From Leifsonia shinshuensis (GTDB taxonomy: Bacteria; Actinomycetota; Actinomycetes; Actinomycetales; Microbacteriaceae): a stretch of 64,000 nt of DNA. The translations under genes were made by a program, and so were the position numbers. Below, piece after piece: positions 1-64,000 of this stretch. The DNA lies in contig NZ_JAHHZQ010000005.1 of assembly GCF_022606355.1 (NCBI RefSeq), positions 310,001-374,000 of the forward strand, in the 5' to 3' direction. The notes below the pieces were generated by a model that worked only from the letters and a program-made list of their open reading frames with translations, made no database searches and was not told the origin of the DNA. Positions within the stretch are counted from its first letter, which is position 1; the number at the start of each line of letters is the position of its first letter.

Positions 1-764
1 TTCAGCTTGTTCATGCCGTGACCCGGCACGTTCACCCAGGAGTCGCGGGGGAGGGAGACGAGGGTCGCGGACTTCCCGTTGGCCGGGATGTGCAGGATCA
101 TCATGGTGTCCGTGTTGGTGCCGCCGCCGTCCTGCGTGGTGCTCAGCTGGTTCAACTGCGCCTGGGTGGCGTTGTCGGGCCGGTGGTCGTCGCCGACGAG
201 CAGGATGTTCTGGGTCTGCCCGTTGCCGGGGGACGCGATCACGTCGACATGGCTCACGCCGCCCACGAAGCGGAAGTAGCTGTACGCCGCGTAACCGCCG
301 ACGACCACGAGCAGCACGGCGAGGGTTCCGGCGGTCCAGGCGATGATGCGCTTGGCGCGGCGATGTTTGCGCGGGCCCTTCCCGCCACGGCCGCCGCGGC
401 CTCCCGTGCCGCCGCCGCCACGGCCGCCGCCTGTGCCGCCGTCGTCGCCGAAGCCGCCGTCTCCCGGCGCAGGGGCCGGCGAGCCGGAGAGCCCGAACAG
501 GTCGAGGGCGGGGTCGTTCTGCGCCGCGCCCGCTCGGCCCGCTGCGCCGGCGCCACGCGCCGCGGCACCCGCGGCGGCACCTCCGGCGGCGGCTCCTGCG
601 GCGGCCGCTCCGCGACCCGATGGCACGCCGGACGCCGGCCGCGTCGCCCGCACCGGCCGGCGCGGATCGGCTGCGGGCACGCGTCCGTAGACCTCGGTCG
701 GCGGCTCGGGGCGCTCGCGGCCGTCGGCGGAGTCGTCTCCAGCGGGGAAGTTCGGGCGTCGCAC
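1..764 (-). CDS. LytR-CpsA-Psr (LCP) family protein, C-terminus outside window
   Basis: LCP proteins attach undecaprenyl-linked glycopolymers such as teichoic acids or arabinogalactan to peptidoglycan on the outer membrane face. The visible 254 residues start at a GTG, the first start after an in-frame stop. They comprise a cytoplasmic tail of about 140 residues rich in Gly, Ala, Pro and Arg, one membrane segment (WTAGTLAVLLVVVGGYAAYS) and the start of the LCP domain. Motifs seen are NILLVGDD, a TDTMMILHI stretch and SLPRDSW, which carry the conserved Asp/Arg residues that bind the pyrophosphate lipid. The rest of the domain runs off the left edge. The low-complexity tail is common in actinobacterial LCP proteins. 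Family assignment is firm; the polymer handled is unknown. Confidence 0.85.
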   Translation of the reverse strand, partial: MRRPNFPAGDDSADGRERPEPPTEVYGRVPAADPRRPVRATRPASGVPSGRGAAAAGAAAGGAAAGAAARGAGAAGRAGAAQNDPALDLFGLSGSPAPAPGDGGFGDDGGTGGGRGGGGTGGRGGRGGKGPRKHRRAKRIIAWTAGTLAVLLVVVGGYAAYSYFRFVGGVSHVDVIASPGNGQTQNILLVGDDHRPDNATQAQLNQLSTTQDGGGTNTDTMMILHIPANGKSATLVSLPRDSWVNVPGHGMNKL

Positions 765-893
765 ACGAGAACGCTAGAGTGTGCGGCCTGCGAACCGGCT
801 GGTTTCCGGCGGTGTTGCCGGGAATGGCCAGCGGATCCGGCAGCAGTTCTCAGCGCGCTCACGGGTACGGGTTAGCCGGGGCTGCGAGAACCC

Positions 894-1388
894 TCACGGT
901 CCGGGGTGGGGCTGCTCCTCGTCCATGGCCTCGGTCATCCGGCGCGAGATCGCCAGCAGCTCGTCCTGCTGAGCGTCGCTGAGGGCGTCGAACAGGATGC
1001 GCCGGATCGTCGCGGTGTGCTTGGGAAGAGCGCGGACGACGACCCGGCGGCCATCGCCGCTGAGCCGGATCCAGGTCGCCCTGCGGTCCTCGGCGCAGTC
1101 TTCGCGCTCGAGGAGGCCGCGCGCCGCCATGCGGGTGACCTGGTGCGAGACCCGGCTCTTCTCCCAGCCCGTCAGAGCGACCAGGTCGCGCACGCGCAGC
1201 CGTCGCCCCGGCGAGCGGACGAGCGCCATCAGCACCTCCAGTTCGGAGATCGAGATGCCGTCGTCGCGCTGCAGCTGTGCGTCGAGGGCGCGGTCGAACC
1301 CGCGCCTCATCAGGTAGAAAGTGTGGAAGAGCTCTTCTTCGGCGGCGCTCAGCTTGCGCGGGTCGGGGGTGGTGCGCAGGGTCGCCAT
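894..1388 (-). CDS. MarR family transcriptional regulator
   Basis: A 164-residue winged-helix regulator. The central part (LSAAEEELFHTFYLMRRGFD, then ISELEVLMALVRSPGRRLRV and the recognition region GWEKSRVSHQVTRM) is a typical MarR dimer with a wing of the EDRRATWIRLS type. The ATG at 1388 follows an AAGGATGG ribosome site. It lies 26 bases downstream of the membrane-protein gene 1415-1969 on the same strand, so the two probably form an operon. MarR proteins usually control their own operon and a divergent neighbour. Here the divergent neighbour is the FMN reductase at 2069, with a perfect palindrome in the shared region. The ligand is unknown. Confidence 0.85.
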   Translation of the reverse strand: MATLRTTPDPRKLSAAEEELFHTFYLMRRGFDRALDAQLQRDDGISISELEVLMALVRSPGRRLRVRDLVALTGWEKSRVSHQVTRMAARGLLEREDCAEDRRATWIRLSGDGRRVVVRALPKHTATIRRILFDALSDAQQDELLAISRRMTEAMDEEQPHPGP

Positions 1389-1414
1389 ACACCATCCTTG
1401 CACGCGCCACGAGG

Positions 1415-1969
1415 TCAGTGGGCGAGCTGCTCCAAGAACACGACGGCCACCCCGAGCAGCACGATGCCGGCCAGCACGATCAGCTGCTTCCACCCCGCGA
1501 GGCCGGTGCGCGAGACGGCGATCCTGGCGATCACGGCGAGCGACGCGATGAGCGCGGCGATGGCGACGACGACGGCGGTGCGGGCCTGCATCACGCCGAA
1601 GTAGGCCAGCGCCAGCACGATGACCGGCACGGCGAGCACGGTGAGGGCACGGGAGGCGACGGCGATCATGTGTCGGAACTCGCGGGCCGACGGCAGGGTG
1701 TCGTGCACGATCATGTGCGACACGAGGTCGGAGGCGAGCCCGGCGAGCAGCACGCCGACCACGGAGATGATGAGCGTCCACAGCACAGTCGGGGAGTCGA
1801 GGTGCTCGCCGTGCGCGTTGAGCGCCATCAGGATGGCGAGCGCCGTGAAGGTCACGTAGATGCGTTCGCGCAGCCGGTCGCCGGCCTCCTGACGCTCCTG
1901 CTGGGTGGCGTCGCTGGGAAGGTGTGCGTCGTCGGGCTGACGGCCGGTGCGGTCGCGCGGGTGGGACAT
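1415..1969 (-). CDS. Four- to five-helix membrane protein of unknown function
   Basis: 184 residues. After a polar N-terminus of about 40 residues come four or five hydrophobic segments (for example LIISVVGVLLAGLASDL, VLAVPVIVLALAYFGVM, AVVVAIAALIASLAVIA and LIVLAGIVLLGVAVVFL). No catalytic motif is visible. It is upstream of and probably co-transcribed with the MarR gene, so it may be a target of that regulator. I do not recognise a named family. The ATG start has only a weak AGG upstream. Confidence 0.7.
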   Translation of the reverse strand: MSHPRDRTGRQPDDAHLPSDATQQERQEAGDRLRERIYVTFTALAILMALNAHGEHLDSPTVLWTLIISVVGVLLAGLASDLVSHMIVHDTLPSAREFRHMIAVASRALTVLAVPVIVLALAYFGVMQARTAVVVAIAALIASLAVIARIAVSRTGLAGWKQLIVLAGIVLLGVAVVFLEQLAH

Positions 1970-2028
1970 GCCGCGAGCCTAGCGGCACGCCGCCGTCGAG
2001 GGCGGGGAATAGCGGAGGGTCAGACCGG

Positions 2029-2038
2029 GTTCGCGAAC
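2029..2038. promoter_or_regulatory. Palindrome GTTCGCGAAC in divergent promoter region, operator candidate
   Basis: A perfect 10-base palindrome lies between the divergent marR/membrane operon (first start 1969) and the FMN reductase (start 2069). A second dyad, TGAC-AC-GTCA at 2041-2050, follows at once. Position and symmetry suit a dimeric regulator such as the MarR protein encoded next door. No footprint or motif search supports this yet. Confidence 0.35.
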
Positions 2039-2068
2039 GGTGACACGTCATCAAACTGAAAGGCTGAC

Positions 2069-2650
2069 ATGACCAGGATCGCCATCATCATCGGCAGCAC
2101 CCGCCCGGGCCGCAACGGGGAGTCCGTCGCCCGCTGGGTGCTGGAGCACGCCGAGAAGCGCGACGGCGTCGAGTACGAGCTCGTCGACCTCGCCGAGTGG
2201 AACCTCCCGCACCTCGACGAGCCGATGCCGGCCGCAGCGGGACAGTACGCCAACGACCACACCAAGGCGTGGGCCGCCAAGATCGCCGAGTTCGACGGCT
2301 ATCTGTTCGTCACCCCGGAGTACAACCACAGCACCTCCGGCGCGCTCAAGAACGCGATCGACTTCGTGGGCTCCGAGTGGTACAACAAGGCGGCCGGTTT
2401 CGTCAGCTACGGCGTCTTCGGCGGCGCCCGCGCGGTGGAGCACCTGCGCCTGGTGCTGTCGCAGCTGCAGGTCGCGACCGTCAGTGCGTTCGTCGGGCTG
2501 AGCCTCCAGCACGACTTCGAGAACTGGTCGCTCAAGCCGACCGCCGCTGCGGAGGCCGGGCTCACCCCGGTCTTCGACCAGCTCGAGTCGTGGTCGGCCG
2601 CGCTCGCGACGGTGCGCGATGCCGCCGCCGAGGAGGACGTCGCCGCGTAA
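2069..2650 (+). CDS. NAD(P)H-dependent FMN reductase family flavoprotein
   Basis: A 193-residue flavodoxin-like protein. The FMN phosphate loop is GSTRPGRNGES near residues 9-19. The second family signature PEYNHSTSGALKNAID near residue 81 binds the isoalloxazine ring. Such enzymes reduce FMN, quinones or azo dyes with NAD(P)H in the cytosol. AAAGG six bases before the ATG is the ribosome site. It is divergent from the MarR operon, a common arrangement for MarR-controlled quinone or oxidant defence reductases. The physiological substrate is not evident. Confidence 0.88.
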   Translation: MTRIAIIIGSTRPGRNGESVARWVLEHAEKRDGVEYELVDLAEWNLPHLDEPMPAAAGQYANDHTKAWAAKIAEFDGYLFVTPEYNHSTSGALKNAIDFVGSEWYNKAAGFVSYGVFGGARAVEHLRLVLSQLQVATVSAFVGLSLQHDFENWSLKPTAAAEAGLTPVFDQLESWSAALATVRDAAAEEDVAA

Positions 2651-2681
2651 CACGCGTCTCCTCCCGAGGGGCACGCCCTCA

Positions 2682-2738
2682 CGAGGGGCACGTCGTCGTC
2701 ACTTTCGCGCCGCGAAAGCGACAACGACGTGCCCCTCG
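2682..2738. repeat. Long palindrome with CGAGGGGCACG arms (family 1, copy A)
   Basis: Two 28-base arms (2682-2709 and 2711-2738) match at 26 of 28 positions with almost no loop. The outer 11 bases are CGAGGGGCACG, and the same 11-mer also occurs directly repeated at 2665-2675. The inner arm differs from the other copies. It lies between the convergent FMN reductase and nei genes, so it could end transcription from both sides, but it lacks a T tract. Confidence 0.75.
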
Positions 2739-2745
2739 CTTCGAC

Positions 2746-3522
2746 TCAGGTCTGGCAGGTGGGGCAGAAGTACGTGACGCGTTCGTCCAGCTCGGTGCGG
2801 CCGAGTTCGGAGCGGTGCACGAGCGTGCCGCAGCGCAGGCACGGGCGGCCGTCGCGACCGTACACCCAGGTCGTGCGGCCGCGCCGGGTGTCGCCCGTCG
2901 TGACGCGCACGGCGCGGTCGCGGTTGGCGACCAGCATGCGCCGTGCCAGATCGACCGCCGCGGGGACATCGACCTCACCGACCGGCCGTGTCGGCAGCAT
3001 CCCGCGCACGAAGCAGATCTCGTTGGCGTAGACATTGCCGACTCCTGCGAGGTTGCGCTGGTCGAGCAGGGCGACCGCGATCGGCGTCCCGGGATGCGCC
3101 TCCACGCGCCGCACCGCCTCCGCGGCATCCCAGTCGGGGCCGAGGAGGTCCGGTCCGAGATGCCCGACGGCGGAGTCCTCCTGCGCGCGAGGGATCACCT
3201 CCAGCACCCCGAGCAGGAATCCCACGGCCTGCGACTCCGCCGTGCGCAGCACCGCCCGCGCCTGGAAGGCGGGATGGCGCCACCGGCCGCCCGGCGGATA
3301 CACCTCCCACGATCCCTCCATCTTCAGGTGGCTGTGGATGCTGTACCCGCCGACCCGGATCAGCAGGTGCTTTCCGCGGCTGACGACCTCCTCGACCCGC
3401 TGCCCGCTGAGAGCGACCGTCGCGTATGCGGGAACCCGGAAGTCCGTCTGCGTGAGCGTGCGCCCCGCCAACGCGCGCCGCAGGCGCACGGCGGTCTGGA
3501 AGACGGTGTCACCCTCGGGCAT
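2746..3522 (-). CDS. nei: Fpg/Nei family DNA glycosylase (endonuclease VIII-like)
   Basis: 258 residues, usual for the family. It begins MPEGDT: Pro2 is the Schiff-base nucleophile and Glu3 the catalytic acid. The conserved Lys is in SRGKHLL near residue 51. The helix-two-turn-helix region contains LLDQRNLAGVGNVYANEICF, and the C-terminus carries a CLRC...CPTC zinc finger. It removes oxidised bases and cleaves abasic sites. The MPEGDT rather than MPELPE start points to the Nei side. The start at 3522 lies 7 bases after the stop of the lhr-like helicase, indicating one operon and a shared repair role, a pairing known in actinobacteria. Confidence 0.9.
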   Translation of the reverse strand: MPEGDTVFQTAVRLRRALAGRTLTQTDFRVPAYATVALSGQRVEEVVSRGKHLLIRVGGYSIHSHLKMEGSWEVYPPGGRWRHPAFQARAVLRTAESQAVGFLLGVLEVIPRAQEDSAVGHLGPDLLGPDWDAAEAVRRVEAHPGTPIAVALLDQRNLAGVGNVYANEICFVRGMLPTRPVGEVDVPAAVDLARRMLVANRDRAVRVTTGDTRRGRTTWVYGRDGRPCLRCGTLVHRSELGRTELDERVTYFCPTCQT

Positions 3523-3529
3523 CCGGCGA

Positions 3530-6500
3530 TCACCCGCGCAGGCGCAGGCCGCGCGGCGTCGGGAGGAACCCGGCCTCGCCCAGCGCGACGCCGAGCGCAG
3601 AGCCGAGCACGGACGCACCGTTGACTGTCTCGATGGCGAGCTTGTCGACGCGACGGGAGGTCACCAGCCCGGCCAGGGCCCGCGACGCCGCGAGCAGCGC
3701 AGGCCGTTCGGCCTCGTTCGCCTGGTCGACGAAACACAGCAGGCTCTTGCCGCCGCGCTCCACGTACAGCGTCAGCTCGCCGTCGACGAGGGCGACCAGC
3801 GCCCCCGCCTTGCGGCCGGGGCGGTGCCCGGTGCCGCCCTCCACGCCACCGCCCGCCGCGGGCACCGACGGCCAGGGCAGCGCTGCGCCGTAGGCGTTCG
3901 CCGGGTCGGTCGCCGCGATCGCGAGCGCCTCGAACGGCCGGGGCTGCGTGTGGTCGCGTGCGAAAGTGCGGAGGCGGTCCACCGTCGGGCCACTGGCGAA
4001 CTGGGCGGCGCCGAGCGTCTCGACGAAGTAGCCGCGCCGCGCCCTCCCGGTGTCTTCGAAACCGCTGAGCACCTTGTATGCGAGCGCGAAGCCGCCCGGC
4101 GTGCCTTCGTTCATCACCGAGCCGCGCGTCACCACGCCGTAGCGGTCGAGCAGCGTCTCGGCCTGACCGTGCGCGCGGACCGTGGACTCCAGGTCGCGCT
4201 CCGGGAGCAGCGACCAGCGCCCCGCCACGGTCGGGGGTCCCATCCGGGTGACCATCGCCGACTGGCGGGGCGCTCCCACCCGGCCGCGGTACATGCGCGA
4301 ACGGGTCGGCTGCCGTGGGCGCTTGTGCGCGCCTCCGCCCGCGCCGGTGACGGTGCGCAGCGGCGCCAGCGTGTCGTTGGTCACGAGCCCGGACCAGACC
4401 AGGTCCCACAGCGCGGTCACGAGCTCCGCGTCGTCGATCGCCTCGCCGCGCTCGGCACCCAGCGTGTCGGACAGCTGGCGGAAGAAGTAGCCGCCGCCGC
4501 GGGCCAGCGCCGCCAGGACGCCGCGCTGCAGGTCGTCCGGCTCGCGCTCGGCCGGCGGGGCGAGGGTGAGCGGCGCCGCGTCGGCGAGGTGGAAGCTGAT
4601 CCACCCGTCGTTGCCCGGGAGGGCGCCGTCTCCCGACCAGATGACCTCCCCGGTGGCGGTGAGCTCGTCGAGCATCGCCGGGCTGTAGTCGGACACCCGG
4701 GAGGGCAGCACCAGCGACTCCCAGGCGGAGGCGGGGATGCGCGCGCCGGCGAGCTGCTCGATGACCGAGGCGACCGCGTCGACCCCGCGCAGCGTCGAGC
4801 CCAGGTGCTGCCAGTCGCCGAGGAACCGGGCGAAGGTCGCGGTCTCGACCGGCTCGACCTCCTGGCGCAGCGCCGCGAGCGACATCCGGCGCAACCGCCG
4901 AAGGACCTCGGCGTCGCACCACTCCGAGCCGTGCGCGTGCGGACGGAACTCGCCCTCGACGACCCTGCCGTCGTACGAGAGACGCCGGAGCGCGTCCTGC
5001 ACGATCGCCGGGCCCAGCCCCAGCGTCGCGGCGAGTTCGCCGATCTCGAACGGGCCGTGCGTGCGGGCGTAGCGGCTGACGAGGTCGCCGAGCGGGTCGT
5101 CGACCGGCTCGATGAACGCGACGGGGACGCCGATCGGGAGCGGGACGCCCAGGGCGTCGCGCAGGCGGCTCGCGTCTTCGATGGCCGCGTAGCGCTCGGT
5201 GCCGGCGTAGGTCACCGCGAGCGCCCGCTTGGCGTCGACCAGCGCGGCGAGGTGCGCGGCTGCGGCCTCCGCGGTGGCGTGCAGGGGAGCGGCGTCGTCC
5301 GTCTCGGCCGATTCGTCGGCCGGCCCGGTTTCGGCGCTGCCCTGCAGCCGCAGCGCGACCTCCTCGACCGTCAGCGGCCCGAGCAGCCGCAGGAGGTCGG
5401 CCACGCCCTCCTCGCCCCGCACCCGTCGGTCGGGGTCGAGCCTCTGCAACTGCAGCTCCACGCGCTCGATCACCGCAGGGTCGAGCAGCTCACGCAGTTC
5501 GGCGCGCCCGAGCAGCTCGGCGAGCAGCCCGGCGTCGAGCGACAGCGCCGCCGCCCTCCGCTCCGCGAGGGGGCTGTCGCCCTCGTACATGAACGCGGCG
5601 ACGTACCCGAACAGCAGCGAGCGCGCGAAGGGCGACGCGGTCTCTGTCGCGGCCTCCACGATGGTGATGCTCCGCTGCGCGATGCTCTGCGCCACCTGGT
5701 CGAGCGCAGGGAGGTCGTAGACATCCTGCAGGCACTCCCGGACCGTCTCCAGGATGATCGGGAAGCTCGGGTACTTGCGCGCGACGTCGAGCAGCTGCGA
5801 CGCCTTCTGCCGCTGCTGCCAGAGCGGCGACCGCTTGCCCGGGTTGTACTTGGGCAGCAGAAGTGCGCGGGCGGCGCACTCCCGGAACCGCGACGCGAAG
5901 AGCGCGGAACCGCCGACCTCCAGCGTCACCAGCACGTCGAGCTCGGCCGGTTCGAAGACGAACAGCTCGCCGCCCGGTGGCGTGGATTCCGTGTCGGGAA
6001 TACGCACGATGATGCCGTCGTCGGCCGCCATCGCCCCAGCGTCGATCCCGTACCGCTCGCGTACCCGCGCCTGCACGGCCAGCGCCCACGGCGAATGCAC
6101 CTGCATGCCGAACGGGGAATGCAAGACGACCCGCCAGTCGCCCAGCTCGTCGCGGAACCGCTCGACCACCAGCGTCCGGTCGGTGGGGAGGTGACCCGTC
6201 GCCTCCTTCTGCTCGCGGAGGAACGCCAGCAGGTTGGCCGTCGCGAAGGCGTCGAGCCCGGCCTCCACGCAGCGCAGCTCGGCGTCGGCGGGGGAGGCGG
6301 CGCCCAGCTCGCGCACGAACGCGCCGACGGCGGCGCCCAGCTCTGCCGGCCTGCCGAGGCCGTCGCCCTTCCAGAACGGCAGGCGGCCCGGCTCTCCGAA
6401 GGCCGGAGTCACCAGCACGCGGTCGTGCGTGATCTCCTGGATGCGCCAGCTCGTCGAGCCCAGTGCGAACACGTCGCCCACGCGCGACTCGTAGACCATC

Positions 6501-8218
6501 TCCTCGTCGAGCTCGCCGACGCGGCTCGCCCGCTCACCGACCATGAACACGCCGAACATGCCGCGGTCGGGGATGGTGCCCCCGCTGGTCACCGCCAGCC
6601 GCTGCGCACCGGGGCGGCCGGTGAGCGTGCCGGCGTCGCGGTCCCAGACGATGCGCGGGCGCAGCTCGGCGAACTCGTCGGACGGGTAGCGGCCGGCGAG
6701 GAGGTCGAGGGTGGCGTCGTACGCGCTCCGGGGCAGTGTGGCGAACGGCGCGCTGCGGCGCACGGCGTCGAACCACTCGTCGGCGTCGAGCGGCTCCAGC
6801 GCGGTCGCCGCGACGGTCTGCTGGGCGAGGATGTCGAGCGGGTTGGCCGGGACCTTCAGCGTCTCGATGAGGCCGCCGACCATCCGCTCGGTGGCGACAG
6901 CCGAGTGGATGAGATCAGCCCGGTGCTTGGGGAAGACCACGCCGCGGGAGACCTCGCCCACCTGGTGGCCGGCGCGGCCGACACGCTGCAGCCCGCTCGC
7001 CACAGAGGGCGGCGCCTCGACCTGCACCACGAGGTCGACGGCGCCCATGTCGATGCCGAGCTCGAGGCTGGAGGTCGCGACGACACAGCGCAGCCTCCCC
7101 GACTTGAGGTCGTCTTCGATGAGCGCGCGCTGCTCCTTGCTCACCGAGCCGTGGTGCGCGCGGGCGAGCACCAGCGATTCCGGATCGGCGACGGCGGCGG
7201 AGCCCTTGGTCTGGCCCGAGCCGCCCATCAGCTCGGCGGGAGGTCGCGGTGCCGGGGCGACGCCGGCCTCGCCGCCGAGCACGCGCTCCTCGTAGATCTC
7301 GTTGAGCCGGGCGGTGAGCCGCTCGGCCAGCCGCCGCGAGTTGGCGAAGACGATCGAGGAGCGGTGCTCGAGCACGCGGTCGACGATCGCCTCCTCCACG
7401 TGCGGCCAGATCGAGCCGGCCTGTGGGGCGGAGCCGTCGTCGTTGCCGCTCGCGAACGTCGAGGTGCCGAGCTCGCTCATGTCTTCGACCGGCACGACGA
7501 CGCGCAAGTCGAATCGCTTGCCCGCGGGCGGGGCCACGACCTCAACCGGTGCCCGGCCGCCGAGGAAGCGCGCCACCTCCTCCGCCGGTCGCACCGTCGC
7601 AGACAGTCCGATGCGCTGGGCGGGCGCCGGCAGCAGGGCGTCGAGGCGCTCGAGCGAGAGCGCGAGATGGGCGCCGCGCTTGGTGGCGGCGACGGCGTGC
7701 ACCTCGTCGACGATCACCGTCTCGACGGCCGCGAGCGTCTCGCGCGCCTGCGAGGTGAGCATGAGGAACAGCGACTCCGGCGTCGTGATCAGGATGTCGG
7801 GAGGCGACGCGACGAGCGCGCGGCGGTCGGCCGACGTGGTGTCGCCCGAGCGCACGCCGACGCTCACGTGCGGAGGCTCGGCGCCCAGCCTCCTCGCGGT
7901 CTGGGTGATGCCGACCAGGGGAGCGCGCAGGTTGCGCTCGACATCGACCCCGAGTGCCTTGAGCGGAGAGATGTACAGGACCCGCGTCCCCGGGCGGTCG
8001 TCGGGCTTCGGCTCGCTGCTCGCCAGCCGGTCGATCGCCCAGAGGAAGGAGGCGAGCGTCTTGCCGGAGCCGGTCGGCGCGATGACGAGCGCATGCCTGC
8101 CGTGCGAGATGGCCTCCCATGCCCCGGCCTGCGCGTCCGTGGGCGCGGCGAAGGCCCCGCGGAACCATTCACGGGTCGCGGGGGAGAACCGGTCGAGCAC
8201 GTCGCTCATCGACTCCAT
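3530..8218 (-). CDS. lhr: Lhr-like ATP-dependent superfamily 2 helicase
   Basis: About 1562 residues, the length of a full Lhr. The N-terminal helicase core has Q-motif-like PTDAQAGAWE, Walker A APTGSGKT (47-54), DEVH (161-164), SAT in IGLSATV, and motif VI QRVGRAGHQVG. The remaining roughly 700 residues correspond to the Lhr winged-helix and C-terminal domains. Lhr is a 3'-5' translocase for RNA:DNA hybrids, induced by DNA damage in mycobacteria. ATG 8218 follows GGGGAGCAGG; an alternative ATG is at 8209. It is transcribed with nei downstream. Confidence 0.92.
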   Translation of the reverse strand: MESMSDVLDRFSPATREWFRGAFAAPTDAQAGAWEAISHGRHALVIAPTGSGKTLASFLWAIDRLASSEPKPDDRPGTRVLYISPLKALGVDVERNLRAPLVGITQTARRLGAEPPHVSVGVRSGDTTSADRRALVASPPDILITTPESLFLMLTSQARETLAAVETVIVDEVHAVAATKRGAHLALSLERLDALLPAPAQRIGLSATVRPAEEVARFLGGRAPVEVVAPPAGKRFDLRVVVPVEDMSELGTSTFASGNDDGSAPQAGSIWPHVEEAIVDRVLEHRSSIVFANSRRLAERLTARLNEIYEERVLGGEAGVAPAPRPPAELMGGSGQTKGSAAVADPESLVLARAHHGSVSKEQRALIEDDLKSGRLRCVVATSSLELGIDMGAVDLVVQVEAPPSVASGLQRVGRAGHQVGEVSRGVVFPKHRADLIHSAVATERMVGGLIETLKVPANPLDILAQQTVAATALEPLDADEWFDAVRRSAPFATLPRSAYDATLDLLAGRYPSDEFAELRPRIVWDRDAGTLTGRPGAQRLAVTSGGTIPDRGMFGVFMVGERASRVGELDEEMVYESRVGDVFALGSTSWRIQEITHDRVLVTPAFGEPGRLPFWKGDGLGRPAELGAAVGAFVRELGAASPADAELRCVEAGLDAFATANLLAFLREQKEATGHLPTDRTLVVERFRDELGDWRVVLHSPFGMQVHSPWALAVQARVRERYGIDAGAMAADDGIIVRIPDTESTPPGGELFVFEPAELDVLVTLEVGGSALFASRFRECAARALLLPKYNPGKRSPLWQQRQKASQLLDVARKYPSFPIILETVRECLQDVYDLPALDQVAQSIAQRSITIVEAATETASPFARSLLFGYVAAFMYEGDSPLAERRAAALSLDAGLLAELLGRAELRELLDPAVIERVELQLQRLDPDRRVRGEEGVADLLRLLGPLTVEEVALRLQGSAETGPADESAETDDAAPLHATAEAAAAHLAALVDAKRALAVTYAGTERYAAIEDASRLRDALGVPLPIGVPVAFIEPVDDPLGDLVSRYARTHGPFEIGELAATLGLGPAIVQDALRRLSYDGRVVEGEFRPHAHGSEWCDAEVLRRLRRMSLAALRQEVEPVETATFARFLGDWQHLGSTLRGVDAVASVIEQLAGARIPASAWESLVLPSRVSDYSPAMLDELTATGEVIWSGDGALPGNDGWISFHLADAAPLTLAPPAEREPDDLQRGVLAALARGGGYFFRQLSDTLGAERGEAIDDAELVTALWDLVWSGLVTNDTLAPLRTVTGAGGGAHKRPRQPTRSRMYRGRVGAPRQSAMVTRMGPPTVAGRWSLLPERDLESTVRAHGQAETLLDRYGVVTRGSVMNEGTPGGFALAYKVLSGFEDTGRARRGYFVETLGAAQFASGPTVDRLRTFARDHTQPRPFEALAIAATDPANAYGAALPWPSVPAAGGGVEGGTGHRPGRKAGALVALVDGELTLYVERGGKSLLCFVDQANEAERPALLAASRALAGLVTSRRVDKLAIETVNGASVLGSALGVALGEAGFLPTPRGLRLRG

Positions 8219-8282
8219 CCTGCTCCCCGCCACCGACAGGGGCCAGTCGGAGCACTCTCGCGCAGCGGCCGTGCCGCTCGGG

Positions 8283-8939
8283 TCAGCGGCTGCGGGGCAG
8301 GTGTGCCCGGATGAACGACGAGATGTCGCCCAGCTCGAGCGGCGAGATTCCGTGCCCGAGGCCTTCGTAGATGCGGGCGTCGAGGCCGGAGTGCCCCGGC
8401 AGCCACTCCTCCGCACGTGCGATGGACGCGGCGGGGATGGTGTCGTCGTTCGTGCCGCGACCCCAGAACACCGGCGGCCTGCGCTCGCCGAGGGTCGCGT
8501 CGCCGTCCTCGGGGCCCTGCACCACGAAGCCGGACAGCATCACGGCGAAGTCGAAGCGCTCGGGGGCCAGGCGCATCAGCTGCAGCGCCATCGCGCCGCC
8601 CTGCGAGAAGCCCAGGAGGCCGGTCGGCACGTCGGGCTGCTCGTCGATCCAGTCGAGCACCGCACGGGCCGCGGCGTTGGCATTCGCGGCGATCGGGTCG
8701 CCGGAGACGTTGGTGAACCGGGAGAACCACGCGAAGCCCGGCCCCTCGGGGATCGGCGCGCGAAGCGACGCGATCACCGGCTCCAGCGGAAGATAGGCCG
8801 AGATGCCGAAGAGATCGGCCTCGTCGGACGCGTACCCGTGCAGCAGGATCAGCCGGGGTCGGTCGGCCCGGTCGGCCTCTCCTGCGGACCACAGCACGGC
8901 GTCGCGGTCGAGGCGGAGCTCGGGGGCGGGGAACGGCAT
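8283..8939 (-). CDS. Alpha/beta hydrolase of the phospholipase/carboxylesterase family
   Basis: 218 residues. The Ser-Asp-His triad is visible: Ser112 in GFSQGG, Asp165/166 in GRGTNDDTIP and His196 in GLGHGIS. The oxyanion segment ILLHGYASDE comes early. The fold matches the YpfH/phospholipase-carboxylesterase group of cytosolic serine esterases acting on short-chain esters or acyl groups. No signal peptide is seen. It is divergent from the Nudix-like gene at 9051 and ends about 65 bases before lhr on the same strand, so read-through is possible. The ribosome site is weak. Confidence 0.85.
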   Translation of the reverse strand: MPFPAPELRLDRDAVLWSAGEADRADRPRLILLHGYASDEADLFGISAYLPLEPVIASLRAPIPEGPGFAWFSRFTNVSGDPIAANANAAARAVLDWIDEQPDVPTGLLGFSQGGAMALQLMRLAPERFDFAVMLSGFVVQGPEDGDATLGERRPPVFWGRGTNDDTIPAASIARAEEWLPGHSGLDARIYEGLGHGISPLELGDISSFIRAHLPRSR

Positions 8940-9038
8940 GTTCCATTGTGTGCATTACCCGGCCGTCCTCCACAGCCCCCAGATCGCGGCGCAGTCCACA
9001 GATCCGTCTGTCTGCGTGAACACAGGCTTCGGCATCCG

Positions 9039-9050
9039 TAGGATCGGTGC
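9039..9050 (+). promoter_or_regulatory. Extended -10 TAGGAT placed for leaderless transcription
   Basis: TAGGAT at 9039-9044 is followed by six bases and then the ATG at 9051. In high-GC actinobacteria a TAnnnT six or seven bases before a start codon usually means the mRNA begins at the start codon itself. There is no Shine-Dalgarno sequence before this gene, which supports the reading. The -35 region is poor. Confidence 0.45.
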
Positions 9051-9632
9051 ATGAGCGTGCGCACCCCCGATCCGGACCCGACTCCCGACCCGCTCGACGG
9101 CTCGGGGGCCCGGCCCGGTCCCGCCTGGCTGAGCGACATCGAGCTGGAGCAGATCCGCCGGCGCCTCCCGCTGCTCTATGTGGAGGCCGTGCCCGTGCGG
9201 GTCGACGGCCTGGGCCAGGTCACCGAGGTCGGCGTGCTGTTGCGGGCGAACGCCGTCGGCGAGATCACTCGCACGCTGGTGTCGGGCCGGGTGATGTACG
9301 GCGAGACGCTGCGGGAGGCGCTGTTCCGTCACCTCGAGAAAGACCTCGGTCCGATGGCGTTCCCGCTGCTGCCGGCCAGCCCCGTCCCGTTCCAGGTGGC
9401 GGAGTACTTCCCGCTGCCCGGGGTGTCCGCGTTCACCGACGAACGCCAGCACGCCGTGTCGCTCGCCTACGTCGTGCCCGTCACCGGCACCTGCGAGCCC
9501 CGGCAAGACGCCCTCGAGATCACCTGGATGACGCCGGACGAGGCCGTGTCGCCGACGGTGTGCGAAGAGCTGGAGGGCGGGCGGGGCGCGCTCGTCAAGG
9601 CCGCGATGGCGGCGGTGGGCAAGCTGACCTGA
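9051..9632 (+). CDS. Nudix-fold protein with degenerate Nudix box (DUF4916-like)
   Basis: 193 residues. The Nudix box region reads GRVMYGETLREALFRHLEKD followed by LG. The leading G, the first E and the R are kept, but the REUxEExGU core is changed to RHLEKDLG, so the metal-binding glutamates are partly lost. The protein may therefore bind rather than hydrolyse a nucleotide diphosphate. Similar actinobacterial proteins are annotated as DUF4916 Nudix family; I place it there by resemblance only. Probably leaderless, and divergent from the esterase gene. Confidence 0.7.
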   Translation: MSVRTPDPDPTPDPLDGSGARPGPAWLSDIELEQIRRRLPLLYVEAVPVRVDGLGQVTEVGVLLRANAVGEITRTLVSGRVMYGETLREALFRHLEKDLGPMAFPLLPASPVPFQVAEYFPLPGVSAFTDERQHAVSLAYVVPVTGTCEPRQDALEITWMTPDEAVSPTVCEELEGGRGALVKAAMAAVGKLT

Positions 9633-9661
9633 GCCGGCTCCGGGCCGTTTCACTCAGAGGC

Positions 9662-9690
9662 TTGCATATTTTGGCTAATGGTATTAGCTT
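9662..9690 (+). promoter_or_regulatory. Promoter with GCTAAT-GGT-ATTAGC operator before the hydrolase
   Basis: TTGCAT (9662-9667) and TAGCTT (9685-9690) are 17 bases apart and suit -35 and -10 hexamers. The -10 sits seven bases before the ATG at 9698, with no ribosome site, so the transcript is probably leaderless. A perfect dyad GCTAAT/ATTAGC (9674-9679, 9683-9688) with a 3-base spacer fills the spacer and overlaps the -10. It is strikingly AT-rich for this genome. A TetR regulator is encoded two genes along and is the obvious candidate ligand. Confidence 0.6.
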
Positions 9691-9697
9691 TACGGCT

Positions 9698-10561
9698 ATG
9701 AACACTTCCATCGCTTCGCAGGTCCGGTACCTGCAGCGCCCCGAGGGACGCATCAGCTACACCGTCGAGGGCACCGGCCCTCTCGTGGTCGCCGTCCCCG
9801 GGATGGGCGACCTCCGTTCGACCTACCGCGAACTGGTCGGCCCGCTGCTGGAGGCCGGCTACCGCGTCGCCGTCACCGACCTGCGGGCGCACGGCGACTC
9901 GGACACCACCTTCCGCGAGTTCGGCGACATCGTGTCCGGCCGCGACCTCCTCGCGCTGATCGACGAACTCGGCGGTCGTGCCGCCGTCCTCGGAAACTCC
10001 ATGGGCGCCGCGGCCGCGGCCTGGGCGGCCGCCGAACGCCCCGACGCCATCGCCGGCCTCGTGCTCTTCGGCCCGCTGCTGCGCGACCCGGCGATGAGCC
10101 GCTTCGCCGTGGCGTCCGTCCACGGGATGTACCGTGTGCTGTTCACCGGTCCCTGGGGCGCATCGGTCTGGGCCGGCTACTACCGGTCGATCAACAAGGG
10201 TCGCACGGCGCCGTGGCTGAAAGAGCACGCCGCCGACCTCAAGCGCAACATGAAGGAGCCCGGCCGCCTGCGCTCGTTCCGGCACCTCACGCTCGCACTG
10301 ACCCACTCCGTCGTCGAGCCCCGGCTGCCCGAGGTGGCGGCCCCCATGCTCGCCTTCGTGGGAGAGCTCGACCCCGACTACAAGGACCCTGCCGCCGAGG
10401 CCGACTGGATCGAGACGCTCGGCGCACAGGTCGTGCGCGTCCCCGAGTCCGGCCACTACCCGCAGGCCCAGCGGCCCGACGTCATCGTGCCGGCGACGCT
10501 GGCCTTCCTCAGCGAACTGCGGGCGGCGGCGGGCGGCGACTGGGGCGCGGCGCGTGCGTAG
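9698..10561 (+). CDS. Alpha/beta hydrolase
   Basis: 287 residues with the alpha/beta hydrolase fold: VVAVPGMGDLRSTY is the oxyanion region, Ser101 in the nucleophile elbow GNSMGAA, Asp224 in GELDPDY and His252 in ESGHYPQ. DLRAHGDSD is the usual segment after strand 4. Cytosolic; the substrate is unknown. It lies upstream of and on the same strand as a TetR gene (83-base gap), with a promoter carrying a dyad operator. This suggests a small autoregulated detoxification or ester-degrading unit. Confidence 0.85.
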   Translation: MNTSIASQVRYLQRPEGRISYTVEGTGPLVVAVPGMGDLRSTYRELVGPLLEAGYRVAVTDLRAHGDSDTTFREFGDIVSGRDLLALIDELGGRAAVLGNSMGAAAAAWAAAERPDAIAGLVLFGPLLRDPAMSRFAVASVHGMYRVLFTGPWGASVWAGYYRSINKGRTAPWLKEHAADLKRNMKEPGRLRSFRHLTLALTHSVVEPRLPEVAAPMLAFVGELDPDYKDPAAEADWIETLGAQVVRVPESGHYPQAQRPDVIVPATLAFLSELRAAAGGDWGAARA

Positions 10562-10644
10562 GGCGCACGGCGTGCGCCGGGCGGCCGCGCGGGTCGCGGG
10601 GGTCGTCCCCGTGCCGGCGGGCGGGTTCGCCGGGGGTGAGCCCC

Positions 10645-11253
10645 GTGCCTAGGGCGGGGCTGACCCGCTCCGCGGTCACCGCGGTGGCGCTCGACGTCGT
10701 CGACGACGGTGGCGTGGCCGGACTCGACCGGCTGACGCTCGCTGCCGTCGCGTCCCGCGCCGGTGTCGCCGTGCCGAGCCTGTACAAGCACGTGGCCTCC
10801 CTCGACGACCTGCGTCGCCTGGTGGCCACCGACTGCGTGGCCGAGCTGACGCGGGTGCTGGCAGAGGCGACCATCGGCCGCTCGGGCCCGGAGGCAATCC
10901 ATTCGGCGGCGGACGCGGTGCGGGCGTACGCCCACCGGCACCCGGGCCGCTACGCCGCCACGCAGGTCGCCCCCGACCTCGCTTCGGAAGCCGACGCCGG
11001 GCTCGCCTCCCGCGCGGAGGAGACCATCGCCGTCCTGGCCGCCGCCTTACGAGGCTTCGGCCTGCCCGACGATGCCACCGTCGACGCGATCCGGATGCTG
11101 CGCAGCGCCCTCCACGGCTTCATCACCCTGGAACTCGGCGGCGGCTTCGGCCTCCCGGACGACCTCGACCGCAGCTTCCGCCTGCTTATCGACGGCATCG
11201 TCGCCGGCATCGCCGCGCTCGGCGGAGTCCGGGCCGCGGCCGATCTCCGCTAG
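10645..11253 (+). CDS. TetR/AcrR family transcriptional regulator (WHG-type C-terminus)
   Basis: About 202 residues. The N-terminal helix-turn-helix includes LTLAAVASRAGVAVPSLYKH, a classic TetR recognition stretch. The C-terminal half (HGFITLELGGGFGLPDDLDR) matches the WHG ligand-binding domain. GTG 10645 is chosen because GGGGGTGAG precedes it by four bases and the protein then opens with PRAGL, as relatives do; another GTG is at 10636. It probably represses the operon headed by the hydrolase through the 9674-9688 dyad. Confidence 0.8.
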   Translation: MPRAGLTRSAVTAVALDVVDDGGVAGLDRLTLAAVASRAGVAVPSLYKHVASLDDLRRLVATDCVAELTRVLAEATIGRSGPEAIHSAADAVRAYAHRHPGRYAATQVAPDLASEADAGLASRAEETIAVLAAALRGFGLPDDATVDAIRMLRSALHGFITLELGGGFGLPDDLDRSFRLLIDGIVAGIAALGGVRAAADLR

Positions 11254-11600
11254 CCGGAAGTCCTCCGTTGCCCTCAGCCGACGTCCCGCCGGTAACGGAG
11301 GACATCGCTGGTGTCGCGGCGGTTGGTGACGGCTGACGGAGGAGATCCTGCCGTTTCCTGGCCCGATCTCCTCCGTTGGCTGCGGTTCCCGGGCGTGTCG
11401 GGGAGTCCTCCGTTGCCCACCGGATCCACGGGGCTTGACGTGGCGTGTTGGGGCTCCGGAGCTACGTGGCAGCGACCCCGGAGATCGTGCCGGGCGGCGC
11501 GGATCTCCGGAGTGGCGGACGCTTTGCTGCTGTGAGAGCGGAGGTGCGGGCGGTGACCCGACGTGTCGGCGCTGGCCGGAGTCGTCGATGTCGCGGAGCG
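11254..11600. repeat. Gene-free stretch with an array of family 2 palindromes (CGGAG/CTCCGTT units)
   Basis: This 347-base gap between the convergent tetR and DEAD-box genes has no credible gene. It holds at least three related inverted repeats: GTCCTCCGTT/AACGGAGGAC (11260-11269, 11294-11303), ACGGAGGAGATC/GATCTCCTCCGT (11336-11347, 11365-11376) and CCGGAGATC/GATCTCCGG (11478-11486, 11502-11510). There is also a lone GTCCTCCGTTGCCC at 11405-11418, repeating 11260-11273, and a CTCCGGAG palindrome at 11454-11461. The first hairpin could end tetR transcription, but the whole looks like a nested repeat cluster. Confidence 0.7.
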
Positions 11601-13361
11601 TCAGCCGCGCGCGCGGCGGGTGCCGCGGCCGCGGCTGGTGCTGCCGCCGACGAGGTCGCCGACGCGCATGCCGGTGCGCGGAGCGCCGCTGCGGCCGGCT
11701 CCGCCGTTGCCACCCGCGCGGCCGCTTCCGCCGTTGCCCGTACGGGTGGAACCGCCGCTACCGGCGTTGCCGGCGTTGCCGCTGCTGCGACCGGTTCCGG
11801 CGTTGCCGCCGTTGCGACCGGCTCCGCCGTTGCCTCCGTTACCGCCGTTGCCGCCGCTGCGGGCACTTCCGCCGGCGCGCTCGCCGCTTGCGGCACCGGC
11901 ACCCCGGCCGCGTCCGCGTCGGCGCGACGATCCGTCGCGCGTGTCGTCGTGACCGGTTCCGGACGAGTCACGACCAGCGGTCGAGCGACCGCCGCTGTCG
12001 CGAGCTCCCGCGTCGCGACCTCCCGCGTTCCGACCTCCGCCGTTCCGGCCTCCGCCGTTGCGGCCTCGGCCGTTCCCGCGTCCGCCACGACCGCCGTCGT
12101 TGCCAGACGCGCCGTCGTTGGCAGACCCGCCGTTCGACCCGCCCTTCGGCGCAGGCGCCGGCGCCACGCGCGGTGCGCGCTCGCCGACGAGCGAGGTCAC
12201 CGCGGGCGATTCCGCGGTGACGCGCTGCGGGCTCGCTGTGATGGCGGCCGCGCGCAGCAGCGAGCGGACGTCGCCCGCCTGGTCGGGCAGCATGACGGTG
12301 GCCACGTCGCCGGTGCTCCCGGCGCGGGCGGTCCTGCCCGAGCGGTGCAGGTAGGCCTTGTGCTCCGCGGGCGGGTCGACGTGGACGACCAGCTCGACCT
12401 CGTCGACGTGCACACCGCGTGCGGCGACGTCGGTCGCCACCAGCACGCGCACGTCGCCGGAGCCGAAGGCGGCGAGGTTGCGGTCGCGGGCACCCTGGCT
12501 GAGGTTGCCGTGGAGGTCGACCGCGGGGATCCCGGCCGACGTCAGCTGCTTGGCGAGGCGCTTGGCCTGGTGCTTGGTCCGCATGAAGAGGATGCGGCGG
12601 CCGCGACCGGAGGCGAGCGCGTGGATCAGGTCCTTCTTGGCGTCCTGGTCCGCGACCTCGAACACGTGGTGGGTCATCGCCTCCACGTGGCTGGTCGCGT
12701 CGTCGACCGAGTGCAGAACCTCGTTCGTGAGGAACTTCGACACCAGCTTGTCGACGCCGTTGTCCAGCGTGGCCGAGAAGAGCAGGCGCTGGCCGCGCGA
12801 CGGCGTGGCGTTCAGGATGCGCGTGACCGTCGGCAGGAACCCGAGGTCGGCCATGTGGTCGGCCTCGTCGAGCACGGTCATCTCGACGTGGTCGAGGTGC
12901 ACGATGCCCTGCTTCATGAGGTCTTCGAGGCGGCCGGGGCAGGCGACGATGATGTCGACGCCCGCCTGCAGCGCGGTGACCTGGCGGCTCTGGGAGACGC
13001 CGCCGAAGATGGTGGTCGTCGTCAGGCCGAGTGCGGTCGCGAGCGGCTTGAGGGTCGCGTCGATCTGGGTGGCGAGCTCGCGGGTGGGTGCGAGCACGAG
13101 GCCGCGGGGCCGGCGGGGTCCGCGCTGGGGACGGCCGCCGGGCGCACCGGAGGCGCCGGCCGCGAGCCGCGCCGCCAGCGGCAGCGAGAACGCGATGGTC
13201 TTTCCGGAGCCGGTCTTGCCGCGGCCGAGCACGTCGCGTCCGGCGAGCGTGTCGGGCAGGGTGTCGGCCTGGATGGGGAACGGCTCCGTCTTGCCGTCGG
13301 CCGTGAGGACGGCGACGAGGGGAGCGGGCACGCCGAGGTCGGCGAAGGTCTGGGTGGTCAC
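11601..13361 (-). CDS. DEAD-box RNA helicase with long Gly/Arg/Asn-rich tail
   Basis: 586 residues. The helicase core has Walker A GKTGSGKT (48-55), DEAD (165-168), SAT (196-198) and HRSGRTARAG (339-348). From about residue 405 to the end lies a roughly 180-residue tail built of GGN, GGR and RGRG units, ending with a short MRVGDLVGG segment. Such enzymes unwind structured mRNA or rRNA, and the RGG-like tail binds RNA without sequence specificity. GTG 13361 follows AAAGG. It is divergent from the HelD-type gene. The tail's biased coding sequence is GC-rich and repetitive but stays in frame. Confidence 0.9.
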   Translation of the reverse strand: MTTQTFADLGVPAPLVAVLTADGKTEPFPIQADTLPDTLAGRDVLGRGKTGSGKTIAFSLPLAARLAAGASGAPGGRPQRGPRRPRGLVLAPTRELATQIDATLKPLATALGLTTTTIFGGVSQSRQVTALQAGVDIIVACPGRLEDLMKQGIVHLDHVEMTVLDEADHMADLGFLPTVTRILNATPSRGQRLLFSATLDNGVDKLVSKFLTNEVLHSVDDATSHVEAMTHHVFEVADQDAKKDLIHALASGRGRRILFMRTKHQAKRLAKQLTSAGIPAVDLHGNLSQGARDRNLAAFGSGDVRVLVATDVAARGVHVDEVELVVHVDPPAEHKAYLHRSGRTARAGSTGDVATVMLPDQAGDVRSLLRAAAITASPQRVTAESPAVTSLVGERAPRVAPAPAPKGGSNGGSANDGASGNDGGRGGRGNGRGRNGGGRNGGGRNAGGRDAGARDSGGRSTAGRDSSGTGHDDTRDGSSRRRGRGRGAGAASGERAGGSARSGGNGGNGGNGGAGRNGGNAGTGRSSGNAGNAGSGGSTRTGNGGSGRAGGNGGAGRSGAPRTGMRVGDLVGGSTSRGRGTRRARG

Positions 13362-13615
13362 AAGTGCCTTTCTGGCAGGGCTTTGCCCTGTCGGGCGGTT
13401 CGGGCGGTCGTCGCAGGAACGGGACGTCTTCGCCGGAAAGAAGAGTGGAGGTGCGCGGCGGGGCCACCGCCCGGCGCTCGCGCACACCGACGATGTCGGC
13501 AGGCCAGTCGTGCTGGTCCGGACAGTCTACCGTGTATCGACCCCATGCTTGCTGGGAGCACATTCCCGGCCGGAGGTCGTAGACTATCGGCCCGTAATCC
13601 GGAAGGTGGTCGCGC

Positions 13616-15832
13616 GTGCAGGAATCGGAACTCGATCGTGAGCGCGCCGTCGTCTCGGGCCTGTACGAGCGGTTGGACACGCTCAGGGCCGAGACGGAGG
13701 AGCGGCTGACCCGCGTGCGCCGTGAGAGTGTCGGAAGCAACCACCAGGCGCGCAGCGAACGCGACGCCTTCGCCCGTCTGTACGAGGACCAGTTGCTGCA
13801 GCTGCGCGACGTGGATGCGCGGCTCGTGTTCGGCCGTCTGCTGCTCGACGAGCCCGTCGACGGCACCGACCGCCGCTACATCGGCCGTGTCGGCCTGCGC
13901 GACGACGACCAGCGCTCCGTGCTCGTGGACTGGCGCGCCCAGCAAGCGAGCGCGTTCTACCAGGCCACCGCGAGCGAGCGGATGGGGGTGCGCGCCCGCA
14001 GGCATCTGACGATGAACGGCCGCCAGGTCGTCCGCATCGACGACGAGGTCTTCGACGAGGCGCTGCTCGACGGCGCGGCGGCGGGCGGGCAGGTGCAGGG
14101 CGAGGGCGCGCTGCTGGCCGCGCTCACCGCGCAACGCACCGGCCGCATGCACGACATCGTGGCGACCATCCAGGCCGAGCAGGACCGCATCATCCGCTCC
14201 GACCTCCGCGGCGCCCTCGTGGTGCAGGGCGGTCCCGGCACCGGCAAGACCGCGGTGGCGCTGCACCGCGCCGCCTATCTGCTGTACGCCAACCGGCAGC
14301 GGCTGAGCGCCTCCGGCGTGCTCGTGGTCGGGCCGTCGTCGGCGTTCCTGCGGTACATCGAGGCGGTGCTGCCGTCGCTGGGCGAGACCGGAGTCGTCAT
14401 GCAGACGCTCGGCGAGCTGTACCCCGGGGTGGAGGCCACGGCCGAGGACGCTCCGGAGGCCGCGCGGCTGAAGGGCGCCGCGACCATGGCGCGGCTGCTG
14501 TCGCGTGCTGTCCGGTCGCGGCAGAAGGCACCCGACGGGCCGCAGACGATCGTGGTGGACAACGAGCGGCTGGTCGTTTCCCCCGAGCTCGTCCAGCGGG
14601 CCATCGCGAAGGCCCAGCGCACCGGCAAGCCGCACAACGTCGCCCGGGTCACCTTCGTCAAGCAGGCGCTGGGCGAGCTGACCGACCAGCTGGCGGCACA
14701 GCTGCGCGCCGGAGGCTCGACGATCGACGAGGCCGACCTCCGGGTGCTCCGTGAGGATCTCCGCACCTCGTACGACGTGCGCGTGCTGCTCAACACGGCC
14801 TGGCTTCCGTTGACGCCGCAGAAGCTGCTGCAGGATCTCTACGCGCGACCGGCGTGGCTCGCCGAGCTCACGCCGCGCTGGACGCCGGCCCAGCGGGCTG
14901 CTCTGCTGCGCGATCGCGGCGAGCCGTTCACCGTCTCTGACGTGCCGCTGCTCGACGAGGCGGCCGAGCTGCTCGGCGACTTCCCCGGGCGTGCCGACCC
15001 GGCCTCCCGCGAGCGCGACCGGCAGCGCAAGCGCGACCTGGAGAACGCGCGCGCGGCGATCCGCAACATGGGCGTGGAGGGCCTGGTGAGCGCCGAGCAG
15101 CTGGCGGACGGGTTCGCCGAGCAGGTCGACCGCGGCACGACCGCCGAGCGCGCCGCCGCCGACCGTTCGTGGACCTACGGGCACGTGGTGGTGGACGAGG
15201 CCCAGGAGCTGTCGCCGATGCAGTGGCGCGTGCTGGTGCGCCGCTGCCCGATGAAGTCGTTCACGATCGTCGGCGACATCGCCCAGGTGGCGTCGGCGGC
15301 GGGGGCGACCAGCTGGGACGAGGCGCTGCGGCCCTCGTTCAAAGACGCCTGGCGTCTGGAGGAGCTGACCGTCAACTACCGCACGCCCGCCCAGATCACG
15401 CGCGAGGCCGAGCGCATCGCGCGCGACGCGGGGTTGCCGATCACCCCGACGCGCGCGGTCCGCGAGGGTGACTGGCCGATCCGCCGGGTGGCGGCGCAGG
15501 CGGACGGACTCCCCGAGGCGGTCGCGCAGGCTGTGGCCCACGATCGCGGCATCGACCGGGACGGCACGCTCGCCGTCATCGCGACCGCGACCGACGTGGA
15601 GGCCGTGGCCGCCGCGGTGCGCGGACGCTTCGGGGACGACGCTGCGCGCGGCGCGGCGGGCCTCACCCGCCCGATCTCGGTGCTGACCGGCTACGAGGCG
15701 AAGGGGCTCGAGTTCGACGCCGTCGTGCTGGCCGACCCGCACGCGCTCGCCGCCGAGTCGGTGCGCGGCGCCGCGTCGCTGTACGTCGCGATGACCCGCC
15801 CCACCCAGCGCCTCACGCTCGTCGCTCGCTGA
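13616..15832 (+). CDS. HelD/HelR-like RNA polymerase-associated ATPase (UvrD-like superfamily 1)
   Basis: 738 residues. An N-terminal helical hairpin region (about 1-60, rich in E, R and L) precedes a split SF1 ATPase with Walker A GGPGTGKT (205-212), DEAQE near residue 527 and a late TGYEAKGLEFD plus YVAMTRPTQRL. There is no 2A/2B arrangement of a true UvrD. Layout and length match actinobacterial class II HelD, which pushes into RNA polymerase channels, clears nucleic acid from stalled enzyme and in some species (HelR) removes rifamycin. GTG start after GGAAGG. Assignment as HelD is strong; HelR-type drug protection is inferred. Confidence 0.8.
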   Translation: MQESELDRERAVVSGLYERLDTLRAETEERLTRVRRESVGSNHQARSERDAFARLYEDQLLQLRDVDARLVFGRLLLDEPVDGTDRRYIGRVGLRDDDQRSVLVDWRAQQASAFYQATASERMGVRARRHLTMNGRQVVRIDDEVFDEALLDGAAAGGQVQGEGALLAALTAQRTGRMHDIVATIQAEQDRIIRSDLRGALVVQGGPGTGKTAVALHRAAYLLYANRQRLSASGVLVVGPSSAFLRYIEAVLPSLGETGVVMQTLGELYPGVEATAEDAPEAARLKGAATMARLLSRAVRSRQKAPDGPQTIVVDNERLVVSPELVQRAIAKAQRTGKPHNVARVTFVKQALGELTDQLAAQLRAGGSTIDEADLRVLREDLRTSYDVRVLLNTAWLPLTPQKLLQDLYARPAWLAELTPRWTPAQRAALLRDRGEPFTVSDVPLLDEAAELLGDFPGRADPASRERDRQRKRDLENARAAIRNMGVEGLVSAEQLADGFAEQVDRGTTAERAAADRSWTYGHVVVDEAQELSPMQWRVLVRRCPMKSFTIVGDIAQVASAAGATSWDEALRPSFKDAWRLEELTVNYRTPAQITREAERIARDAGLPITPTRAVREGDWPIRRVAAQADGLPEAVAQAVAHDRGIDRDGTLAVIATATDVEAVAAAVRGRFGDDAARGAAGLTRPISVLTGYEAKGLEFDAVVLADPHALAAESVRGAASLYVAMTRPTQRLTLVAR

Positions 15833-15853
15833 CGTTCGCCCGCGGGAGGCCGC

Positions 15854-15910
15854 CGAAGGGCACGCAAGCGCCCCCAAAACACACTTTTAGGGGCGTTTAG
15901 GTGCCCCTCG
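15854..15910. repeat. Long palindrome with CGAGGGGCAC arms (family 1, copy B, diverged)
   Basis: Arms of 26 bases (15854-15879 and 15885-15910) pair at 21 of 26 positions around a CACAC loop. The outer sequence matches copies A and C, while the inner part (GCGCCCCCAAAA versus TTTTAGGGGCGT) is nearer copy C. It lies between the convergent HelD-like and DUF1684 genes. The TTTT run makes a terminator role plausible on the plus strand. Confidence 0.65.
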
Positions 15911-15934
15911 GGTGCCCTCGGGCGCCGCGCGCGC

Positions 15935-16615
15935 TCAGCCGGCGTAGCGCTCGCCGACGGGGATGTCGACGGGGAGCGTGTTGCCCGCCTGCGCGAGCGG
16001 GCACGCCCAGGCCGGGTCGTACGCGCACGAGGGGTTGTAGGCGAAGTTGAAGTCGAGGACGAGAGTGGCCTCGCCGTCGTCGGCCGACATCCCGAGATCG
16101 GCGCCCTTGATCGTGTCGATCAGGTAGCGTCCGCCGCCGTAGGTGCCGCCGCGCGTGCCGGCCAGCGCATCCTTGATCGGCACGAAGAGGCCACCGCCGT
16201 AGGAGGCCAGCCGCCATACGTCGAGGGTGCCGGCGAGCGGCACCCGCACGGTGCCCAGAAGCTCGAAGGGCACGACGCCGTCCGTGCCGGTCTCGACGTC
16301 CATCCGCTTCGCCTCCGCCGGCGCGTGCACGGGAAGCTCGAACCGCCAGTCGGGGTCGTACGGCGAGACGGGGAGGCCGGTGAAGCGGTCCCGGTCGGCG
16401 TCGAGCAGCGGGGAGGCCGGGTGCGACGAGAACAGGTCGTTGCGGCAGGAGATCCAGTGCGCGTGCGCGGCGGCGGGGTCGCTCGCCGCGATCCGGCGCA
16501 CCGACGAGTACAGCGCGAACACGCTGCGCCGCCAGTCCGCGGTCTGCACCGCCGTCACCGCTCGCCCCTGACCGGGGTCGACCGCCGATGCGGACTCGGG
16601 GGTGGTGGTGCTCAT
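15935..16615 (-). CDS. DUF1684 domain protein
   Basis: 226 residues. The C-terminal half has the hallmarks of DUF1684: GGGRYLIDTIKGAD, then DFNFAYNPSCAYDP and CPLA followed by NTLPVDIPVGER. The family is widespread, has no proven activity and is annotated only by its conserved Cys/Asn/Asp residues. The N-terminal HAHWISCRNDLFSSHPASPL is also typical. Its ATG overlaps the stop of the SRPBCC gene by four bases (ATGA), so it is translationally coupled as the last gene of the ECF42 operon. Confidence 0.85.
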   Translation of the reverse strand: MSTTTPESASAVDPGQGRAVTAVQTADWRRSVFALYSSVRRIAASDPAAAHAHWISCRNDLFSSHPASPLLDADRDRFTGLPVSPYDPDWRFELPVHAPAEAKRMDVETGTDGVVPFELLGTVRVPLAGTLDVWRLASYGGGLFVPIKDALAGTRGGTYGGGRYLIDTIKGADLGMSADDGEATLVLDFNFAYNPSCAYDPAWACPLAQAGNTLPVDIPVGERYAG

Positions 16616-17205
16616 GCTGTTGCCTCCGTCTCGGCGTCGTGCGTCTCGGCGTCATCCGCCGTGCGCGGATCCGGCGTGGGGGGATCGTATGCCCAGGTGG
16701 GTGCGAGCTGACGCAGGCGCACGCCGCGCCACTGCCAGAAGGCCCAGAGCGCGTACCAGGCGAGCGGGGTGACGAGGCCAGCGCGCACGATCAGGCGGTC
16801 GCGGTAGAGGGTGCGCACCCGGCCGTCGGGGCCCGGCCCCGCGGGGTCGGGGGCGACGGCCATCCGGTGGTCCAGGTGCGGCATCGCAGAGAGGAGGCCG
16901 CCGGTGCCCCCTCCGCTGTCGCGCAGGATCCGCGTGGCGCTCTCCCGGGGGTCGGTCGAGCGCAGCGTGTCGAGCCGGATCGCCTGCGTGCCCACCGTGA
17001 ACGCCCCGAGCGCGCGCACGCTGACGCGGTGCTCAGCGGTGTCCCACGAGGTCGGGAACCCGGCCGGCTCGTCCGACCGGAAGTCCACCCACGGCATGGC
17101 GACCTCCCTCAGCGCCGTCGGGCTGTGCAGGGCGCGCCAGACCGCGTCGGGGTCGGAGTCGAGGACGAGCTTGAGGAGGACTCTCACGCCTTCAGTGTCA
17201 CCCAT
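16612..17205 (-). CDS. SRPBCC-like protein
   Basis: About 197 residues. The start LLKLVLDSDPDAVWRALHSP followed by VAMPWVDFRSDEPAGFP resembles the START/SRPBCC helix-grip fold used to bind hydrophobic ligands. A hydrophobic stretch LVTPLAWYALWAFWQWRGVR near residues 145-165 may touch the membrane. ATG 17205 is used, but GTG 17187 is possible. It is coupled to DUF1684 by a 4-base overlap and lies 31 bases downstream of the sigma factor. The function is unknown; I infer a link to the sigma factor from the operon only. Confidence 0.6.
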   Translation of the reverse strand: MGDTEGVRVLLKLVLDSDPDAVWRALHSPTALREVAMPWVDFRSDEPAGFPTSWDTAEHRVSVRALGAFTVGTQAIRLDTLRSTDPRESATRILRDSGGGTGGLLSAMPHLDHRMAVAPDPAGPGPDGRVRTLYRDRLIVRAGLVTPLAWYALWAFWQWRGVRLRQLAPTWAYDPPTPDPRTADDAETHDAETEATA

Positions 17206-17236
17206 CGGGTGCGCCGGGGGCAGGGGGAGACGGCAT

Positions 17237-18541
17237 TCACGGTGCACTCCCGGACGACCCGGCGGCGGCTGCCGCCTCCGCTGCGCGCGCGAGCAGCAGC
17301 GTCCGCTCACGCGCGTTGGCCGTCATCGATGCCGCCCGCTCGAACTCGATCTCGGCCTCGGCGTGGCGACCGACCTTGAACAGGAGGTCGGCGCGCACCG
17401 ACGGCAACAGGTGGTACGACTCCAGCGCGCCGTCGTCCACCAGCCGTTCGACGACAGCGAGCCCGGCTTCCGGGCCGGAGGCCATCGAGACGGCGACGGC
17501 ACGGTTGAGCTCCACGACCGCGGAGGGCCGCAGGGCCGCGAGCGCGCCGTACAAGGCGACGATCTCCTCCCAGTCGGTGTCGCCGGGGGAGGGCGCGGTC
17601 GCGTGACACGCGGCGATCGCCGCCTGCAGCGTATACGGGCCGCGGCCGCGCGCCCCGAGCAGGCGGTCGGCGTGCTCGAGTGCGGCGACGCCGCGCCCGA
17701 TGAGGATGCGGTCCCAGCGGGTGCGGTCCTGGTCGCTCAGGAGGATCGGCTCGCCGTCGGCGGTGGCGCGCGCGGGCAGGCGGGAGGCCTGGAACTCCAT
17801 CAGCGCGACCAGGCCGTGCACTTCTGGCTCGCGCGGGGTGAGCTCGGCAAGGACGCGGCCGAGCCGCAGCGCCTCCTGGCAGAGGTCGGGGCGCATCCAG
17901 TCGTCGCCCGCCGTGGCCGAGTAGCCCTCATTGAAGATCAGGTAGACGACCTCGAGCACCGACGACAGCCGTTCGGGGTAGTCGGCGCGGTCGGGCACCT
18001 CGAACGGCACGTGCGCCGCGGTGAGCGTGCGCTTGGCCCGCACGATGCGTTGCGCGATCGTCGGGACGGGCACCAGGAACGCCCGGGCGATCTCGTCGGT
18101 CGTGAGCCCGCCGAGCAGCTTGAGCGTGAGCGCGACCCGGGCGCCGGGGGCGAGCACGGGGTGGCACGAAACGAACACGAGCCGGAGCAGGTCGTCCTGG
18201 ATCTCCTCGTCCACCGCGGCGGCCGGGTCGTCGTCGTCCTGCTGCTCGAGGTCGCGGGCCAGGGCGGCGTAGCGCTCGTCGAGGCGCTCGCGGCGGCGCC
18301 AGCCGTCGATCGCGCGGCGCTTCGCGACCGTCGTGAGCCAGGCGCCGGGCGTCCGCGGCACTCCGGTCTCCGGCCACTGCTCGAGCGCGGCGACGAGGGC
18401 GTCCTGCGCGAGCTCCTCCGCGAGCCCGACGTCGCCCGTCCAGCGGGCGAGGCCCGCCACGAGCTTGCCCGCTTCGATGCGCCACACCGCCTCGACGGCG
18501 CGGCGGGCCTCGTCGGCCGTCACGTCCTGTGCCTCCGCCAC
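17237..18541 (-). CDS. ECF42-type RNA polymerase sigma factor with C-terminal helical domain
   Basis: 434 residues, far longer than a normal ECF sigma factor. The N-terminal part has region 2 (AEELAQDALVAALEQWPETG, then WLTTVAKRRAIDGWRRR) and region 4 (LTLKLLGGLTTDEIARAF with TIAQRIVRAKRTL). The remaining about 230 residues are the helical TPR-like extension found in ECF42, with the conserved YLIFNEGYSA and SYHLLPSVRADLLFKVGR stretches. ECF42 factors have no anti-sigma factor and usually sit next to DGPF/YCII proteins, as here. GTG start with GGGAGG seven bases upstream. Confidence 0.9.
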   Translation of the reverse strand: MAEAQDVTADEARRAVEAVWRIEAGKLVAGLARWTGDVGLAEELAQDALVAALEQWPETGVPRTPGAWLTTVAKRRAIDGWRRRERLDERYAALARDLEQQDDDDPAAAVDEEIQDDLLRLVFVSCHPVLAPGARVALTLKLLGGLTTDEIARAFLVPVPTIAQRIVRAKRTLTAAHVPFEVPDRADYPERLSSVLEVVYLIFNEGYSATAGDDWMRPDLCQEALRLGRVLAELTPREPEVHGLVALMEFQASRLPARATADGEPILLSDQDRTRWDRILIGRGVAALEHADRLLGARGRGPYTLQAAIAACHATAPSPGDTDWEEIVALYGALAALRPSAVVELNRAVAVSMASGPEAGLAVVERLVDDGALESYHLLPSVRADLLFKVGRHAEAEIEFERAASMTANARERTLLLARAAEAAAAAGSSGSAP

Positions 18542-18569
18542 CCGCGCGCCTCCCGTCGTGCTGCCACGC

Positions 18570-18887
18570 TCATGCCTCCGCTGCGGCGCCGCTCACGATG
18601 CGGCGCACCTCGACTCTGCCACGATCCACCGGCAGCCGCCTCGCCCATTCGACCGCCTCCGCCCGGTCGGCGGCCTGCACGATCCACAGCGCGTTCGCTC
18701 GGGAGTCGGAGGCCGGCGCGTCGTCGACCCGGCAGGAGCCGTCCACCCCGAGCTCGACGTGGAGGCCGTCCACGGCGAGGAGCTCGCCGGCCAGCAGCAC
18801 CCCGGCGTGGATCAGCTCGACTGTGAACCGCTGCAGCACGGAGGAGGGCGGCGCCGAGTCCGTCGTGAGCAGGAGGAGGTAGCGCAT
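18570..18887 (-). CDS. YCII-related (DGPF) protein
   Basis: 105 residues of the ferredoxin-like YCII fold, beginning MRYLLLLTTDS. The middle part (ELIHAGVLLAGELLAVDGLH) and the late WIVQAADRAEAVEWARRLPV match the DGPF group. AAAGGA sits seven bases before the ATG. It is the first gene of the ECF42 operon, 28 bases from the sigma gene. DGPF proteins are the classic genomic partners and likely targets of ECF42. The biochemical activity is unproven. Confidence 0.88.
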   Translation of the reverse strand: MRYLLLLTTDSAPPSSVLQRFTVELIHAGVLLAGELLAVDGLHVELGVDGSCRVDDAPASDSRANALWIVQAADRAEAVEWARRLPVDRGRVEVRRIVSGAAAEA

Positions 18888-18997
18888 GCGTGGTCCTTTC
18901 GTCGCGGGCACTCACCGAGACGTCGAGCGGCGGGTGCGGGATTCGACACGACGCCCGTCTCCAGCGCGATGTCGGACCTGTGCGCTAGAACGGGAGC

Positions 18998-19534
18998 ATG
19001 GCGATCCGCTACTGGCTGGGCGTGGTTCAGCACGACCACGTGCTGCGCGGCGTCGCGGGCGGCTTCGCCCAGGTCAACCACGGTGCCCGCGCACCGCTCG
19101 AGCGGATGGGGGCGGCCGACGGGTTCGTCTACTACTCGCCGCGCGAGTCGTATCCCGACGGCGAGCCGCTCAAGCGGTTCACCGCGGTGGGGAGGCTGGC
19201 CGACGCCGACGTGTACCAGGCGACCCAGGGCATGCAGCCGGGTACCGGCCAGCGGCGCAACGCCTCCGCCGACTTCGTCGCCTGGCGTCGGCGCGTCGAC
19301 TGGGATCACGACGCGGTCGCGACCCCCATCCGACCGTTGCTGTCCTCTCTCGACTTCACGCGCGACAAGCCCGACTGGGGCTATCAGCTGCGCGCCGGGC
19401 TGATCGAGCTCACGCGGCACGACTTCGAACTGATCCGGCACCAGATGCGCCCGGCGTCGGCGGGGGAGCGCGAACACGAGCGCCGTCATCGGGAGCAACA
19501 CGCGCCGGCCGGATTCGGCGCCCGGTTACGCTGA
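18998..19534 (+). CDS. EVE domain protein
   Basis: 178 residues, nearly all one EVE domain: YWLGVVQHDHVLRGVAGGFA, then QVNHGARAPLERM, then VYYSPRESYPDGEPLKRFTA. EVE belongs to the PUA superfamily and is thought to bind modified bases in DNA or RNA. The closely similar UPF0310 group is widespread in actinobacteria. It has a polar C-terminal tail rich in Glu, Arg and His. Start ATG with CGGGAGC upstream. It is followed after four bases by a ComB-like gene, so the two are coupled. It is divergent from the ECF42 operon. Confidence 0.85.
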   Translation: MAIRYWLGVVQHDHVLRGVAGGFAQVNHGARAPLERMGAADGFVYYSPRESYPDGEPLKRFTAVGRLADADVYQATQGMQPGTGQRRNASADFVAWRRRVDWDHDAVATPIRPLLSSLDFTRDKPDWGYQLRAGLIELTRHDFELIRHQMRPASAGEREHERRHREQHAPAGFGARLR

Positions 19535-19538
19535 GGCG

Positions 19539-20114
19539 GTGACCGCGCACCGCTCCGAACCGTCGACCGTCCCTACCGCGCACCGCCAGGCCAAGTACCA
19601 GGTGCGCTTCGACTGGGCGTCGGCCGGCGCGACGGCCGTGGCGGCCGACGCCGACGTGGTCGTCTGGGTGGATGCGCTCGCCGACGAGCCCGTGGAGGCC
19701 GCGATCGAGCTCGTGCCGGGCACCGGAGCCGTCGTGGCCGCCGGGCTGACCGATGCGCCTGCGGTCGCGCGCTGGATCCTCGACGAGCAGGTCAGGCTGG
19801 GCCGCCGCGCCATGGTCGCGCTGGTCGCGGCCGGCGGCACGACCGTGGAGGGCGGCACGCGTTTCGCCGTCGAAGACCTCCTGGCCGCCGGTGCCCTCGT
19901 CGACGCGCTCGCGGGCCTCGGGATCGACTACAGCTCGCCGGAGGCCGCCGCGGCCTGTGCCGCGTTCACCGGACTTCGAGGGGCCGTCGCGCACCTGCTC
20001 ACCGCGTCGGTCTCCGGCCAGGAGCGCATCGCGGCCGGTGCGGATGCCGCCGAGCTCGCCGGCGCCGGGAGGCTCGGGACGGCCTCCGACGTGCGGATCC
20101 TGCGAGCAGGCTGA
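19539..20114 (+). CDS. ComB-like protein (2-phosphosulfolactate phosphatase family)
   Basis: 191 residues. The N-terminal QVRFDWASAGATAVAADADV, VVVWVDAL, and the later VVAAGLTDAPAVARWI and GIDYSSPEAAAACAAF resemble ComB, a Mg-dependent phosphatase of coenzyme M synthesis. Actinobacteria lack that pathway, so the substrate is probably another phosphate ester. GTG start four bases after the EVE stop. The family call is fairly sure, the reaction is not. Confidence 0.7.
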   Translation: MTAHRSEPSTVPTAHRQAKYQVRFDWASAGATAVAADADVVVWVDALADEPVEAAIELVPGTGAVVAAGLTDAPAVARWILDEQVRLGRRAMVALVAAGGTTVEGGTRFAVEDLLAAGALVDALAGLGIDYSSPEAAAACAAFTGLRGAVAHLLTASVSGQERIAAGADAAELAGAGRLGTASDVRILRAG

Positions 20115-20192
20115 GCGCAAGACTCGAACTCCCAGTCCCGCCGGAATGTTCCGGTGGAACCGGGTGTTCAGTGCGTTCAGGAGGTTTCACTC

Positions 20193-20495
20193 ATGAAAGC
20201 TGTTCTGAACGACACCGTCATCGCCGAGGCTCCGACCGAGGATCTCATCCGCATCGAGGGCAACTGGTACTTCCCGCCCGCGAGCGTGAACGCCGAGCAC
20301 CTGGTCGCGTCCGACACCCCGTACACGTGTCCGTGGAAGGGTGAGTGCCAGTACTTCTCGGTCAAGGACGGCGACACGGTGCTGCAGGATCGCGCGTGGA
20401 GCTATCCGACGCCGTATCCGAGCTCCTTCGACCGCGTCGGCAAGGATTACAGCAACTACGTCGCGTTCTGGAAGGACGTCCGGGTCGTGGACTGA
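20193..20495 (+). CDS. DUF427 family protein
   Basis: 100 residues, the usual size. It shows the family pattern: KAVLNDTVIAEAP, then IRIEGNWYFPP, TPYTCPWKGECQYFSV, and AWSYPTPYPSSFDRVGKDYS. DUF427 is a small beta-rich cytosolic fold of unknown function. A strong AGGAGG lies eight bases before the ATG, so expression may be high. It stands alone; hairpins follow the stop directly. Confidence 0.9.
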   Translation: MKAVLNDTVIAEAPTEDLIRIEGNWYFPPASVNAEHLVASDTPYTCPWKGECQYFSVKDGDTVLQDRAWSYPTPYPSSFDRVGKDYSNYVAFWKDVRVVD

Positions 20496-20498
20496 TCC

Positions 20499-20563
20499 GT
20501 CCGCCCCCTGGACTGGGGGACGGACTTGTCCTCATTTTTGAGGACTGTCCCCCGAAAACGGGG
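20499..20563 (+). terminator. Three consecutive hairpins after DUF427
   Basis: Hairpin 1: GTCCGCCCCC (20499-20508) with GGGGGACGGAC (20515-20525), one bulge. Hairpin 2: GTCCTCA/TGAGGAC (20528-20534, 20539-20545) with a TTTT loop. Hairpin 3: CCCCG/CGGGG (20550-20554, 20559-20563) with an AAAA loop. The first probably ends DUF427 transcription. Three so close together could also act as an attenuator ahead of the surface-protein gene. Confidence 0.5.
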
Positions 20564-20580
20564 TACAAAGTTGCTTCCAA

Positions 20581-20592
20581 CCGACCGGTCGG
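20581..20592. promoter_or_regulatory. CCGACCGGTCGG palindrome upstream of the surface-protein gene
   Basis: A perfect 12-base palindrome lies 124 bases before the GTG of the 6.3-kb surface-protein gene. A further hairpin CTCCCGG/CCGGGAG (20621-20627, 20636-20642) and three copies of a TACCCG motif (about 20657, 20681 and 20698) fill the rest of the leader. Operator or leader-structure roles are guesses. No clear -10/-35 pair was found. Confidence 0.35.
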
Positions 20593-20715
20593 AATTGCTA
20601 GACAGGTAGTGCGAGAGAAACTCCCGGGACCCGAACCGGGAGGCGCGCGAGGGCTTACCCGGCTCGTTCTTCGGCGCGCGTACCCGAGCTCACGCTTACC
20701 CGAAACCCGATCGCC

Positions 20716-23700
20716 GTGCTTCGTCGTGTCTTTCAGCATGTCCGCAACTCCTTCCGCACCGGCCGCAGCGGGCCACCCGCGCACCGCGCAGGCCGCCGAG
20801 CAGCCTCGGGAGCCGCACCGCGCCTGAGGCTGCTCGGCGCCGTGAGCGCGGCGACCGTCGTCGCCCTGGTCGGCGGAGGCCTCGCCGCGGCGCCGGCGGT
20901 CGCAGCCGACGCCGCCCTCTCGGTCGTCAAGACGGTGGGGGAGAACCAGAAGGCGGTGACGGTGCTCAAGGGCGCCGAGTTCACCTACAAGATCGAGGTG
21001 GGCTGCGACGACAACGACTGCGTCGGCGCGAAGCTGGTGGACGCACTGCCCGCCGACTTCGCGGGATTCTCCATCCTCGACACCAGCGTCCAGCCGAGCA
21101 CCAAGCCGGTCACGAAGAGCCTCGCGGGCTGCACCGACACCGTGACCGCGTCCTGCGTCCTCACCGTGCAGTTCCAGGAGCCGGTCGCCGGCGGCGTGGG
21201 CATCCCCGCCGGCGGGACGTACCTGGTGATGGTGACGCTGAAGGCGCCGCAGACGCTGACGCCCCAGTCGCCCGCGGTGAACCACGCCGTGACGAACACG
21301 GCGGTGGGCACGTTCGACGGCTCGCCCACCCCGCAGACCAGCAGCGCAGACGTGACCGTCAACGTGCCGACCTCGGTGGATGTCTCGGTCGGCAAGACCT
21401 GGACGCCCGCGAGCCAGCAGTACCTCCCCGGCGAGCAGTCCACGATCTCGCTCTCTGCGCAGAACGCCTCCAACGTCCCGGCGTCCAGCCTCGCGCTGCA
21501 GGACCCGGCGACGGCCACGGACGCAGCGACGGCACTCGACGCGGCCAACCCGTTCGCGCTGGTCGACTTCGCCGGATTCGGGGGCGTCACTCTGCCACAG
21601 GGCGCGACCACCGTTCAGGTCGACGCCTACGTGCGCGACACCGCGACCGGAGCGTGGGCCTGGCACACCGGACCTCCGGTCGATCCATCGGCGATCGCCC
21701 TCCCCTCCGGTGTCTCGAACGGCGACGTGGGAGGCCTCCGCTTCACCTTCGCCGGGCCGGACGGCACCGCGCTGACCGCGGGCGGCGCGGCCGGCTCGGT
21801 CGGCGTCCTCGTCGCTCAGCGCTCGACGAACCGGCAGACCGGCGCCGCGCTGGTCACCGGCGCGAGTGTCACCAACCGCGTCGCCGGCACCGTGGCTGTC
21901 GAGAACCAGACCCCGGTGACGAAGACCGCGACGGCGCCGTTCGCCGTCGGCGACCTGACCGTCGCCGTCACCCCCGGCAAGCAGATCAGCCCCGCGCGCA
22001 TCCCGGCAGGAACCACGGCCACCGCGACCATCTCGGGCAAGAACTCCTCCAACGGCCCGCTCGCGACGCTGACCCTCGCCGACCTGGGCTACTTCACCCA
22101 GGACATCCGCTTCGGCGGTTTCGCAGCAGGCGTGTCCTATCCGTCCGGCGCGAGAGGCGCCCAGGTCGTCTGGCACTTCTCCAACGGCTCCAGCCAGGCG
22201 GTCCCCTTCGCCGACGGCGCAACGCCCGCTGTGCCGACCGCTCCGACCGAGACGCACCTCACCGGCTTCGAGCTCGTCTTCACCGGAGCCATCGCCACCG
22301 GCACCGTCGCGACCGCCCAGTTCCTGATCGCCCCGACCGCCGACATCGCGGCGGAGGGAGCGCATGTCGACACCACCAACACGCTGACGGTCACGGGGGC
22401 GAACGCCGCCGGGACCGCGAGCCGTCAGGCGACGGCGCCGCTGTCGATCTTCTACCCTGACATCGAGCTCACCCTCGCCAAGACCATCACGCCGTCTGCG
22501 CCGGTCTCGCCGGGAGCCACCGTCACCGCGCAGCTCCCCGCGACGACGTCGAGCGACTCGGCCTACGTGCGCCCGACCAGCATCGTGGTGGAGGACGTCT
22601 GGCGCCCCGGCGTCGCGAACGACTTCTTCAACGGCTTCGACCCGATCGGCGTCGCCCCGACGCAGGTGCTGAAGGGTTCGACGCTGACGGTGAAGTACAC
22701 GACCGACGGCAGCACCTGGACCGTCCTCGACACCGTTGATGCGACCGCGGCCGCGCAGGTCTACCGCGCCTCGTCGCTGCCTGCCGGCACCGTCGGCCTG
22801 CAGTTCACGTTCGAGGACGCGGCGGGCTTCGCCCAGGGCACCACCGTTCGTCCGGCCATCACGGGGCAGGCGCGTGCCACGCTGCGCGACGGCTCCGGCG
22901 CCACCTCCGTCGCGGGGGGCCCAGCGAGCACCTACACGAACCATGCGGTCGCGAACACCCAGGGCGCGGTCGACGGCGAGGTCGTCACCGGCGCCCAGAA
23001 GACAGCGGACGCGAACGCCAAGATCCAGTCCACGACCGGCGCCGGCTCGCTCGGCATCGCCAAGAAGTGGACGAAGCCCGACCTCAGCGGCGACGTGACC
23101 GACCTGCCGTCGCAGTCCGGCGACCAGGCGGGAACCCTGCTCAGCTGGGGTGTCACGAACACCGGGTACGGCTCGGTCACGCTGACCGACCCGGCCGGCG
23201 ACCCCGCGCACCCCGAGTCGACCGTCTTCCAGGCGTTCGATCTGCTGAAGGTCTCGCCCATCTCCTACAGCGCCGACCCGCTGCTGCGCTGGGACGCCGT
23301 GAGCACGGTCGAGCTGTACCGCGGCGGGGCGTGGACGATCGTGCCGGCGCCGGCGGGCGGCTGGATGAACGGGGCCGGTTTCGTCGGCTACACGCTGACC
23401 CCGGCCCAGACCGCCGACACCACCGGCGTGCGGATCACAGTGGTCCCGAACGACGCCGCCCGCGCGGCGGCCACCGATCCCACCGCACCTCCCGCGGGCT
23501 CCGGCGTCGCGACGGTCGCTTTCGGCCAGTCCCGGCCGATCGGTCTCGTCTGGCAGCTGCGCAACGTGCAGCGCGTGCCGGTCGACCCGGCGCACCCGTG
23601 GGTCACCGCGGGGACCACCGGTTCGGTCGACAACGTCGCGCAGGCGGACGGCGTCAAGAACGGCACCGCCGTTCCTCCCGTCACCGGCCACGACACCGTC

Positions 23701-26700
23701 ACGCTGATCGATCAGCCGCCGGCGGTGAGCCTGACCAAGACGAGCTCGCGGTCCACCATCGTGGTCCCGCACCTCGGCGACGTCGACCCGGCCGACTACC
23801 CGACGAACACCTTCACGCTCACGGCGCAGAACACCTCCACCTCGCGCGCCTCGTACGTGCGGGTGACCGATCCGTCGCCGTGCGACGCCGGCGCCGAGAC
23901 CGCGTGCCTCTCGGGGGCCGCGGCGTGGGGAGCCGATCCCTTCTCCGGCGCGAGCTACACCGGCTCCAGCCCGTTCGAGCGTCTCGACCTGACCAGGATC
24001 GCGTTCGCGGTGCCTGCCGGGCAGGTCGATCTCGACGCCTCTCAGGTCACCCTGTGGCATCGCGCGGCCGACGGCAGCACCTCGACCACCGTCGTCTCGA
24101 TGCGCGCAGCTGCCGCGCTGACGCCGGCCGACCTCGCCGATGTCGTGGGCGTGAGCGTCGTCTACCAGGGCACGAGCCCGCAGACGACGGGAGGCACGAT
24201 CGCCTCCGGCCAGGCCCTCACCATGACCCTCGACACCCGGGTCCGCGCGCTCACGCGCACCTCGGGGGCAGCGGTCACGGCCTTCCGCATCGACAACCAC
24301 GGCTTCACGCAGGGCTACGACCCCGTGCTGTACCCCTCCGGCCAGGGCTCGCGGCCGTACGCGTCCGCCGACGCGGCGCTCACCCTGACCACGGGCGCCC
24401 TCGGCGTCACCGCGGCCAAGACCATCTCTCCGAGCACGCTGCTGGAGAGAGACCGCACCGCCCCGGTGACCGTCACGCTCACCGCCACGCCGGGCTCGGC
24501 GACGGCGGCGACGCACCAGGTCGTCATCACCGACGACGACGCGGCGTTCTGGAACCGGTTCGCGCTGACCGGCCTCAGCGCCGGCGACGTCACGCTGCCG
24601 GCCGGCGCCGACCGCGTCCGCGTCGATGCGCAGACCGACGGCAGCAGCACGTGGATCCTGGGCACGCCTGCGGCGACGGCAGCCCTGCCGACGGCAGCGG
24701 CCGGGCAGGTGACCGGTCTCCGGTTCACCTTCCTGCGCGCGGACGGCGGGCTCCTCAGCCGCAGCGCCGTGCCCGCGGGCTTCACCGCGACGGTCGTCCT
24801 GCACGTCGCACTGCTCGCGGTCGCCCGCGACGGGTCGGCGATCCCGTTCCCCGGCAGCGTCACCGACACGGTGCAGACGGTGAGCCACCGCACCGACACG
24901 CCGACGGTCTACGCCGACGCCACCGCCGGCGCCTCCGCGGGCATCCAGCTCGCGCCGGGCACGGCCTCCCTCGACGTCGCGAAGACACCGGCCAACAACG
25001 TGCACACCGTCCCGGTCGGCGACAGCGTCCCGTGGACCCTCACCTTCGCGAGCACCGGCACGGGCTACCTGGACCTCGCCGGCCTGACCGACACCCTCCC
25101 GGCCTCGCTGGTGTGGGACGGCGAGGCGCCGACCTTCTCGACCAGCGCGGGCGGGACCCTCTCGACCGCCCCGACCGTGGCCTACGACGCCGCGACCGGA
25201 CGGTTCGGGCTGACGTGGCCGGCCGGCGGCTCCCGGATGTCTCCGGGTGAGCGCTTCACGGTCGTGCTCGGCCTGATCCTGAAGCCGGGACTCGGCTCGG
25301 GCGATCGGGCGACGAACCAGTTCGTCGTCTCCACGGTGCAGAGCCTGTCGGCGTGCACCAACTCGTCCGGCAACGGTCAGGGCGTCCTGACCGGCCTGCC
25401 GGCAACCGCGTGCGGCACGACCAACTACGTGCAGCCCGTCAACGGGCCGTCGCTCTACACGACCAAGGGCGTCCAGGGCGATGTCGTCGACCGCACGGTC
25501 TCCGGCGCGCAGAACCTGACCGACCCGTCGGCTACCTGCCGCACCGACGGCGAGGGCTACTACTCCTCGCCGTGCGCCGCGAACACCGTGGTCGGCGGCA
25601 CCGACCGGTGGCGGCTCAGCGCTCTCAACACCGGGACCGTCGACTACACCTCGCTCGTCCTGGTCGAGCCGCTGCCCGCGGTCGGCGACCGCATGCTCGC
25701 CACCGGCGGCTCGCGCGGCTCGACCTTCCGGCCGGTCTTCGACGGCGCGGCGGGGGTGACGGTGCAGGACGTGCCGGCGGGGACGGCCGTCACCTGGGAG
25801 GTCACCACCGAGCCCGGCGTGTGCCAGTCCGGCTCGACCACGGCGTGGCCCACCGATCCGACCTGTTCGACCCACCCGGCCTCGTGGACGGCCTCCGGCG
25901 CCTTCACGGGTGACTGGGCCGCGGTGACCGGCCTGCGCGTGACGCTCGACTTCGCCGGCACCGCGAACGGCGCGCTGCGCGGCGGCGAAGGGGCGACGGT
26001 GCTCTACCGCACCATCGACCGCCCCGCCACGGCGTCGGCGACGGACGGCGCCCCGGTGTCGCTCCCGGCGTCGCCCGGCTCGGCTCCGGCGGTGGCCTGG
26101 AACCAGTTCGGCGCGACAGCGTCGCTCGTCGGCGGCGGCACGGTGCGCCGTGCCCCGGTGAAGGCGGGAGTGACGATCGCCACCGGTCCGCTGCAGATCG
26201 ACAAGGTCGTGACGGGAGCTGCAGCCTCGGCGGCGCCCGACGAGTTCGGCGCCGATGTCGCCTGCACGGTCGCGGGAGTCCCCGTCGACCTGGGAGCGGC
26301 CGCGCACACCCTGCTCGAGCGCTCCGCCGGCTTCACGGCCCGCATCGACGGCCTCCCGATCGGCTCCGACTGCACGATCACCGAATCCGGCGCGGCGGGC
26401 AGCTACGGCGAGGCGAGCCGCACCGTCACCAACGGCAGCGTCCACATCGGCGCCGGGTCGGTGCAGGGTGCGGTGCCGCCCGCGCAGGTCACCACTCTCA
26501 CCAACACCTTCGAGTACGGGCGCCTCGAGCTCGCCAAGACCGCCTCGGCTCCTGTCGTGGGAATGAACGAGAAGGTGACCTACACGATCACGGTCACCAA
26601 CATCGGAGCGCTCGACGCCACGGCGTTCGACGTGGTCGACACCCTCCCGGCCGGGGCGACGTTCGTCTCAGCGGACCAGGGCGGCACGTTCGCGGCAGGC

Positions 26701-27048
26701 GCGGGATCGAAGGGCGGCACGGTCACCTGGCCGGTGGCGAGCCTGGCGAAGGGCGCGAGCCTCGACCTCCACGTGGTGGTGACCTACGCCGCGGAGAGCT
26801 ACCCGGTCAACGCGGTGACGGTGACGACCCCGCCGGTCGGCCCGTGGCAGCCGCCCGCGATCGACGGCCCCTGCGCCGACGACGCCGACGCGGCGTGCGC
26901 CACGATCTACGTGGACCCGCCGGTCGCGCCCGCAGGCGGCCTCGCGAAGACCGGAAGCGCCGGCGACTACCTGCTCGTCGCCCTCTGGGCCGGCGTGCTG
27001 ACCCTGCTCGGAACCGCGTTCGTCGGCTGGCGCCGCCGCCGGGCCTGA
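20716..27048 (+). CDS. Giant LAKTG-anchored cell-surface protein with DUF11-like repeats
   Basis: 2110 residues. A long basic N-terminus leads to a signal sequence with core AATVVALVGGGLAAAPAVAA, probably cut near residue 65. The body is a chain of beta-rich modules with recurring openings such as VGKTW, VTPGKQI, LAKTITPSAP and AAKTISPS, i.e. DUF11/isopeptide-like repeats. A DUF5979-like module lies around 1826-1920 and a clear DUF11 module around 1935-2040. The C-terminus is a sorting signal: LAKTG (2076-2080), a hydrophobic segment and WRRRRA. LAxTG is the motif of class E sortases of high-GC Gram-positives. GTG start. It is probably a stalk or adhesin; no sortase gene lies in the window. 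Confidence 0.85.
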   Translation: MLRRVFQHVRNSFRTGRSGPPAHRAGRRAASGAAPRLRLLGAVSAATVVALVGGGLAAAPAVAADAALSVVKTVGENQKAVTVLKGAEFTYKIEVGCDDNDCVGAKLVDALPADFAGFSILDTSVQPSTKPVTKSLAGCTDTVTASCVLTVQFQEPVAGGVGIPAGGTYLVMVTLKAPQTLTPQSPAVNHAVTNTAVGTFDGSPTPQTSSADVTVNVPTSVDVSVGKTWTPASQQYLPGEQSTISLSAQNASNVPASSLALQDPATATDAATALDAANPFALVDFAGFGGVTLPQGATTVQVDAYVRDTATGAWAWHTGPPVDPSAIALPSGVSNGDVGGLRFTFAGPDGTALTAGGAAGSVGVLVAQRSTNRQTGAALVTGASVTNRVAGTVAVENQTPVTKTATAPFAVGDLTVAVTPGKQISPARIPAGTTATATISGKNSSNGPLATLTLADLGYFTQDIRFGGFAAGVSYPSGARGAQVVWHFSNGSSQAVPFADGATPAVPTAPTETHLTGFELVFTGAIATGTVATAQFLIAPTADIAAEGAHVDTTNTLTVTGANAAGTASRQATAPLSIFYPDIELTLAKTITPSAPVSPGATVTAQLPATTSSDSAYVRPTSIVVEDVWRPGVANDFFNGFDPIGVAPTQVLKGSTLTVKYTTDGSTWTVLDTVDATAAAQVYRASSLPAGTVGLQFTFEDAAGFAQGTTVRPAITGQARATLRDGSGATSVAGGPASTYTNHAVANTQGAVDGEVVTGAQKTADANAKIQSTTGAGSLGIAKKWTKPDLSGDVTDLPSQSGDQAGTLLSWGVTNTGYGSVTLTDPAGDPAHPESTVFQAFDLLKVSPISYSADPLLRWDAVSTVELYRGGAWTIVPAPAGGWMNGAGFVGYTLTPAQTADTTGVRITVVPNDAARAAATDPTAPPAGSGVATVAFGQSRPIGLVWQLRNVQRVPVDPAHPWVTAGTTGSVDNVAQADGVKNGTAVPPVTGHDTVTLIDQPPAVSLTKTSSRSTIVVPHLGDVDPADYPTNTFTLTAQNTSTSRASYVRVTDPSPCDAGAETACLSGAAAWGADPFSGASYTGSSPFERLDLTRIAFAVPAGQVDLDASQVTLWHRAADGSTSTTVVSMRAAAALTPADLADVVGVSVVYQGTSPQTTGGTIASGQALTMTLDTRVRALTRTSGAAVTAFRIDNHGFTQGYDPVLYPSGQGSRPYASADAALTLTTGALGVTAAKTISPSTLLERDRTAPVTVTLTATPGSATAATHQVVITDDDAAFWNRFALTGLSAGDVTLPAGADRVRVDAQTDGSSTWILGTPAATAALPTAAAGQVTGLRFTFLRADGGLLSRSAVPAGFTATVVLHVALLAVARDGSAIPFPGSVTDTVQTVSHRTDTPTVYADATAGASAGIQLAPGTASLDVAKTPANNVHTVPVGDSVPWTLTFASTGTGYLDLAGLTDTLPASLVWDGEAPTFSTSAGGTLSTAPTVAYDAATGRFGLTWPAGGSRMSPGERFTVVLGLILKPGLGSGDRATNQFVVSTVQSLSACTNSSGNGQGVLTGLPATACGTTNYVQPVNGPSLYTTKGVQGDVVDRTVSGAQNLTDPSATCRTDGEGYYSSPCAANTVVGGTDRWRLSALNTGTVDYTSLVLVEPLPAVGDRMLATGGSRGSTFRPVFDGAAGVTVQDVPAGTAVTWEVTTEPGVCQSGSTTAWPTDPTCSTHPASWTASGAFTGDWAAVTGLRVTLDFAGTANGALRGGEGATVLYRTIDRPATASATDGAPVSLPASPGSAPAVAWNQFGATASLVGGGTVRRAPVKAGVTIATGPLQIDKVVTGAAASAAPDEFGADVACTVAGVPVDLGAAAHTLLERSAGFTARIDGLPIGSDCTITESGAAGSYGEASRTVTNGSVHIGAGSVQGAVPPAQVTTLTNTFEYGRLELAKTASAPVVGMNEKVTYTITVTNIGALDATAFDVVDTLPAGATFVSADQGGTFAAGAGSKGGTVTWPVASLAKGASLDLHVVVTYAAESYPVNAVTVTTPPVGPWQPPAIDGPCADDADAACATIYVDPPVAPAGGLAKTGSAGDYLLVALWAGVLTLLGTAFVGWRRRRA

Positions 27049-27076
27049 CCCGAGCGCCCGGCCTGCGTGCCGCAAC

Positions 27077-27115
27077 TCCGGAGATCCGCGCCCGATGGGT
27101 GCGGATCTCCGGAGC
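27077..27115 (+). terminator. Family 2 palindrome downstream of the surface-protein gene
   Basis: CTCCGGAGATCCGC (27077-27090) and its exact complement (27102-27115) form a 14-bp stem with an 11-base loop, 28 bases after the stop. A further CTCCGGAG lies at 27148-27155. It probably ends transcription, although no T run follows. The sequence belongs to the same family as the units at 11260-11510 and 37879-37902. Confidence 0.6.
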
Positions 27116-27221
27116 AACGGAACGCCACGCCGGTGCCGCCGCCGACCCTCCGGAGTCACGGTCCGCCCCTGCCGACGTATCAGGCCCGCGGGCTAGCATG
27201 AGGCGCGTGAGGGGAGGCACG

Positions 27222-28412
27222 ATGCGGCTGGTTCTGCGCCACGATCGCGCCCGGCGGGTCGTCCGCACCCTCCAGCTGAGCTGCGCGCTCGCCGTCGTCG
27301 CCGTGTCGACCGCCTGCACAGCGTCGCCGCCCGCTCCCACCGCGACCCGGACGACCTCCGCGCCTCGCCCGACCGCGTCCGCTCCGCCGGTCGCCGCGAT
27401 CCCGTGGCAGCCCGGCACAGCGACGACCGTCCTGGAGACCGGCCTCGACGCCCCGTGGTCGGTCGTCCCGCTCCCCAGCGGCTCCGCCCTCATCAGCGAG
27501 CGCGACGCCGGCCGCGTCCTCGAGCGGCTGCCGCAGGGCGGCCTCCGCGAGGTCGGCAGGGTGCAGGGGGTCGTGCATCGCGGGGAGGGCGGCCTCCTCG
27601 GACTCGCGGTTCAGGCCGTCGCGGCGCCCCCGTTCCTCTACGCCTACGAGACCACTCGCGCCGACAACCGGGTGGTGCGGATGCCGTTGACCGGCGTGCC
27701 GGGCTCCTACGCGATCGGGGCTCCGGAGCCGGTGCTGACCGGTATCCCCGCGGCCGCCAACCACGACGGCGGCCGCATCGCCTTCGGCCCAGACGGCATG
27801 CTCTACGTCGGCACGGGGGATGCCTCGAACAGCGCGAACGCCCAGGACCCGGCCTCCCTCGGCGGCAAGATCCTGCGCCTCACGCCCGAGGGCCAGGTGC
27901 CGCACGACAATCCCTTCCCCGGGTCCCCGGTCTGGTCGTCCGGCCATCGCAACGTGCAGGGTCTCGGCTGGGACTCCCACGGCACGATGTGGGCGAGCGA
28001 GTTCGGCCAGAACACGTGGGACGAGCTCAACCCCATCGTTCCTGGGGCCGACTACGGCTGGCCGGTGGTCGAAGGTGCCGGTCACGATCCGAAGTACACC
28101 GATCCGGTCGCCCAGTGGCCGACCGGCGAGGCGAGCCCGAGCGGGCTGGCGGTGGTGGGCGACACCGTCTTCCTGGCCGCGCTGCGCGGCGAACGGCTCT
28201 GGACCGCCTGGACGACCGCCGGGCACGCACCTGCGACGACACGGGCGTTCCTCGACGGCGACCTGGGGAGGCTGCGCGACGTCGTCGCGCGCGGTGACCG
28301 CCTCTGGCTGCTGACCGACAACACCGACGGCCGCGGATCCCCGCGCGCCGGCGACGACCGACTCGTCGAAGTGCCGCTCGTCCCCGCGCAGAACACGCGG
28401 CAGCCCGGGTAA
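27222..28412 (+). CDS. PQQ-dependent sugar dehydrogenase-type lipoprotein
   Basis: 396 residues. A basic start and hydrophobic core end in the lipobox VSTAC (Cys32), then a Pro/Thr/Ala linker, so it should be tethered outside the membrane. The rest is a six-bladed beta-propeller of the glucose/sorbosone dehydrogenase family: TGLDAPWSVVPLPSG, HRGEGGLLGLAV, NHDGGRIAFGPDGMLYVGTG, GHRNVQGLGWD and PGADYGWPVVEG. These carry the general-base His and PQQ- and Ca-binding residues. Substrate and cofactor synthesis are not shown here. ATG 27222 is chosen for GGGGAGG five bases upstream; ATG 27198 is the alternative. Confidence 0.88.
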   Translation: MRLVLRHDRARRVVRTLQLSCALAVVAVSTACTASPPAPTATRTTSAPRPTASAPPVAAIPWQPGTATTVLETGLDAPWSVVPLPSGSALISERDAGRVLERLPQGGLREVGRVQGVVHRGEGGLLGLAVQAVAAPPFLYAYETTRADNRVVRMPLTGVPGSYAIGAPEPVLTGIPAAANHDGGRIAFGPDGMLYVGTGDASNSANAQDPASLGGKILRLTPEGQVPHDNPFPGSPVWSSGHRNVQGLGWDSHGTMWASEFGQNTWDELNPIVPGADYGWPVVEGAGHDPKYTDPVAQWPTGEASPSGLAVVGDTVFLAALRGERLWTAWTTAGHAPATTRAFLDGDLGRLRDVVARGDRLWLLTDNTDGRGSPRAGDDRLVEVPLVPAQNTRQPG

Positions 28413-28436
28413 TCGGGTTTGGACGGCTACTCTGGA

Positions 28437-29033
28437 GTGGACCGCACGACCTGGGAGCCGACCCTGAGCATCATCCTCGGATACGATCCGTCCACACTCC
28501 GCGAGCGCGTCGATCTGCGCGCCGCCGACGAGCGGCTCGACGAGCTCGGCAGCCTGCGGAGTCTGAGCGCTCTCAACGAGAAGACCGTGCTGCTGCGCCT
28601 GCTCGGCCGGCTCGACGACGCGATGGTGGTCGGCAACGAAGCGGTGCGCCAGGCGCGGTTCACCGGCGATCGTGAGCAGCTGCTGGGGGCGCGGATCCGC
28701 CGGGCGCAGGTGCTGCAGTACCAGGGCAAGCTCGACGAAGCGATCGTCGAGCTGACGGGCTGCGTCGACGAAGCCCGCGGCCGCGACTGGAGCGCCCTGG
28801 AGGCGTTCGCCGTTCAGAACCGCGGCAAGTGCTATTTCGACCAGGCCGACTATGAGAACGCGCTCTCCGACATGACCGCCGCGGTGTTCCTGCGCGAGAA
28901 GCTGGGCGCCTCCCCTGCCGAGATCGAGGGCGCCCTCACCGCGGTCGCTGTCGTGCAGCGGTTCCTGGAGGCGCAACGCGCGGCCTCCGGCGAGGTGACC
29001 AAGGGCGCGGACGACGACGCCGCTCCGGCGTAG
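28437..29033 (+). CDS. Small tetratricopeptide-like protein
   Basis: About 198 residues, helical throughout. Two or three TPR-like hairpins are visible: LLRLLGRLDDAMVVGNEAVR, ARIRRAQVLQYQGKLDEAIV and AVQNRGKCYFDQADYENALS. Similar actinobacterial proteins are annotated only as tetratricopeptide repeat proteins. No signal or membrane segment. The start is uncertain: GTG 28437 is used, TTG 28419 is in frame. It follows the lipoprotein gene by 24 bases, so may be co-transcribed, but no functional link is clear. Confidence 0.65.
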   Translation: MDRTTWEPTLSIILGYDPSTLRERVDLRAADERLDELGSLRSLSALNEKTVLLRLLGRLDDAMVVGNEAVRQARFTGDREQLLGARIRRAQVLQYQGKLDEAIVELTGCVDEARGRDWSALEAFAVQNRGKCYFDQADYENALSDMTAAVFLREKLGASPAEIEGALTAVAVVQRFLEAQRAASGEVTKGADDDAAPA

Positions 29034-29069
29034 GATGCGGGTCATGAGTCGATCAGGGGATCAGCGCTG

Positions 29070-29597
29070 ATGGCCGAACTCGAACGCGTTCGCCGCTGGG
29101 CGGACGCCCTGATCGCCCTCCACCTCGACCCCGCCGTGTGGAGCTTCGACTTCGACAACGCCAAGACGCGCGCGGGCCTCTGCAACTACACGGCCAAGCG
29201 CATCACGGTGTCGCGGTATCTGGCCGCGCGGTACGAGGACGACGACATCCACCAGATCCTCCTGCACGAGGTCGCGCACGCTCTCGCCGGCTCGCGCGCG
29301 GGGCACGGACCGCGCTGGCGGGCGATCGCGCTGGATCTCGGCTACGAGGGCAAGCGCCTGCACGGCGGCGCCATCGCCGACGACCTGGCGCCCTGGATCG
29401 GCACCTGCCCGAGAGGCCACACGCACTACCGTTACCGCAAGCCGGCGCGCGCCCTGGCCTGTGGAGCCTGCAGTCGCCGATTCGACTCAGCCAACCTCAT
29501 CTCGTGGGTGCACAGGGAGGTGTCGGCCGCGCAGCGCAGGATGGCGGCGGCCGCCGCCACCGAAGCGCTCGACCCGCGGGCTCGCGGCTCGGACTGA
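29070..29597 (+). CDS. SprT-like zinc metalloprotease family protein
   Basis: 175 residues. The active site HEVAH (66-70) is followed by GHGPRWRAIALDLGYEGKRL, giving the third ligand region of the SprT/Spartan group. A C-terminal zinc ribbon has CPRGH and CGACSRRFD. FDNAKTRAGLCNYTAKRITV is the usual preceding beta element. Eukaryotic Spartan degrades DNA-crosslinked proteins; the bacterial role is unknown. ATG 29070, 36 bases after the TPR gene. Confidence 0.85.
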   Translation: MAELERVRRWADALIALHLDPAVWSFDFDNAKTRAGLCNYTAKRITVSRYLAARYEDDDIHQILLHEVAHALAGSRAGHGPRWRAIALDLGYEGKRLHGGAIADDLAPWIGTCPRGHTHYRYRKPARALACGACSRRFDSANLISWVHREVSAAQRRMAAAAATEALDPRARGSD

Positions 29598-29614
29598 AGG
29601 CGCGGTCGCGGCCG

Positions 29615-30223
29615 TCAGGCGGTCGTGACCTCGAGCCGCGCGTCGAGCCCGTCGCGCACCGCCGGCCACTCCTCCCGCAGCACCGAGTACACCGCGGTGT
29701 CGCGCCACGTGCCGTCCGCTCGCGGCTGCGTGTGCCGCAGCACGCCCTCGAACGTGGCGCCGAGGCGGAGGATCGCGGCCCTGGATCGTTCGTTGAGCAC
29801 GTCCGCCTGCAGCTTCACCCGCTCGAAGCCGTTGTCGAACGCCGTGCCGAGCAGCAGCCGCTTCGTCTCGGCATTGACGCGCGTGCCCCAGACCTCCGGC
29901 GCGTAGGCCGTCCAGCCGATGTGGGCGGAGCCGTTCGCGAGATCGAAGTCGCCCAGCGTGGTCGTTCCGACGATGCGGTCGCCGTCGCGCAGGCACACGG
30001 CGGTGACGTTGCCGGTGTCCCAGGCGAGGTAGCGCAGGATGAACTCCCGCCACTCCTCGTAGGTGTCGCGGTAGGCGGCGAGGCCGCCACCCCAGCCTCC
30101 CGCGAACACCTCGGGATGGCCGATCGCGTCGTGCAGGTCGGGCAGGTCGTCCGTCGTGAGGGCGCGCAGGCGCACCGTCGCACCCTCGAGGACGGCGGCG
30201 GGGTCGGGACGGCGCGCATTCAT
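29615..30223 (-). CDS. GNAT family N-acetyltransferase (RimJ/RimL-like)
   Basis: 202 residues. It starts with VRLRALTTDDLPDLHDAIGH and continues through AVCLRDGDRIVGTTTLGDFD, AHIGWTAYAPEVWGTRVNAE and LGTAFDNGFERVKLQADVLN to ILRLGATFEGVLRHTQPRAD, the strand order of RimJ/RimL acetyltransferases. It should transfer acetyl from acetyl-CoA to an amine of a protein or small molecule. Convergent with the SprT-like gene (17-base gap). Divergent from the CGNR regulator, with a long palindrome in between. Confidence 0.87.
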   Translation of the reverse strand: MNARRPDPAAVLEGATVRLRALTTDDLPDLHDAIGHPEVFAGGWGGGLAAYRDTYEEWREFILRYLAWDTGNVTAVCLRDGDRIVGTTTLGDFDLANGSAHIGWTAYAPEVWGTRVNAETKRLLLGTAFDNGFERVKLQADVLNERSRAAILRLGATFEGVLRHTQPRADGTWRDTAVYSVLREEWPAVRDGLDARLEVTTA

Positions 30224-30264
30224 CCGCCCAGTATCCCACCCGCGCCACCTATCCTTTTCGCCGC

Positions 30265-30321
30265 CGAGGGGCACGCAAACGCCCCTGAAACGCCCGTTTG
30301 AGGGCGTTTGCGTGCCCCTCG
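30265..30321. repeat. Long palindrome with CGAGGGGCACG arms (family 1, copy C) in a divergent region
   Basis: Arms 30265-30292 and 30295-30321 pair perfectly over their outer 20 bases (CGAGGGGCACGCAAACGCCC) and then with one bulge and one mismatch. It sits between the divergent GNAT (start 30223) and CGNR (start 30364) genes, so it cannot be a terminator for either. This placement is the best evidence that family 1 is a dispersed repeat element rather than a set of terminators. Confidence 0.75.
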
Positions 30322-30351
30322 ATCGTGGCCGGGAGGCGACCGATAACCGAC

Positions 30352-30363
30352 TAAGGTAGTTCG
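30352..30363 (+). promoter_or_regulatory. -10 TAAGGT, leaderless start of the CGNR-pxp operon
   Basis: TAAGGT (30352-30357) is separated by six bases from the GTG at 30364, the spacing of leaderless actinobacterial mRNAs. AAGGTAG could instead serve as a ribosome site, so both readings remain open. The -35 region is within or next to the copy C palindrome. Confidence 0.4.
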
Positions 30364-30999
30364 GTGCCTACCGACGTCCTCCTGCCCCGCGAAACCGGCC
30401 AGTGGATGGACGACTCCGACGGGCTGCGCTGGTGGTTCGACTCCGGCTCGCTCGCCCTCGACTTCTCGTACACGGGCGGGCTCGACGAGCCGGACAACGC
30501 CGAATGGCGGTCGGTCGACGACGCGGAAGCGCTCGGCGGCTGGCTCCAGGAGCGCTTCCCCGAGGTGGCGGCCACCTCCGGCGAACGGGAGTTCCGCGAC
30601 GCCGAGATGCTGCGCATCGCCATCGGCAGGCTCGCGCGTCAGGCCAGCAGAGGCGAGACTCTCGCGCCCGACGATGTCGACGTCGTGAACCTGTTCGCGG
30701 CGACCCCCGACATCCCGCCCGTGCTGGCCGGCGGTGGTCGGCAGGCCGGACGGACTCTCGCACGGCCGCACCAGGCTCTCGGCACGGTCGCTCGCGATGC
30801 CGTCCGGCTCTTCGGCCCGGACGCAGACGGTCGCATCCGCGAGTGCTCGGCCGACGACTGCCGGCTGGTCTACCTCGACACGTCGCGCAGCGGCAACCGC
30901 CGCTGGTGCTCGATGCAGCGCTGCGGCAATCGCGCCAAGGTGCGGGCGCACCGCGCGCGTGCCGCCGGTGCGAGGGGTGCGGCCGGTACCGCAGAATAG
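30364..30999 (+). CDS. ABATE/CGNR zinc-finger regulator
   Basis: 211 residues. The N-terminal ABATE-type domain begins WFDSGSLALDFSYTGGLDEP. The C-terminal CGNR finger reads IRECSADDCRLVYLDTSRSG followed by RRWCSMQRCGNRAKVRAHRA, with the four cysteines and the name-giving CGNR. Such proteins are ligand-sensing transcription factors. It ends only four bases before pxpA, so it is almost surely co-transcribed with the oxoprolinase genes and likely controls them. Confidence 0.88.
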   Translation: MPTDVLLPRETGQWMDDSDGLRWWFDSGSLALDFSYTGGLDEPDNAEWRSVDDAEALGGWLQERFPEVAATSGEREFRDAEMLRIAIGRLARQASRGETLAPDDVDVVNLFAATPDIPPVLAGGGRQAGRTLARPHQALGTVARDAVRLFGPDADGRIRECSADDCRLVYLDTSRSGNRRWCSMQRCGNRAKVRAHRARAAGARGAAGTAE

Positions 31000-31003
31000 G
31001 TGG

Positions 31004-31780
31004 ATGGAGCCCATCGCCGAGCGGCGCAGCGTCGACCTCAACAGCGACCTCGGCGAGTCGTTCGGCGCCTGGACGATGGGTGACGACGCCGCCATGCTGC
31101 AGCTGGTCACGAGCGCGAACGTGGCGTGCGGGTTCCACGGCGGCGACCCCTCCACGATGCGGGCCACCTGCCGCCTCGCGGCCGAGAACGGCGTGACCGT
31201 CGGAGCGCATGTCTCCTACCGCGACCTCGCCGGCTTCGGCCGGCGCAGCATGGCGGTGCCGGCGGCCGAGTTGCGCGACGAGGTGATCTATCAGCTGGCG
31301 GCGCTCGCCGGGATGGCGCGCGTGGCCGGCACGGCCGTGCGCTATGTCAAGCCGCACGGCGCCCTCTACAACCGGATCGTGGACGACGAGACGCAGGCGG
31401 CCGCAGTGGTGGAGGCCGTCGCCGCGTTCGATCCGGAGCTCCCACTGCTCGGCCTGGCCGGCTCGGCGGTCGAGCGCGCGGCGGTCGCCCGCGGGCTCCG
31501 ATTCGTGGGCGAGGCGTTCGTCGACCGCGGCTACCGGCCGGACGGCACCCTGGTGCCGCGTTCCGAGCCCGGCGCGCTGCTCTCGGAGGTCGAGGCGATC
31601 GCGGCCCGCGCCGTGCGCCTGGCCGCCGACGGAACCGTGGAGGCCGTGGACGGCACCCGGATCGCCGTCACCGCGAGCTCCCTGTGCGTCCACGGCGACA
31701 CCCCCGGCGCCGTGGCGATGGCGGAGGCCGTGCGGCGCGGCCTGGAGGACGCGGGCATCGCCGTGGAAGCCTTCGTCTGA
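31004..31780 (+). CDS. pxpA: 5-oxoprolinase subunit A (LamB/YcsF family)
   Basis: 258 residues. It shows VDLNSDLGESFGAWTMGDD, TSANVACGFHGGDPSTMRAT, VGAHVSYRDLAGFGRR and VKPHGALYN, all conserved in PxpA. With PxpB and PxpC it hydrolyses 5-oxoproline to glutamate using ATP; PxpA binds the substrate and performs ring opening. ATG 31004, with AGGTGG immediately before it. It is in an operon with the CGNR regulator and pxpBC. Confidence 0.93.
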   Translation: MEPIAERRSVDLNSDLGESFGAWTMGDDAAMLQLVTSANVACGFHGGDPSTMRATCRLAAENGVTVGAHVSYRDLAGFGRRSMAVPAAELRDEVIYQLAALAGMARVAGTAVRYVKPHGALYNRIVDDETQAAAVVEAVAAFDPELPLLGLAGSAVERAAVARGLRFVGEAFVDRGYRPDGTLVPRSEPGALLSEVEAIAARAVRLAADGTVEAVDGTRIAVTASSLCVHGDTPGAVAMAEAVRRGLEDAGIAVEAFV

Positions 31781-31800
31781 CCGTGGAGGTGAAGATCGAC

Positions 31801-32457
31801 GTGACCGTGCGGGTCCTCGGCTACGGCGACCGCGCCCTCCTCGTCGAGGTCGAGGCTGCGGGCGGAGCTGCCGGCGGCGATGCGCGCGCCGAGCTGGACG
31901 CCGTGCTCGGGATGTTCCGCGCGCTCGACCGCACCCGGCCGCCCGGTGTCGTGGACCTCGTCCCGGCGGCGCGCACGATCGCGGTCCTGCTCGATCCTCG
32001 TGTGCTGTCTCCCGCCGCCGCGCGCGGCTGGATCGAGCGCACCGCCCCGGAGCCTCCCGCCGCCGTAGCCGACGAGCTGGTGGAGCTCGCCGTTCGGTAC
32101 GACGGCGACGACCTCGCCGAGGTGGCGGCACTGCTCGGCATCACGCCGCGGGAGGTCGTCGAACGGCACACCGCGTCCCGCTGGCGCGTGGCCTTCGGCG
32201 GTTTCGCCCCGGGCTTCGCCTACCTGGTGACCGACCATGACGGCCTGCGCGTGCCGCGCAGGCCCACGCCGCGAACGGCCGTGCCCGCGGGCTCGGTCGG
32301 CCTCGCGGGGGAGTTCAGCGGCGTGTACCCGCGCTCGAGTCCCGGAGGCTGGCAGCTCATCGGCCGCACGGACGCCGCCCTCTGGGACGCGCGTGCCGAT
32401 CCGCCGGCGCTGCTCCGCCCCGGTGTCGAGGTGCGGTTCGTGGAGGTCGCGCCGTGA
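31801..32457 (+). CDS. pxpB: 5-oxoprolinase subunit B (KipI family)
   Basis: About 218 residues. LGYGDRALLVEV opens the domain, then RWRVAFGGFAPGFAYL and VPRRPTPRTAVPAGSVGLAG with YPRSSPGGWQLIGRT form the KipI/PxpB cyclophilin-like signature. PxpB with PxpC phosphorylates oxoproline. GTG 31801 is chosen because GGAGGTGA lies eight bases upstream; several other GTGs (31783, 31789, 31807) are in frame. Confidence 0.9.
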   Translation: MTVRVLGYGDRALLVEVEAAGGAAGGDARAELDAVLGMFRALDRTRPPGVVDLVPAARTIAVLLDPRVLSPAAARGWIERTAPEPPAAVADELVELAVRYDGDDLAEVAALLGITPREVVERHTASRWRVAFGGFAPGFAYLVTDHDGLRVPRRPTPRTAVPAGSVGLAGEFSGVYPRSSPGGWQLIGRTDAALWDARADPPALLRPGVEVRFVEVAP

Positions 32458-33374
32458 GCGGCGATCCGGCGCGCGCGCTCCGCGTCCTCGACCCCGGCCC
32501 GCTCGCGTTGATCGAGGATCTCGGTCGACCGGGGCACGCGGCTGTCGGGGTGAGCCCGTCCGGCGCGCTCGATCGCGGCGCGCTCGGCCTGGCCAACCGT
32601 CTGGTCGGCAACCCGGGATCCGCGGCCGGTGTCGAGCTCCTTCTCGGCGGCTTCGCCGCACGGTTCGAGGCACCGGCGTGGTTCGCCGTCGGCGGCGCGG
32701 CGTCGCGGCTCGTGCTCGACGGCCGACCGGTCGACCCGCACACTGCTGTGCGCGCGGAGGCCGGGGCCGAGTTGCGTGTCGCGCAGCCGACGGCCGGCAT
32801 GCGCAGCTACCTCGCCGTGCGCGGCGGCATCGAGGGGGAGGCCGTGCTCGGCTCCCGCTCCCGCGACACCCTCTCCGGACTGGGGCCGTCGCCGCTGAAA
32901 GCCGGCGACCTCCTCGCGATCGGTGCGCCCCCGGAGACGCCCGTGCCCGCGGTCGACTTCGTCCCGCTCCTCGAACAGGGGGAGGCGGTCGCTGAGGTGC
33001 GCGCGCACCGCGGACCCCGCGCGGACTGGTTCACTCCGGAGGCGCTCGACGCGTTCTTCAGCGTGGAGTGGCGCGTGAGCGCAGACGGCGATCGCGTGGG
33101 CGTGCGCCTCGACCCGCCGCGCACGCCGTCGCACGCGGCCGGCGTCGAGCCCGGGGCTCCCGTGCTGCTCGAGCGAGCAGTGTCCCGCGAGCTGCCGAGC
33201 GAGCCCATGGTCGCCGGGGCGGTGCAGGTCTCGCCCGACGGCCGGCCGACCGTCCTCCTCGCCGACCATCCGGTGACCGGCGGCTACCCGGTCATCGCCG
33301 TCGTCGCCGACCGCTCGCTCGACGCGTTCGCGCAATTGCGGCCCGGAACCAGCGTGCTCTTCCGCCACGCGTAG
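32454..33374 (+). CDS. pxpC: 5-oxoprolinase subunit C (KipA/biotin-dependent carboxyltransferase-like)
   Basis: 306 residues, full length. It has VLDPGPLALIEDLGRPGHAA, GVSPSGALDRGALGLANRLV and the late SEPMVAGAVQVSPDGRPTVL and DHPVTGGYPVIAVV of the KipA/PxpC family. It pairs with PxpB to form the ATP-using subcomplex. Its GTG overlaps the pxpB stop by four bases (GTGA), showing translational coupling. Last gene of the operon; a convergent gene follows within 7 bases. Confidence 0.92.
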   Translation: MSGDPARALRVLDPGPLALIEDLGRPGHAAVGVSPSGALDRGALGLANRLVGNPGSAAGVELLLGGFAARFEAPAWFAVGGAASRLVLDGRPVDPHTAVRAEAGAELRVAQPTAGMRSYLAVRGGIEGEAVLGSRSRDTLSGLGPSPLKAGDLLAIGAPPETPVPAVDFVPLLEQGEAVAEVRAHRGPRADWFTPEALDAFFSVEWRVSADGDRVGVRLDPPRTPSHAAGVEPGAPVLLERAVSRELPSEPMVAGAVQVSPDGRPTVLLADHPVTGGYPVIAVVADRSLDAFAQLRPGTSVLFRHA

Positions 33375-33380
33375 CGCGCG

Positions 33381-34256
33381 TCAGTCGCGGCGTGTGCCGC
33401 TCTGGAAGATGCCGCGCGCGGGCGGCGGCGACGGGACGCTGGTCTGGTCGGTCACGATGGGGGCGCCTGCGGCGAACGTGCGCAGCTCTTCGCCGGCGAC
33501 GGCCTTCGCGGGATGCGGTCCGCTCGCCAGCAGACGCGGCAGCCACTCCAGCGGCAGCGGGGAGTTCGACCCGACCAGCACGACGTTGCCGAACCTCCGC
33601 CCCTTGAGCACCTGCGTCTCGGCCAGGGCGGCCACGTTCTCCACGACCGCGCCGAGCGTCGACACCTGGCTGCGCGCGAACGTGAGCGGCGGCCCGTCCG
33701 CGACATTCACGAGCACGATGCCGTCCGGCTTCAGCAGCGACACCGCAGAGCGGTAGAACTCCACGCTGGTCACGTGGGCGGGCGTGCGCGCGCCGCTGAA
33801 GATATCGACGACCAGCAGGTCGACCTCACCGCGGAGGCCGGCCGGCAGCTTGCCCACGACCTCCCGGGCGTCGCCGTGCCGGATGCGGATCTGCGCGTAG
33901 CGCGGCAGCGGGAGGTTCTCGCGCACCAGGTCGACCAGCCGGCTCTCCAGCTCCACCACCTGCTGCCGCGATCCCGGCCGCGTGTACGCGACGTAACGGG
34001 GGAGGGTCAGCGCGCCCGCGCCCAGGTGCACGGCGGTGATCGGCTGCCCCGGCTCGCCGATGAGGTCGATCACGTTGCCCATGCGTTGCACGTACTCGAA
34101 GAACAGGCGGCTCGGGTCGTCCAGGTCGACGTGCGACTGCGGCGTCCCGTCGACGATCAGCTGGTATGCGCCCGGCACGAACCGGTCGGGCTCGATGCTG
34201 GCGAGGTAGCCGCTCTCCGCGAGGACGACCGACGGGACCGACGGGTTCTGTGGCAC
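33381..34256 (-). CDS. Spermidine synthase-like methyltransferase-fold protein
   Basis: 291 residues. The Rossmann core shows ITAVHLGAGALTLPRYVAYT, QQVVELESRLVDLVRENLPL, IRIRHGDAREVV and LLVVDIFSGARTPAHVTSVE. These match spermidine synthase-like proteins. The aminopropyl-transfer GGGDG motif is replaced by HLGAGAL, as in the actinobacterial group whose activity is unproven. GTG start at 34256. Convergent with pxpC, divergent from the membrane protein at 34417. Confidence 0.8.
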   Translation of the reverse strand: MPQNPSVPSVVLAESGYLASIEPDRFVPGAYQLIVDGTPQSHVDLDDPSRLFFEYVQRMGNVIDLIGEPGQPITAVHLGAGALTLPRYVAYTRPGSRQQVVELESRLVDLVRENLPLPRYAQIRIRHGDAREVVGKLPAGLRGEVDLLVVDIFSGARTPAHVTSVEFYRSAVSLLKPDGIVLVNVADGPPLTFARSQVSTLGAVVENVAALAETQVLKGRRFGNVVLVGSNSPLPLEWLPRLLASGPHPAKAVAGEELRTFAAGAPIVTDQTSVPSPPPARGIFQSGTRRD

Positions 34257-34297
34257 GCGTCCAGCGTAGCCGCGGACGCCCCGGCGTCGCCCTCGGC

Positions 34298-34340
34298 CTC
34301 CACCCGATCTCCACCCTCGTCTCCACCCGGTCTCCGCCGT
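34298..34340. repeat. Tandem CTCCACCC repeat in a divergent promoter region
   Basis: Three and a half copies of an 11-12-base unit, CTCCACCCGAT, CTCCACCCTCGT, CTCCACCCGGT, then CTCCGCCGT. They lie between the spermidine-synthase-like gene and the DUF1453-like gene. The unit length is close to one helical turn, which suits side-by-side binding of a regulator, but chance repetition in GC-rich DNA is possible. Confidence 0.45.
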
Positions 34341-34416
34341 CGGGCGGTGCCGCCCACCGCGCCCGTCGACGACGCTGGGGGAGTGGCCGGATCCTCCGGC
34401 CGGAAGGAACGCCCCC

Positions 34417-34935
34417 ATGACCGTCCAGACGCTGACCAACGCGATCCTCATCCTGCTGCTGATCTGCTGGGTCGGCTACCGGCAGCTCACGTGGCGTCCG
34501 GTGTCGATTGCCAAGATGTGGCGCTTCCCCGCGATCATGACCGTCGTCGGGCTGGTGACGATCGGGCAGCAGGTCACACTCCCCTCGCTCACGCCCCTCG
34601 ACATCGCCGTGGTCGCCGGCGAGCTCGTGCTCTCACTCGGTGTCGGCGCGTGGATGGGCGCGATCGCGCACTTCCGCCGGCTGGAGAACCCCGTGCAGCT
34701 CGGCAACGACGCCCGCTACGTCGCCACGTACGAGTCGCGCACCGGGGTGCTGGGGATGGTGCTCTGGGTCGTGGTGATCGGCATCCGCATCGGCGTCGAC
34801 GTCGTCGCCTCCGCCGCCGGCCTGCACCTGGTGACCGCCACCGGTGTCATCTTCCTGGTGTTCGCCGCCAACCGCGCCGCCCGAACCGCCGTCTTCGCGG
34901 CGCGTCTCGATCGTCACGCCGCGCTCGCCGCATGA
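34417..34935 (+). CDS. Four-helix membrane protein (DUF1453-like)
   Basis: 172 residues. Hydrophobic segments: TLTNAILILLLICWVGY, PAIMTVVGLVTIGQQV, LDIAVVAGELVLSLGVGAWM and GVLGMVLWVVVIGIRIGVDV, with a last one near the C-terminus. The pattern and the phrase YRQLTWRPVS recall DUF1453/CcdC-type proteins, a tentative match. GGAAGGAACGCCCCC precedes the ATG. It ends eight bases before the histidine kinase and could be the sensed or regulated partner of the two-component system. Confidence 0.65.
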   Translation: MTVQTLTNAILILLLICWVGYRQLTWRPVSIAKMWRFPAIMTVVGLVTIGQQVTLPSLTPLDIAVVAGELVLSLGVGAWMGAIAHFRRLENPVQLGNDARYVATYESRTGVLGMVLWVVVIGIRIGVDVVASAAGLHLVTATGVIFLVFAANRAARTAVFAARLDRHAALAA

Positions 34936-34942
34936 TGGTCTC

Positions 34943-36106
34943 GTGGACTTCTGGACCAGGCCGGGGCTGCTGGCCCTCGCACTGAATCTGCTCGGCGCCG
35001 TCGCCATCGGCTGGTCGCTGCTGCGCACCCACGCCGGGGACCGCCCGGTGTGGGTGCTCGTCGTCGCGTTCGTCTCCGTCGCCGCGTGGGTTCTCCGCGC
35101 GGTGCTGAGCTTCGCCGGGTGGAGGCGCGCCGCCCTGGTGTTGAGCCTGGTCGCGGCGGTCACGGGTGCGTTCGTCGCGCCGGCGACCGACGGCCTCGCG
35201 ATCGTGCCGGCGGCCGTCGCCGTGCTGTATCTGATCGGCGACCCGGAGCGGCCCGTACAGCTGGGCGGTGCTGTCGCCGTGGCGTGCGCGGCGCTGGTCG
35301 CCGTCGGTGCCGTGCCGTTCGGGTCGCCCGTCGCCGCGGTGCTCGGCGAGATGGCGGGCATCGTCCTCGCCGCGTTCGCCGGCCTGAGCCGCCGCCAGTT
35401 CCGCACCACGGAGGAGCAGGCCGCGCTGCTGCGCGAGCGCGACCTCGAGATGCGTGAGGAGGCCGCGCGCGTGGCCATCGCCCGCGACCTGCACGACGTG
35501 CTCGCGCACAGCCTGGGCGGGCTCGTCATCCAGCTCGATGCGGTCGACGCGCTGCTGGAGGCCGGGGACGCCGCGGCGGCGCGCGACCGGGTCGTGGTCG
35601 CGCGCGGCCTCGCGGCCGATGGGCTGGCCGAGGCGCGGAGGGCGGTCGCCGCCCTGCGCGATCCCGACCGCACGACGGCGGCGGGGATGGTGGCCCCCGC
35701 CGAGTTCCGGGCCACCCTCGACGACCTCGTGGCCGCCCACCGCACGCTCGGCGGCACGGCCGACCTCCACGTCGCAGGCGAGCCGAGGCCGTTGAGCGCT
35801 GGTCAGGCGACCGCGCTGCAGCGCGCTCTGCAGGAGGCGCTGAGCAACGCGCGCAAGCACGCGCCGGGCGCTCCCGTCGACGCGGGGCTCGACTGGCAGA
35901 CTGGGCGGGTGCAGCTCACGGTCTCCTCTCCGCTGGTCGCGTCGCGTGTCACCGCGGCGCCGCTGTCCGAGCTGGCGGCCTCCGGGGGAGGCCACGGCCT
36001 GGAGGGGATGAGCGAGCGGTTCGCCGCGCTGCCGCTCGGCGGCTCGGTGGCCGCCTCCTCGGCGGACGGCCGGTTCACCGTGACGGCCGAGGCGAGGCTG
36101 GCATGA
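34943..36106 (+). CDS. NarL-type sensor histidine kinase
   Basis: 387 residues. Five or six membrane helices fill the first 145 residues. The HisKA_3 dimerisation box RDLHDVLAHSLGGLVIQLDA has the phosphorylated His near 184. The ATPase domain has EALSNARKHAPG (N box) and GGGHGLEGMSERF (G box). Short periplasmic loops suggest the membrane part itself senses the signal, as in DesK/LiaS-like kinases. GTG start. Its stop overlaps the response regulator start by four bases. Confidence 0.9.
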   Translation: MDFWTRPGLLALALNLLGAVAIGWSLLRTHAGDRPVWVLVVAFVSVAAWVLRAVLSFAGWRRAALVLSLVAAVTGAFVAPATDGLAIVPAAVAVLYLIGDPERPVQLGGAVAVACAALVAVGAVPFGSPVAAVLGEMAGIVLAAFAGLSRRQFRTTEEQAALLRERDLEMREEAARVAIARDLHDVLAHSLGGLVIQLDAVDALLEAGDAAAARDRVVVARGLAADGLAEARRAVAALRDPDRTTAAGMVAPAEFRATLDDLVAAHRTLGGTADLHVAGEPRPLSAGQATALQRALQEALSNARKHAPGAPVDAGLDWQTGRVQLTVSSPLVASRVTAAPLSELAASGGGHGLEGMSERFAALPLGGSVAASSADGRFTVTAEARLA

Positions 36107-36780
36107 GCGGCGCCCTGCCCGCCGCCGAGACCCCGATCCGCGTGGTCGTCGCCGACGACCAGGCGATCATCCGCGACGGGCTGGTGACCGTGCTCGGCCT
36201 CCTGCCCGACATGCAGGTCGTCGGGGCCGCCGCCGACGGCGCGGAGGCGGTCGCGCTCGCCGTCTCCGAGCGCCCCGACGTCGTGCTGATGGATCTCCGC
36301 ATGCCCGTGCTCGACGGTGTCGGCGCGACGGAGCGCATCACCCGGGACGCTCCCGGTGTCGCCGTGCTGGTGCTGACCACCTTCGCCGACGACGAGTCCA
36401 TCCTCACGGCGCTCCGCGCCGGCGCGCGCGGCTATCTCACGAAGGACGCGGGCCGCGCCGAGCTGGCCGCGGCCGTGCGCGCGGTCGCCCGCGGGCAGTC
36501 CACGTTCGCACCGGAGGTCGGCGCGCGCATCGTCGGCTCGCTGACCTCGGCAGCACCCGCGAGGGCGGCCGATCGGCCGGACGCGCTCGTCGCCCGGTTC
36601 CCGACGCTCACCCGCCGGGAGGCCGAGGTGCTCGGCCTGGTCGCCGACGGCCTCAGCAACGGCGAGATCGCCTCCGCCCTGTTCGTCGGCACCTCGACAG
36701 TCAAGACGCACATCAACGCCATCTTCGCCAAGCTCGGAGTCCGGACCCGCGCCCAAGCCATCGCCCTCGTCCGCCCCTAG
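36103..36780 (+). CDS. NarL/FixJ-type response regulator
   Basis: 225 residues. The receiver domain has the acidic pair in VVVADDQAIIRDGL, the phosphoacceptor Asp64 in VLMDLRMP, the Thr in VLVLTTF and the Lys in GYLTKDAG. A LuxR-type helix-turn-helix follows: LTRREAEVLGLVADGLSNGE and TSTVKTHINAIFAKLGVRTR. ATGA overlap with the kinase. It likely activates or represses genes when phosphorylated; targets are unknown, but the membrane gene upstream is a candidate. Confidence 0.93.
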   Translation: MSGALPAAETPIRVVVADDQAIIRDGLVTVLGLLPDMQVVGAAADGAEAVALAVSERPDVVLMDLRMPVLDGVGATERITRDAPGVAVLVLTTFADDESILTALRAGARGYLTKDAGRAELAAAVRAVARGQSTFAPEVGARIVGSLTSAAPARAADRPDALVARFPTLTRREAEVLGLVADGLSNGEIASALFVGTSTVKTHINAIFAKLGVRTRAQAIALVRP

Positions 36781-36827
36781 CCTCACGCATCCTGTACCAG
36801 CGGCGGGGAGGGGAGGAGGATGTCGTC

Positions 36828-37877
36828 ATGGCGGATCGGGTGCTGGTGACGGGCGGGTCGGGGTTCGTGGGGGCGCACTGCGTGCTCGCGGCGCTGGAGG
36901 CGGGGTATGACGTCCGCACGACCATCCGGTCGCCGCAGCGCGCGGCCGACGTCCGCGCGCAGCTCGCCGCGGGAGCCGCTCTCGGGGGAACGGACAGTGC
37001 CGATGCCGGCGACCGCGTGGAGTTCGCCATCGCCGACCTCCTCGACGACGCCGGCTGGTCCGACGCCGTCGCCGGCTGCCGGTTCGTTCTGCATGTCGCC
37101 TCCCCCTTCCCGATGACGGAGCCGAAGGATCCCGACGAGCTGGTGCGCCCGGCCAGGGAGGGCGCGCTGCGGGTGCTGCGCGCCGCTCGCGACGCCGGGG
37201 TGGAGCGGGTCGTCCTCACCTCATCGTTCGCCGCGATCGGCTACGGTCACGCGCCGACGAAGCGGCCGTTCACCGAGGTCGACTGGACCGAGCTCGACAG
37301 CGGCCGCCCGATCAGCGCCTACGTCCGCTCCAAGACGCTCGCCGAACGGGCGGCATGGGCCTTCATCGCGGAGGAGGGCGGCCACCTCCAGCTCGCCACC
37401 GTCAACCCGGTCGGCATCCTCGGCCCGGTGCTCGGCCCCGACTACTCCAGCTCTGTCGAGCTGGTGAAGCTCGTGAAGGAGGGCCGCCTCCCGCGCCTGC
37501 CCGACGTGTACTTCGGCGTCGTCGACGTGCGCGACGTGGCCGGCCTCCACCTGCTCGCGATGACCCGCCCGGAAGCCGCGGGCGAGCGGTTCCTCGCGAC
37601 GGCCGGGGATGCGCTGAGCGCGCCGGAGCTGGCGCTGCTGATCCGCGGCCACCTCGGCTCGCCGGCGGGCGACCGGGTGCGCACCGGCGTGATGCCGACC
37701 TGGGTCGTCAAGGCCGCCGCCCCGTTCAGCCGGCGCGTGCGCGGTTCGCTGGCCGACATCGGCGTCTACAGGAACGGCTCCTCGCACAAGGCGCGCAGTG
37801 TGCTCGGCTGGGAGCCGCGGTCGCGTGAAGAGGCCGTGTTCGCGACCGTCGACTCCCTCCCGCCGCGGCTGCGCTAG
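36828..37877 (+). CDS. NAD-dependent epimerase/dehydratase family oxidoreductase (dihydroflavonol reductase-like)
   Basis: 349 residues of the extended SDR type. Nucleotide loop VTGGSGFVGAHC (8-19), FVLHVASPFPM, VLTSSFAAIGYG and catalytic Tyr/Lys in YVRSKTLAE. VNPVGILGPVLGPDYSSSVE and YFGVVDVRDVAGLHLLAM are typical for the dihydroflavonol/aldehyde reductase branch. It probably reduces a carbonyl with NADPH. GGGGAGGAGGATGTC lies upstream of the ATG. Last gene before the rpoB leader. Confidence 0.87.
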   Translation: MADRVLVTGGSGFVGAHCVLAALEAGYDVRTTIRSPQRAADVRAQLAAGAALGGTDSADAGDRVEFAIADLLDDAGWSDAVAGCRFVLHVASPFPMTEPKDPDELVRPAREGALRVLRAARDAGVERVVLTSSFAAIGYGHAPTKRPFTEVDWTELDSGRPISAYVRSKTLAERAAWAFIAEEGGHLQLATVNPVGILGPVLGPDYSSSVELVKLVKEGRLPRLPDVYFGVVDVRDVAGLHLLAMTRPEAAGERFLATAGDALSAPELALLIRGHLGSPAGDRVRTGVMPTWVVKAAAPFSRRVRGSLADIGVYRNGSSHKARSVLGWEPRSREEAVFATVDSLPPRLR

Positions 37878-37878
37878 C

Positions 37879-37902
37879 CCGGAGATCCGCCCGGAGATTC
37901 GC
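37879..37902. repeat. Tandem 12-mer CCGGAGATCCGC/CCGGAGATTCGC (family 2 unit)
   Basis: Two direct copies with one mismatch follow the SDR stop codon by one base. The same 12-mer forms the arm of the palindrome at 27079-27090 and resembles the unit at 11478-11486. Here the complementary arm is missing, so this copy is broken or a half element. Confidence 0.55.
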
Positions 37903-37974
37903 CCGTCGCGCCGGGGAATATCCGGCCGCCCGCGAGGTTATACACCGAGACTGCGCCCCGGGTCAAGAAAAGAC

Positions 37975-38004
37975 TGGACACGGCGCGTCAGTTTGACATA
38001 TAGT
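37975..38004 (+). promoter_or_regulatory. Likely sigma-A promoter of rpoB
   Basis: TGGACA (37975-37980) and TATAGT (37999-38004) each match consensus at five of six positions with an 18-base spacer. Transcription would start near 38011, giving an rpoB leader of about 186 bases. TTGACA at 37993-37998 abuts the -10 and could be a second -35, but nothing suitable follows it. Confidence 0.6.
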
Positions 38005-38196
38005 GGTTCTTTGCGCTCCCAGCGCACACCCTTGCCTTCATATTGCGGTCGGCTCTGACTTTCCACGCACGCGTCTGGGCCCGGTTCACCGGGTCAGATA
38101 CGGCGCAGCGCGACGTGTCTGGGAGTCCTCGTCCCTCATAACACCACATCTCGACCGACAGTAACTGGCCCGACGGGGCCCACGGAGGTTATTTCC
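38005..38196 (+). promoter_or_regulatory. rpoB 5' leader
   Basis: About 190 bases without a gene. It contains small dyads GCGC/GCGC around 38013-38024 and CCCGGT/ACCGGG (38080-38085, 38088-38093), and ends in CACGGAGGTTATTTCC, a strong ribosome site for the TTG start. No ribosomal protein gene precedes rpoB here, so rpoBC has its own promoter. The leader may serve feedback or stability, which cannot be seen from sequence alone. Confidence 0.4.
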
Positions 38197-41694
<3,498 letters not shown>

Positions 41695-41743
41695 CCCGGT
41701 AGCCAGACCCAACTGACGAATCTTTTCTAGGAGAGAGTAAACA

Positions 41744-45619
<3,876 letters not shown>

Positions 45620-45644
45620 GCAGGTAGGTAGCCCGTACCACGAG

Positions 45645-45668
45645 GGCCCCCGGCAGACGCCGGGGGCC
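45645..45668 (+). terminator. Intrinsic terminator of rpoBC
   Basis: GGCCCCCGGC (45645-45654) pairs perfectly with GCCGGGGGCC (45659-45668) around AGAC, 26 bases after the rpoC stop. It is followed by the imperfect T run TTCGTCGTTC. This is the best classical terminator in the window. Confidence 0.85.
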
Positions 45669-45708
45669 TTCGTCGTTCGAGCGTGCGCGGATACGCGACA
45701 ATGGAGAG

Positions 45709-45936
45709 GTGTGGAGGCTTCTGGAGTACACGGACACCGTCGGTCGCTCGATGCTGGGCTTCGCGGCCGTCGCGCTCGTGGTCGCCGTGGTGAGCTTCGT
45801 CGTGGGGATCGTCCAGGCGTCGAGCGGTAACGCCGCCGGCACCCTCCCGTACTGGCTGACGACCATGGGCTGCGCCGTGCTCGGCGGCATCCTCGTCTAC
45901 CTCGCCAGTCGCCGCGGGGACATCCGCCACCACTAG
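45709..45936 (+). CDS. Small two-helix membrane protein
   Basis: 75 residues with GTG start. Two membrane segments: MLGFAAVALVVAVVSFVVGI and WLTTMGCAVLGGILVYLA, with a basic C-terminal tail. No family recognised. It lies between the rpoC terminator and a 29-bp perfect palindrome whose first base is the last base of its stop codon. Coding character and hydrophobic pattern support it as real, but only moderately. Confidence 0.55.
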   Translation: MWRLLEYTDTVGRSMLGFAAVALVVAVVSFVVGIVQASSGNAAGTLPYWLTTMGCAVLGGILVYLASRRGDIRHH

Positions 45937-46009
45937 CAGCCATCGCTTCCTCACTTTCTCCCGCAAAACGCCGGCTGCAGGCGGGAGAAAGTGAGGAAGC
46001 GATGGCTGC
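45936..46009. repeat. Perfect 29-bp inverted repeat before the pilus locus
   Basis: Arms 45936-45964 and 45981-46009 are exact complements over 29 bases, with a 16-base loop. The arm contains CCTCACTTTCTCCCGC and shares only TCACTTTC with copy A of family 1. A perfect stem this long is rare unless young or selected. It would stop transcription in both directions and may insulate the pil genes. A purely terminator role would not need 29 perfect pairs. Confidence 0.8.
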
Positions 46010-46175
46010 ACGCAGGTGACCCCCGCGCGTGGGGCACCCGCACGCGGGTCTGGTCCGTTGGCGCGCGGGGCGGTTACGGTGACAAAGCTTCGCCCCGCCC
46101 GGAGTCTCGCCCGGGCGACGGCGGCGCCCTGTCGTATACCCGAAGCGGCAGGACTTCTATCCGAGGAGGTCCCCT

Positions 46176-47837
46176 GTGGCGTCCATGACCGAGATCCTGA
46201 TTCTGCACGGCCATCTCCCCATCGAGTACTTGGACCGTGTCGAGACCGAGCCGAGTGCCGACGAGGCCGTCGTCCGCGAGCTGGTGAGCCGCGGGGCGAT
46301 CACCGCCGGCCAGCTCGCCCGCGCCCGCGCGGCGCAGTCGGGCCTGCCCTTCGTCGAGCTCGCCGACTACCCGGTCGACCGCGCGGCGGTCGGCCTGATC
46401 CCCGGCGCGATCTGCCGTCGGCACACCGTGCTCCCGATCGGGACCGCCGCCGGCTCCGTGATCCTGGCGATGGCCGACCCGGGCAACGTCTTCGCGCTCG
46501 ACGACGTGCGCGCCGCCGCGCACATGGGCGTGACCGCCGTGGTCGCCGACGAGGCCGACCTCCTGACCGCGATCGACCGCTACATCCGCGCCGATGACGA
46601 GCTCAGCGACCTCACCAACACGCTGGAGGAGGAGTCCGCCCCCGTCGAGGACCAGAGCGCGTTGACGGAGGCCGATGACGAGGCGCCGATCGTGCGTTTC
46701 GTGAACCTGCTCGTGAGCCAGGCCATCCAGGACCACGCGTCCGACATCCACATCGAGCCGGCCGAGCACGACGTGCGTGTGCGGTACCGCATCGACGGAG
46801 TGCTGCACGCGATGCAGAGCGCGCCGAAGGCGATCCAGAACGGCGTGATCTCCCGGCTCAAGATCATGAGCGACATCGACATCGCCGAGCGCCGCAAGCC
46901 GCAGGACGGCCGCATGTCCGTGGTCCACGGCGGCCGCCAGATCGACCTCCGTGTCGCGACCCTGCCGACGGTGTGGGGCGAGAAGGTCGTCATGCGGATC
47001 CTGGACAACACGAACACCGGGATGACCCTCACCGACCTCAACCTGCTCGAGCGCAACTTCGAGACCTACCGGGCGTCGTACTCGAAGCCGTACGGGATGA
47101 TCCTCGTCACCGGCCCGACCGGCTCGGGCAAGTCGACCACGCTCTACACGACGCTCAACGCGGTGGCCCGCCCCGAGATCAACGTGATCACCGTCGAGGA
47201 CCCCGTCGAGTATCGGATGGCGGGCATCAACCAGGTGCAGGTGAACCCCAAGGCGGGTCTGACGTTCGCGAGCGCGCTGCGAAGCATCCTCCGCAGCGAC
47301 CCGGACGTGGTGCTGCTCGGTGAGATCCGCGACCACGAGACCGCGCAGATCGCCATCGAGGCGTCGCTGACCGGCCACCTGGTGCTCTCCACCCTGCACA
47401 CCAACGACGCCCCCAGCGCGGTCACCCGCCTGACCGAGATGGACATCGAGCCCTTCCTCGTCGGCTCCGCACTCGACTGCGTGGTCGCCCAGCGCCTCGC
47501 CCGCCGCCTCTGCGAGCGGTGCAAGCAGCCGGGGGCGTACACGCACGATGATCTGCGGCGGCTGCGGTTCGAGGTGCCCGACGTGGAGCTGCCTCCCGTC
47601 TTCGTGCCGGTCGGTTGCCCTGCGTGCTCCAACACCGGCTACCGCGGCCGTATCGCCGTGCACGAGGTGATGGCGGTGACGGAGGAGATCGAGCGGCTCA
47701 CGGTCGAGCGCGCATCGAGCGCCGACATCGGCCGCGTCGCCCGCGAGCAGGGGATGCTGACGCTGCGCGAGGACGGCTGGGAGAAGGTCAAGCGCGGCAT
47801 GACGTCCGTCGAAGAGATCCTGAGAGTGGTCGCCTAG
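46176..47837 (+). CDS. pilB: Type IV pilus assembly ATPase PilB
   Basis: 553 residues. An N-terminal GSPII_E/MshEN-like domain (about 30-135) precedes the secretion ATPase. Walker A is GPTGSGKST (313-321), the Asp box is VITVEDPVEYR, Walker B RSDPDVVLLGEIRD and the His box HLVLSTLHTNDAPSAVTRL. The tetracysteine zinc site LCERCKQPG...VGCPACSNTG is typical of PilB/GspE and absent from PilT. It powers pilin polymerisation. GTG start with GAGGAGG. First gene of the pil locus. Confidence 0.95.
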   Translation: MASMTEILILHGHLPIEYLDRVETEPSADEAVVRELVSRGAITAGQLARARAAQSGLPFVELADYPVDRAAVGLIPGAICRRHTVLPIGTAAGSVILAMADPGNVFALDDVRAAAHMGVTAVVADEADLLTAIDRYIRADDELSDLTNTLEEESAPVEDQSALTEADDEAPIVRFVNLLVSQAIQDHASDIHIEPAEHDVRVRYRIDGVLHAMQSAPKAIQNGVISRLKIMSDIDIAERRKPQDGRMSVVHGGRQIDLRVATLPTVWGEKVVMRILDNTNTGMTLTDLNLLERNFETYRASYSKPYGMILVTGPTGSGKSTTLYTTLNAVARPEINVITVEDPVEYRMAGINQVQVNPKAGLTFASALRSILRSDPDVVLLGEIRDHETAQIAIEASLTGHLVLSTLHTNDAPSAVTRLTEMDIEPFLVGSALDCVVAQRLARRLCERCKQPGAYTHDDLRRLRFEVPDVELPPVFVPVGCPACSNTGYRGRIAVHEVMAVTEEIERLTVERASSADIGRVAREQGMLTLREDGWEKVKRGMTSVEEILRVVA

Positions 47838-47845
47838 GAGGGCCC

Positions 47846-49609
47846 ATGACAACGAACGACGAGAGCTGGGGCGGCTTCCCGCCGCCGACGGCGAAGCCGG
47901 TCTACGAGATCCCGGTGACACCCCCTGGCGCGACGGCGGGAGGCTGGAACCCGGGGACGGGTGTGCCGTTGAGCCCGCCGTCGTACTCTGCGCCGACGTT
48001 CGACTCACCCTCGCTGGCACCGCCCGTCTTCGACGCCCCGACCTACGCGGCCTCGACGCCGGACGTGGCCGAGCAGGTACCGGCGTACGGGTCGGCGGCG
48101 GGGTTCCCGCCGCCTGCGGCCGCTGACGCTCCCGTCGTCTCTGAGGCCCCCGCCTACGACTCTGCGGCGTACGCTGCGGCGACCGCCCCGTTCGCCTCGG
48201 CCGAGCCTGCGTACGACCCGCCCGCCTACGCCCCGCCGACTCCGTCGTCGGTCGTCTGGTCGCTCGACTCCGCGCCTCCGCCCGCCACACCGGTTCCGGC
48301 CACCGCGCCCGACGCGCCCGACCCCGTCCGCCGGCTCATCCCCGAGGGCCGCCGTGCCGCGGCGCCGTCGCCTGACTTCCAGATCCTCGAGCCGGTCGCC
48401 GCCCGCCCGGACGTCACCGAGATCGACGAGACCCTCACTCAGCCCGAGCGGGAGGCGCTCGAGAAGGCGGACAAGGAACTGGTCGCCGCCCTCCACGAGG
48501 TCGTGTTCCAGAAGGCGTCCGACCTCCACATCACCGTCGGCGCGGCTCCGACCATCCGCGTCGACGGTGGCCTGCGCCCGGCGGCGAGCACCGAGCCCTG
48601 GAACCACGACCGCACGCGCGAGGCCCTGATGAGCCTCCTCGACGACCGTCAGCGCCAGATCTTCGAGCGCGAGCACGAGCTCGACTTCGCGTTCACGATC
48701 TCGGCGAACTCCCGCTTCCGGGTGAACCTCTACCAGCAGCGCGGGTCGTACGGCGGTGCGTTCCGTCTCATCCCGACCGAGATCAAGCAGCTCGCCGCGC
48801 TGGGAGTCCCGGACGCCGTCGGCCAGTTCTCACAACTGCCGCGCGGCCTGGTGCTGGTCACCGGCCCGACCGGTTCGGGCAAGTCGACGACTCTGGCCGC
48901 GCTCATCGACCTGGTGAACAGCTCCCGCTCCGACCATATCGTGACGGTCGAGGACCCGATCGAGTTCATGCACGTGCACAAGAAGTCGATCGTGAACCAG
49001 CGGGAGGTCGGCCACGACACCCACAGCTTCGCGAACGCGCTCAAGCACGTCCTGCGCCAGGACCCCGACGTGATCCTGATCGGCGAGCTCCGCGACCTGG
49101 AGACCATCTCGGTCGCGCTGACCGCTGCCGAGACCGGCCACCTCGTCTTCGCGACGCTGCACACGCAGGATGCGCCGCAGACCATCGACCGCGTCATCGA
49201 CGTGTTCCCTCCGCACCAGCAGGATCAGGTGCGCGCGCAGCTGGCCGGCACGCTTCAGGGGGTCGTCTCACAGACGCTCGTCAAGCGCGCGAGCGGCAGG
49301 GGCCGCGTCGTGGCCACGGAGATCCTGATGATGACCCCGGCCATCGCGAACGTCATCCGCGAGGGCAAGACCTACCAGATCGCCTCCATGATGCAGGCCG
49401 GCCGCGAATCCGGGATGCGCACGATGGATCAGCACCTGGCCGACCTGGTCAACTCGGGCGTCATCACCCGCCACGCCGCCGTCGAGAAGGCGCACGACGT
49501 GGAGGGCCTCACCCGCCTCATCCAGCGCGTCGAGTCGCCGGCGGAGTCGTCGGTCATGTCGAGCGGTCCGGACTTCGGCGACAGCTACTCGGGGACCGTG
49601 GTGCGCTGA
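47846..49609 (+). CDS. pilT: PilT-like retraction ATPase with long disordered N-terminus
   Basis: 587 residues, about 200 more than normal PilT. Residues 1-205 are Pro/Ala/Tyr/Ser-rich with recurring PAYD and PPxY-like pieces (APAYDSAAYA, PAYDPPAYAP) and should be unfolded. The core has FQKASDLHITVGAAP, Walker A GPTGSGKST (340-348), VTVEDPIEFMHVHKKSIVNQ and Walker B RQDPDVILIGELRD, plus the AIRNLIRE-like AIANVIREGKTYQ. No zinc site, as expected for PilT. It should depolymerise the pilus. TAGGAGG before the ATG. Overlaps pilC by one base. Confidence 0.92.
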   Translation: MTTNDESWGGFPPPTAKPVYEIPVTPPGATAGGWNPGTGVPLSPPSYSAPTFDSPSLAPPVFDAPTYAASTPDVAEQVPAYGSAAGFPPPAAADAPVVSEAPAYDSAAYAAATAPFASAEPAYDPPAYAPPTPSSVVWSLDSAPPPATPVPATAPDAPDPVRRLIPEGRRAAAPSPDFQILEPVAARPDVTEIDETLTQPEREALEKADKELVAALHEVVFQKASDLHITVGAAPTIRVDGGLRPAASTEPWNHDRTREALMSLLDDRQRQIFEREHELDFAFTISANSRFRVNLYQQRGSYGGAFRLIPTEIKQLAALGVPDAVGQFSQLPRGLVLVTGPTGSGKSTTLAALIDLVNSSRSDHIVTVEDPIEFMHVHKKSIVNQREVGHDTHSFANALKHVLRQDPDVILIGELRDLETISVALTAAETGHLVFATLHTQDAPQTIDRVIDVFPPHQQDQVRAQLAGTLQGVVSQTLVKRASGRGRVVATEILMMTPAIANVIREGKTYQIASMMQAGRESGMRTMDQHLADLVNSGVITRHAAVEKAHDVEGLTRLIQRVESPAESSVMSSGPDFGDSYSGTVVR

Positions 49610-50838
49610 TGCCGGTCACCACGCCGTACAACTACAAGGGCAGGGACGCGGACGGGAAGATCGTCAAGGGCCGCGTCGACGCCGCCAGCGAAGCTGCTGT
49701 CGCCTCCCGGCTGCGCACCATGGGCCTGTCGCCCGTCGCCATCACGGAGGCTGCGGCCGGCACCGGCCTGAACCGGGAGATCAAGCTCGGCGGCGGCTCC
49801 GGCGTCAAGCTCAAGGACCTCGCGATCATGAGCCGTCAGATGGCGACGATGATCGGCGCCGGCCTGTCGCTGCTGCGCACGCTGAACATCCTCGCCGAGC
49901 AGTCGGCCAACAAGAAGCTCCAGGCCGTGCTCGGCGACGTGCGCGACCAGGTCGAGAGCGGAACGGCGATTTCAGAGGCGATGCGCAAGCATGCCCAGGT
50001 CTTCCCGCCGCTGATGATCAACATGGTGCGGGCCGGTGAGACCGGCGGCTTCCTCGACGGCGCCCTGGAGGCCGTCGCCGACAACTTCGAGAAGGAGGTC
50101 AAGCTCCGCGGCGCGATCAAGTCGGCGATGACCTACCCCGTCATCGTCCTGATCATGTCTCTTCTCGGCGTGCTGGCGATGCTGATCTTCATCGTGCCGG
50201 TGTTCGAGAAGATGTTCGCGGGGCTCGGCAAGCAACTGCCGGTGCCGACGGAGTTGCTGGTGATCCTCTCCCACCAGATGGTCTGGATCGGCCCGCTGAT
50301 CGCGATCCTGGCCATCGCCTTCGCCCTGTGGTGGCCCCGGCACAAGAACGATGAGAACGTCCGTCGCCGTCTGGATCCGTTCAAGCTCCGCATGCCGGTC
50401 TTCGGCTCGCTGATCAAGAAGATCGCGATCGCGCGCTTCAGCCGCAACTTCGCCAACATGATCTCCGCCGGCGTGCCGATCCTTCAAGCCCTGCGAATAG
50501 TGGGGGAGACCAGTGGCAACTGGGTGATCGAGAACGCGCTCGTGCAGGTCGCGGAAGGCGTGAGGCAGGGCGAGTCGATCGCGACGCCGCTGAGCAAGCA
50601 GACGGTATTCCCGGCGATGGTGACCCAGATGGTCGCGGTCGGTGAGGACGCCGGCTCGCTCGACACCATGCTCGACAAGATCGCGGACTTCTACGAGCAG
50701 GAGGTCGAGTCGATGACCGAGCAGCTCACCTCGCTCATCGAGCCGCTCATGATCGCCTTCCTGGGCGTCATCATCGGTGGCATGGTCGTTGCGCTCTATC
50801 TGCCTATCTTCGGCATCGCGGGCGCCATCGGCGGCTGA
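49609..50838 (+). CDS. pilC: Type IV pilus inner-membrane platform protein PilC
   Basis: 409 residues with two GspF domains (about 70-195 and 275-395) and three membrane helices (MTYPVIVLIMSLLGVLAMLI, WIGPLIAILAIAFALWW and MIAFLGVIIGGMVVALYLPI). DLAIMSRQMATMIGAGLSLL and IARFSRNFANMISAGVPILQ are the two duplicated signatures. It couples the ATPases to pilin insertion. The start codon overlaps the pilT stop (TGATG). Confidence 0.95.
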   Translation: MPVTTPYNYKGRDADGKIVKGRVDAASEAAVASRLRTMGLSPVAITEAAAGTGLNREIKLGGGSGVKLKDLAIMSRQMATMIGAGLSLLRTLNILAEQSANKKLQAVLGDVRDQVESGTAISEAMRKHAQVFPPLMINMVRAGETGGFLDGALEAVADNFEKEVKLRGAIKSAMTYPVIVLIMSLLGVLAMLIFIVPVFEKMFAGLGKQLPVPTELLVILSHQMVWIGPLIAILAIAFALWWPRHKNDENVRRRLDPFKLRMPVFGSLIKKIAIARFSRNFANMISAGVPILQALRIVGETSGNWVIENALVQVAEGVRQGESIATPLSKQTVFPAMVTQMVAVGEDAGSLDTMLDKIADFYEQEVESMTEQLTSLIEPLMIAFLGVIIGGMVVALYLPIFGIAGAIGG

Positions 50839-50850
50839 AGTCCTGCGCAC

Positions 50851-50887
50851 GGCTGAGCCGACATTCGTCCCGAGTGTCGGCTCAGCC
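50851..50887 (+). terminator. Strong hairpin between pilC and pilA
   Basis: GGCTGAGCCGACA (50851-50863) pairs perfectly with 50875-50887, and the loop ends can extend the stem by four more pairs. It lies 12 bases after the pilC stop and has no T run. It could be a partial terminator or an RNA-processing and stability element that sets pilA mRNA apart from pilBTC. Confidence 0.65.
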
Positions 50888-50943
50888 CGCGCGCCCGAGG
50901 CGCTTCGCCGACAGGTTGCACCGCTGCCCCTCCGGCGAGGGAC

Positions 50944-51011
50944 AAATATCACAACCCTCCCCAGTTCTGGGGTACGAAACGCCCACAAAACCCCTGCAAC
51001 GGGGGATATTT
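50944..51011 (+). ncRNA. Candidate structured leader (three-way junction) upstream of pilA
   Basis: In an AT-richer stretch, AAATATC (50944-50950) pairs with GATATTT (51005-51011). Nested inside are CCCCAG/CTGGGG (50959-50964, 50967-50972) and CCCC/GGGG (50991-50994, 51001-51004). The predicted 68-base fold has one closing stem and two hairpins, ending 90 bases before the pilA start. It does not match the c-di-GMP riboswitch patterns I know. A cis-regulatory RNA is possible; covariation is untested. Confidence 0.35.
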
Positions 51012-51101
51012 CTCCGAATCTCCTGGCAAATATGGTCATCCCCGAAGCGGCAATCTCGCGCCGCTCACCCCGCACCATCACCCGACCGATTGGACACAGA
51101 A

Positions 51102-51542
51102 ATGTACTTCCGTCTCATGGGCAAGCTCAACGCTCGCCGTCAGGGGCTGCTCGAGGAGGACGAGAAGGGTTTCACCCTGATCGAGCTCCTCGTGGTGGTC
51201 ATCATCATCGGCATCCTCGCCGCGATCGCCATCCCGATCTACATCGGCGTTCAAAACAACGCGAAGGACGCGTCGGTCAAGTCTGACCTGGCCAACGCGA
51301 AGACCGCGACCGTTGCCTACTACACCGACCAGGGCTCCAGCGCCACACAGCCGGCTCTCACGTCCGCTGGACTCGGCAAGTATGGATTCACCTCGGGGAC
51401 CGACACGATCAGCTGGGCATACTTCACCGGCTCCACCGCGACCTCGTTCTGCATCACCGCGGCGAGCAAGGACACCACGAACGTCTACCACATCGATTCC
51501 ACCAACGGAACCGGGTCGGGAGCGTGCACCGCGCTTCCGTAG
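51102..51542 (+). CDS. pilA: Major type IV pilin PilA
   Basis: 146 residues. A long charged leader of 23 residues ending in DEKG precedes the prepilin peptidase site G|FTLIELLVVVIIIGILAA, with Glu5 for assembly. The mature protein is about 123 residues. Its two cysteines (FCITAAS and GSGACTALP near the end) should close a D-region loop. Start ATG 51102; ATG 51117 is also possible. Sited directly after pilC with its own structured leader and a hairpin behind, it is the likely major subunit. Confidence 0.93.
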   Translation: MYFRLMGKLNARRQGLLEEDEKGFTLIELLVVVIIIGILAAIAIPIYIGVQNNAKDASVKSDLANAKTATVAYYTDQGSSATQPALTSAGLGKYGFTSGTDTISWAYFTGSTATSFCITAASKDTTNVYHIDSTNGTGSGACTALP

Positions 51543-51545
51543 CCA

Positions 51546-51595
51546 GTGCAGCGAAGCGGGGCGCCGCGGCAGCAGCCGGCGCCTCGCTTCCGCAC
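51546..51595 (+). terminator. Hairpin directly after pilA
   Basis: GTGC, GAAGCG and GGCGCC (51546-51565) pair with GGCGCC, CGCTTC and GCAC (51578-51595) with one small bulge. The stem starts four bases after the pilA stop and has no T run. It probably protects the pilA message or limits read-through into the minor pilins. Confidence 0.65.
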
Positions 51596-51677
51596 TACCG
51601 GCTTCGTCCCGCACCACCCGCCCCATCGCCAGCTCCATCGGCTGCACACCCCCGGACCCGACAAGGGAGGTGACCCC

Positions 51678-53078
51678 GTGAACAGCCTGCACCGCCCTCT
51701 GCTCCGCCGACTCGAACGCGATCGTGGGTTCACCCTCATCGAGGTCCTGATCGCCATGATGGTCTTCGGGCTCCTGTCCGTGCTCGTCGCTTACCTGCTG
51801 ACGACCGCCATGACCCTCACCCGGTCGAACCGCTCGAGCGAGGTGGCCGCCAATCTCGCGGCCCAGGCCATCGACCAGGCCCGCTCGGCGACCAACGTCT
51901 TCAGCGTCGTCAGCGGCGTCACGACCACTACCGTCGATGGCACGACCTACACCGTCACCAAGTCAGCCGGCTGGCTGACCAACGCCGGCACCGCGTCCGA
52001 CTGCGGCACGTCCGGCCTCCTGCAGAACAAGACCCTCAACGTCTCGGTCACCTGGTCCGGGATGCGTGCGGGCGCCGCTGCCGTGCAGGCGAGCACACTG
52101 CTCGCTCCGGCCGGACCGATCAACGACCCGACCACGGGGACGATCATCGTCCACGCCCGCAATGCCGCCGGTGTAGGTGTCCCCGGCATTCCGATCGCCG
52201 TCGCGGTCGACGGCTCGGTCACACCCAACACGGCGACCACCGTGAGCCCCGCGCCTTCCGCCACCGATGTCGACGGCTGCAGCTACGTGCTCAAAGTGGT
52301 GCCCGGCGCGTACATCGTCACGATCGGCTCGTCGGGTGACGGCCGGATCAGCAGCGACCAGCAGCAGCCGCTCAAGGTGAACGTGCCCGTGACCGCGGGA
52401 CAGTCGTCCGTGCTCGACAAGCAGTACGACACAGCGGCTACTCCGAAGCTCACGCTGGCGCCCGGTGCACCCGCGACGACGATGTTCCCGACCAATCTCA
52501 CCGTCACCTACGTTCCGCAGGGCGATGCCTACACCACCCAGGTGACCAAGACGACCGTATCCGGCGTGACGACCACGAGCACCCCGCTCTTCCCGTACTC
52601 CTCGGGCTACCAGGCGTTCGCCGGCTCGTACACCACGCCAGGAACGGCCACAGGTGCCGCCCCGATCTGTCTCTCGGTCGATCCCGAGCGCTGGACCATT
52701 CCGAACGCCAGCGGGCACGTCGGCATCCGCTCGGACCCGATCATCCAGGTCACGCCGGGCTCGCTCGGCACGGTGACGATGAAGCTGGTCACCGTCACGA
52801 CGTCCAGCACGTGGCTGGTCGCCGTCAGCGCGGTCGCATCATCGTCCATCGGCGACCCGGGATGCGCGACCGGGATGCGCATGAACTTCGCTCAGTCTTC
52901 GGGCAACTCCGCGACCATCGCGTTGCCCTACGGCAGCTGGACCCTCTACGCGCTCAGCAACTCGGGCGACGCGCTCACCAGCGGGGCACTCGTCCCGTCG
53001 TCGAAGATCGCGCTGCCCACCGGGAGCCCGGCCTTCACCGGCGCGAACACGTTCACGCTCGATCCGAGGGCGCCATGA
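51678..53078 (+). CDS. Minor pilin-like protein with large Ig-like C-terminal part
   Basis: 466 residues. Leader ends DRG|FTLIEVLIAMMVFGLLSVLV, a class III signal with Glu5. After the alpha-helix the protein is Thr/Ser/Val-rich and beta-like. The section GTIIVHARNAAGVGVPGIPI with AVAVDGS resembles carboxypeptidase-regulatory or invasin-type beta-sandwich domains. The size suggests a tip-located, adhesive minor pilin in the PilV style. GTG start with AAGGGAGG. Its stop overlaps the next gene by four bases. Confidence 0.8.
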   Translation: MNSLHRPLLRRLERDRGFTLIEVLIAMMVFGLLSVLVAYLLTTAMTLTRSNRSSEVAANLAAQAIDQARSATNVFSVVSGVTTTTVDGTTYTVTKSAGWLTNAGTASDCGTSGLLQNKTLNVSVTWSGMRAGAAAVQASTLLAPAGPINDPTTGTIIVHARNAAGVGVPGIPIAVAVDGSVTPNTATTVSPAPSATDVDGCSYVLKVVPGAYIVTIGSSGDGRISSDQQQPLKVNVPVTAGQSSVLDKQYDTAATPKLTLAPGAPATTMFPTNLTVTYVPQGDAYTTQVTKTTVSGVTTTSTPLFPYSSGYQAFAGSYTTPGTATGAAPICLSVDPERWTIPNASGHVGIRSDPIIQVTPGSLGTVTMKLVTVTTSSTWLVAVSAVASSSIGDPGCATGMRMNFAQSSGNSATIALPYGSWTLYALSNSGDALTSGALVPSSKIALPTGSPAFTGANTFTLDPRAP

Positions 53079-53764
53079 TCCGACTGGGTAGGCTCCTCCG
53101 GTCCCGCGTCACGCAGGGGCGCGACGCAGGTCTCTCGCTGATCGAACTCCTCGTCGCCATCGCGCTCACCACCGTGGTGATGGGACTCGCCGTCTCGCTG
53201 TTCGTGGTCGCGACGCACACGGTGAGCCTGTCCCAGTCGATCGACGGCGGGACGCGGCAGGCCTCCAACGGGATGAACCAGGCGGCCCGCATGATCCGCG
53301 CGGCGACGCCCGACCCGCTCGCGAATCCGATCGTCGGCGGACAGCAGAGCGATCCGGCGATCATCAAGGCTGCCCCGATGTTGATCTCGTTCTACGCCTA
53401 CGTGAACCTGAGCGGAGGGGAGTCTCCGGTGCTGGTCACTTACGACGCGACATCCGGAGCGCTGGTGGAGAAGCAGCAGGCGGCGTTGACGGCGGTGGCC
53501 GGCGTCAATGGCCACTGGGACTTCGTCCCCCTGAACGCGGCCACGACACGCTCGCTCTGCAACTCGATCCCGTCTACCACCACGGTGTTCCGCTACTTCG
53601 ACAAGACCGGCACCGAACTCCTCCCAGCGAACCTGACGACGTGGCAGGCGCGTGCGGCTATCACCTCGGTACAGGTCACCATCACCATCCAGCCGACGGG
53701 GGCAGCCAGCGCAGTGACGCTGACCAACACCATCGGCATGGCCAACATCGGATCGGGGTCGTGA
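53075..53764 (+). CDS. Minor pilin-like protein (PilW type)
   Basis: 229 residues. Leader ends GRDAG|LSLIELLVAIALTTVVMG, with Leu instead of Phe at position 1 and Glu5 kept. The later part has alternating Thr/Val strands and one Cys (SLCNSIPSTTTVFRYFDKTG). The length and the helix LSQSIDGGTRQASNGMNQAA suggest a PilW-like priming subunit. Coupled by ATGA to the gene before and by one base to the gene after. Confidence 0.82.
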   Translation: MIRLGRLLRSRVTQGRDAGLSLIELLVAIALTTVVMGLAVSLFVVATHTVSLSQSIDGGTRQASNGMNQAARMIRAATPDPLANPIVGGQQSDPAIIKAAPMLISFYAYVNLSGGESPVLVTYDATSGALVEKQQAALTAVAGVNGHWDFVPLNAATTRSLCNSIPSTTTVFRYFDKTGTELLPANLTTWQARAAITSVQVTITIQPTGAASAVTLTNTIGMANIGSGS

Positions 53765-55653
53765 TGCTCACCCTTCTGAACAGGCGCCTTCGCAGACTCC
53801 GATCGTCCCGCGAGCGCGGCGTCGCACTGGCGATGGTCGTCGGCATCGCCGCCGTTCTGCTGCTCCTGGTGGCGACGACGATGTCGTTCTCGGTCTCCGG
53901 TCTCGTCCGGTCCAACCACGACGCCGACTGGGACGCCGCGATGTCGGCCGCCTTCGCCGGCATCGGCGAATACCAGGGCCGGCTTACCAACGACCCCAGC
54001 TACCAGCAGTACGGCAACCCGAACTCACCGTTCACCATCGCGAACAACTCGCAGGGCACGGTGACCCTGCCCACAGGCGCGAACGCCAATCCGGCCTTTG
54101 TGGTCACCAATGGCGGTTCGTGGGCCCCGGTGCCGCTCACCGACGGACTTCCCGCGAACGCCTCCTACCGCTACGAGGTCGACAACTCCAAGTACGCCAG
54201 CAACGGCATCCTGCACATCCGTGCGACCGGGAAGGTCGACAACGTCACCCGCAGCGTCGTCGCGAACATCAAGCAGACCGGGTTCACCAACTACGTCTAC
54301 TTCACCGATTACGAAGAGCTCGACCCGGCGCTCAACGGTGGCGGCTGTCCCAAGGCCTACGCGTGGTCGGGGACCAGCCGCCCGACGGGCTGCCTCATCA
54401 ACTTCGTGGCCGGCGACACCTTCGACGGCCAGGTGCACTCGAACGACACCCTGAACATCTGCGGCGGCACGTTCAAGCAGAAAGTCTCGACCGCGAACCC
54501 CAACCGCAATTCCCTGGGAAATCTCTACTCGCAGACCAACTGCTCCGGCACGCCGGTGTTCAATGCAGGTGCGCCCGTCAACTCCGCGCTCATCACCATG
54601 CCGCCGCCGCAGGCCCAGCTCGATCAGGTGCGCACCGACATCCCGGCCAGGGTGCCCGTTCCTGGCTGCCTCTACACCGGGCCGACGAAGATCACCTTCC
54701 TGATCTCCGGCGGCATCGCGTCCATGAACGTCATCTCGCCCTGGACCGTGAAGACGCAGATCAATCCGACCGCCACCCCGCCGAGCGGGACGACTCCCAC
54801 GTTCTGCGGCAAGCCGGGTGTTCCCGGCGCCTCGGCGGCGGCGAACGCGAACACTCTGGCCGACCTCACCAACGGCGTCACCATCCCGATCGGTTCGCCG
54901 TCGCAGATCTTCAACAACCTCGCCTATGTGCAGAGCGTGCCGACCACATCGACCGACCCGAACTACTGGTCGACTTCGGCCTCGCCCAACGCCAACACCC
55001 TCAAGTGCGTCGGCGCCGACAACACGAGCACGGGCAATGGGATCGGCTATCCGATCGCCAACGAGATCGTCTCCACCTATGCCCCGTACAACTGCCGGGC
55101 AGGCGATGTGTTCGTGCAGGGCGCCATGCACGGCGCGATGACGATCAACGCGGACCACTTCGTCTGGATCACCGGGAAGCTCGTCTACAGCGACCCCGCC
55201 AACGACATCCTCGGCCTCGTCGGCGCCGGTGCGGTCTGGGTGTGGGACCCGCAGGTCTGCACGAACCCGACGCCGTTTCCGACGGCGCGCAACACGACCT
55301 GCAGCTCGAGCAAGGACTATGTGACGTGGGAGTCGACGTCGTCCAGCGGCAACTGCGCTCGTACGATCAGCGCCGCGATCCTGTCGAACTATCACAGCTT
55401 CGAGGTGCACAACTACGCGTCCGCTTCGTACGCCGGGTATCTCTGCGTCACCGGCTCGATCGCCCAGGAGTACCGCGGCCCCGTCGGCACCGGATCGGGC
55501 TCGTCCGGCTTCCTCAAGCGTTACAGCTACGACACCCGCTTGCTCAACTCGCCTCCGCCCAAGTTCCCGACACCGCGCACCACGTCGTTCAACGTGGCGA
55601 CCGAGATCGAGGTCAAGACGGCCTTCTCGGCGACGGGAGCGCCGCTGTCATGA
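53764..55653 (+). CDS. Very large PilX-like pilus protein with DUF4900-like region
   Basis: 629 residues. The N-terminus RERGVALAMVVGIAAVLLLL has a basic start and a hydrophobic helix like PilX, but no Glu at position 5 after the Gly. Residues around 205-300 (FDGQVHSNDTLNICGGTFKQ) resemble the DUF4900 beta-solenoid of large Thermus-type minor pilins. Many cysteines (about 13) hint at disulfides. It is probably displayed at the pilus tip or surface. ATG 53764 or GTG 53761. Its stop overlaps pilD by four bases. Confidence 0.75.
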   Translation: MLTLLNRRLRRLRSSRERGVALAMVVGIAAVLLLLVATTMSFSVSGLVRSNHDADWDAAMSAAFAGIGEYQGRLTNDPSYQQYGNPNSPFTIANNSQGTVTLPTGANANPAFVVTNGGSWAPVPLTDGLPANASYRYEVDNSKYASNGILHIRATGKVDNVTRSVVANIKQTGFTNYVYFTDYEELDPALNGGGCPKAYAWSGTSRPTGCLINFVAGDTFDGQVHSNDTLNICGGTFKQKVSTANPNRNSLGNLYSQTNCSGTPVFNAGAPVNSALITMPPPQAQLDQVRTDIPARVPVPGCLYTGPTKITFLISGGIASMNVISPWTVKTQINPTATPPSGTTPTFCGKPGVPGASAAANANTLADLTNGVTIPIGSPSQIFNNLAYVQSVPTTSTDPNYWSTSASPNANTLKCVGADNTSTGNGIGYPIANEIVSTYAPYNCRAGDVFVQGAMHGAMTINADHFVWITGKLVYSDPANDILGLVGAGAVWVWDPQVCTNPTPFPTARNTTCSSSKDYVTWESTSSSGNCARTISAAILSNYHSFEVHNYASASYAGYLCVTGSIAQEYRGPVGTGSGSSGFLKRYSYDTRLLNSPPPKFPTPRTTSFNVATEIEVKTAFSATGAPLS

Positions 55654-56495
55654 CCCTTGCGCTCTTCGCCATCGCCGTCGGCTTCGTCGCCGTGTTCGGC
55701 GCGCTCATCGGCTCGTTCCTCAATGTCGTCGTCTACCGCATCCCTGCCGGGCGCTCGATCGTGTCGCCGCCGAGTGCGTGCGGCAGCTGCGGCACCGAGG
55801 TCAAGCCGTACGACAACATCCCGGTGGTGTCGTGGCTGCTGCTGCGCGGACGGTGCCGGTCCTGCCACAGCGCGATCTCGCCGCGCTACCCTCTGGTGGA
55901 GGGCGCGACCGCGATCGCGTTCGCCCTCGTCGCCTGGTGGTTCTGGGCCGGCCCGCAGGCACCCGCCGAGCACACCGGCACCGCGCTCGCCGCCGGCGTG
56001 CTGGAGGTCGTCGCGTACCTCTATCTCGCCGCGATCAGCATCGCCCTCGCGCTCATCGACCTCGACACCCACCGGCTGCCGAACGCGATCGTGCTGCCCT
56101 CCTACCTCGTCGGAGCGGCCCTGCTCGGCACGGCAGGCGTGCTCACGGGCGACTGGGCTGCGCTGCTCAGCGCGGCGATCGGCGGTGTCGTGCTCTACGC
56201 GCTCTACCTGCTGCTCGCCCTCGTCTATCCCGGCGGGATGGGTTTCGGCGATGTCAAGCTCGCCGGCGTGCTCGGGATCTTCCTGGGCTACCTCGGCTGG
56301 GGACCGCTGATCGTCGGTGGCTTCGCGGCGTTCGTCCTCGGTGGCGTCTTCGCCCTGGTGCTGGTCGCCGCTCGTCGAGCGCGGAAAGGCAGCGGCATCC
56401 CCTTCGGCCCGTGGATGCTGGCCGGGGCTTGGCTCGGCATCCTCGCCGGCCCCACGATCTGGAACGCCTACCTGGCGCTCCTCGGACTCGCGTGA
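55650..56495 (+). CDS. pilD: Prepilin peptidase PilD
   Basis: 281 residues, A24 family with the N-methyltransferase part. Zinc cysteines are in SACGSCGTEV and GRCRSCHSAI, with GALIGSFLNVVVYRIP before them. Catalytic aspartates are in LALIDLDTHRLP and GFGDVKL. Seven or eight membrane helices. It cleaves and methylates the pilins of this locus. ATGA overlap with the PilX-like gene. Confidence 0.95.
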   Translation: MTLALFAIAVGFVAVFGALIGSFLNVVVYRIPAGRSIVSPPSACGSCGTEVKPYDNIPVVSWLLLRGRCRSCHSAISPRYPLVEGATAIAFALVAWWFWAGPQAPAEHTGTALAAGVLEVVAYLYLAAISIALALIDLDTHRLPNAIVLPSYLVGAALLGTAGVLTGDWAALLSAAIGGVVLYALYLLLALVYPGGMGFGDVKLAGVLGIFLGYLGWGPLIVGGFAAFVLGGVFALVLVAARRARKGSGIPFGPWMLAGAWLGILAGPTIWNAYLALLGLA

Positions 56496-56529
56496 ACGCA
56501 CGAGAAGCACAGAAGTAAAGGAGGACAGC

Positions 56530-57579
56530 ATGGCACGCAGCATCGTCGGAATCGACATCGGCAGCACGTCCATCCGCGCCGTGGAGCTCGCCGATCCGCA
56601 TAAGCCGAGACCCACGCTCCTGCGTCACTCCGAGGTGCCGCTGCCTGACGGCGCGGCCAGCCGCGGCGAGGTCCTCGAGCCCAACACGGTCGCTGCGAGC
56701 CTGCGCCGGCTGTGGCACCAGGGCGGCTTCAAGAGCAAGGAGGTCGTGCTCGGCATGGGCAACCAGCGTGTGCTCGCGCGCGACCTGACAATGCCGAGGA
56801 TGTCGCAGATCCGCATTCGCGAGAGCCTGCCGTTCCACGTGCAGGACATGCTCCCGGTGCCGGTCGCCGACGCCCTCCTCGACTTCTACCCGGTCTCCGA
56901 AGAGATCGGCGACACCGGGCCGGTGGTCAACGGCCTGCTGGTCGCAGCGGTCAAGGAGGCCGTACTCGGCAACGTGAAGGCAGCGACTCTGGCCGGACTC
57001 ACGGCGATCGACGTGGACCTCCTGCCGTTCGCGGTGTCACGCGCCCTGGTCACCCGCACTGGCCAGCGGGGAACCGTCGCCCTCATCGACATCGGCGCGA
57101 ACACCACCAGCGTGGTCGTCCTCACCGACAACGTCCCGCAGTTCGTCCGGATCATCCCCGCGGGCGGCGCCGAGCTCACGCAAGCGCTGCGTGCCGGGCT
57201 GGAGGTCGCGCCGGGGGAGGCCGAGCGCATCAAGTCGACCATCGGCCTGGCCAAGCAGGTGTCGAGCCCGCAGGAGCAGCAGGCGGTCGAGATCATCTAC
57301 CGGGTCACCGGCGAACTGCTCACCAGCCTCCGCAACACGGTCAGCTACTTCGTCAACACGCGCCCCACCACTCCGGTCGAGAACGTCGTGCTCACCGGCG
57401 GCGGCGCCCAGCTTCCCGGGCTCGCCGACGCGCTGAGCGAGATGACCCGGCTGCCGGTCGCGGTCGGGGACCCCTTCCACTCCGTCGCCTTGTCGCGTCA
57501 CCTCGATGCCACAGTCCTTCGGCAGAACAGGTCGACGCTCTCCGCGGCGGTCGGCCTCGCACTCGGGAGCGCAGCATGA
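56530..57579 (+). CDS. pilM: Type IV pilus assembly protein PilM
   Basis: 349 residues of the actin-like PilM fold. IVGIDIGSTSIRAVEL is the phosphate 1 loop; VALIDIGANTTSVVVL and VVLTGGGAQLPGLADAL are the phosphate 2 and adenosine loops. PilM lies on the cytoplasmic side and binds the PilN tail. AAAGGAGGACAGC before the ATG. Four-base overlap with pilN. Confidence 0.94.
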   Translation: MARSIVGIDIGSTSIRAVELADPHKPRPTLLRHSEVPLPDGAASRGEVLEPNTVAASLRRLWHQGGFKSKEVVLGMGNQRVLARDLTMPRMSQIRIRESLPFHVQDMLPVPVADALLDFYPVSEEIGDTGPVVNGLLVAAVKEAVLGNVKAATLAGLTAIDVDLLPFAVSRALVTRTGQRGTVALIDIGANTTSVVVLTDNVPQFVRIIPAGGAELTQALRAGLEVAPGEAERIKSTIGLAKQVSSPQEQQAVEIIYRVTGELLTSLRNTVSYFVNTRPTTPVENVVLTGGGAQLPGLADALSEMTRLPVAVGDPFHSVALSRHLDATVLRQNRSTLSAAVGLALGSAA

Positions 57580-58448
57580 GCCTCATCACACGGCGTCCGA
57601 GGGGCGCGGACGACGCCGACGAGAACGCACAGAGACGAGGCAAGGGAGCCGGCGCGACGAAGCAGGCGAAGACTGCGCGCGGAGTCAAGTCGCAAAAGGC
57701 CCCGAAGGGCCGCGCATCCTCGGTCGAGCCGAAGGCGCCCGGAGCGTCACAGGGCGTGAACAGCCCAGCCCCGAAGAAGCAGTTCGCCTCCGGCCCGCGC
57801 CAGGAAGGACTGGCCGTCGGTGCAGAGCCGCGGGTCGACCTCCTGCCGCCCGAGGTTCGGGCGGAACGACGGAATGCGCGCACGAGGCGCGGCTTCGGCT
57901 GGGGTGTGATGGCCGTCCTCCTCGTCGTGCTGGCCGCGACCGGCGGCGCGTTCAGCCTCAACGTGCTGTCGCAGGCCAAGCTGCTCGCGGCTCAAACCGA
58001 GACCACCTCCCTCTTCGCGCAGCAGAAGCAATACGCGCCCGTGCGCGACGTGCAGAAGCAGGTGGCGCTCGCGCAGGCCGCTCAGCAGGCCGGCGTGTCG
58101 ACCGAGATCGATTGGAAGGCCTTCCTGGACCAGGTCGGTGCCGCCCAGCCGGCCGGACTCGAGCTCGCGTCAGTCGCCGTGGACTCCTCCGCACCGACGG
58201 CGATCTACCCGCAGTCGACCGATCCGCTCCAGGGGCCGCGTGTCGGCACCGTCATGGTGGTCGGTACCAGCGCCGCGCTGCCCGATGTCCCCGCGTGGGT
58301 CGGGGTTCTGCAGAAGATCCCCGGAGTCGTCGACGTCGTCCCCGGCACCGTCGTCCTGGACGACGTGAAGAACATCTACAAGGCGACGGTCACCATCCAC
58401 GTCTCAGCCGCGCTCTACACCAAACGCTACGAGCCGAAGGGCAAGTGA
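57576..58448 (+). CDS. pilN: PilN-like protein
   Basis: 290 residues. A basic Lys/Ala/Gly-rich cytoplasmic extension of about 85 residues leads to EPRVDLLPPEVRAERRNART, matching the PilN motif (usually INLLP) that binds PilM. Then come one membrane helix (GVMAVLLVVLAATGGAFSLN), a coiled region and a ferredoxin-like outer domain. The long basic tail before the motif is unusual. Overlaps pilM and pilO by four bases. Confidence 0.85.
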   Translation: MSLITRRPRGADDADENAQRRGKGAGATKQAKTARGVKSQKAPKGRASSVEPKAPGASQGVNSPAPKKQFASGPRQEGLAVGAEPRVDLLPPEVRAERRNARTRRGFGWGVMAVLLVVLAATGGAFSLNVLSQAKLLAAQTETTSLFAQQKQYAPVRDVQKQVALAQAAQQAGVSTEIDWKAFLDQVGAAQPAGLELASVAVDSSAPTAIYPQSTDPLQGPRVGTVMVVGTSAALPDVPAWVGVLQKIPGVVDVVPGTVVLDDVKNIYKATVTIHVSAALYTKRYEPKGK

Positions 58449-59176
58449 TCACGATGGACAAGACCCGCCTCTGGATCATCGGCTCCGTGCTGGCCATGGT
58501 CGTCGTCGCCGCGCTCGGTTGGGTGCTCGGCATCCAGCCGCAGCTCGACCAGTCGGCGGCCGCCGACGCGCAGACGCTCCAGGTCGACAGCACCAACGCG
58601 TCGAGCCAGATCGCCCTGAACAAGCTGAAGAAGGACAGCGAGTCGCTGCCCGATCTGAAGTCGCAGCTCACGGCGGTGCAGTCATCGATCCCCGCGGAGG
58701 CGCAGACCCCGGCGTTCATGGATGAGCTCACGGCCCTCGCCACAGCGAACGGACTGACGGTCACCGCGTCGCAGATCACCGATGGCGCGGGGTTCGTCCC
58801 TCCGGCGAACCCGGCGGCGCCGGCTCCGGCAGCGACGGCTTCGGGGAGTGGATCGACGGCCACACCCACGCCCGCGCCGTCGTCGACCCCTTCCCCTGCA
58901 CCGACTCCGGCGCCCACCGCGGTCCCGGGAATGCCGCCGGCGGTCAGCCCCCTCGTCACGAAGGACGTCTTCACCGTGGTCCCGGTCTCGGTCACCGTCC
59001 GTGGCGCCTACCCGAATATCGTCGCATTCGTTGCGGCGGCTCAGAAGGGGCAGCGCCTCTTCCTGGTGAATGGGATCGACGTCGGCCCCGCAGCAACGGG
59101 CCCCGGGTTCGACGGCAAGGTGAGCGGTTTCATCTACGTACTCAATCCCTCGACACAGGCGGCCCCCGCCAAGTAG
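58445..59176 (+). CDS. pilO: PilO-like protein
   Basis: 243 residues. A short inside segment, one membrane helix (LWIIGSVLAMVVVAALGWVL), a coiled-coil of about 60 residues and two outer halves parted by a linker of about 40 Pro/Ala/Thr/Ser residues. It partners PilN. GTG 58445 with AAGGG upstream and GTGA overlap; ATG 58454 is the alternative. Last recognisable pil gene. Confidence 0.82.
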   Translation: MITMDKTRLWIIGSVLAMVVVAALGWVLGIQPQLDQSAAADAQTLQVDSTNASSQIALNKLKKDSESLPDLKSQLTAVQSSIPAEAQTPAFMDELTALATANGLTVTASQITDGAGFVPPANPAAPAPAATASGSGSTATPTPAPSSTPSPAPTPAPTAVPGMPPAVSPLVTKDVFTVVPVSVTVRGAYPNIVAFVAAAQKGQRLFLVNGIDVGPAATGPGFDGKVSGFIYVLNPSTQAAPAK

Positions 59177-59208
59177 CCCCGACCGGCCCCACCCCGGCCC
59201 GCCCTCCC

Positions 59209-59263
59209 TCGACTTCGGCACCCCCGTTGCTACAGTGGGCACCACTTACAGGTGCCCACTGGG
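59209..59263 (+). promoter_or_regulatory. Possible promoter and dyad before gene 59285
   Basis: TCGACT (59209-59214) and TACAGT (59233-59238) have an 18-base spacer. The dyad CAGTGGGCACC/GGTGCCCACTG (59235-59245, 59253-59263) overlaps the -10. It may be an operator or the terminator of the pil operon, which ended at 59176. Confidence 0.45.
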
Positions 59264-59284
59264 GGCGGAGCGAGGAGCGCCAGC

Positions 59285-60505
59285 ATGAGCGACACGACAC
59301 CGGAACCCGCTGAGAAGCGGGACGACGCAGGGCCGGACGCGCCCCACGTCGAGCCGGCAACCGCGCCCGCCGCCTCGGCCGCCGCCGAGTCTGCCCAGCC
59401 CGCCGAGAACGCGGAGAACGCCCAGCCCGCCGAGAACCCCGAGCCCGCTCAGAACACCGAGCGCGCGGCAGCCCCCTCCGCCGCCGAACCCCACGACACC
59501 GACCCCGACATGGCCGCGCCACCGTCGAGCCCCGTCTCCGCCCGCGGCCACGTCAACCGCCCGGCCGACGCGAGCGCGCCGGAGACTCCGGAGGTCCCCG
59601 TGGCTGCGGCGCCCGCCGCGCCTGCCCCGACGATCGAGCCCGAGCCCGTCACGGCCTCCGACGCCGACATCGCCGCCGCCGTCGCCCGCACGAACGGCGA
59701 GCCCGGCGCGACCGCCGCCGGCGACGCGACCGTGGACACCGCGTCTCCTGCGCAGGCGGCAGCGCCCGTCATCATCGCGGGGGAGGCCGCCCAGCAGCAG
59801 ACGCAGCAGGCCGCCGCTCAGGCTCCCGCCGCCGCCACGGCCGCCTACGCCGCCCAGCCGGGCGAGGCGACCTGGGCTCCCGAGCCGGCCGCCGCGCCGC
59901 CGATCGCGCCGCAGCCGGTCGCCCCGATCTTCCTGCAGCGTCCCGAGCCGCCCAAGCGCAAGAGCAATCGTGGCGTCGGCATCCTCATCGCGCTTGTGGG
60001 GACGGTGCTGTTCGCCGTGCTCTGGGCGGTCGCCGTCGTCGTTGTCGGGGCGATGCTGACGCCCAGCAGCGACTTCGTCCCGTCGCTCATCCAGTTCTTC
60101 ACGAGCCGTTCGGCCGGGTGGGCTCCGATCATCGCCTTCTTCGTGGGCACGGTCGTGCTGATCCAGATCATCAACCGTGCGCGCTGGTGGGCGTACATCC
60201 TCGGTGGGCTCTTCGTCGCGATCTTCGTCTACCTCGTCTACATCGGCGCCGTGCTGATCGACAACGACTTCTTCCGCCGCAACGCGGACGAGCGCCAGAT
60301 CCTGCTCAACCAGGTGTGGGTCGCGCCGTTCGCGGTGCTGGCGGGCGTCATCGCCCGGGAGGTCTCCATCTGGACCGGCGCCTGGCTCGCCGCGCGGGGC
60401 CGCAAGCTCAAGGCGCGCAACGCGGAGGCGCAGGCCGATTACGAGCAGCAGGTCGCCGACGCTCAGAACCAGGCCGCCAACGCCTACGCGCAGCAGGGAT
60501 ACTGA
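59285..60505 (+). CDS. Membrane protein with long Ala/Pro/Glu-rich N-terminus
   Basis: 406 residues. Residues 1-225 are low-complexity Ala, Pro, Glu and Gln, with PAEN and QPAEN repeats early. They are followed by four membrane helices: GILIALVGTVLFAVLWAVAV, WAPIIAFFVGTVVLIQII, WWAYILGGLFVAIFVYLVYI and VWVAPFAVLAGVIAREVSIW. The C-terminus is a basic then Gln/Ala-rich coil. I know no function. ATG with GAGGAGC upstream. Its place after pilO and its unfolded cytoplasmic tail, like that of the PilT-like protein, make a link to the pilus possible but unproven. Confidence 0.65.
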   Translation: MSDTTPEPAEKRDDAGPDAPHVEPATAPAASAAAESAQPAENAENAQPAENPEPAQNTERAAAPSAAEPHDTDPDMAAPPSSPVSARGHVNRPADASAPETPEVPVAAAPAAPAPTIEPEPVTASDADIAAAVARTNGEPGATAAGDATVDTASPAQAAAPVIIAGEAAQQQTQQAAAQAPAAATAAYAAQPGEATWAPEPAAAPPIAPQPVAPIFLQRPEPPKRKSNRGVGILIALVGTVLFAVLWAVAVVVVGAMLTPSSDFVPSLIQFFTSRSAGWAPIIAFFVGTVVLIQIINRARWWAYILGGLFVAIFVYLVYIGAVLIDNDFFRRNADERQILLNQVWVAPFAVLAGVIAREVSIWTGAWLAARGRKLKARNAEAQADYEQQVADAQNQAANAYAQQGY

Positions 60506-60548
60506 GCGGCCCGCTGCCGGAGCACGAGCCGAGGAGCACAGAGCACCG

Positions 60549-61040
60549 ATGCGTGACGAGCGCGCCTACGCCATCGTGGTCGCCTGCTTCGCGGCAGGCC
60601 TCTACCTGGCCCTCCTCGTCGCCGCCTTCGGACTGATCTCCCTCGCCACCGACACCGAGGTGATCGCCGACCCCGCCGCCGGCCCGCTGGTCGGGCCGAT
60701 CATGACCGGCGCCGCCGTCGCCGTCCTCCTGGTGGCGCTGATCGTCACCGGCACGCGGGTGCCCGGCGACCAGCAGCGCATCGCGCCGCTCACCGCGATC
60801 GGCGTGGGGGTCGCCTGCTACCTCGCGTACTGCGTCGCCGGGGGAGTGGCCGGCGCGTTCGTCGCCGGCGACGTCCTCCACTTCGTGCTGTTCGCTCTGG
60901 GCCAGCTGGGCAGTGTGTACGCCATCACCGTCGGCATCGCCGCGTTCCTCGTCACGCTGCTCTACCAGCTGGTCCTCGTCGGCCGGTTCCGTCAGCGCGG
61001 TCGCCCGCGTTGGCCCTGGGAGCACGACGACGAGGAGTGA
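60549..61040 (+). CDS. Four-helix membrane protein of unknown function
   Basis: 163 residues. Helices: YAIVVACFAAGLYLALLVAA, PIMTGAAVAVLLVALIVTG, AIGVGVACYLAYCVAGGVAG and VYAITVGIAAFLVTLLYQLV, with a basic then acidic tail. No motif suggests a reaction. It follows 59285 by 43 bases and is probably in the same transcript. Similar small membrane proteins occur in actinobacteria without known role. Confidence 0.65.
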   Translation: MRDERAYAIVVACFAAGLYLALLVAAFGLISLATDTEVIADPAAGPLVGPIMTGAAVAVLLVALIVTGTRVPGDQQRIAPLTAIGVGVACYLAYCVAGGVAGAFVAGDVLHFVLFALGQLGSVYAITVGIAAFLVTLLYQLVLVGRFRQRGRPRWPWEHDDEE

Positions 61041-61046
61041 CCCGAA

Positions 61047-61070
61047 CGGGTGGACGCAGCGGTCCACCCG
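61047..61070 (+). promoter_or_regulatory. Dyad CGGGTGGAC/GTCCACCCG near a -10 TACACT
   Basis: Arms 61047-61055 and 61062-61070 match fully with a 6-base loop. They start seven bases after the 60549-61040 stop. TACACT at 61077-61082 is a fair -10 for the next gene, whose ATG is at 61108. The dyad may end the upstream transcript or act as operator. Confidence 0.45.
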
Positions 61071-61107
61071 GGTCGATACACTGCGGAAGCAGACCCGAGA
61101 GGAACTC

Positions 61108-62289
61108 ATGGACGACGCACCAGACCTCGCCCCCGCTCCCGCGACGGAACCCGAGCAGACTCCGGCATCGGCATCGACACCGGCATCGACCCCGACCCCG
61201 GCACAGCCACTGGCGCTCGCCCAGCCACCGGTCCAGCCTCCGGCGCCCGCGAAGCGGTCCTCCGACCACGTCCCGCGCTGGGTCTGGGCGATGATCGCGG
61301 CCGTGACGCTCCTCACCACAGCCGCGGGAGCGACCCTCTCGATCACGGCGATCGCCGCGCTGCAGAACCTTCCGCGCACCGTCGTCGCCCAGTACCTGAG
61401 CGATCTCGAGCACGGCAGGGCGGAGGCCGCGATGAAGCTGGCCGGCATCCGCCCGAACGCGAGCGACGTTCTCCTCTCCGACGCCGCCTACGCCAAGATC
61501 ACCGACCGCATCCGCAGCTTCACGCTGCAGCCGGCGGTGACCCGCGGCTCGAAGACCACCGTCAAGGCGACCATCACGCAGGGCGACCGTACCTATCAGC
61601 GGTCGTTCGCCGTCGAGCCGTCGGGCGGCCTCCCCGGGTTGCCGTTCTGGACGCTCGCACCCATCACCCCCGACACGGTGGACCTGAAGGTCAACGGCCC
61701 CGCCGGGCTGACGTACACCGTCGCGGGCAAGCACCCGCAGAGCATGCCCATCGGCACCGCCGTCACGCTGCGCGCGCTTCCGGGGACCTACCCGGTGAAG
61801 TTCAGCTCCTCGAACGAGAACTTCGAGGTCTGGAACGCCGACGTCACCGCGGCGCCCGCCGGCGGGTACCTGAGCCCCACCGAGTTCAACGCGAGGCTCT
61901 CGTCGGCTGGCGATGCGGCGGGGCGCCGGGCCATCGACGCGTGGCTCGATGCGTGCGTGGCGTCCACCGAGGCGGACCCCAAGAACTGTCCGTTCTATAC
62001 CTTCTCGCAGCTGCCGGGCGTCACCATCACCGACGTGCACTGGCACCTCGGCACCCGTCCGATCGTCGACCTCAACCCCGAGTGGAACTCGGACGGCTGG
62101 GAGGTCTACGCCGACAGCGGCAGCGTGAGCGGCGACGTCGATCTGCTGCGCAGCTCCGACGGCGCCACCGGAACGGGCACGATCGATTCGATCCCGGTCG
62201 CCTTCGCCGGCCTCCTTACGTTCGACGGCAGCGGTCCGCTCTTCGTGCCCCTCTACACCGACGGAAACCAGCCTCAGAGCGGCGCCTGA
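61108..62289 (+). CDS. Single-pass exported protein, function unknown
   Basis: 393 residues. A cytoplasmic Pro/Ala/Thr-rich tail of about 55 residues, one membrane helix (WVWAMIAAVTLLTTAAGATL) and a large outer region with repeated beta-type sections (RTYQRSFAVEPSGGLPGLPF, TVDLKVNGPAGLTYTVAGKH). Two cysteines lie close together (LDACVASTEADPKNCPF), which may pair. No family recognised. GAGAGGAAC before the ATG. Convergent with the glycosyltransferase operon. Confidence 0.65.
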   Translation: MDDAPDLAPAPATEPEQTPASASTPASTPTPAQPLALAQPPVQPPAPAKRSSDHVPRWVWAMIAAVTLLTTAAGATLSITAIAALQNLPRTVVAQYLSDLEHGRAEAAMKLAGIRPNASDVLLSDAAYAKITDRIRSFTLQPAVTRGSKTTVKATITQGDRTYQRSFAVEPSGGLPGLPFWTLAPITPDTVDLKVNGPAGLTYTVAGKHPQSMPIGTAVTLRALPGTYPVKFSSSNENFEVWNADVTAAPAGGYLSPTEFNARLSSAGDAAGRRAIDAWLDACVASTEADPKNCPFYTFSQLPGVTITDVHWHLGTRPIVDLNPEWNSDGWEVYADSGSVSGDVDLLRSSDGATGTGTIDSIPVAFAGLLTFDGSGPLFVPLYTDGNQPQSGA

Positions 62290-62325
62290 GCCCGGCGGCG
62301 CGAGTTCCGCACCGACCGTTCCGCC

Positions 62326-63084
62326 TCAGCGCCGCCGCCGCAGCCGCTCGCCGACCGCGACGGGCACCATTCCCACGAGCCACGGGAGATCCTGCAGGAG
62401 GTAGCGCTTCACGAGGCGTGACGGGTCCTGCTTCATCCGCCATACCCACTCCAGGCCGACCGCGCGCATGAAACGCGGTGCCCGGGGGAACTGTCCTGTG
62501 TTGATCTGAGCGGCCGCTCCCGCCCCGATGAACACGATGTCGGGATGCCGCTCGTGGAGCGCGAGCATCAGGTACTCCTGCTTCGGGAATCCGAGGCAGG
62601 TGAAGACGATGTGCGGGCGGAACTCCGCGAGGAACGCGTCGCCTGCCTCGACGAGCAGCGGGCTGCCCGTCTCGGCCACGGGCAGGTCGCCCCCGCGGAC
62701 GTTGGGGTGCCCGTGGTCGCGATAGAACCGCTCGGCCTCGTCGGACGCCGCACCGATCACCCCGATCCGGAGGTCCTGTGTGCCCGGATGCGCGATGAGG
62801 GCGTTCATCAGGTCGGTCCCCGCCACGCGGGGGAAGGCTCCTTTGCCGGCGATCCGGAGCAGCCATGTGAGCGGCACGCCGTCGATCGGCCAGAAGGCGG
62901 CCTCCTTCTCGAGACGAGGGAGCCCGACCGTCCGCAGGTAGCGCGAGGTCGCGACGTTGGAGGGCACGACGATGCCGCCCGACCCGGTCTGCGCGAGGTC
63001 CAGGACGCGCAGGACGGCGTCGTGGAGGTCGGCACGGTCCAGGCGCAGGCCGCCGAGTGTGGCACGTTGCAGCGCGATCGTCAT
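62326..63084 (-). CDS. WecB/TagA/CpsF family glycosyltransferase
   Basis: 252 residues. PIDGVPLTWLLRIAGKGAFP and RVAGTDLMNAL contain the catalytic Asp and the RVAGTDL motif. IGVIGAASDEAERFYRDHGH and VFTCLGFPKQEYLMLALHER complete the GT26 pattern. It adds a sugar such as a ManNAc to a lipid-linked acceptor for wall polymer synthesis at the membrane's inner face. GGAGG lies eight bases before the ATG, and the start overlaps the nucleotidyltransferase stop by four bases. Confidence 0.9.
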   Translation of the reverse strand: MTIALQRATLGGLRLDRADLHDAVLRVLDLAQTGSGGIVVPSNVATSRYLRTVGLPRLEKEAAFWPIDGVPLTWLLRIAGKGAFPRVAGTDLMNALIAHPGTQDLRIGVIGAASDEAERFYRDHGHPNVRGGDLPVAETGSPLLVEAGDAFLAEFRPHIVFTCLGFPKQEYLMLALHERHPDIVFIGAGAAAQINTGQFPRAPRFMRAVGLEWVWRMKQDPSRLVKRYLLQDLPWLVGMVPVAVGERLRRRR

Positions 63085-63767
63085 GGTCGGACCTCCGTGA
63101 AGTGCAGGTCGGCGGCGCGGTAGTCCGCCGGGACGCCGATGTCGAAGAACGTGGGACCGCACAGGAGGTAGCGGGGCGCCACCTCCGCCAGGTGCGGTTC
63201 GAGGAAGTCGCGCTCGAACGACGAGGCGCCCCGCGGCAGCCCGTCGACCACGGAGCGCTTCAGCGCGTAGACGCCGGCGTTGATGAGTCCGGGGCCGGCG
63301 GCGCCCTTCTCGCGGAAGGCCGTGACGACGTCGCCCGCGACCTCGACCCGGCCGAAGCGGCCGGTGTCGGCGACCTCCACGAGCGCCATGACGACCGGCG
63401 CCGCGTCGAGGCCCGCGCGCAGGGCGACGAGGTCGGCGTCGACGAACGTGTCACCGTTGACGAGGACGAACTCCGCGGCCAGCAGCGGGGCGGCGTTCGC
63501 CAGCGCGCCGCCCGTACCGAGCGGGCTCGGCTCCACGCTGTAGCTCACCGGGACCCCGCGGTGGTCGTCGCCCACGTGGTCGCCGATCGCGGCCGATCCG
63601 TGCCCGGTGAGCAGCACGATGTCGTCGGCGCCGCGGTCGATCGCCCAGTCGAGCAGATGGTCGAGGAACGGCCGCCCGGCGATGGGGGCGAGGGGTTTGG
63701 GGAGTCCGGCGGGGATGGAGCCGCTGAGCCGCGTGCCCAGGCCGCCGGCGAGGATCGCGACCTGCAT
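63081..63767 (-). CDS. Sugar-phosphate nucleotidyltransferase (HddC/RmlA-like)
   Basis: 228 residues. It begins AILAGGLGTRLSGSIPAGLP with KPLAPIAGRPFLDHLLDW, the nucleotidyltransferase signature. GTGGALANAAPLLAAEFVLV followed by NGDTFVD binds the metal. FDIGVPADYRAA near the end is typical of HddC/RmlA relatives. With the GHMP kinase upstream it could make an NDP-heptose or NDP-hexose for the glycosyltransferase. The ATG shares one base with the kinase stop. Confidence 0.87.
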   Translation of the reverse strand: MQVAILAGGLGTRLSGSIPAGLPKPLAPIAGRPFLDHLLDWAIDRGADDIVLLTGHGSAAIGDHVGDDHRGVPVSYSVEPSPLGTGGALANAAPLLAAEFVLVNGDTFVDADLVALRAGLDAAPVVMALVEVADTGRFGRVEVAGDVVTAFREKGAAGPGLINAGVYALKRSVVDGLPRGASSFERDFLEPHLAEVAPRYLLCGPTFFDIGVPADYRAADLHFTEVRP

Positions 63768-64000
63768 CACCGGTGCTCCGGTTCCGGCGCGCGCCAGCTC
63801 TCCGCGCCGTGTTTCGTGAAGTGACAGGTCATCACCTGGCCGCCGCACTCCGACTCGAGGCTGCGGGCGAGCTCGAACCGGCGCGCGGGGTCGACCAGGA
63901 GCAGGATGAAGCCGCCGCCGCCCGCTCCCGACACCTTGCCGGCGAGCATGCCGTGCTCGTCGGCGATGCGGTACGCCTTCTCGATCGCGGGGGTGCTGAT
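63767..64000 (-). CDS. GHMP-type sugar kinase, N-terminus outside window
   Basis: Only the last 77 residues are visible. [18 protein letters not shown] is the third GHMP motif, near the C-terminus of HddA-like heptose-7-phosphate kinases and relatives. It ends EPEHR. It is the first visible gene of the operon, and its stop shares one base with the nucleotidyltransferase start. A kinase and nucleotidyltransferase in tandem are the HddA/HddC pattern, an inference only. Confidence 0.85.

Follow-up and report, generated by a model that had tools for sequence, protein, structure and literature searches.

The window, i.e., the whole stretch of 64,000 nt of Leifsonia shinshuensis DNA analysed here, holds three palindromes of 57 bp each at the positions where the initial annotation had found them. 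Each copy consists of two inverted half-sites, made up of a fixed 11-bp outer arm and an inner arm, which flank a variable centre. As judged from 69 copies of the same genome, the inner arms belong to two palindromic classes, A (~YARRCGCCC) and B (~TYGTYGTC). The first copy (2682-2738) has class B inner arms, TCGTCGTCACTTTCG, within perfect outer arms and is located between the convergent genes 2069-2650(+) and 2746-3522(-); a lone extra outer arm, CGAGGGGCACG, stands 6 bp ahead of it, at 2665-2675 on the + strand. The second copy (15854-15910) is of class A, with one mismatch per outer arm (CGAAGGGCACG / GGTGCCCCTCG), and lies between 13616-15832(+) and 15935-16615(-), again convergent. The third copy (30265-30321), also of class A and with perfect outer arms, lies between the divergent genes 29615-30223(-) and 30364-30999(+). 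Genes were called by our own codon-usage finder, not by a standard annotator, and the calls agree with the two convergent and one divergent contexts described before. The outer arm had been described as common to all three, which is exactly so for the first and third copies, the second departing from it by the mismatches given above. No match above the gathering score of Rfam 15 was obtained in the window. A separate palindrome, GGGGGACGGACTTGTCCTCATTTTTGAGGACTGTCCCCC, at 20515-20553, 3' of the gene 20193-20495(+), falls outside the 57-bp family.

The family is far larger than the three copies from which it was first proposed. Across the 11 contigs of the assembly, 4.78 Mb in total, 44 sites have both 11-bp outer arms perfect when the gap is left free between 20 and 50, and 42 of these are exactly 57 bp long, the remaining two being 55 and 56 bp. 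At a gap of 35 with up to three mismatches the number rises to 134. Reversed-pattern controls gave 0 sites in both searches, the exact-arm one with its gap of 20-50 covering the same 4.78 Mb, so the family is not a product of chance. The sites studied in detail were the 73 found in the window and in loci L001-L055, which cover part of the 134: 44 with perfect arms, 21 with one mismatch and eight with two to four. One four-mismatch site in coding DNA, seemingly spurious, was left out of the inner-class and spacer counts. Tandem arrays are present as well, e.g., L027 (G000:C4:950931-951631) with seven copies at a spacing of approximately 107 bp; six of the seven are of one asymmetric kind. The length is equally constant in the relative G027, where all 49 sites are 57 bp long.

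Classes are seldom mixed within a copy. Among the 69 copies there were 45 AA, 21 BB, two mixed and one unclear, and the positions common to both classes are nearly invariant, G17 being found in every one of the 138 halves and C19 in 136. Complementarity of the inner arms over all classes was 0.761, compared with 0.559 after shuffling (shuffle maximum 0.643). Within class B, the two arms of one copy pair better than arms shuffled among copies (0.844 vs 0.802, sd 0.014), and the same was found for class B in G010 (0.894 vs 0.829, sd 0.012). No such pair-level compensation was seen in class A, where the values were 0.730 and 0.719 (sd 0.013). The compensated inner change reported initially is thus real between the classes, AA and BB together making up 66 of the 69 copies, and within B, but not within A. 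The predicted RNA fold of 59 copies is strong, with an average of -44.8 kcal/mol compared with -19.2 for shuffled sequences. Outward of the palindrome the flank prefers GCG.

With each tandem array entered once, the studied copies occupy 59 spacers: 30 convergent, 25 tandem (13 + 12), three divergent and one called inside a gene. As background we took the 249 adjacent gene pairs in 264 kb, comprising the window and 10 stretches picked regardless of copies, with 38 convergent, 172 tandem and 39 divergent pairs. Convergent spacers are strongly enriched (30/59 vs 38/249, p 3.5e-8), and divergent ones are depleted (p 0.03 relative to all pairs, 1.5e-4 relative to spacers of at least 60 bp). The nearest stop codon is at a median distance of 14 bp (68 sites, array members counted singly). 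The bias recurs in G027 (15 loci; 12 convergent, three tandem, none divergent) and in G014, which carries another arm family (15 loci; 10 convergent, four tandem, none divergent, one called inside a gene). The initial annotation had argued from the divergent copy of the window that a terminator role could not explain all copies, an argument that loses most of its force genome-wide with three divergent spacers in 59, and is further weakened by the probable gain of that very copy in this lineage. A location strictly at 3' ends together with T runs had been named as what would reduce the family to terminators; the 3'-end bias was found and the T runs were not, the T fraction being 0.06-0.25 across positions +1 to +15 of 85 sense flanks. 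Since T runs are absent 3' of the hairpin, a simple intrinsic terminator is not established.

Sites with exact arms were present in 11 of 28 Leifsonia genomes, that of the window included, and in none of 32 genomes outside the genus, out of 60 in total; 17 of the 28 Leifsonia genomes had no such site. A second arm family, TCGAGTCCG...CGGACTCGA, was found in 12 of the 28. The two families, CGAGGGGCACG in 11 genomes and TCGAGTCCG in 12, never share a Leifsonia genome, and five of the 28 have neither. One extra match to the second family, in genus g23, does not look palindromic in its interior. Palindromes with TCGAGTCCG arms are 58-60 bp long and often have a GACACGCCG-like centre (L239-L253; G001, G004, G007, G012-G015, G019, G021). 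In G014, 42 of 44 are 60 bp and two are 59 bp long; their inner halves mix more freely, and the pairing excess is modest (0.837 vs 0.787, sd 0.015, in 35 of the 44 copies). The spacers of the first and second window copies hold other palindromes or none in other Leifsonia. In G020 and G024 the spacer of the second copy has 0.7-1.0 kb of extra DNA and no palindrome (L180, L181). A CATTCGTNACGAATG-like hairpin unit occurs two or three times per spacer in G010, G008 and G005 (L203, L210, L166), and the G027 spacer L205 contains repeated CCGGAATAA / TTATTCCGG-like units where the genome of the window has a class A copy.

A scan of a wider contig collection with the exact 57-bp frame gave matches in Leifsonia and Actinomycetospora, and one in Paraoerskovia. 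Actinomycetospora belongs to an order other than that of Leifsonia. In eight Actinomycetospora genomes, with the gap allowed to vary between 22 and 52, 25 of 29 exact-arm sites were 57 bp long, the other four being 56, 56, 62 and 63 bp. The interiors appear to differ from the Leifsonia ones and mostly have an orientation, with conserved mismatches at positions 14/44 (G-G in 17 of 20) and 15/43 (C-C in 16 of 20). For 23 copies with genes on both sides, two rows from Paraoerskovia and two spurious ones of 74 bp being omitted, the context was convergent in eight, tandem in eight and divergent in seven; three further copies had a gene called on one side only. The convergent share is raised, with p 0.09 against gene pairs of the same loci and p 0.007 against spacers of at least 60 bp, and no divergent depletion was seen against the gene pairs of the same loci. 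The arms and the length common to the two genera may reflect common ancestry, transfer or a binding protein present in both. In two viral contigs (L192, L193) exact-arm pairs of 45 and 52 bp were observed.

Close relatives differ in which sites are occupied. Relatedness was ordered by identity at the first window copy (G010 91%, G008 88%, G027 84%, G020 82%) and no tree was built; class B orthologues of this copy were found in G010, G008 and G027. Over syntenic stretches the window has three copies, G010 two, G008 one, G027 three and G020, for which approximately 37 kb only could be compared, none. For the occupancy counts, loci were located by flanking DNA or synteny only. G010 occupies three of 14 class A sites of the window genome (one AA, two BB; 11 empty) and all five of its class B sites (Fisher p 0.005). 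G008 occupies one of 10 A sites, and G027 four of eight, of which two are AA and two BB; some A sites would therefore be old and lost in other lineages. From these sequence comparisons class A sites seem to turn over fast, and the class does not appear to be simply young. The third window copy is missing from G010, G008, G027 and G020, and its spacer without the element measures 46 bp, close to the 45 bp of G010, with 35 bp in G008 and 36 bp in G020. By parsimony, applied without a formal tree, this copy is probably a gain in the present lineage. Losses were also encountered. At L031, G010 retains one whole arm, a clear loss, and the comparison of L019 of the window genome with L123 offers a clear single case of a deletion scar. 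As a general cause of empty sites such scars were not retained: three of 17 hold an arm remnant of at least 8 nt where 0.8 are expected, which is suggestive only. In G025 two contigs cover the region of the first copy (L149, L160), one with the element and the other with the right arm alone, which also reads as a clear loss, although this may be a mixed assembly.

At some sites the element is shared and its interior is not. The set of 25 orthologous element pairs represents 20 distinct sites of the window genome. Some of these loci were found by exact arms, a route biased towards shared copies, and others by their flanks. At five of the 20 sites the window genome is AA and a relative is BB, with an inner identity of 0.26-0.37 and flanks that are 84-94% identical. 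At three of them, L044, L022 and the second window copy, the class differs within shared arms and flanks, and as far as alignment can tell these are strong cases of class exchange. Between the window genome and G010 the flanks of L044 and L022 align up to the arms, save for scattered substitutions and a 1-base gap. The second window copy is of class A here and of class B in G010 and G027, and G008 has no element at this place. A left-arm variant, CGAAGGG, is common to all three genomes (G000, G010 and G027) despite the differing interior, and the changed tract is therefore internal. In the simplest history this copy probably changed from B to A in place, with the arms kept, in the lineage of the window. 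The other two sites are weak cases, in which separate gains are possible because nearer relatives lack the element: L014 is class B in G027 but empty in both G010 and G008, and L021 is class B in G008, where the arms differ by two bases, but empty in both G010 and G027. One more A/B difference, L034 vs L064, can be aligned at one flank only.

Of 38 G010 copies examined, 35 are BB. In the 13 G010 ortholog pairs the inner identity was 0.699, compared with 0.689 to paralogs of the same genome, at a flank identity of 91.7%. Against non-orthologous copies of the window genome the G010 copies scored 0.504, and in G008 (five pairs) orthologs (0.674) exceeded paralogs within that genome (0.565). Vertical descent is thus strong, orthologs being more alike than non-orthologs and, in G008, also more alike than paralogs. 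Identical 7-nt centres are shared between copies of G027 in 24 of 2352 comparisons, where column shuffles, which break the pairing, gave 2.7; in G000 the excess over such shuffles was weak (11 vs 4.2, shuffle maximum 12). No donor of the changed interiors was found among 56 copies of the window genome, out of at least 134, the best inner match being 0.80-0.91.

A RAYT-like transposase had been suggested as the partner of the palindromes, and here the expectation failed: a search for RAYT/Y1 transposases (PF01797) was negative in all 28 Leifsonia genomes and positive in five of 14 controls, including E. coli. No clear target duplication was seen at the ends. Only a length of n=3 stood out (0.266 vs 0.198, sd 0.025), and over 252 offset/length tests the best z was 3.7 at 40% identity. 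One empty partner, that of L023 (G000:C4:599995), suggests by eye an imperfect 6-bp junction repeat. BLAST of the first window copy against plasmids and of the third against phages gave no match, and no shared machinery candidate was seen among some of the genes that flank the tandem arrays. A SbcC homologue was found in all six genomes searched; it lends little to a breakage model, since 12 of the 14 control genomes have one too.

Taken together, we tentatively favour, while holding it somewhat short of probable, a RAYT-less, REPIN-like family of dispersed non-coding 57-bp palindromes which is homogenised by ectopic conversion. The hairpin or cruciform would stall replication or be broken, for instance by SbcCD, and the gap would be filled in from the interior of a second copy, for which the shared outer arms provide the homology. 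Interiors would in this manner be swapped as blocks of constant length and the copies of one genome would grow alike, the outer arms remaining fixed; new sites would arise by rarer copying into spacers. Retention at 3' ends could be understood if a strong two-way hairpin is harmless or useful there, as a transcript end or in 3'-end protection, and harmful elsewhere. What the sequences show is the copy number, the nearly constant length, the position close to stop codons, the presence or absence between sister species and, at three sites, the class difference within shared arms; the mechanism, as well as any role in termination, is inferred. Against this reading stand the missing pair-level compensation in class A and the missing interior donor, the weakness of two of the five class differences, the strong vertical descent, the weak centre excess in G000, and the lack of T runs, and in addition arms of 11 bp are shorter than the homology usually used by RecA. 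The undepleted divergent sites of Actinomycetospora (7/23) and the conserved mismatches there also count against it, as do the A sites that are not simply young and the absences that are losses.

Two rivals, both unlikely in our judgement, have to be weighed. The palindromes could be MITE-like miniature transposons, moved in trans by a transposase for which the outer arms, set a fixed distance apart, are the recognition signal. Fixed ends and fixed length would follow directly, as would the probable gain of the third window copy, the A sites empty in G010, the identical arms and length in the distant Actinomycetospora, and the imperfect junction repeat at L023. However, interiors differ inside shared arms, clear target duplications are missing, the transposase family that was searched, Y1, gave no hit, the plasmid and phage comparisons were negative, and the exact-arm matches in viral contigs are of other lengths. 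The second rival, which we also consider unlikely, takes the palindromes as sites of a sequence-specific DNA-binding protein, a chromosome organiser or a transcription roadblock, with half-sites 46 bp apart. The invariance of G17 and near invariance of C19 across both classes, the nearly fixed length, the lack of pair-level compensation in class A, and the orientation and conserved mismatches in Actinomycetospora all suit it, mismatches being better explained by protein recognition. It is at odds with the patchy distribution in the genus, the different arm motif in sister species, the rapid gain and loss and the strong 3'-end bias in Leifsonia. Plain bidirectional terminators, alike merely by selection for a strong hairpin, are very unlikely, for although the position near stop codons, the strong fold and the other palindromes noticed by eye in the two corresponding spacers of some sister species agree with them, selection on the hairpin alone cannot account for identical arms, fixed length and block differences, T runs are absent, and the element is missing from many orthologous spacers.

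Among known systems the REPIN comes closest in its working. In the account of Bertels and Rainey (2011, PMC3116915), as far as its consulted parts go, this REP doublet forms a hairpin with conserved inverted ends, in which the length of the spacer and the hairpin capacity matter and compensatory changes occur, and the copies are dispersed and extragenic, some of them in ordered tandem arrays. The Leifsonia palindromes likewise have two inverted ends and a pairing spacer of conserved length. Unlike REPINs they are 57 bp long and hug stop codons, no RAYT/Y1 was found in 28 Leifsonia genomes, and sister species can have an entire interior of the other class at an orthologous site. The REP/BIME-like nature proposed initially is largely borne out in architecture by the dispersed copies, arrays, presence/absence, fixed ends and length-constrained spacer, but not by a RAYT engine, and because no RAYT was found in 28 of 28 genomes we regard the family as working like REPINs without filing it as one. 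The nearest named precedent in the consulted part of the literature are the CGTC-tagged REPs, which also go without a dedicated transposase (PMC3733652). There, GTAG- and CGTC-tagged REPs are described as short palindromes of 20-40, mostly 3' of genes in convergent or tandem settings, compared with 57 bp here, and the term Actinobacteria is absent from the text. Neither tag is enriched within 8 nt of the ends of our copies (GTAG 1/59, expected 3.1; CGTC 11/59, expected 6.9, sd 2.5). REPs in the broad sense of RepRanger (PMC12306157), in the portion consulted, are extragenic, palindromic, alike, multi-copy and free of a T-rich terminator tail. The Leifsonia palindromes have these properties but exceed the 14-40 nt given there for E. 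coli. The same portion lists putative REPs for three Actinomycetota species, with Leifsonia unnamed, and two inner classes and in-place exchange, both features of the Leifsonia family, are not met in it. Intrinsic terminators share with the Leifsonia hairpin its position just 3' of genes, but the latter has no T run and shows a common sequence and length. Among the listed titles and opening lines of abstracts, in literature lying mostly outside subscription journals, no description of the 57-bp family was found, the term Actinomycetota being covered in part, nor any work joining REP or REPIN, RAYT and Actinobacteria.

More broadly, it is conceivable, though we think it rather improbable, that these elements represent a separate class of palindrome in Actinomycetota, mobile and self-homogenising. 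A machinery would then read outer arms of fixed sequence and spacing, with an element length of 57 bp for both Leifsonia and Actinomycetospora and of 58-60 bp for the sister Leifsonia that have the other arm; it would tolerate any interior and swap interiors as cassettes, the arm being specific for the clade and the mix of interiors for the species. Gene conversion in REP-type repeats has been a question since at least 1988, when Higgins, McLaren and Newbury reportedly posed it as a route of their evolution. With respect to that question, orthologous Leifsonia sites show a changed interior with the ends kept, and the comparison of close sister species appears to capture the exchange itself, the place and the flanks being the same, the arms identical or nearly so, and the interior another one. 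A REPIN-like population without detectable RAYT, with two mutually exclusive arm families across 28 Leifsonia genomes, would offer a natural setting in which to test what elements of this kind require to spread.
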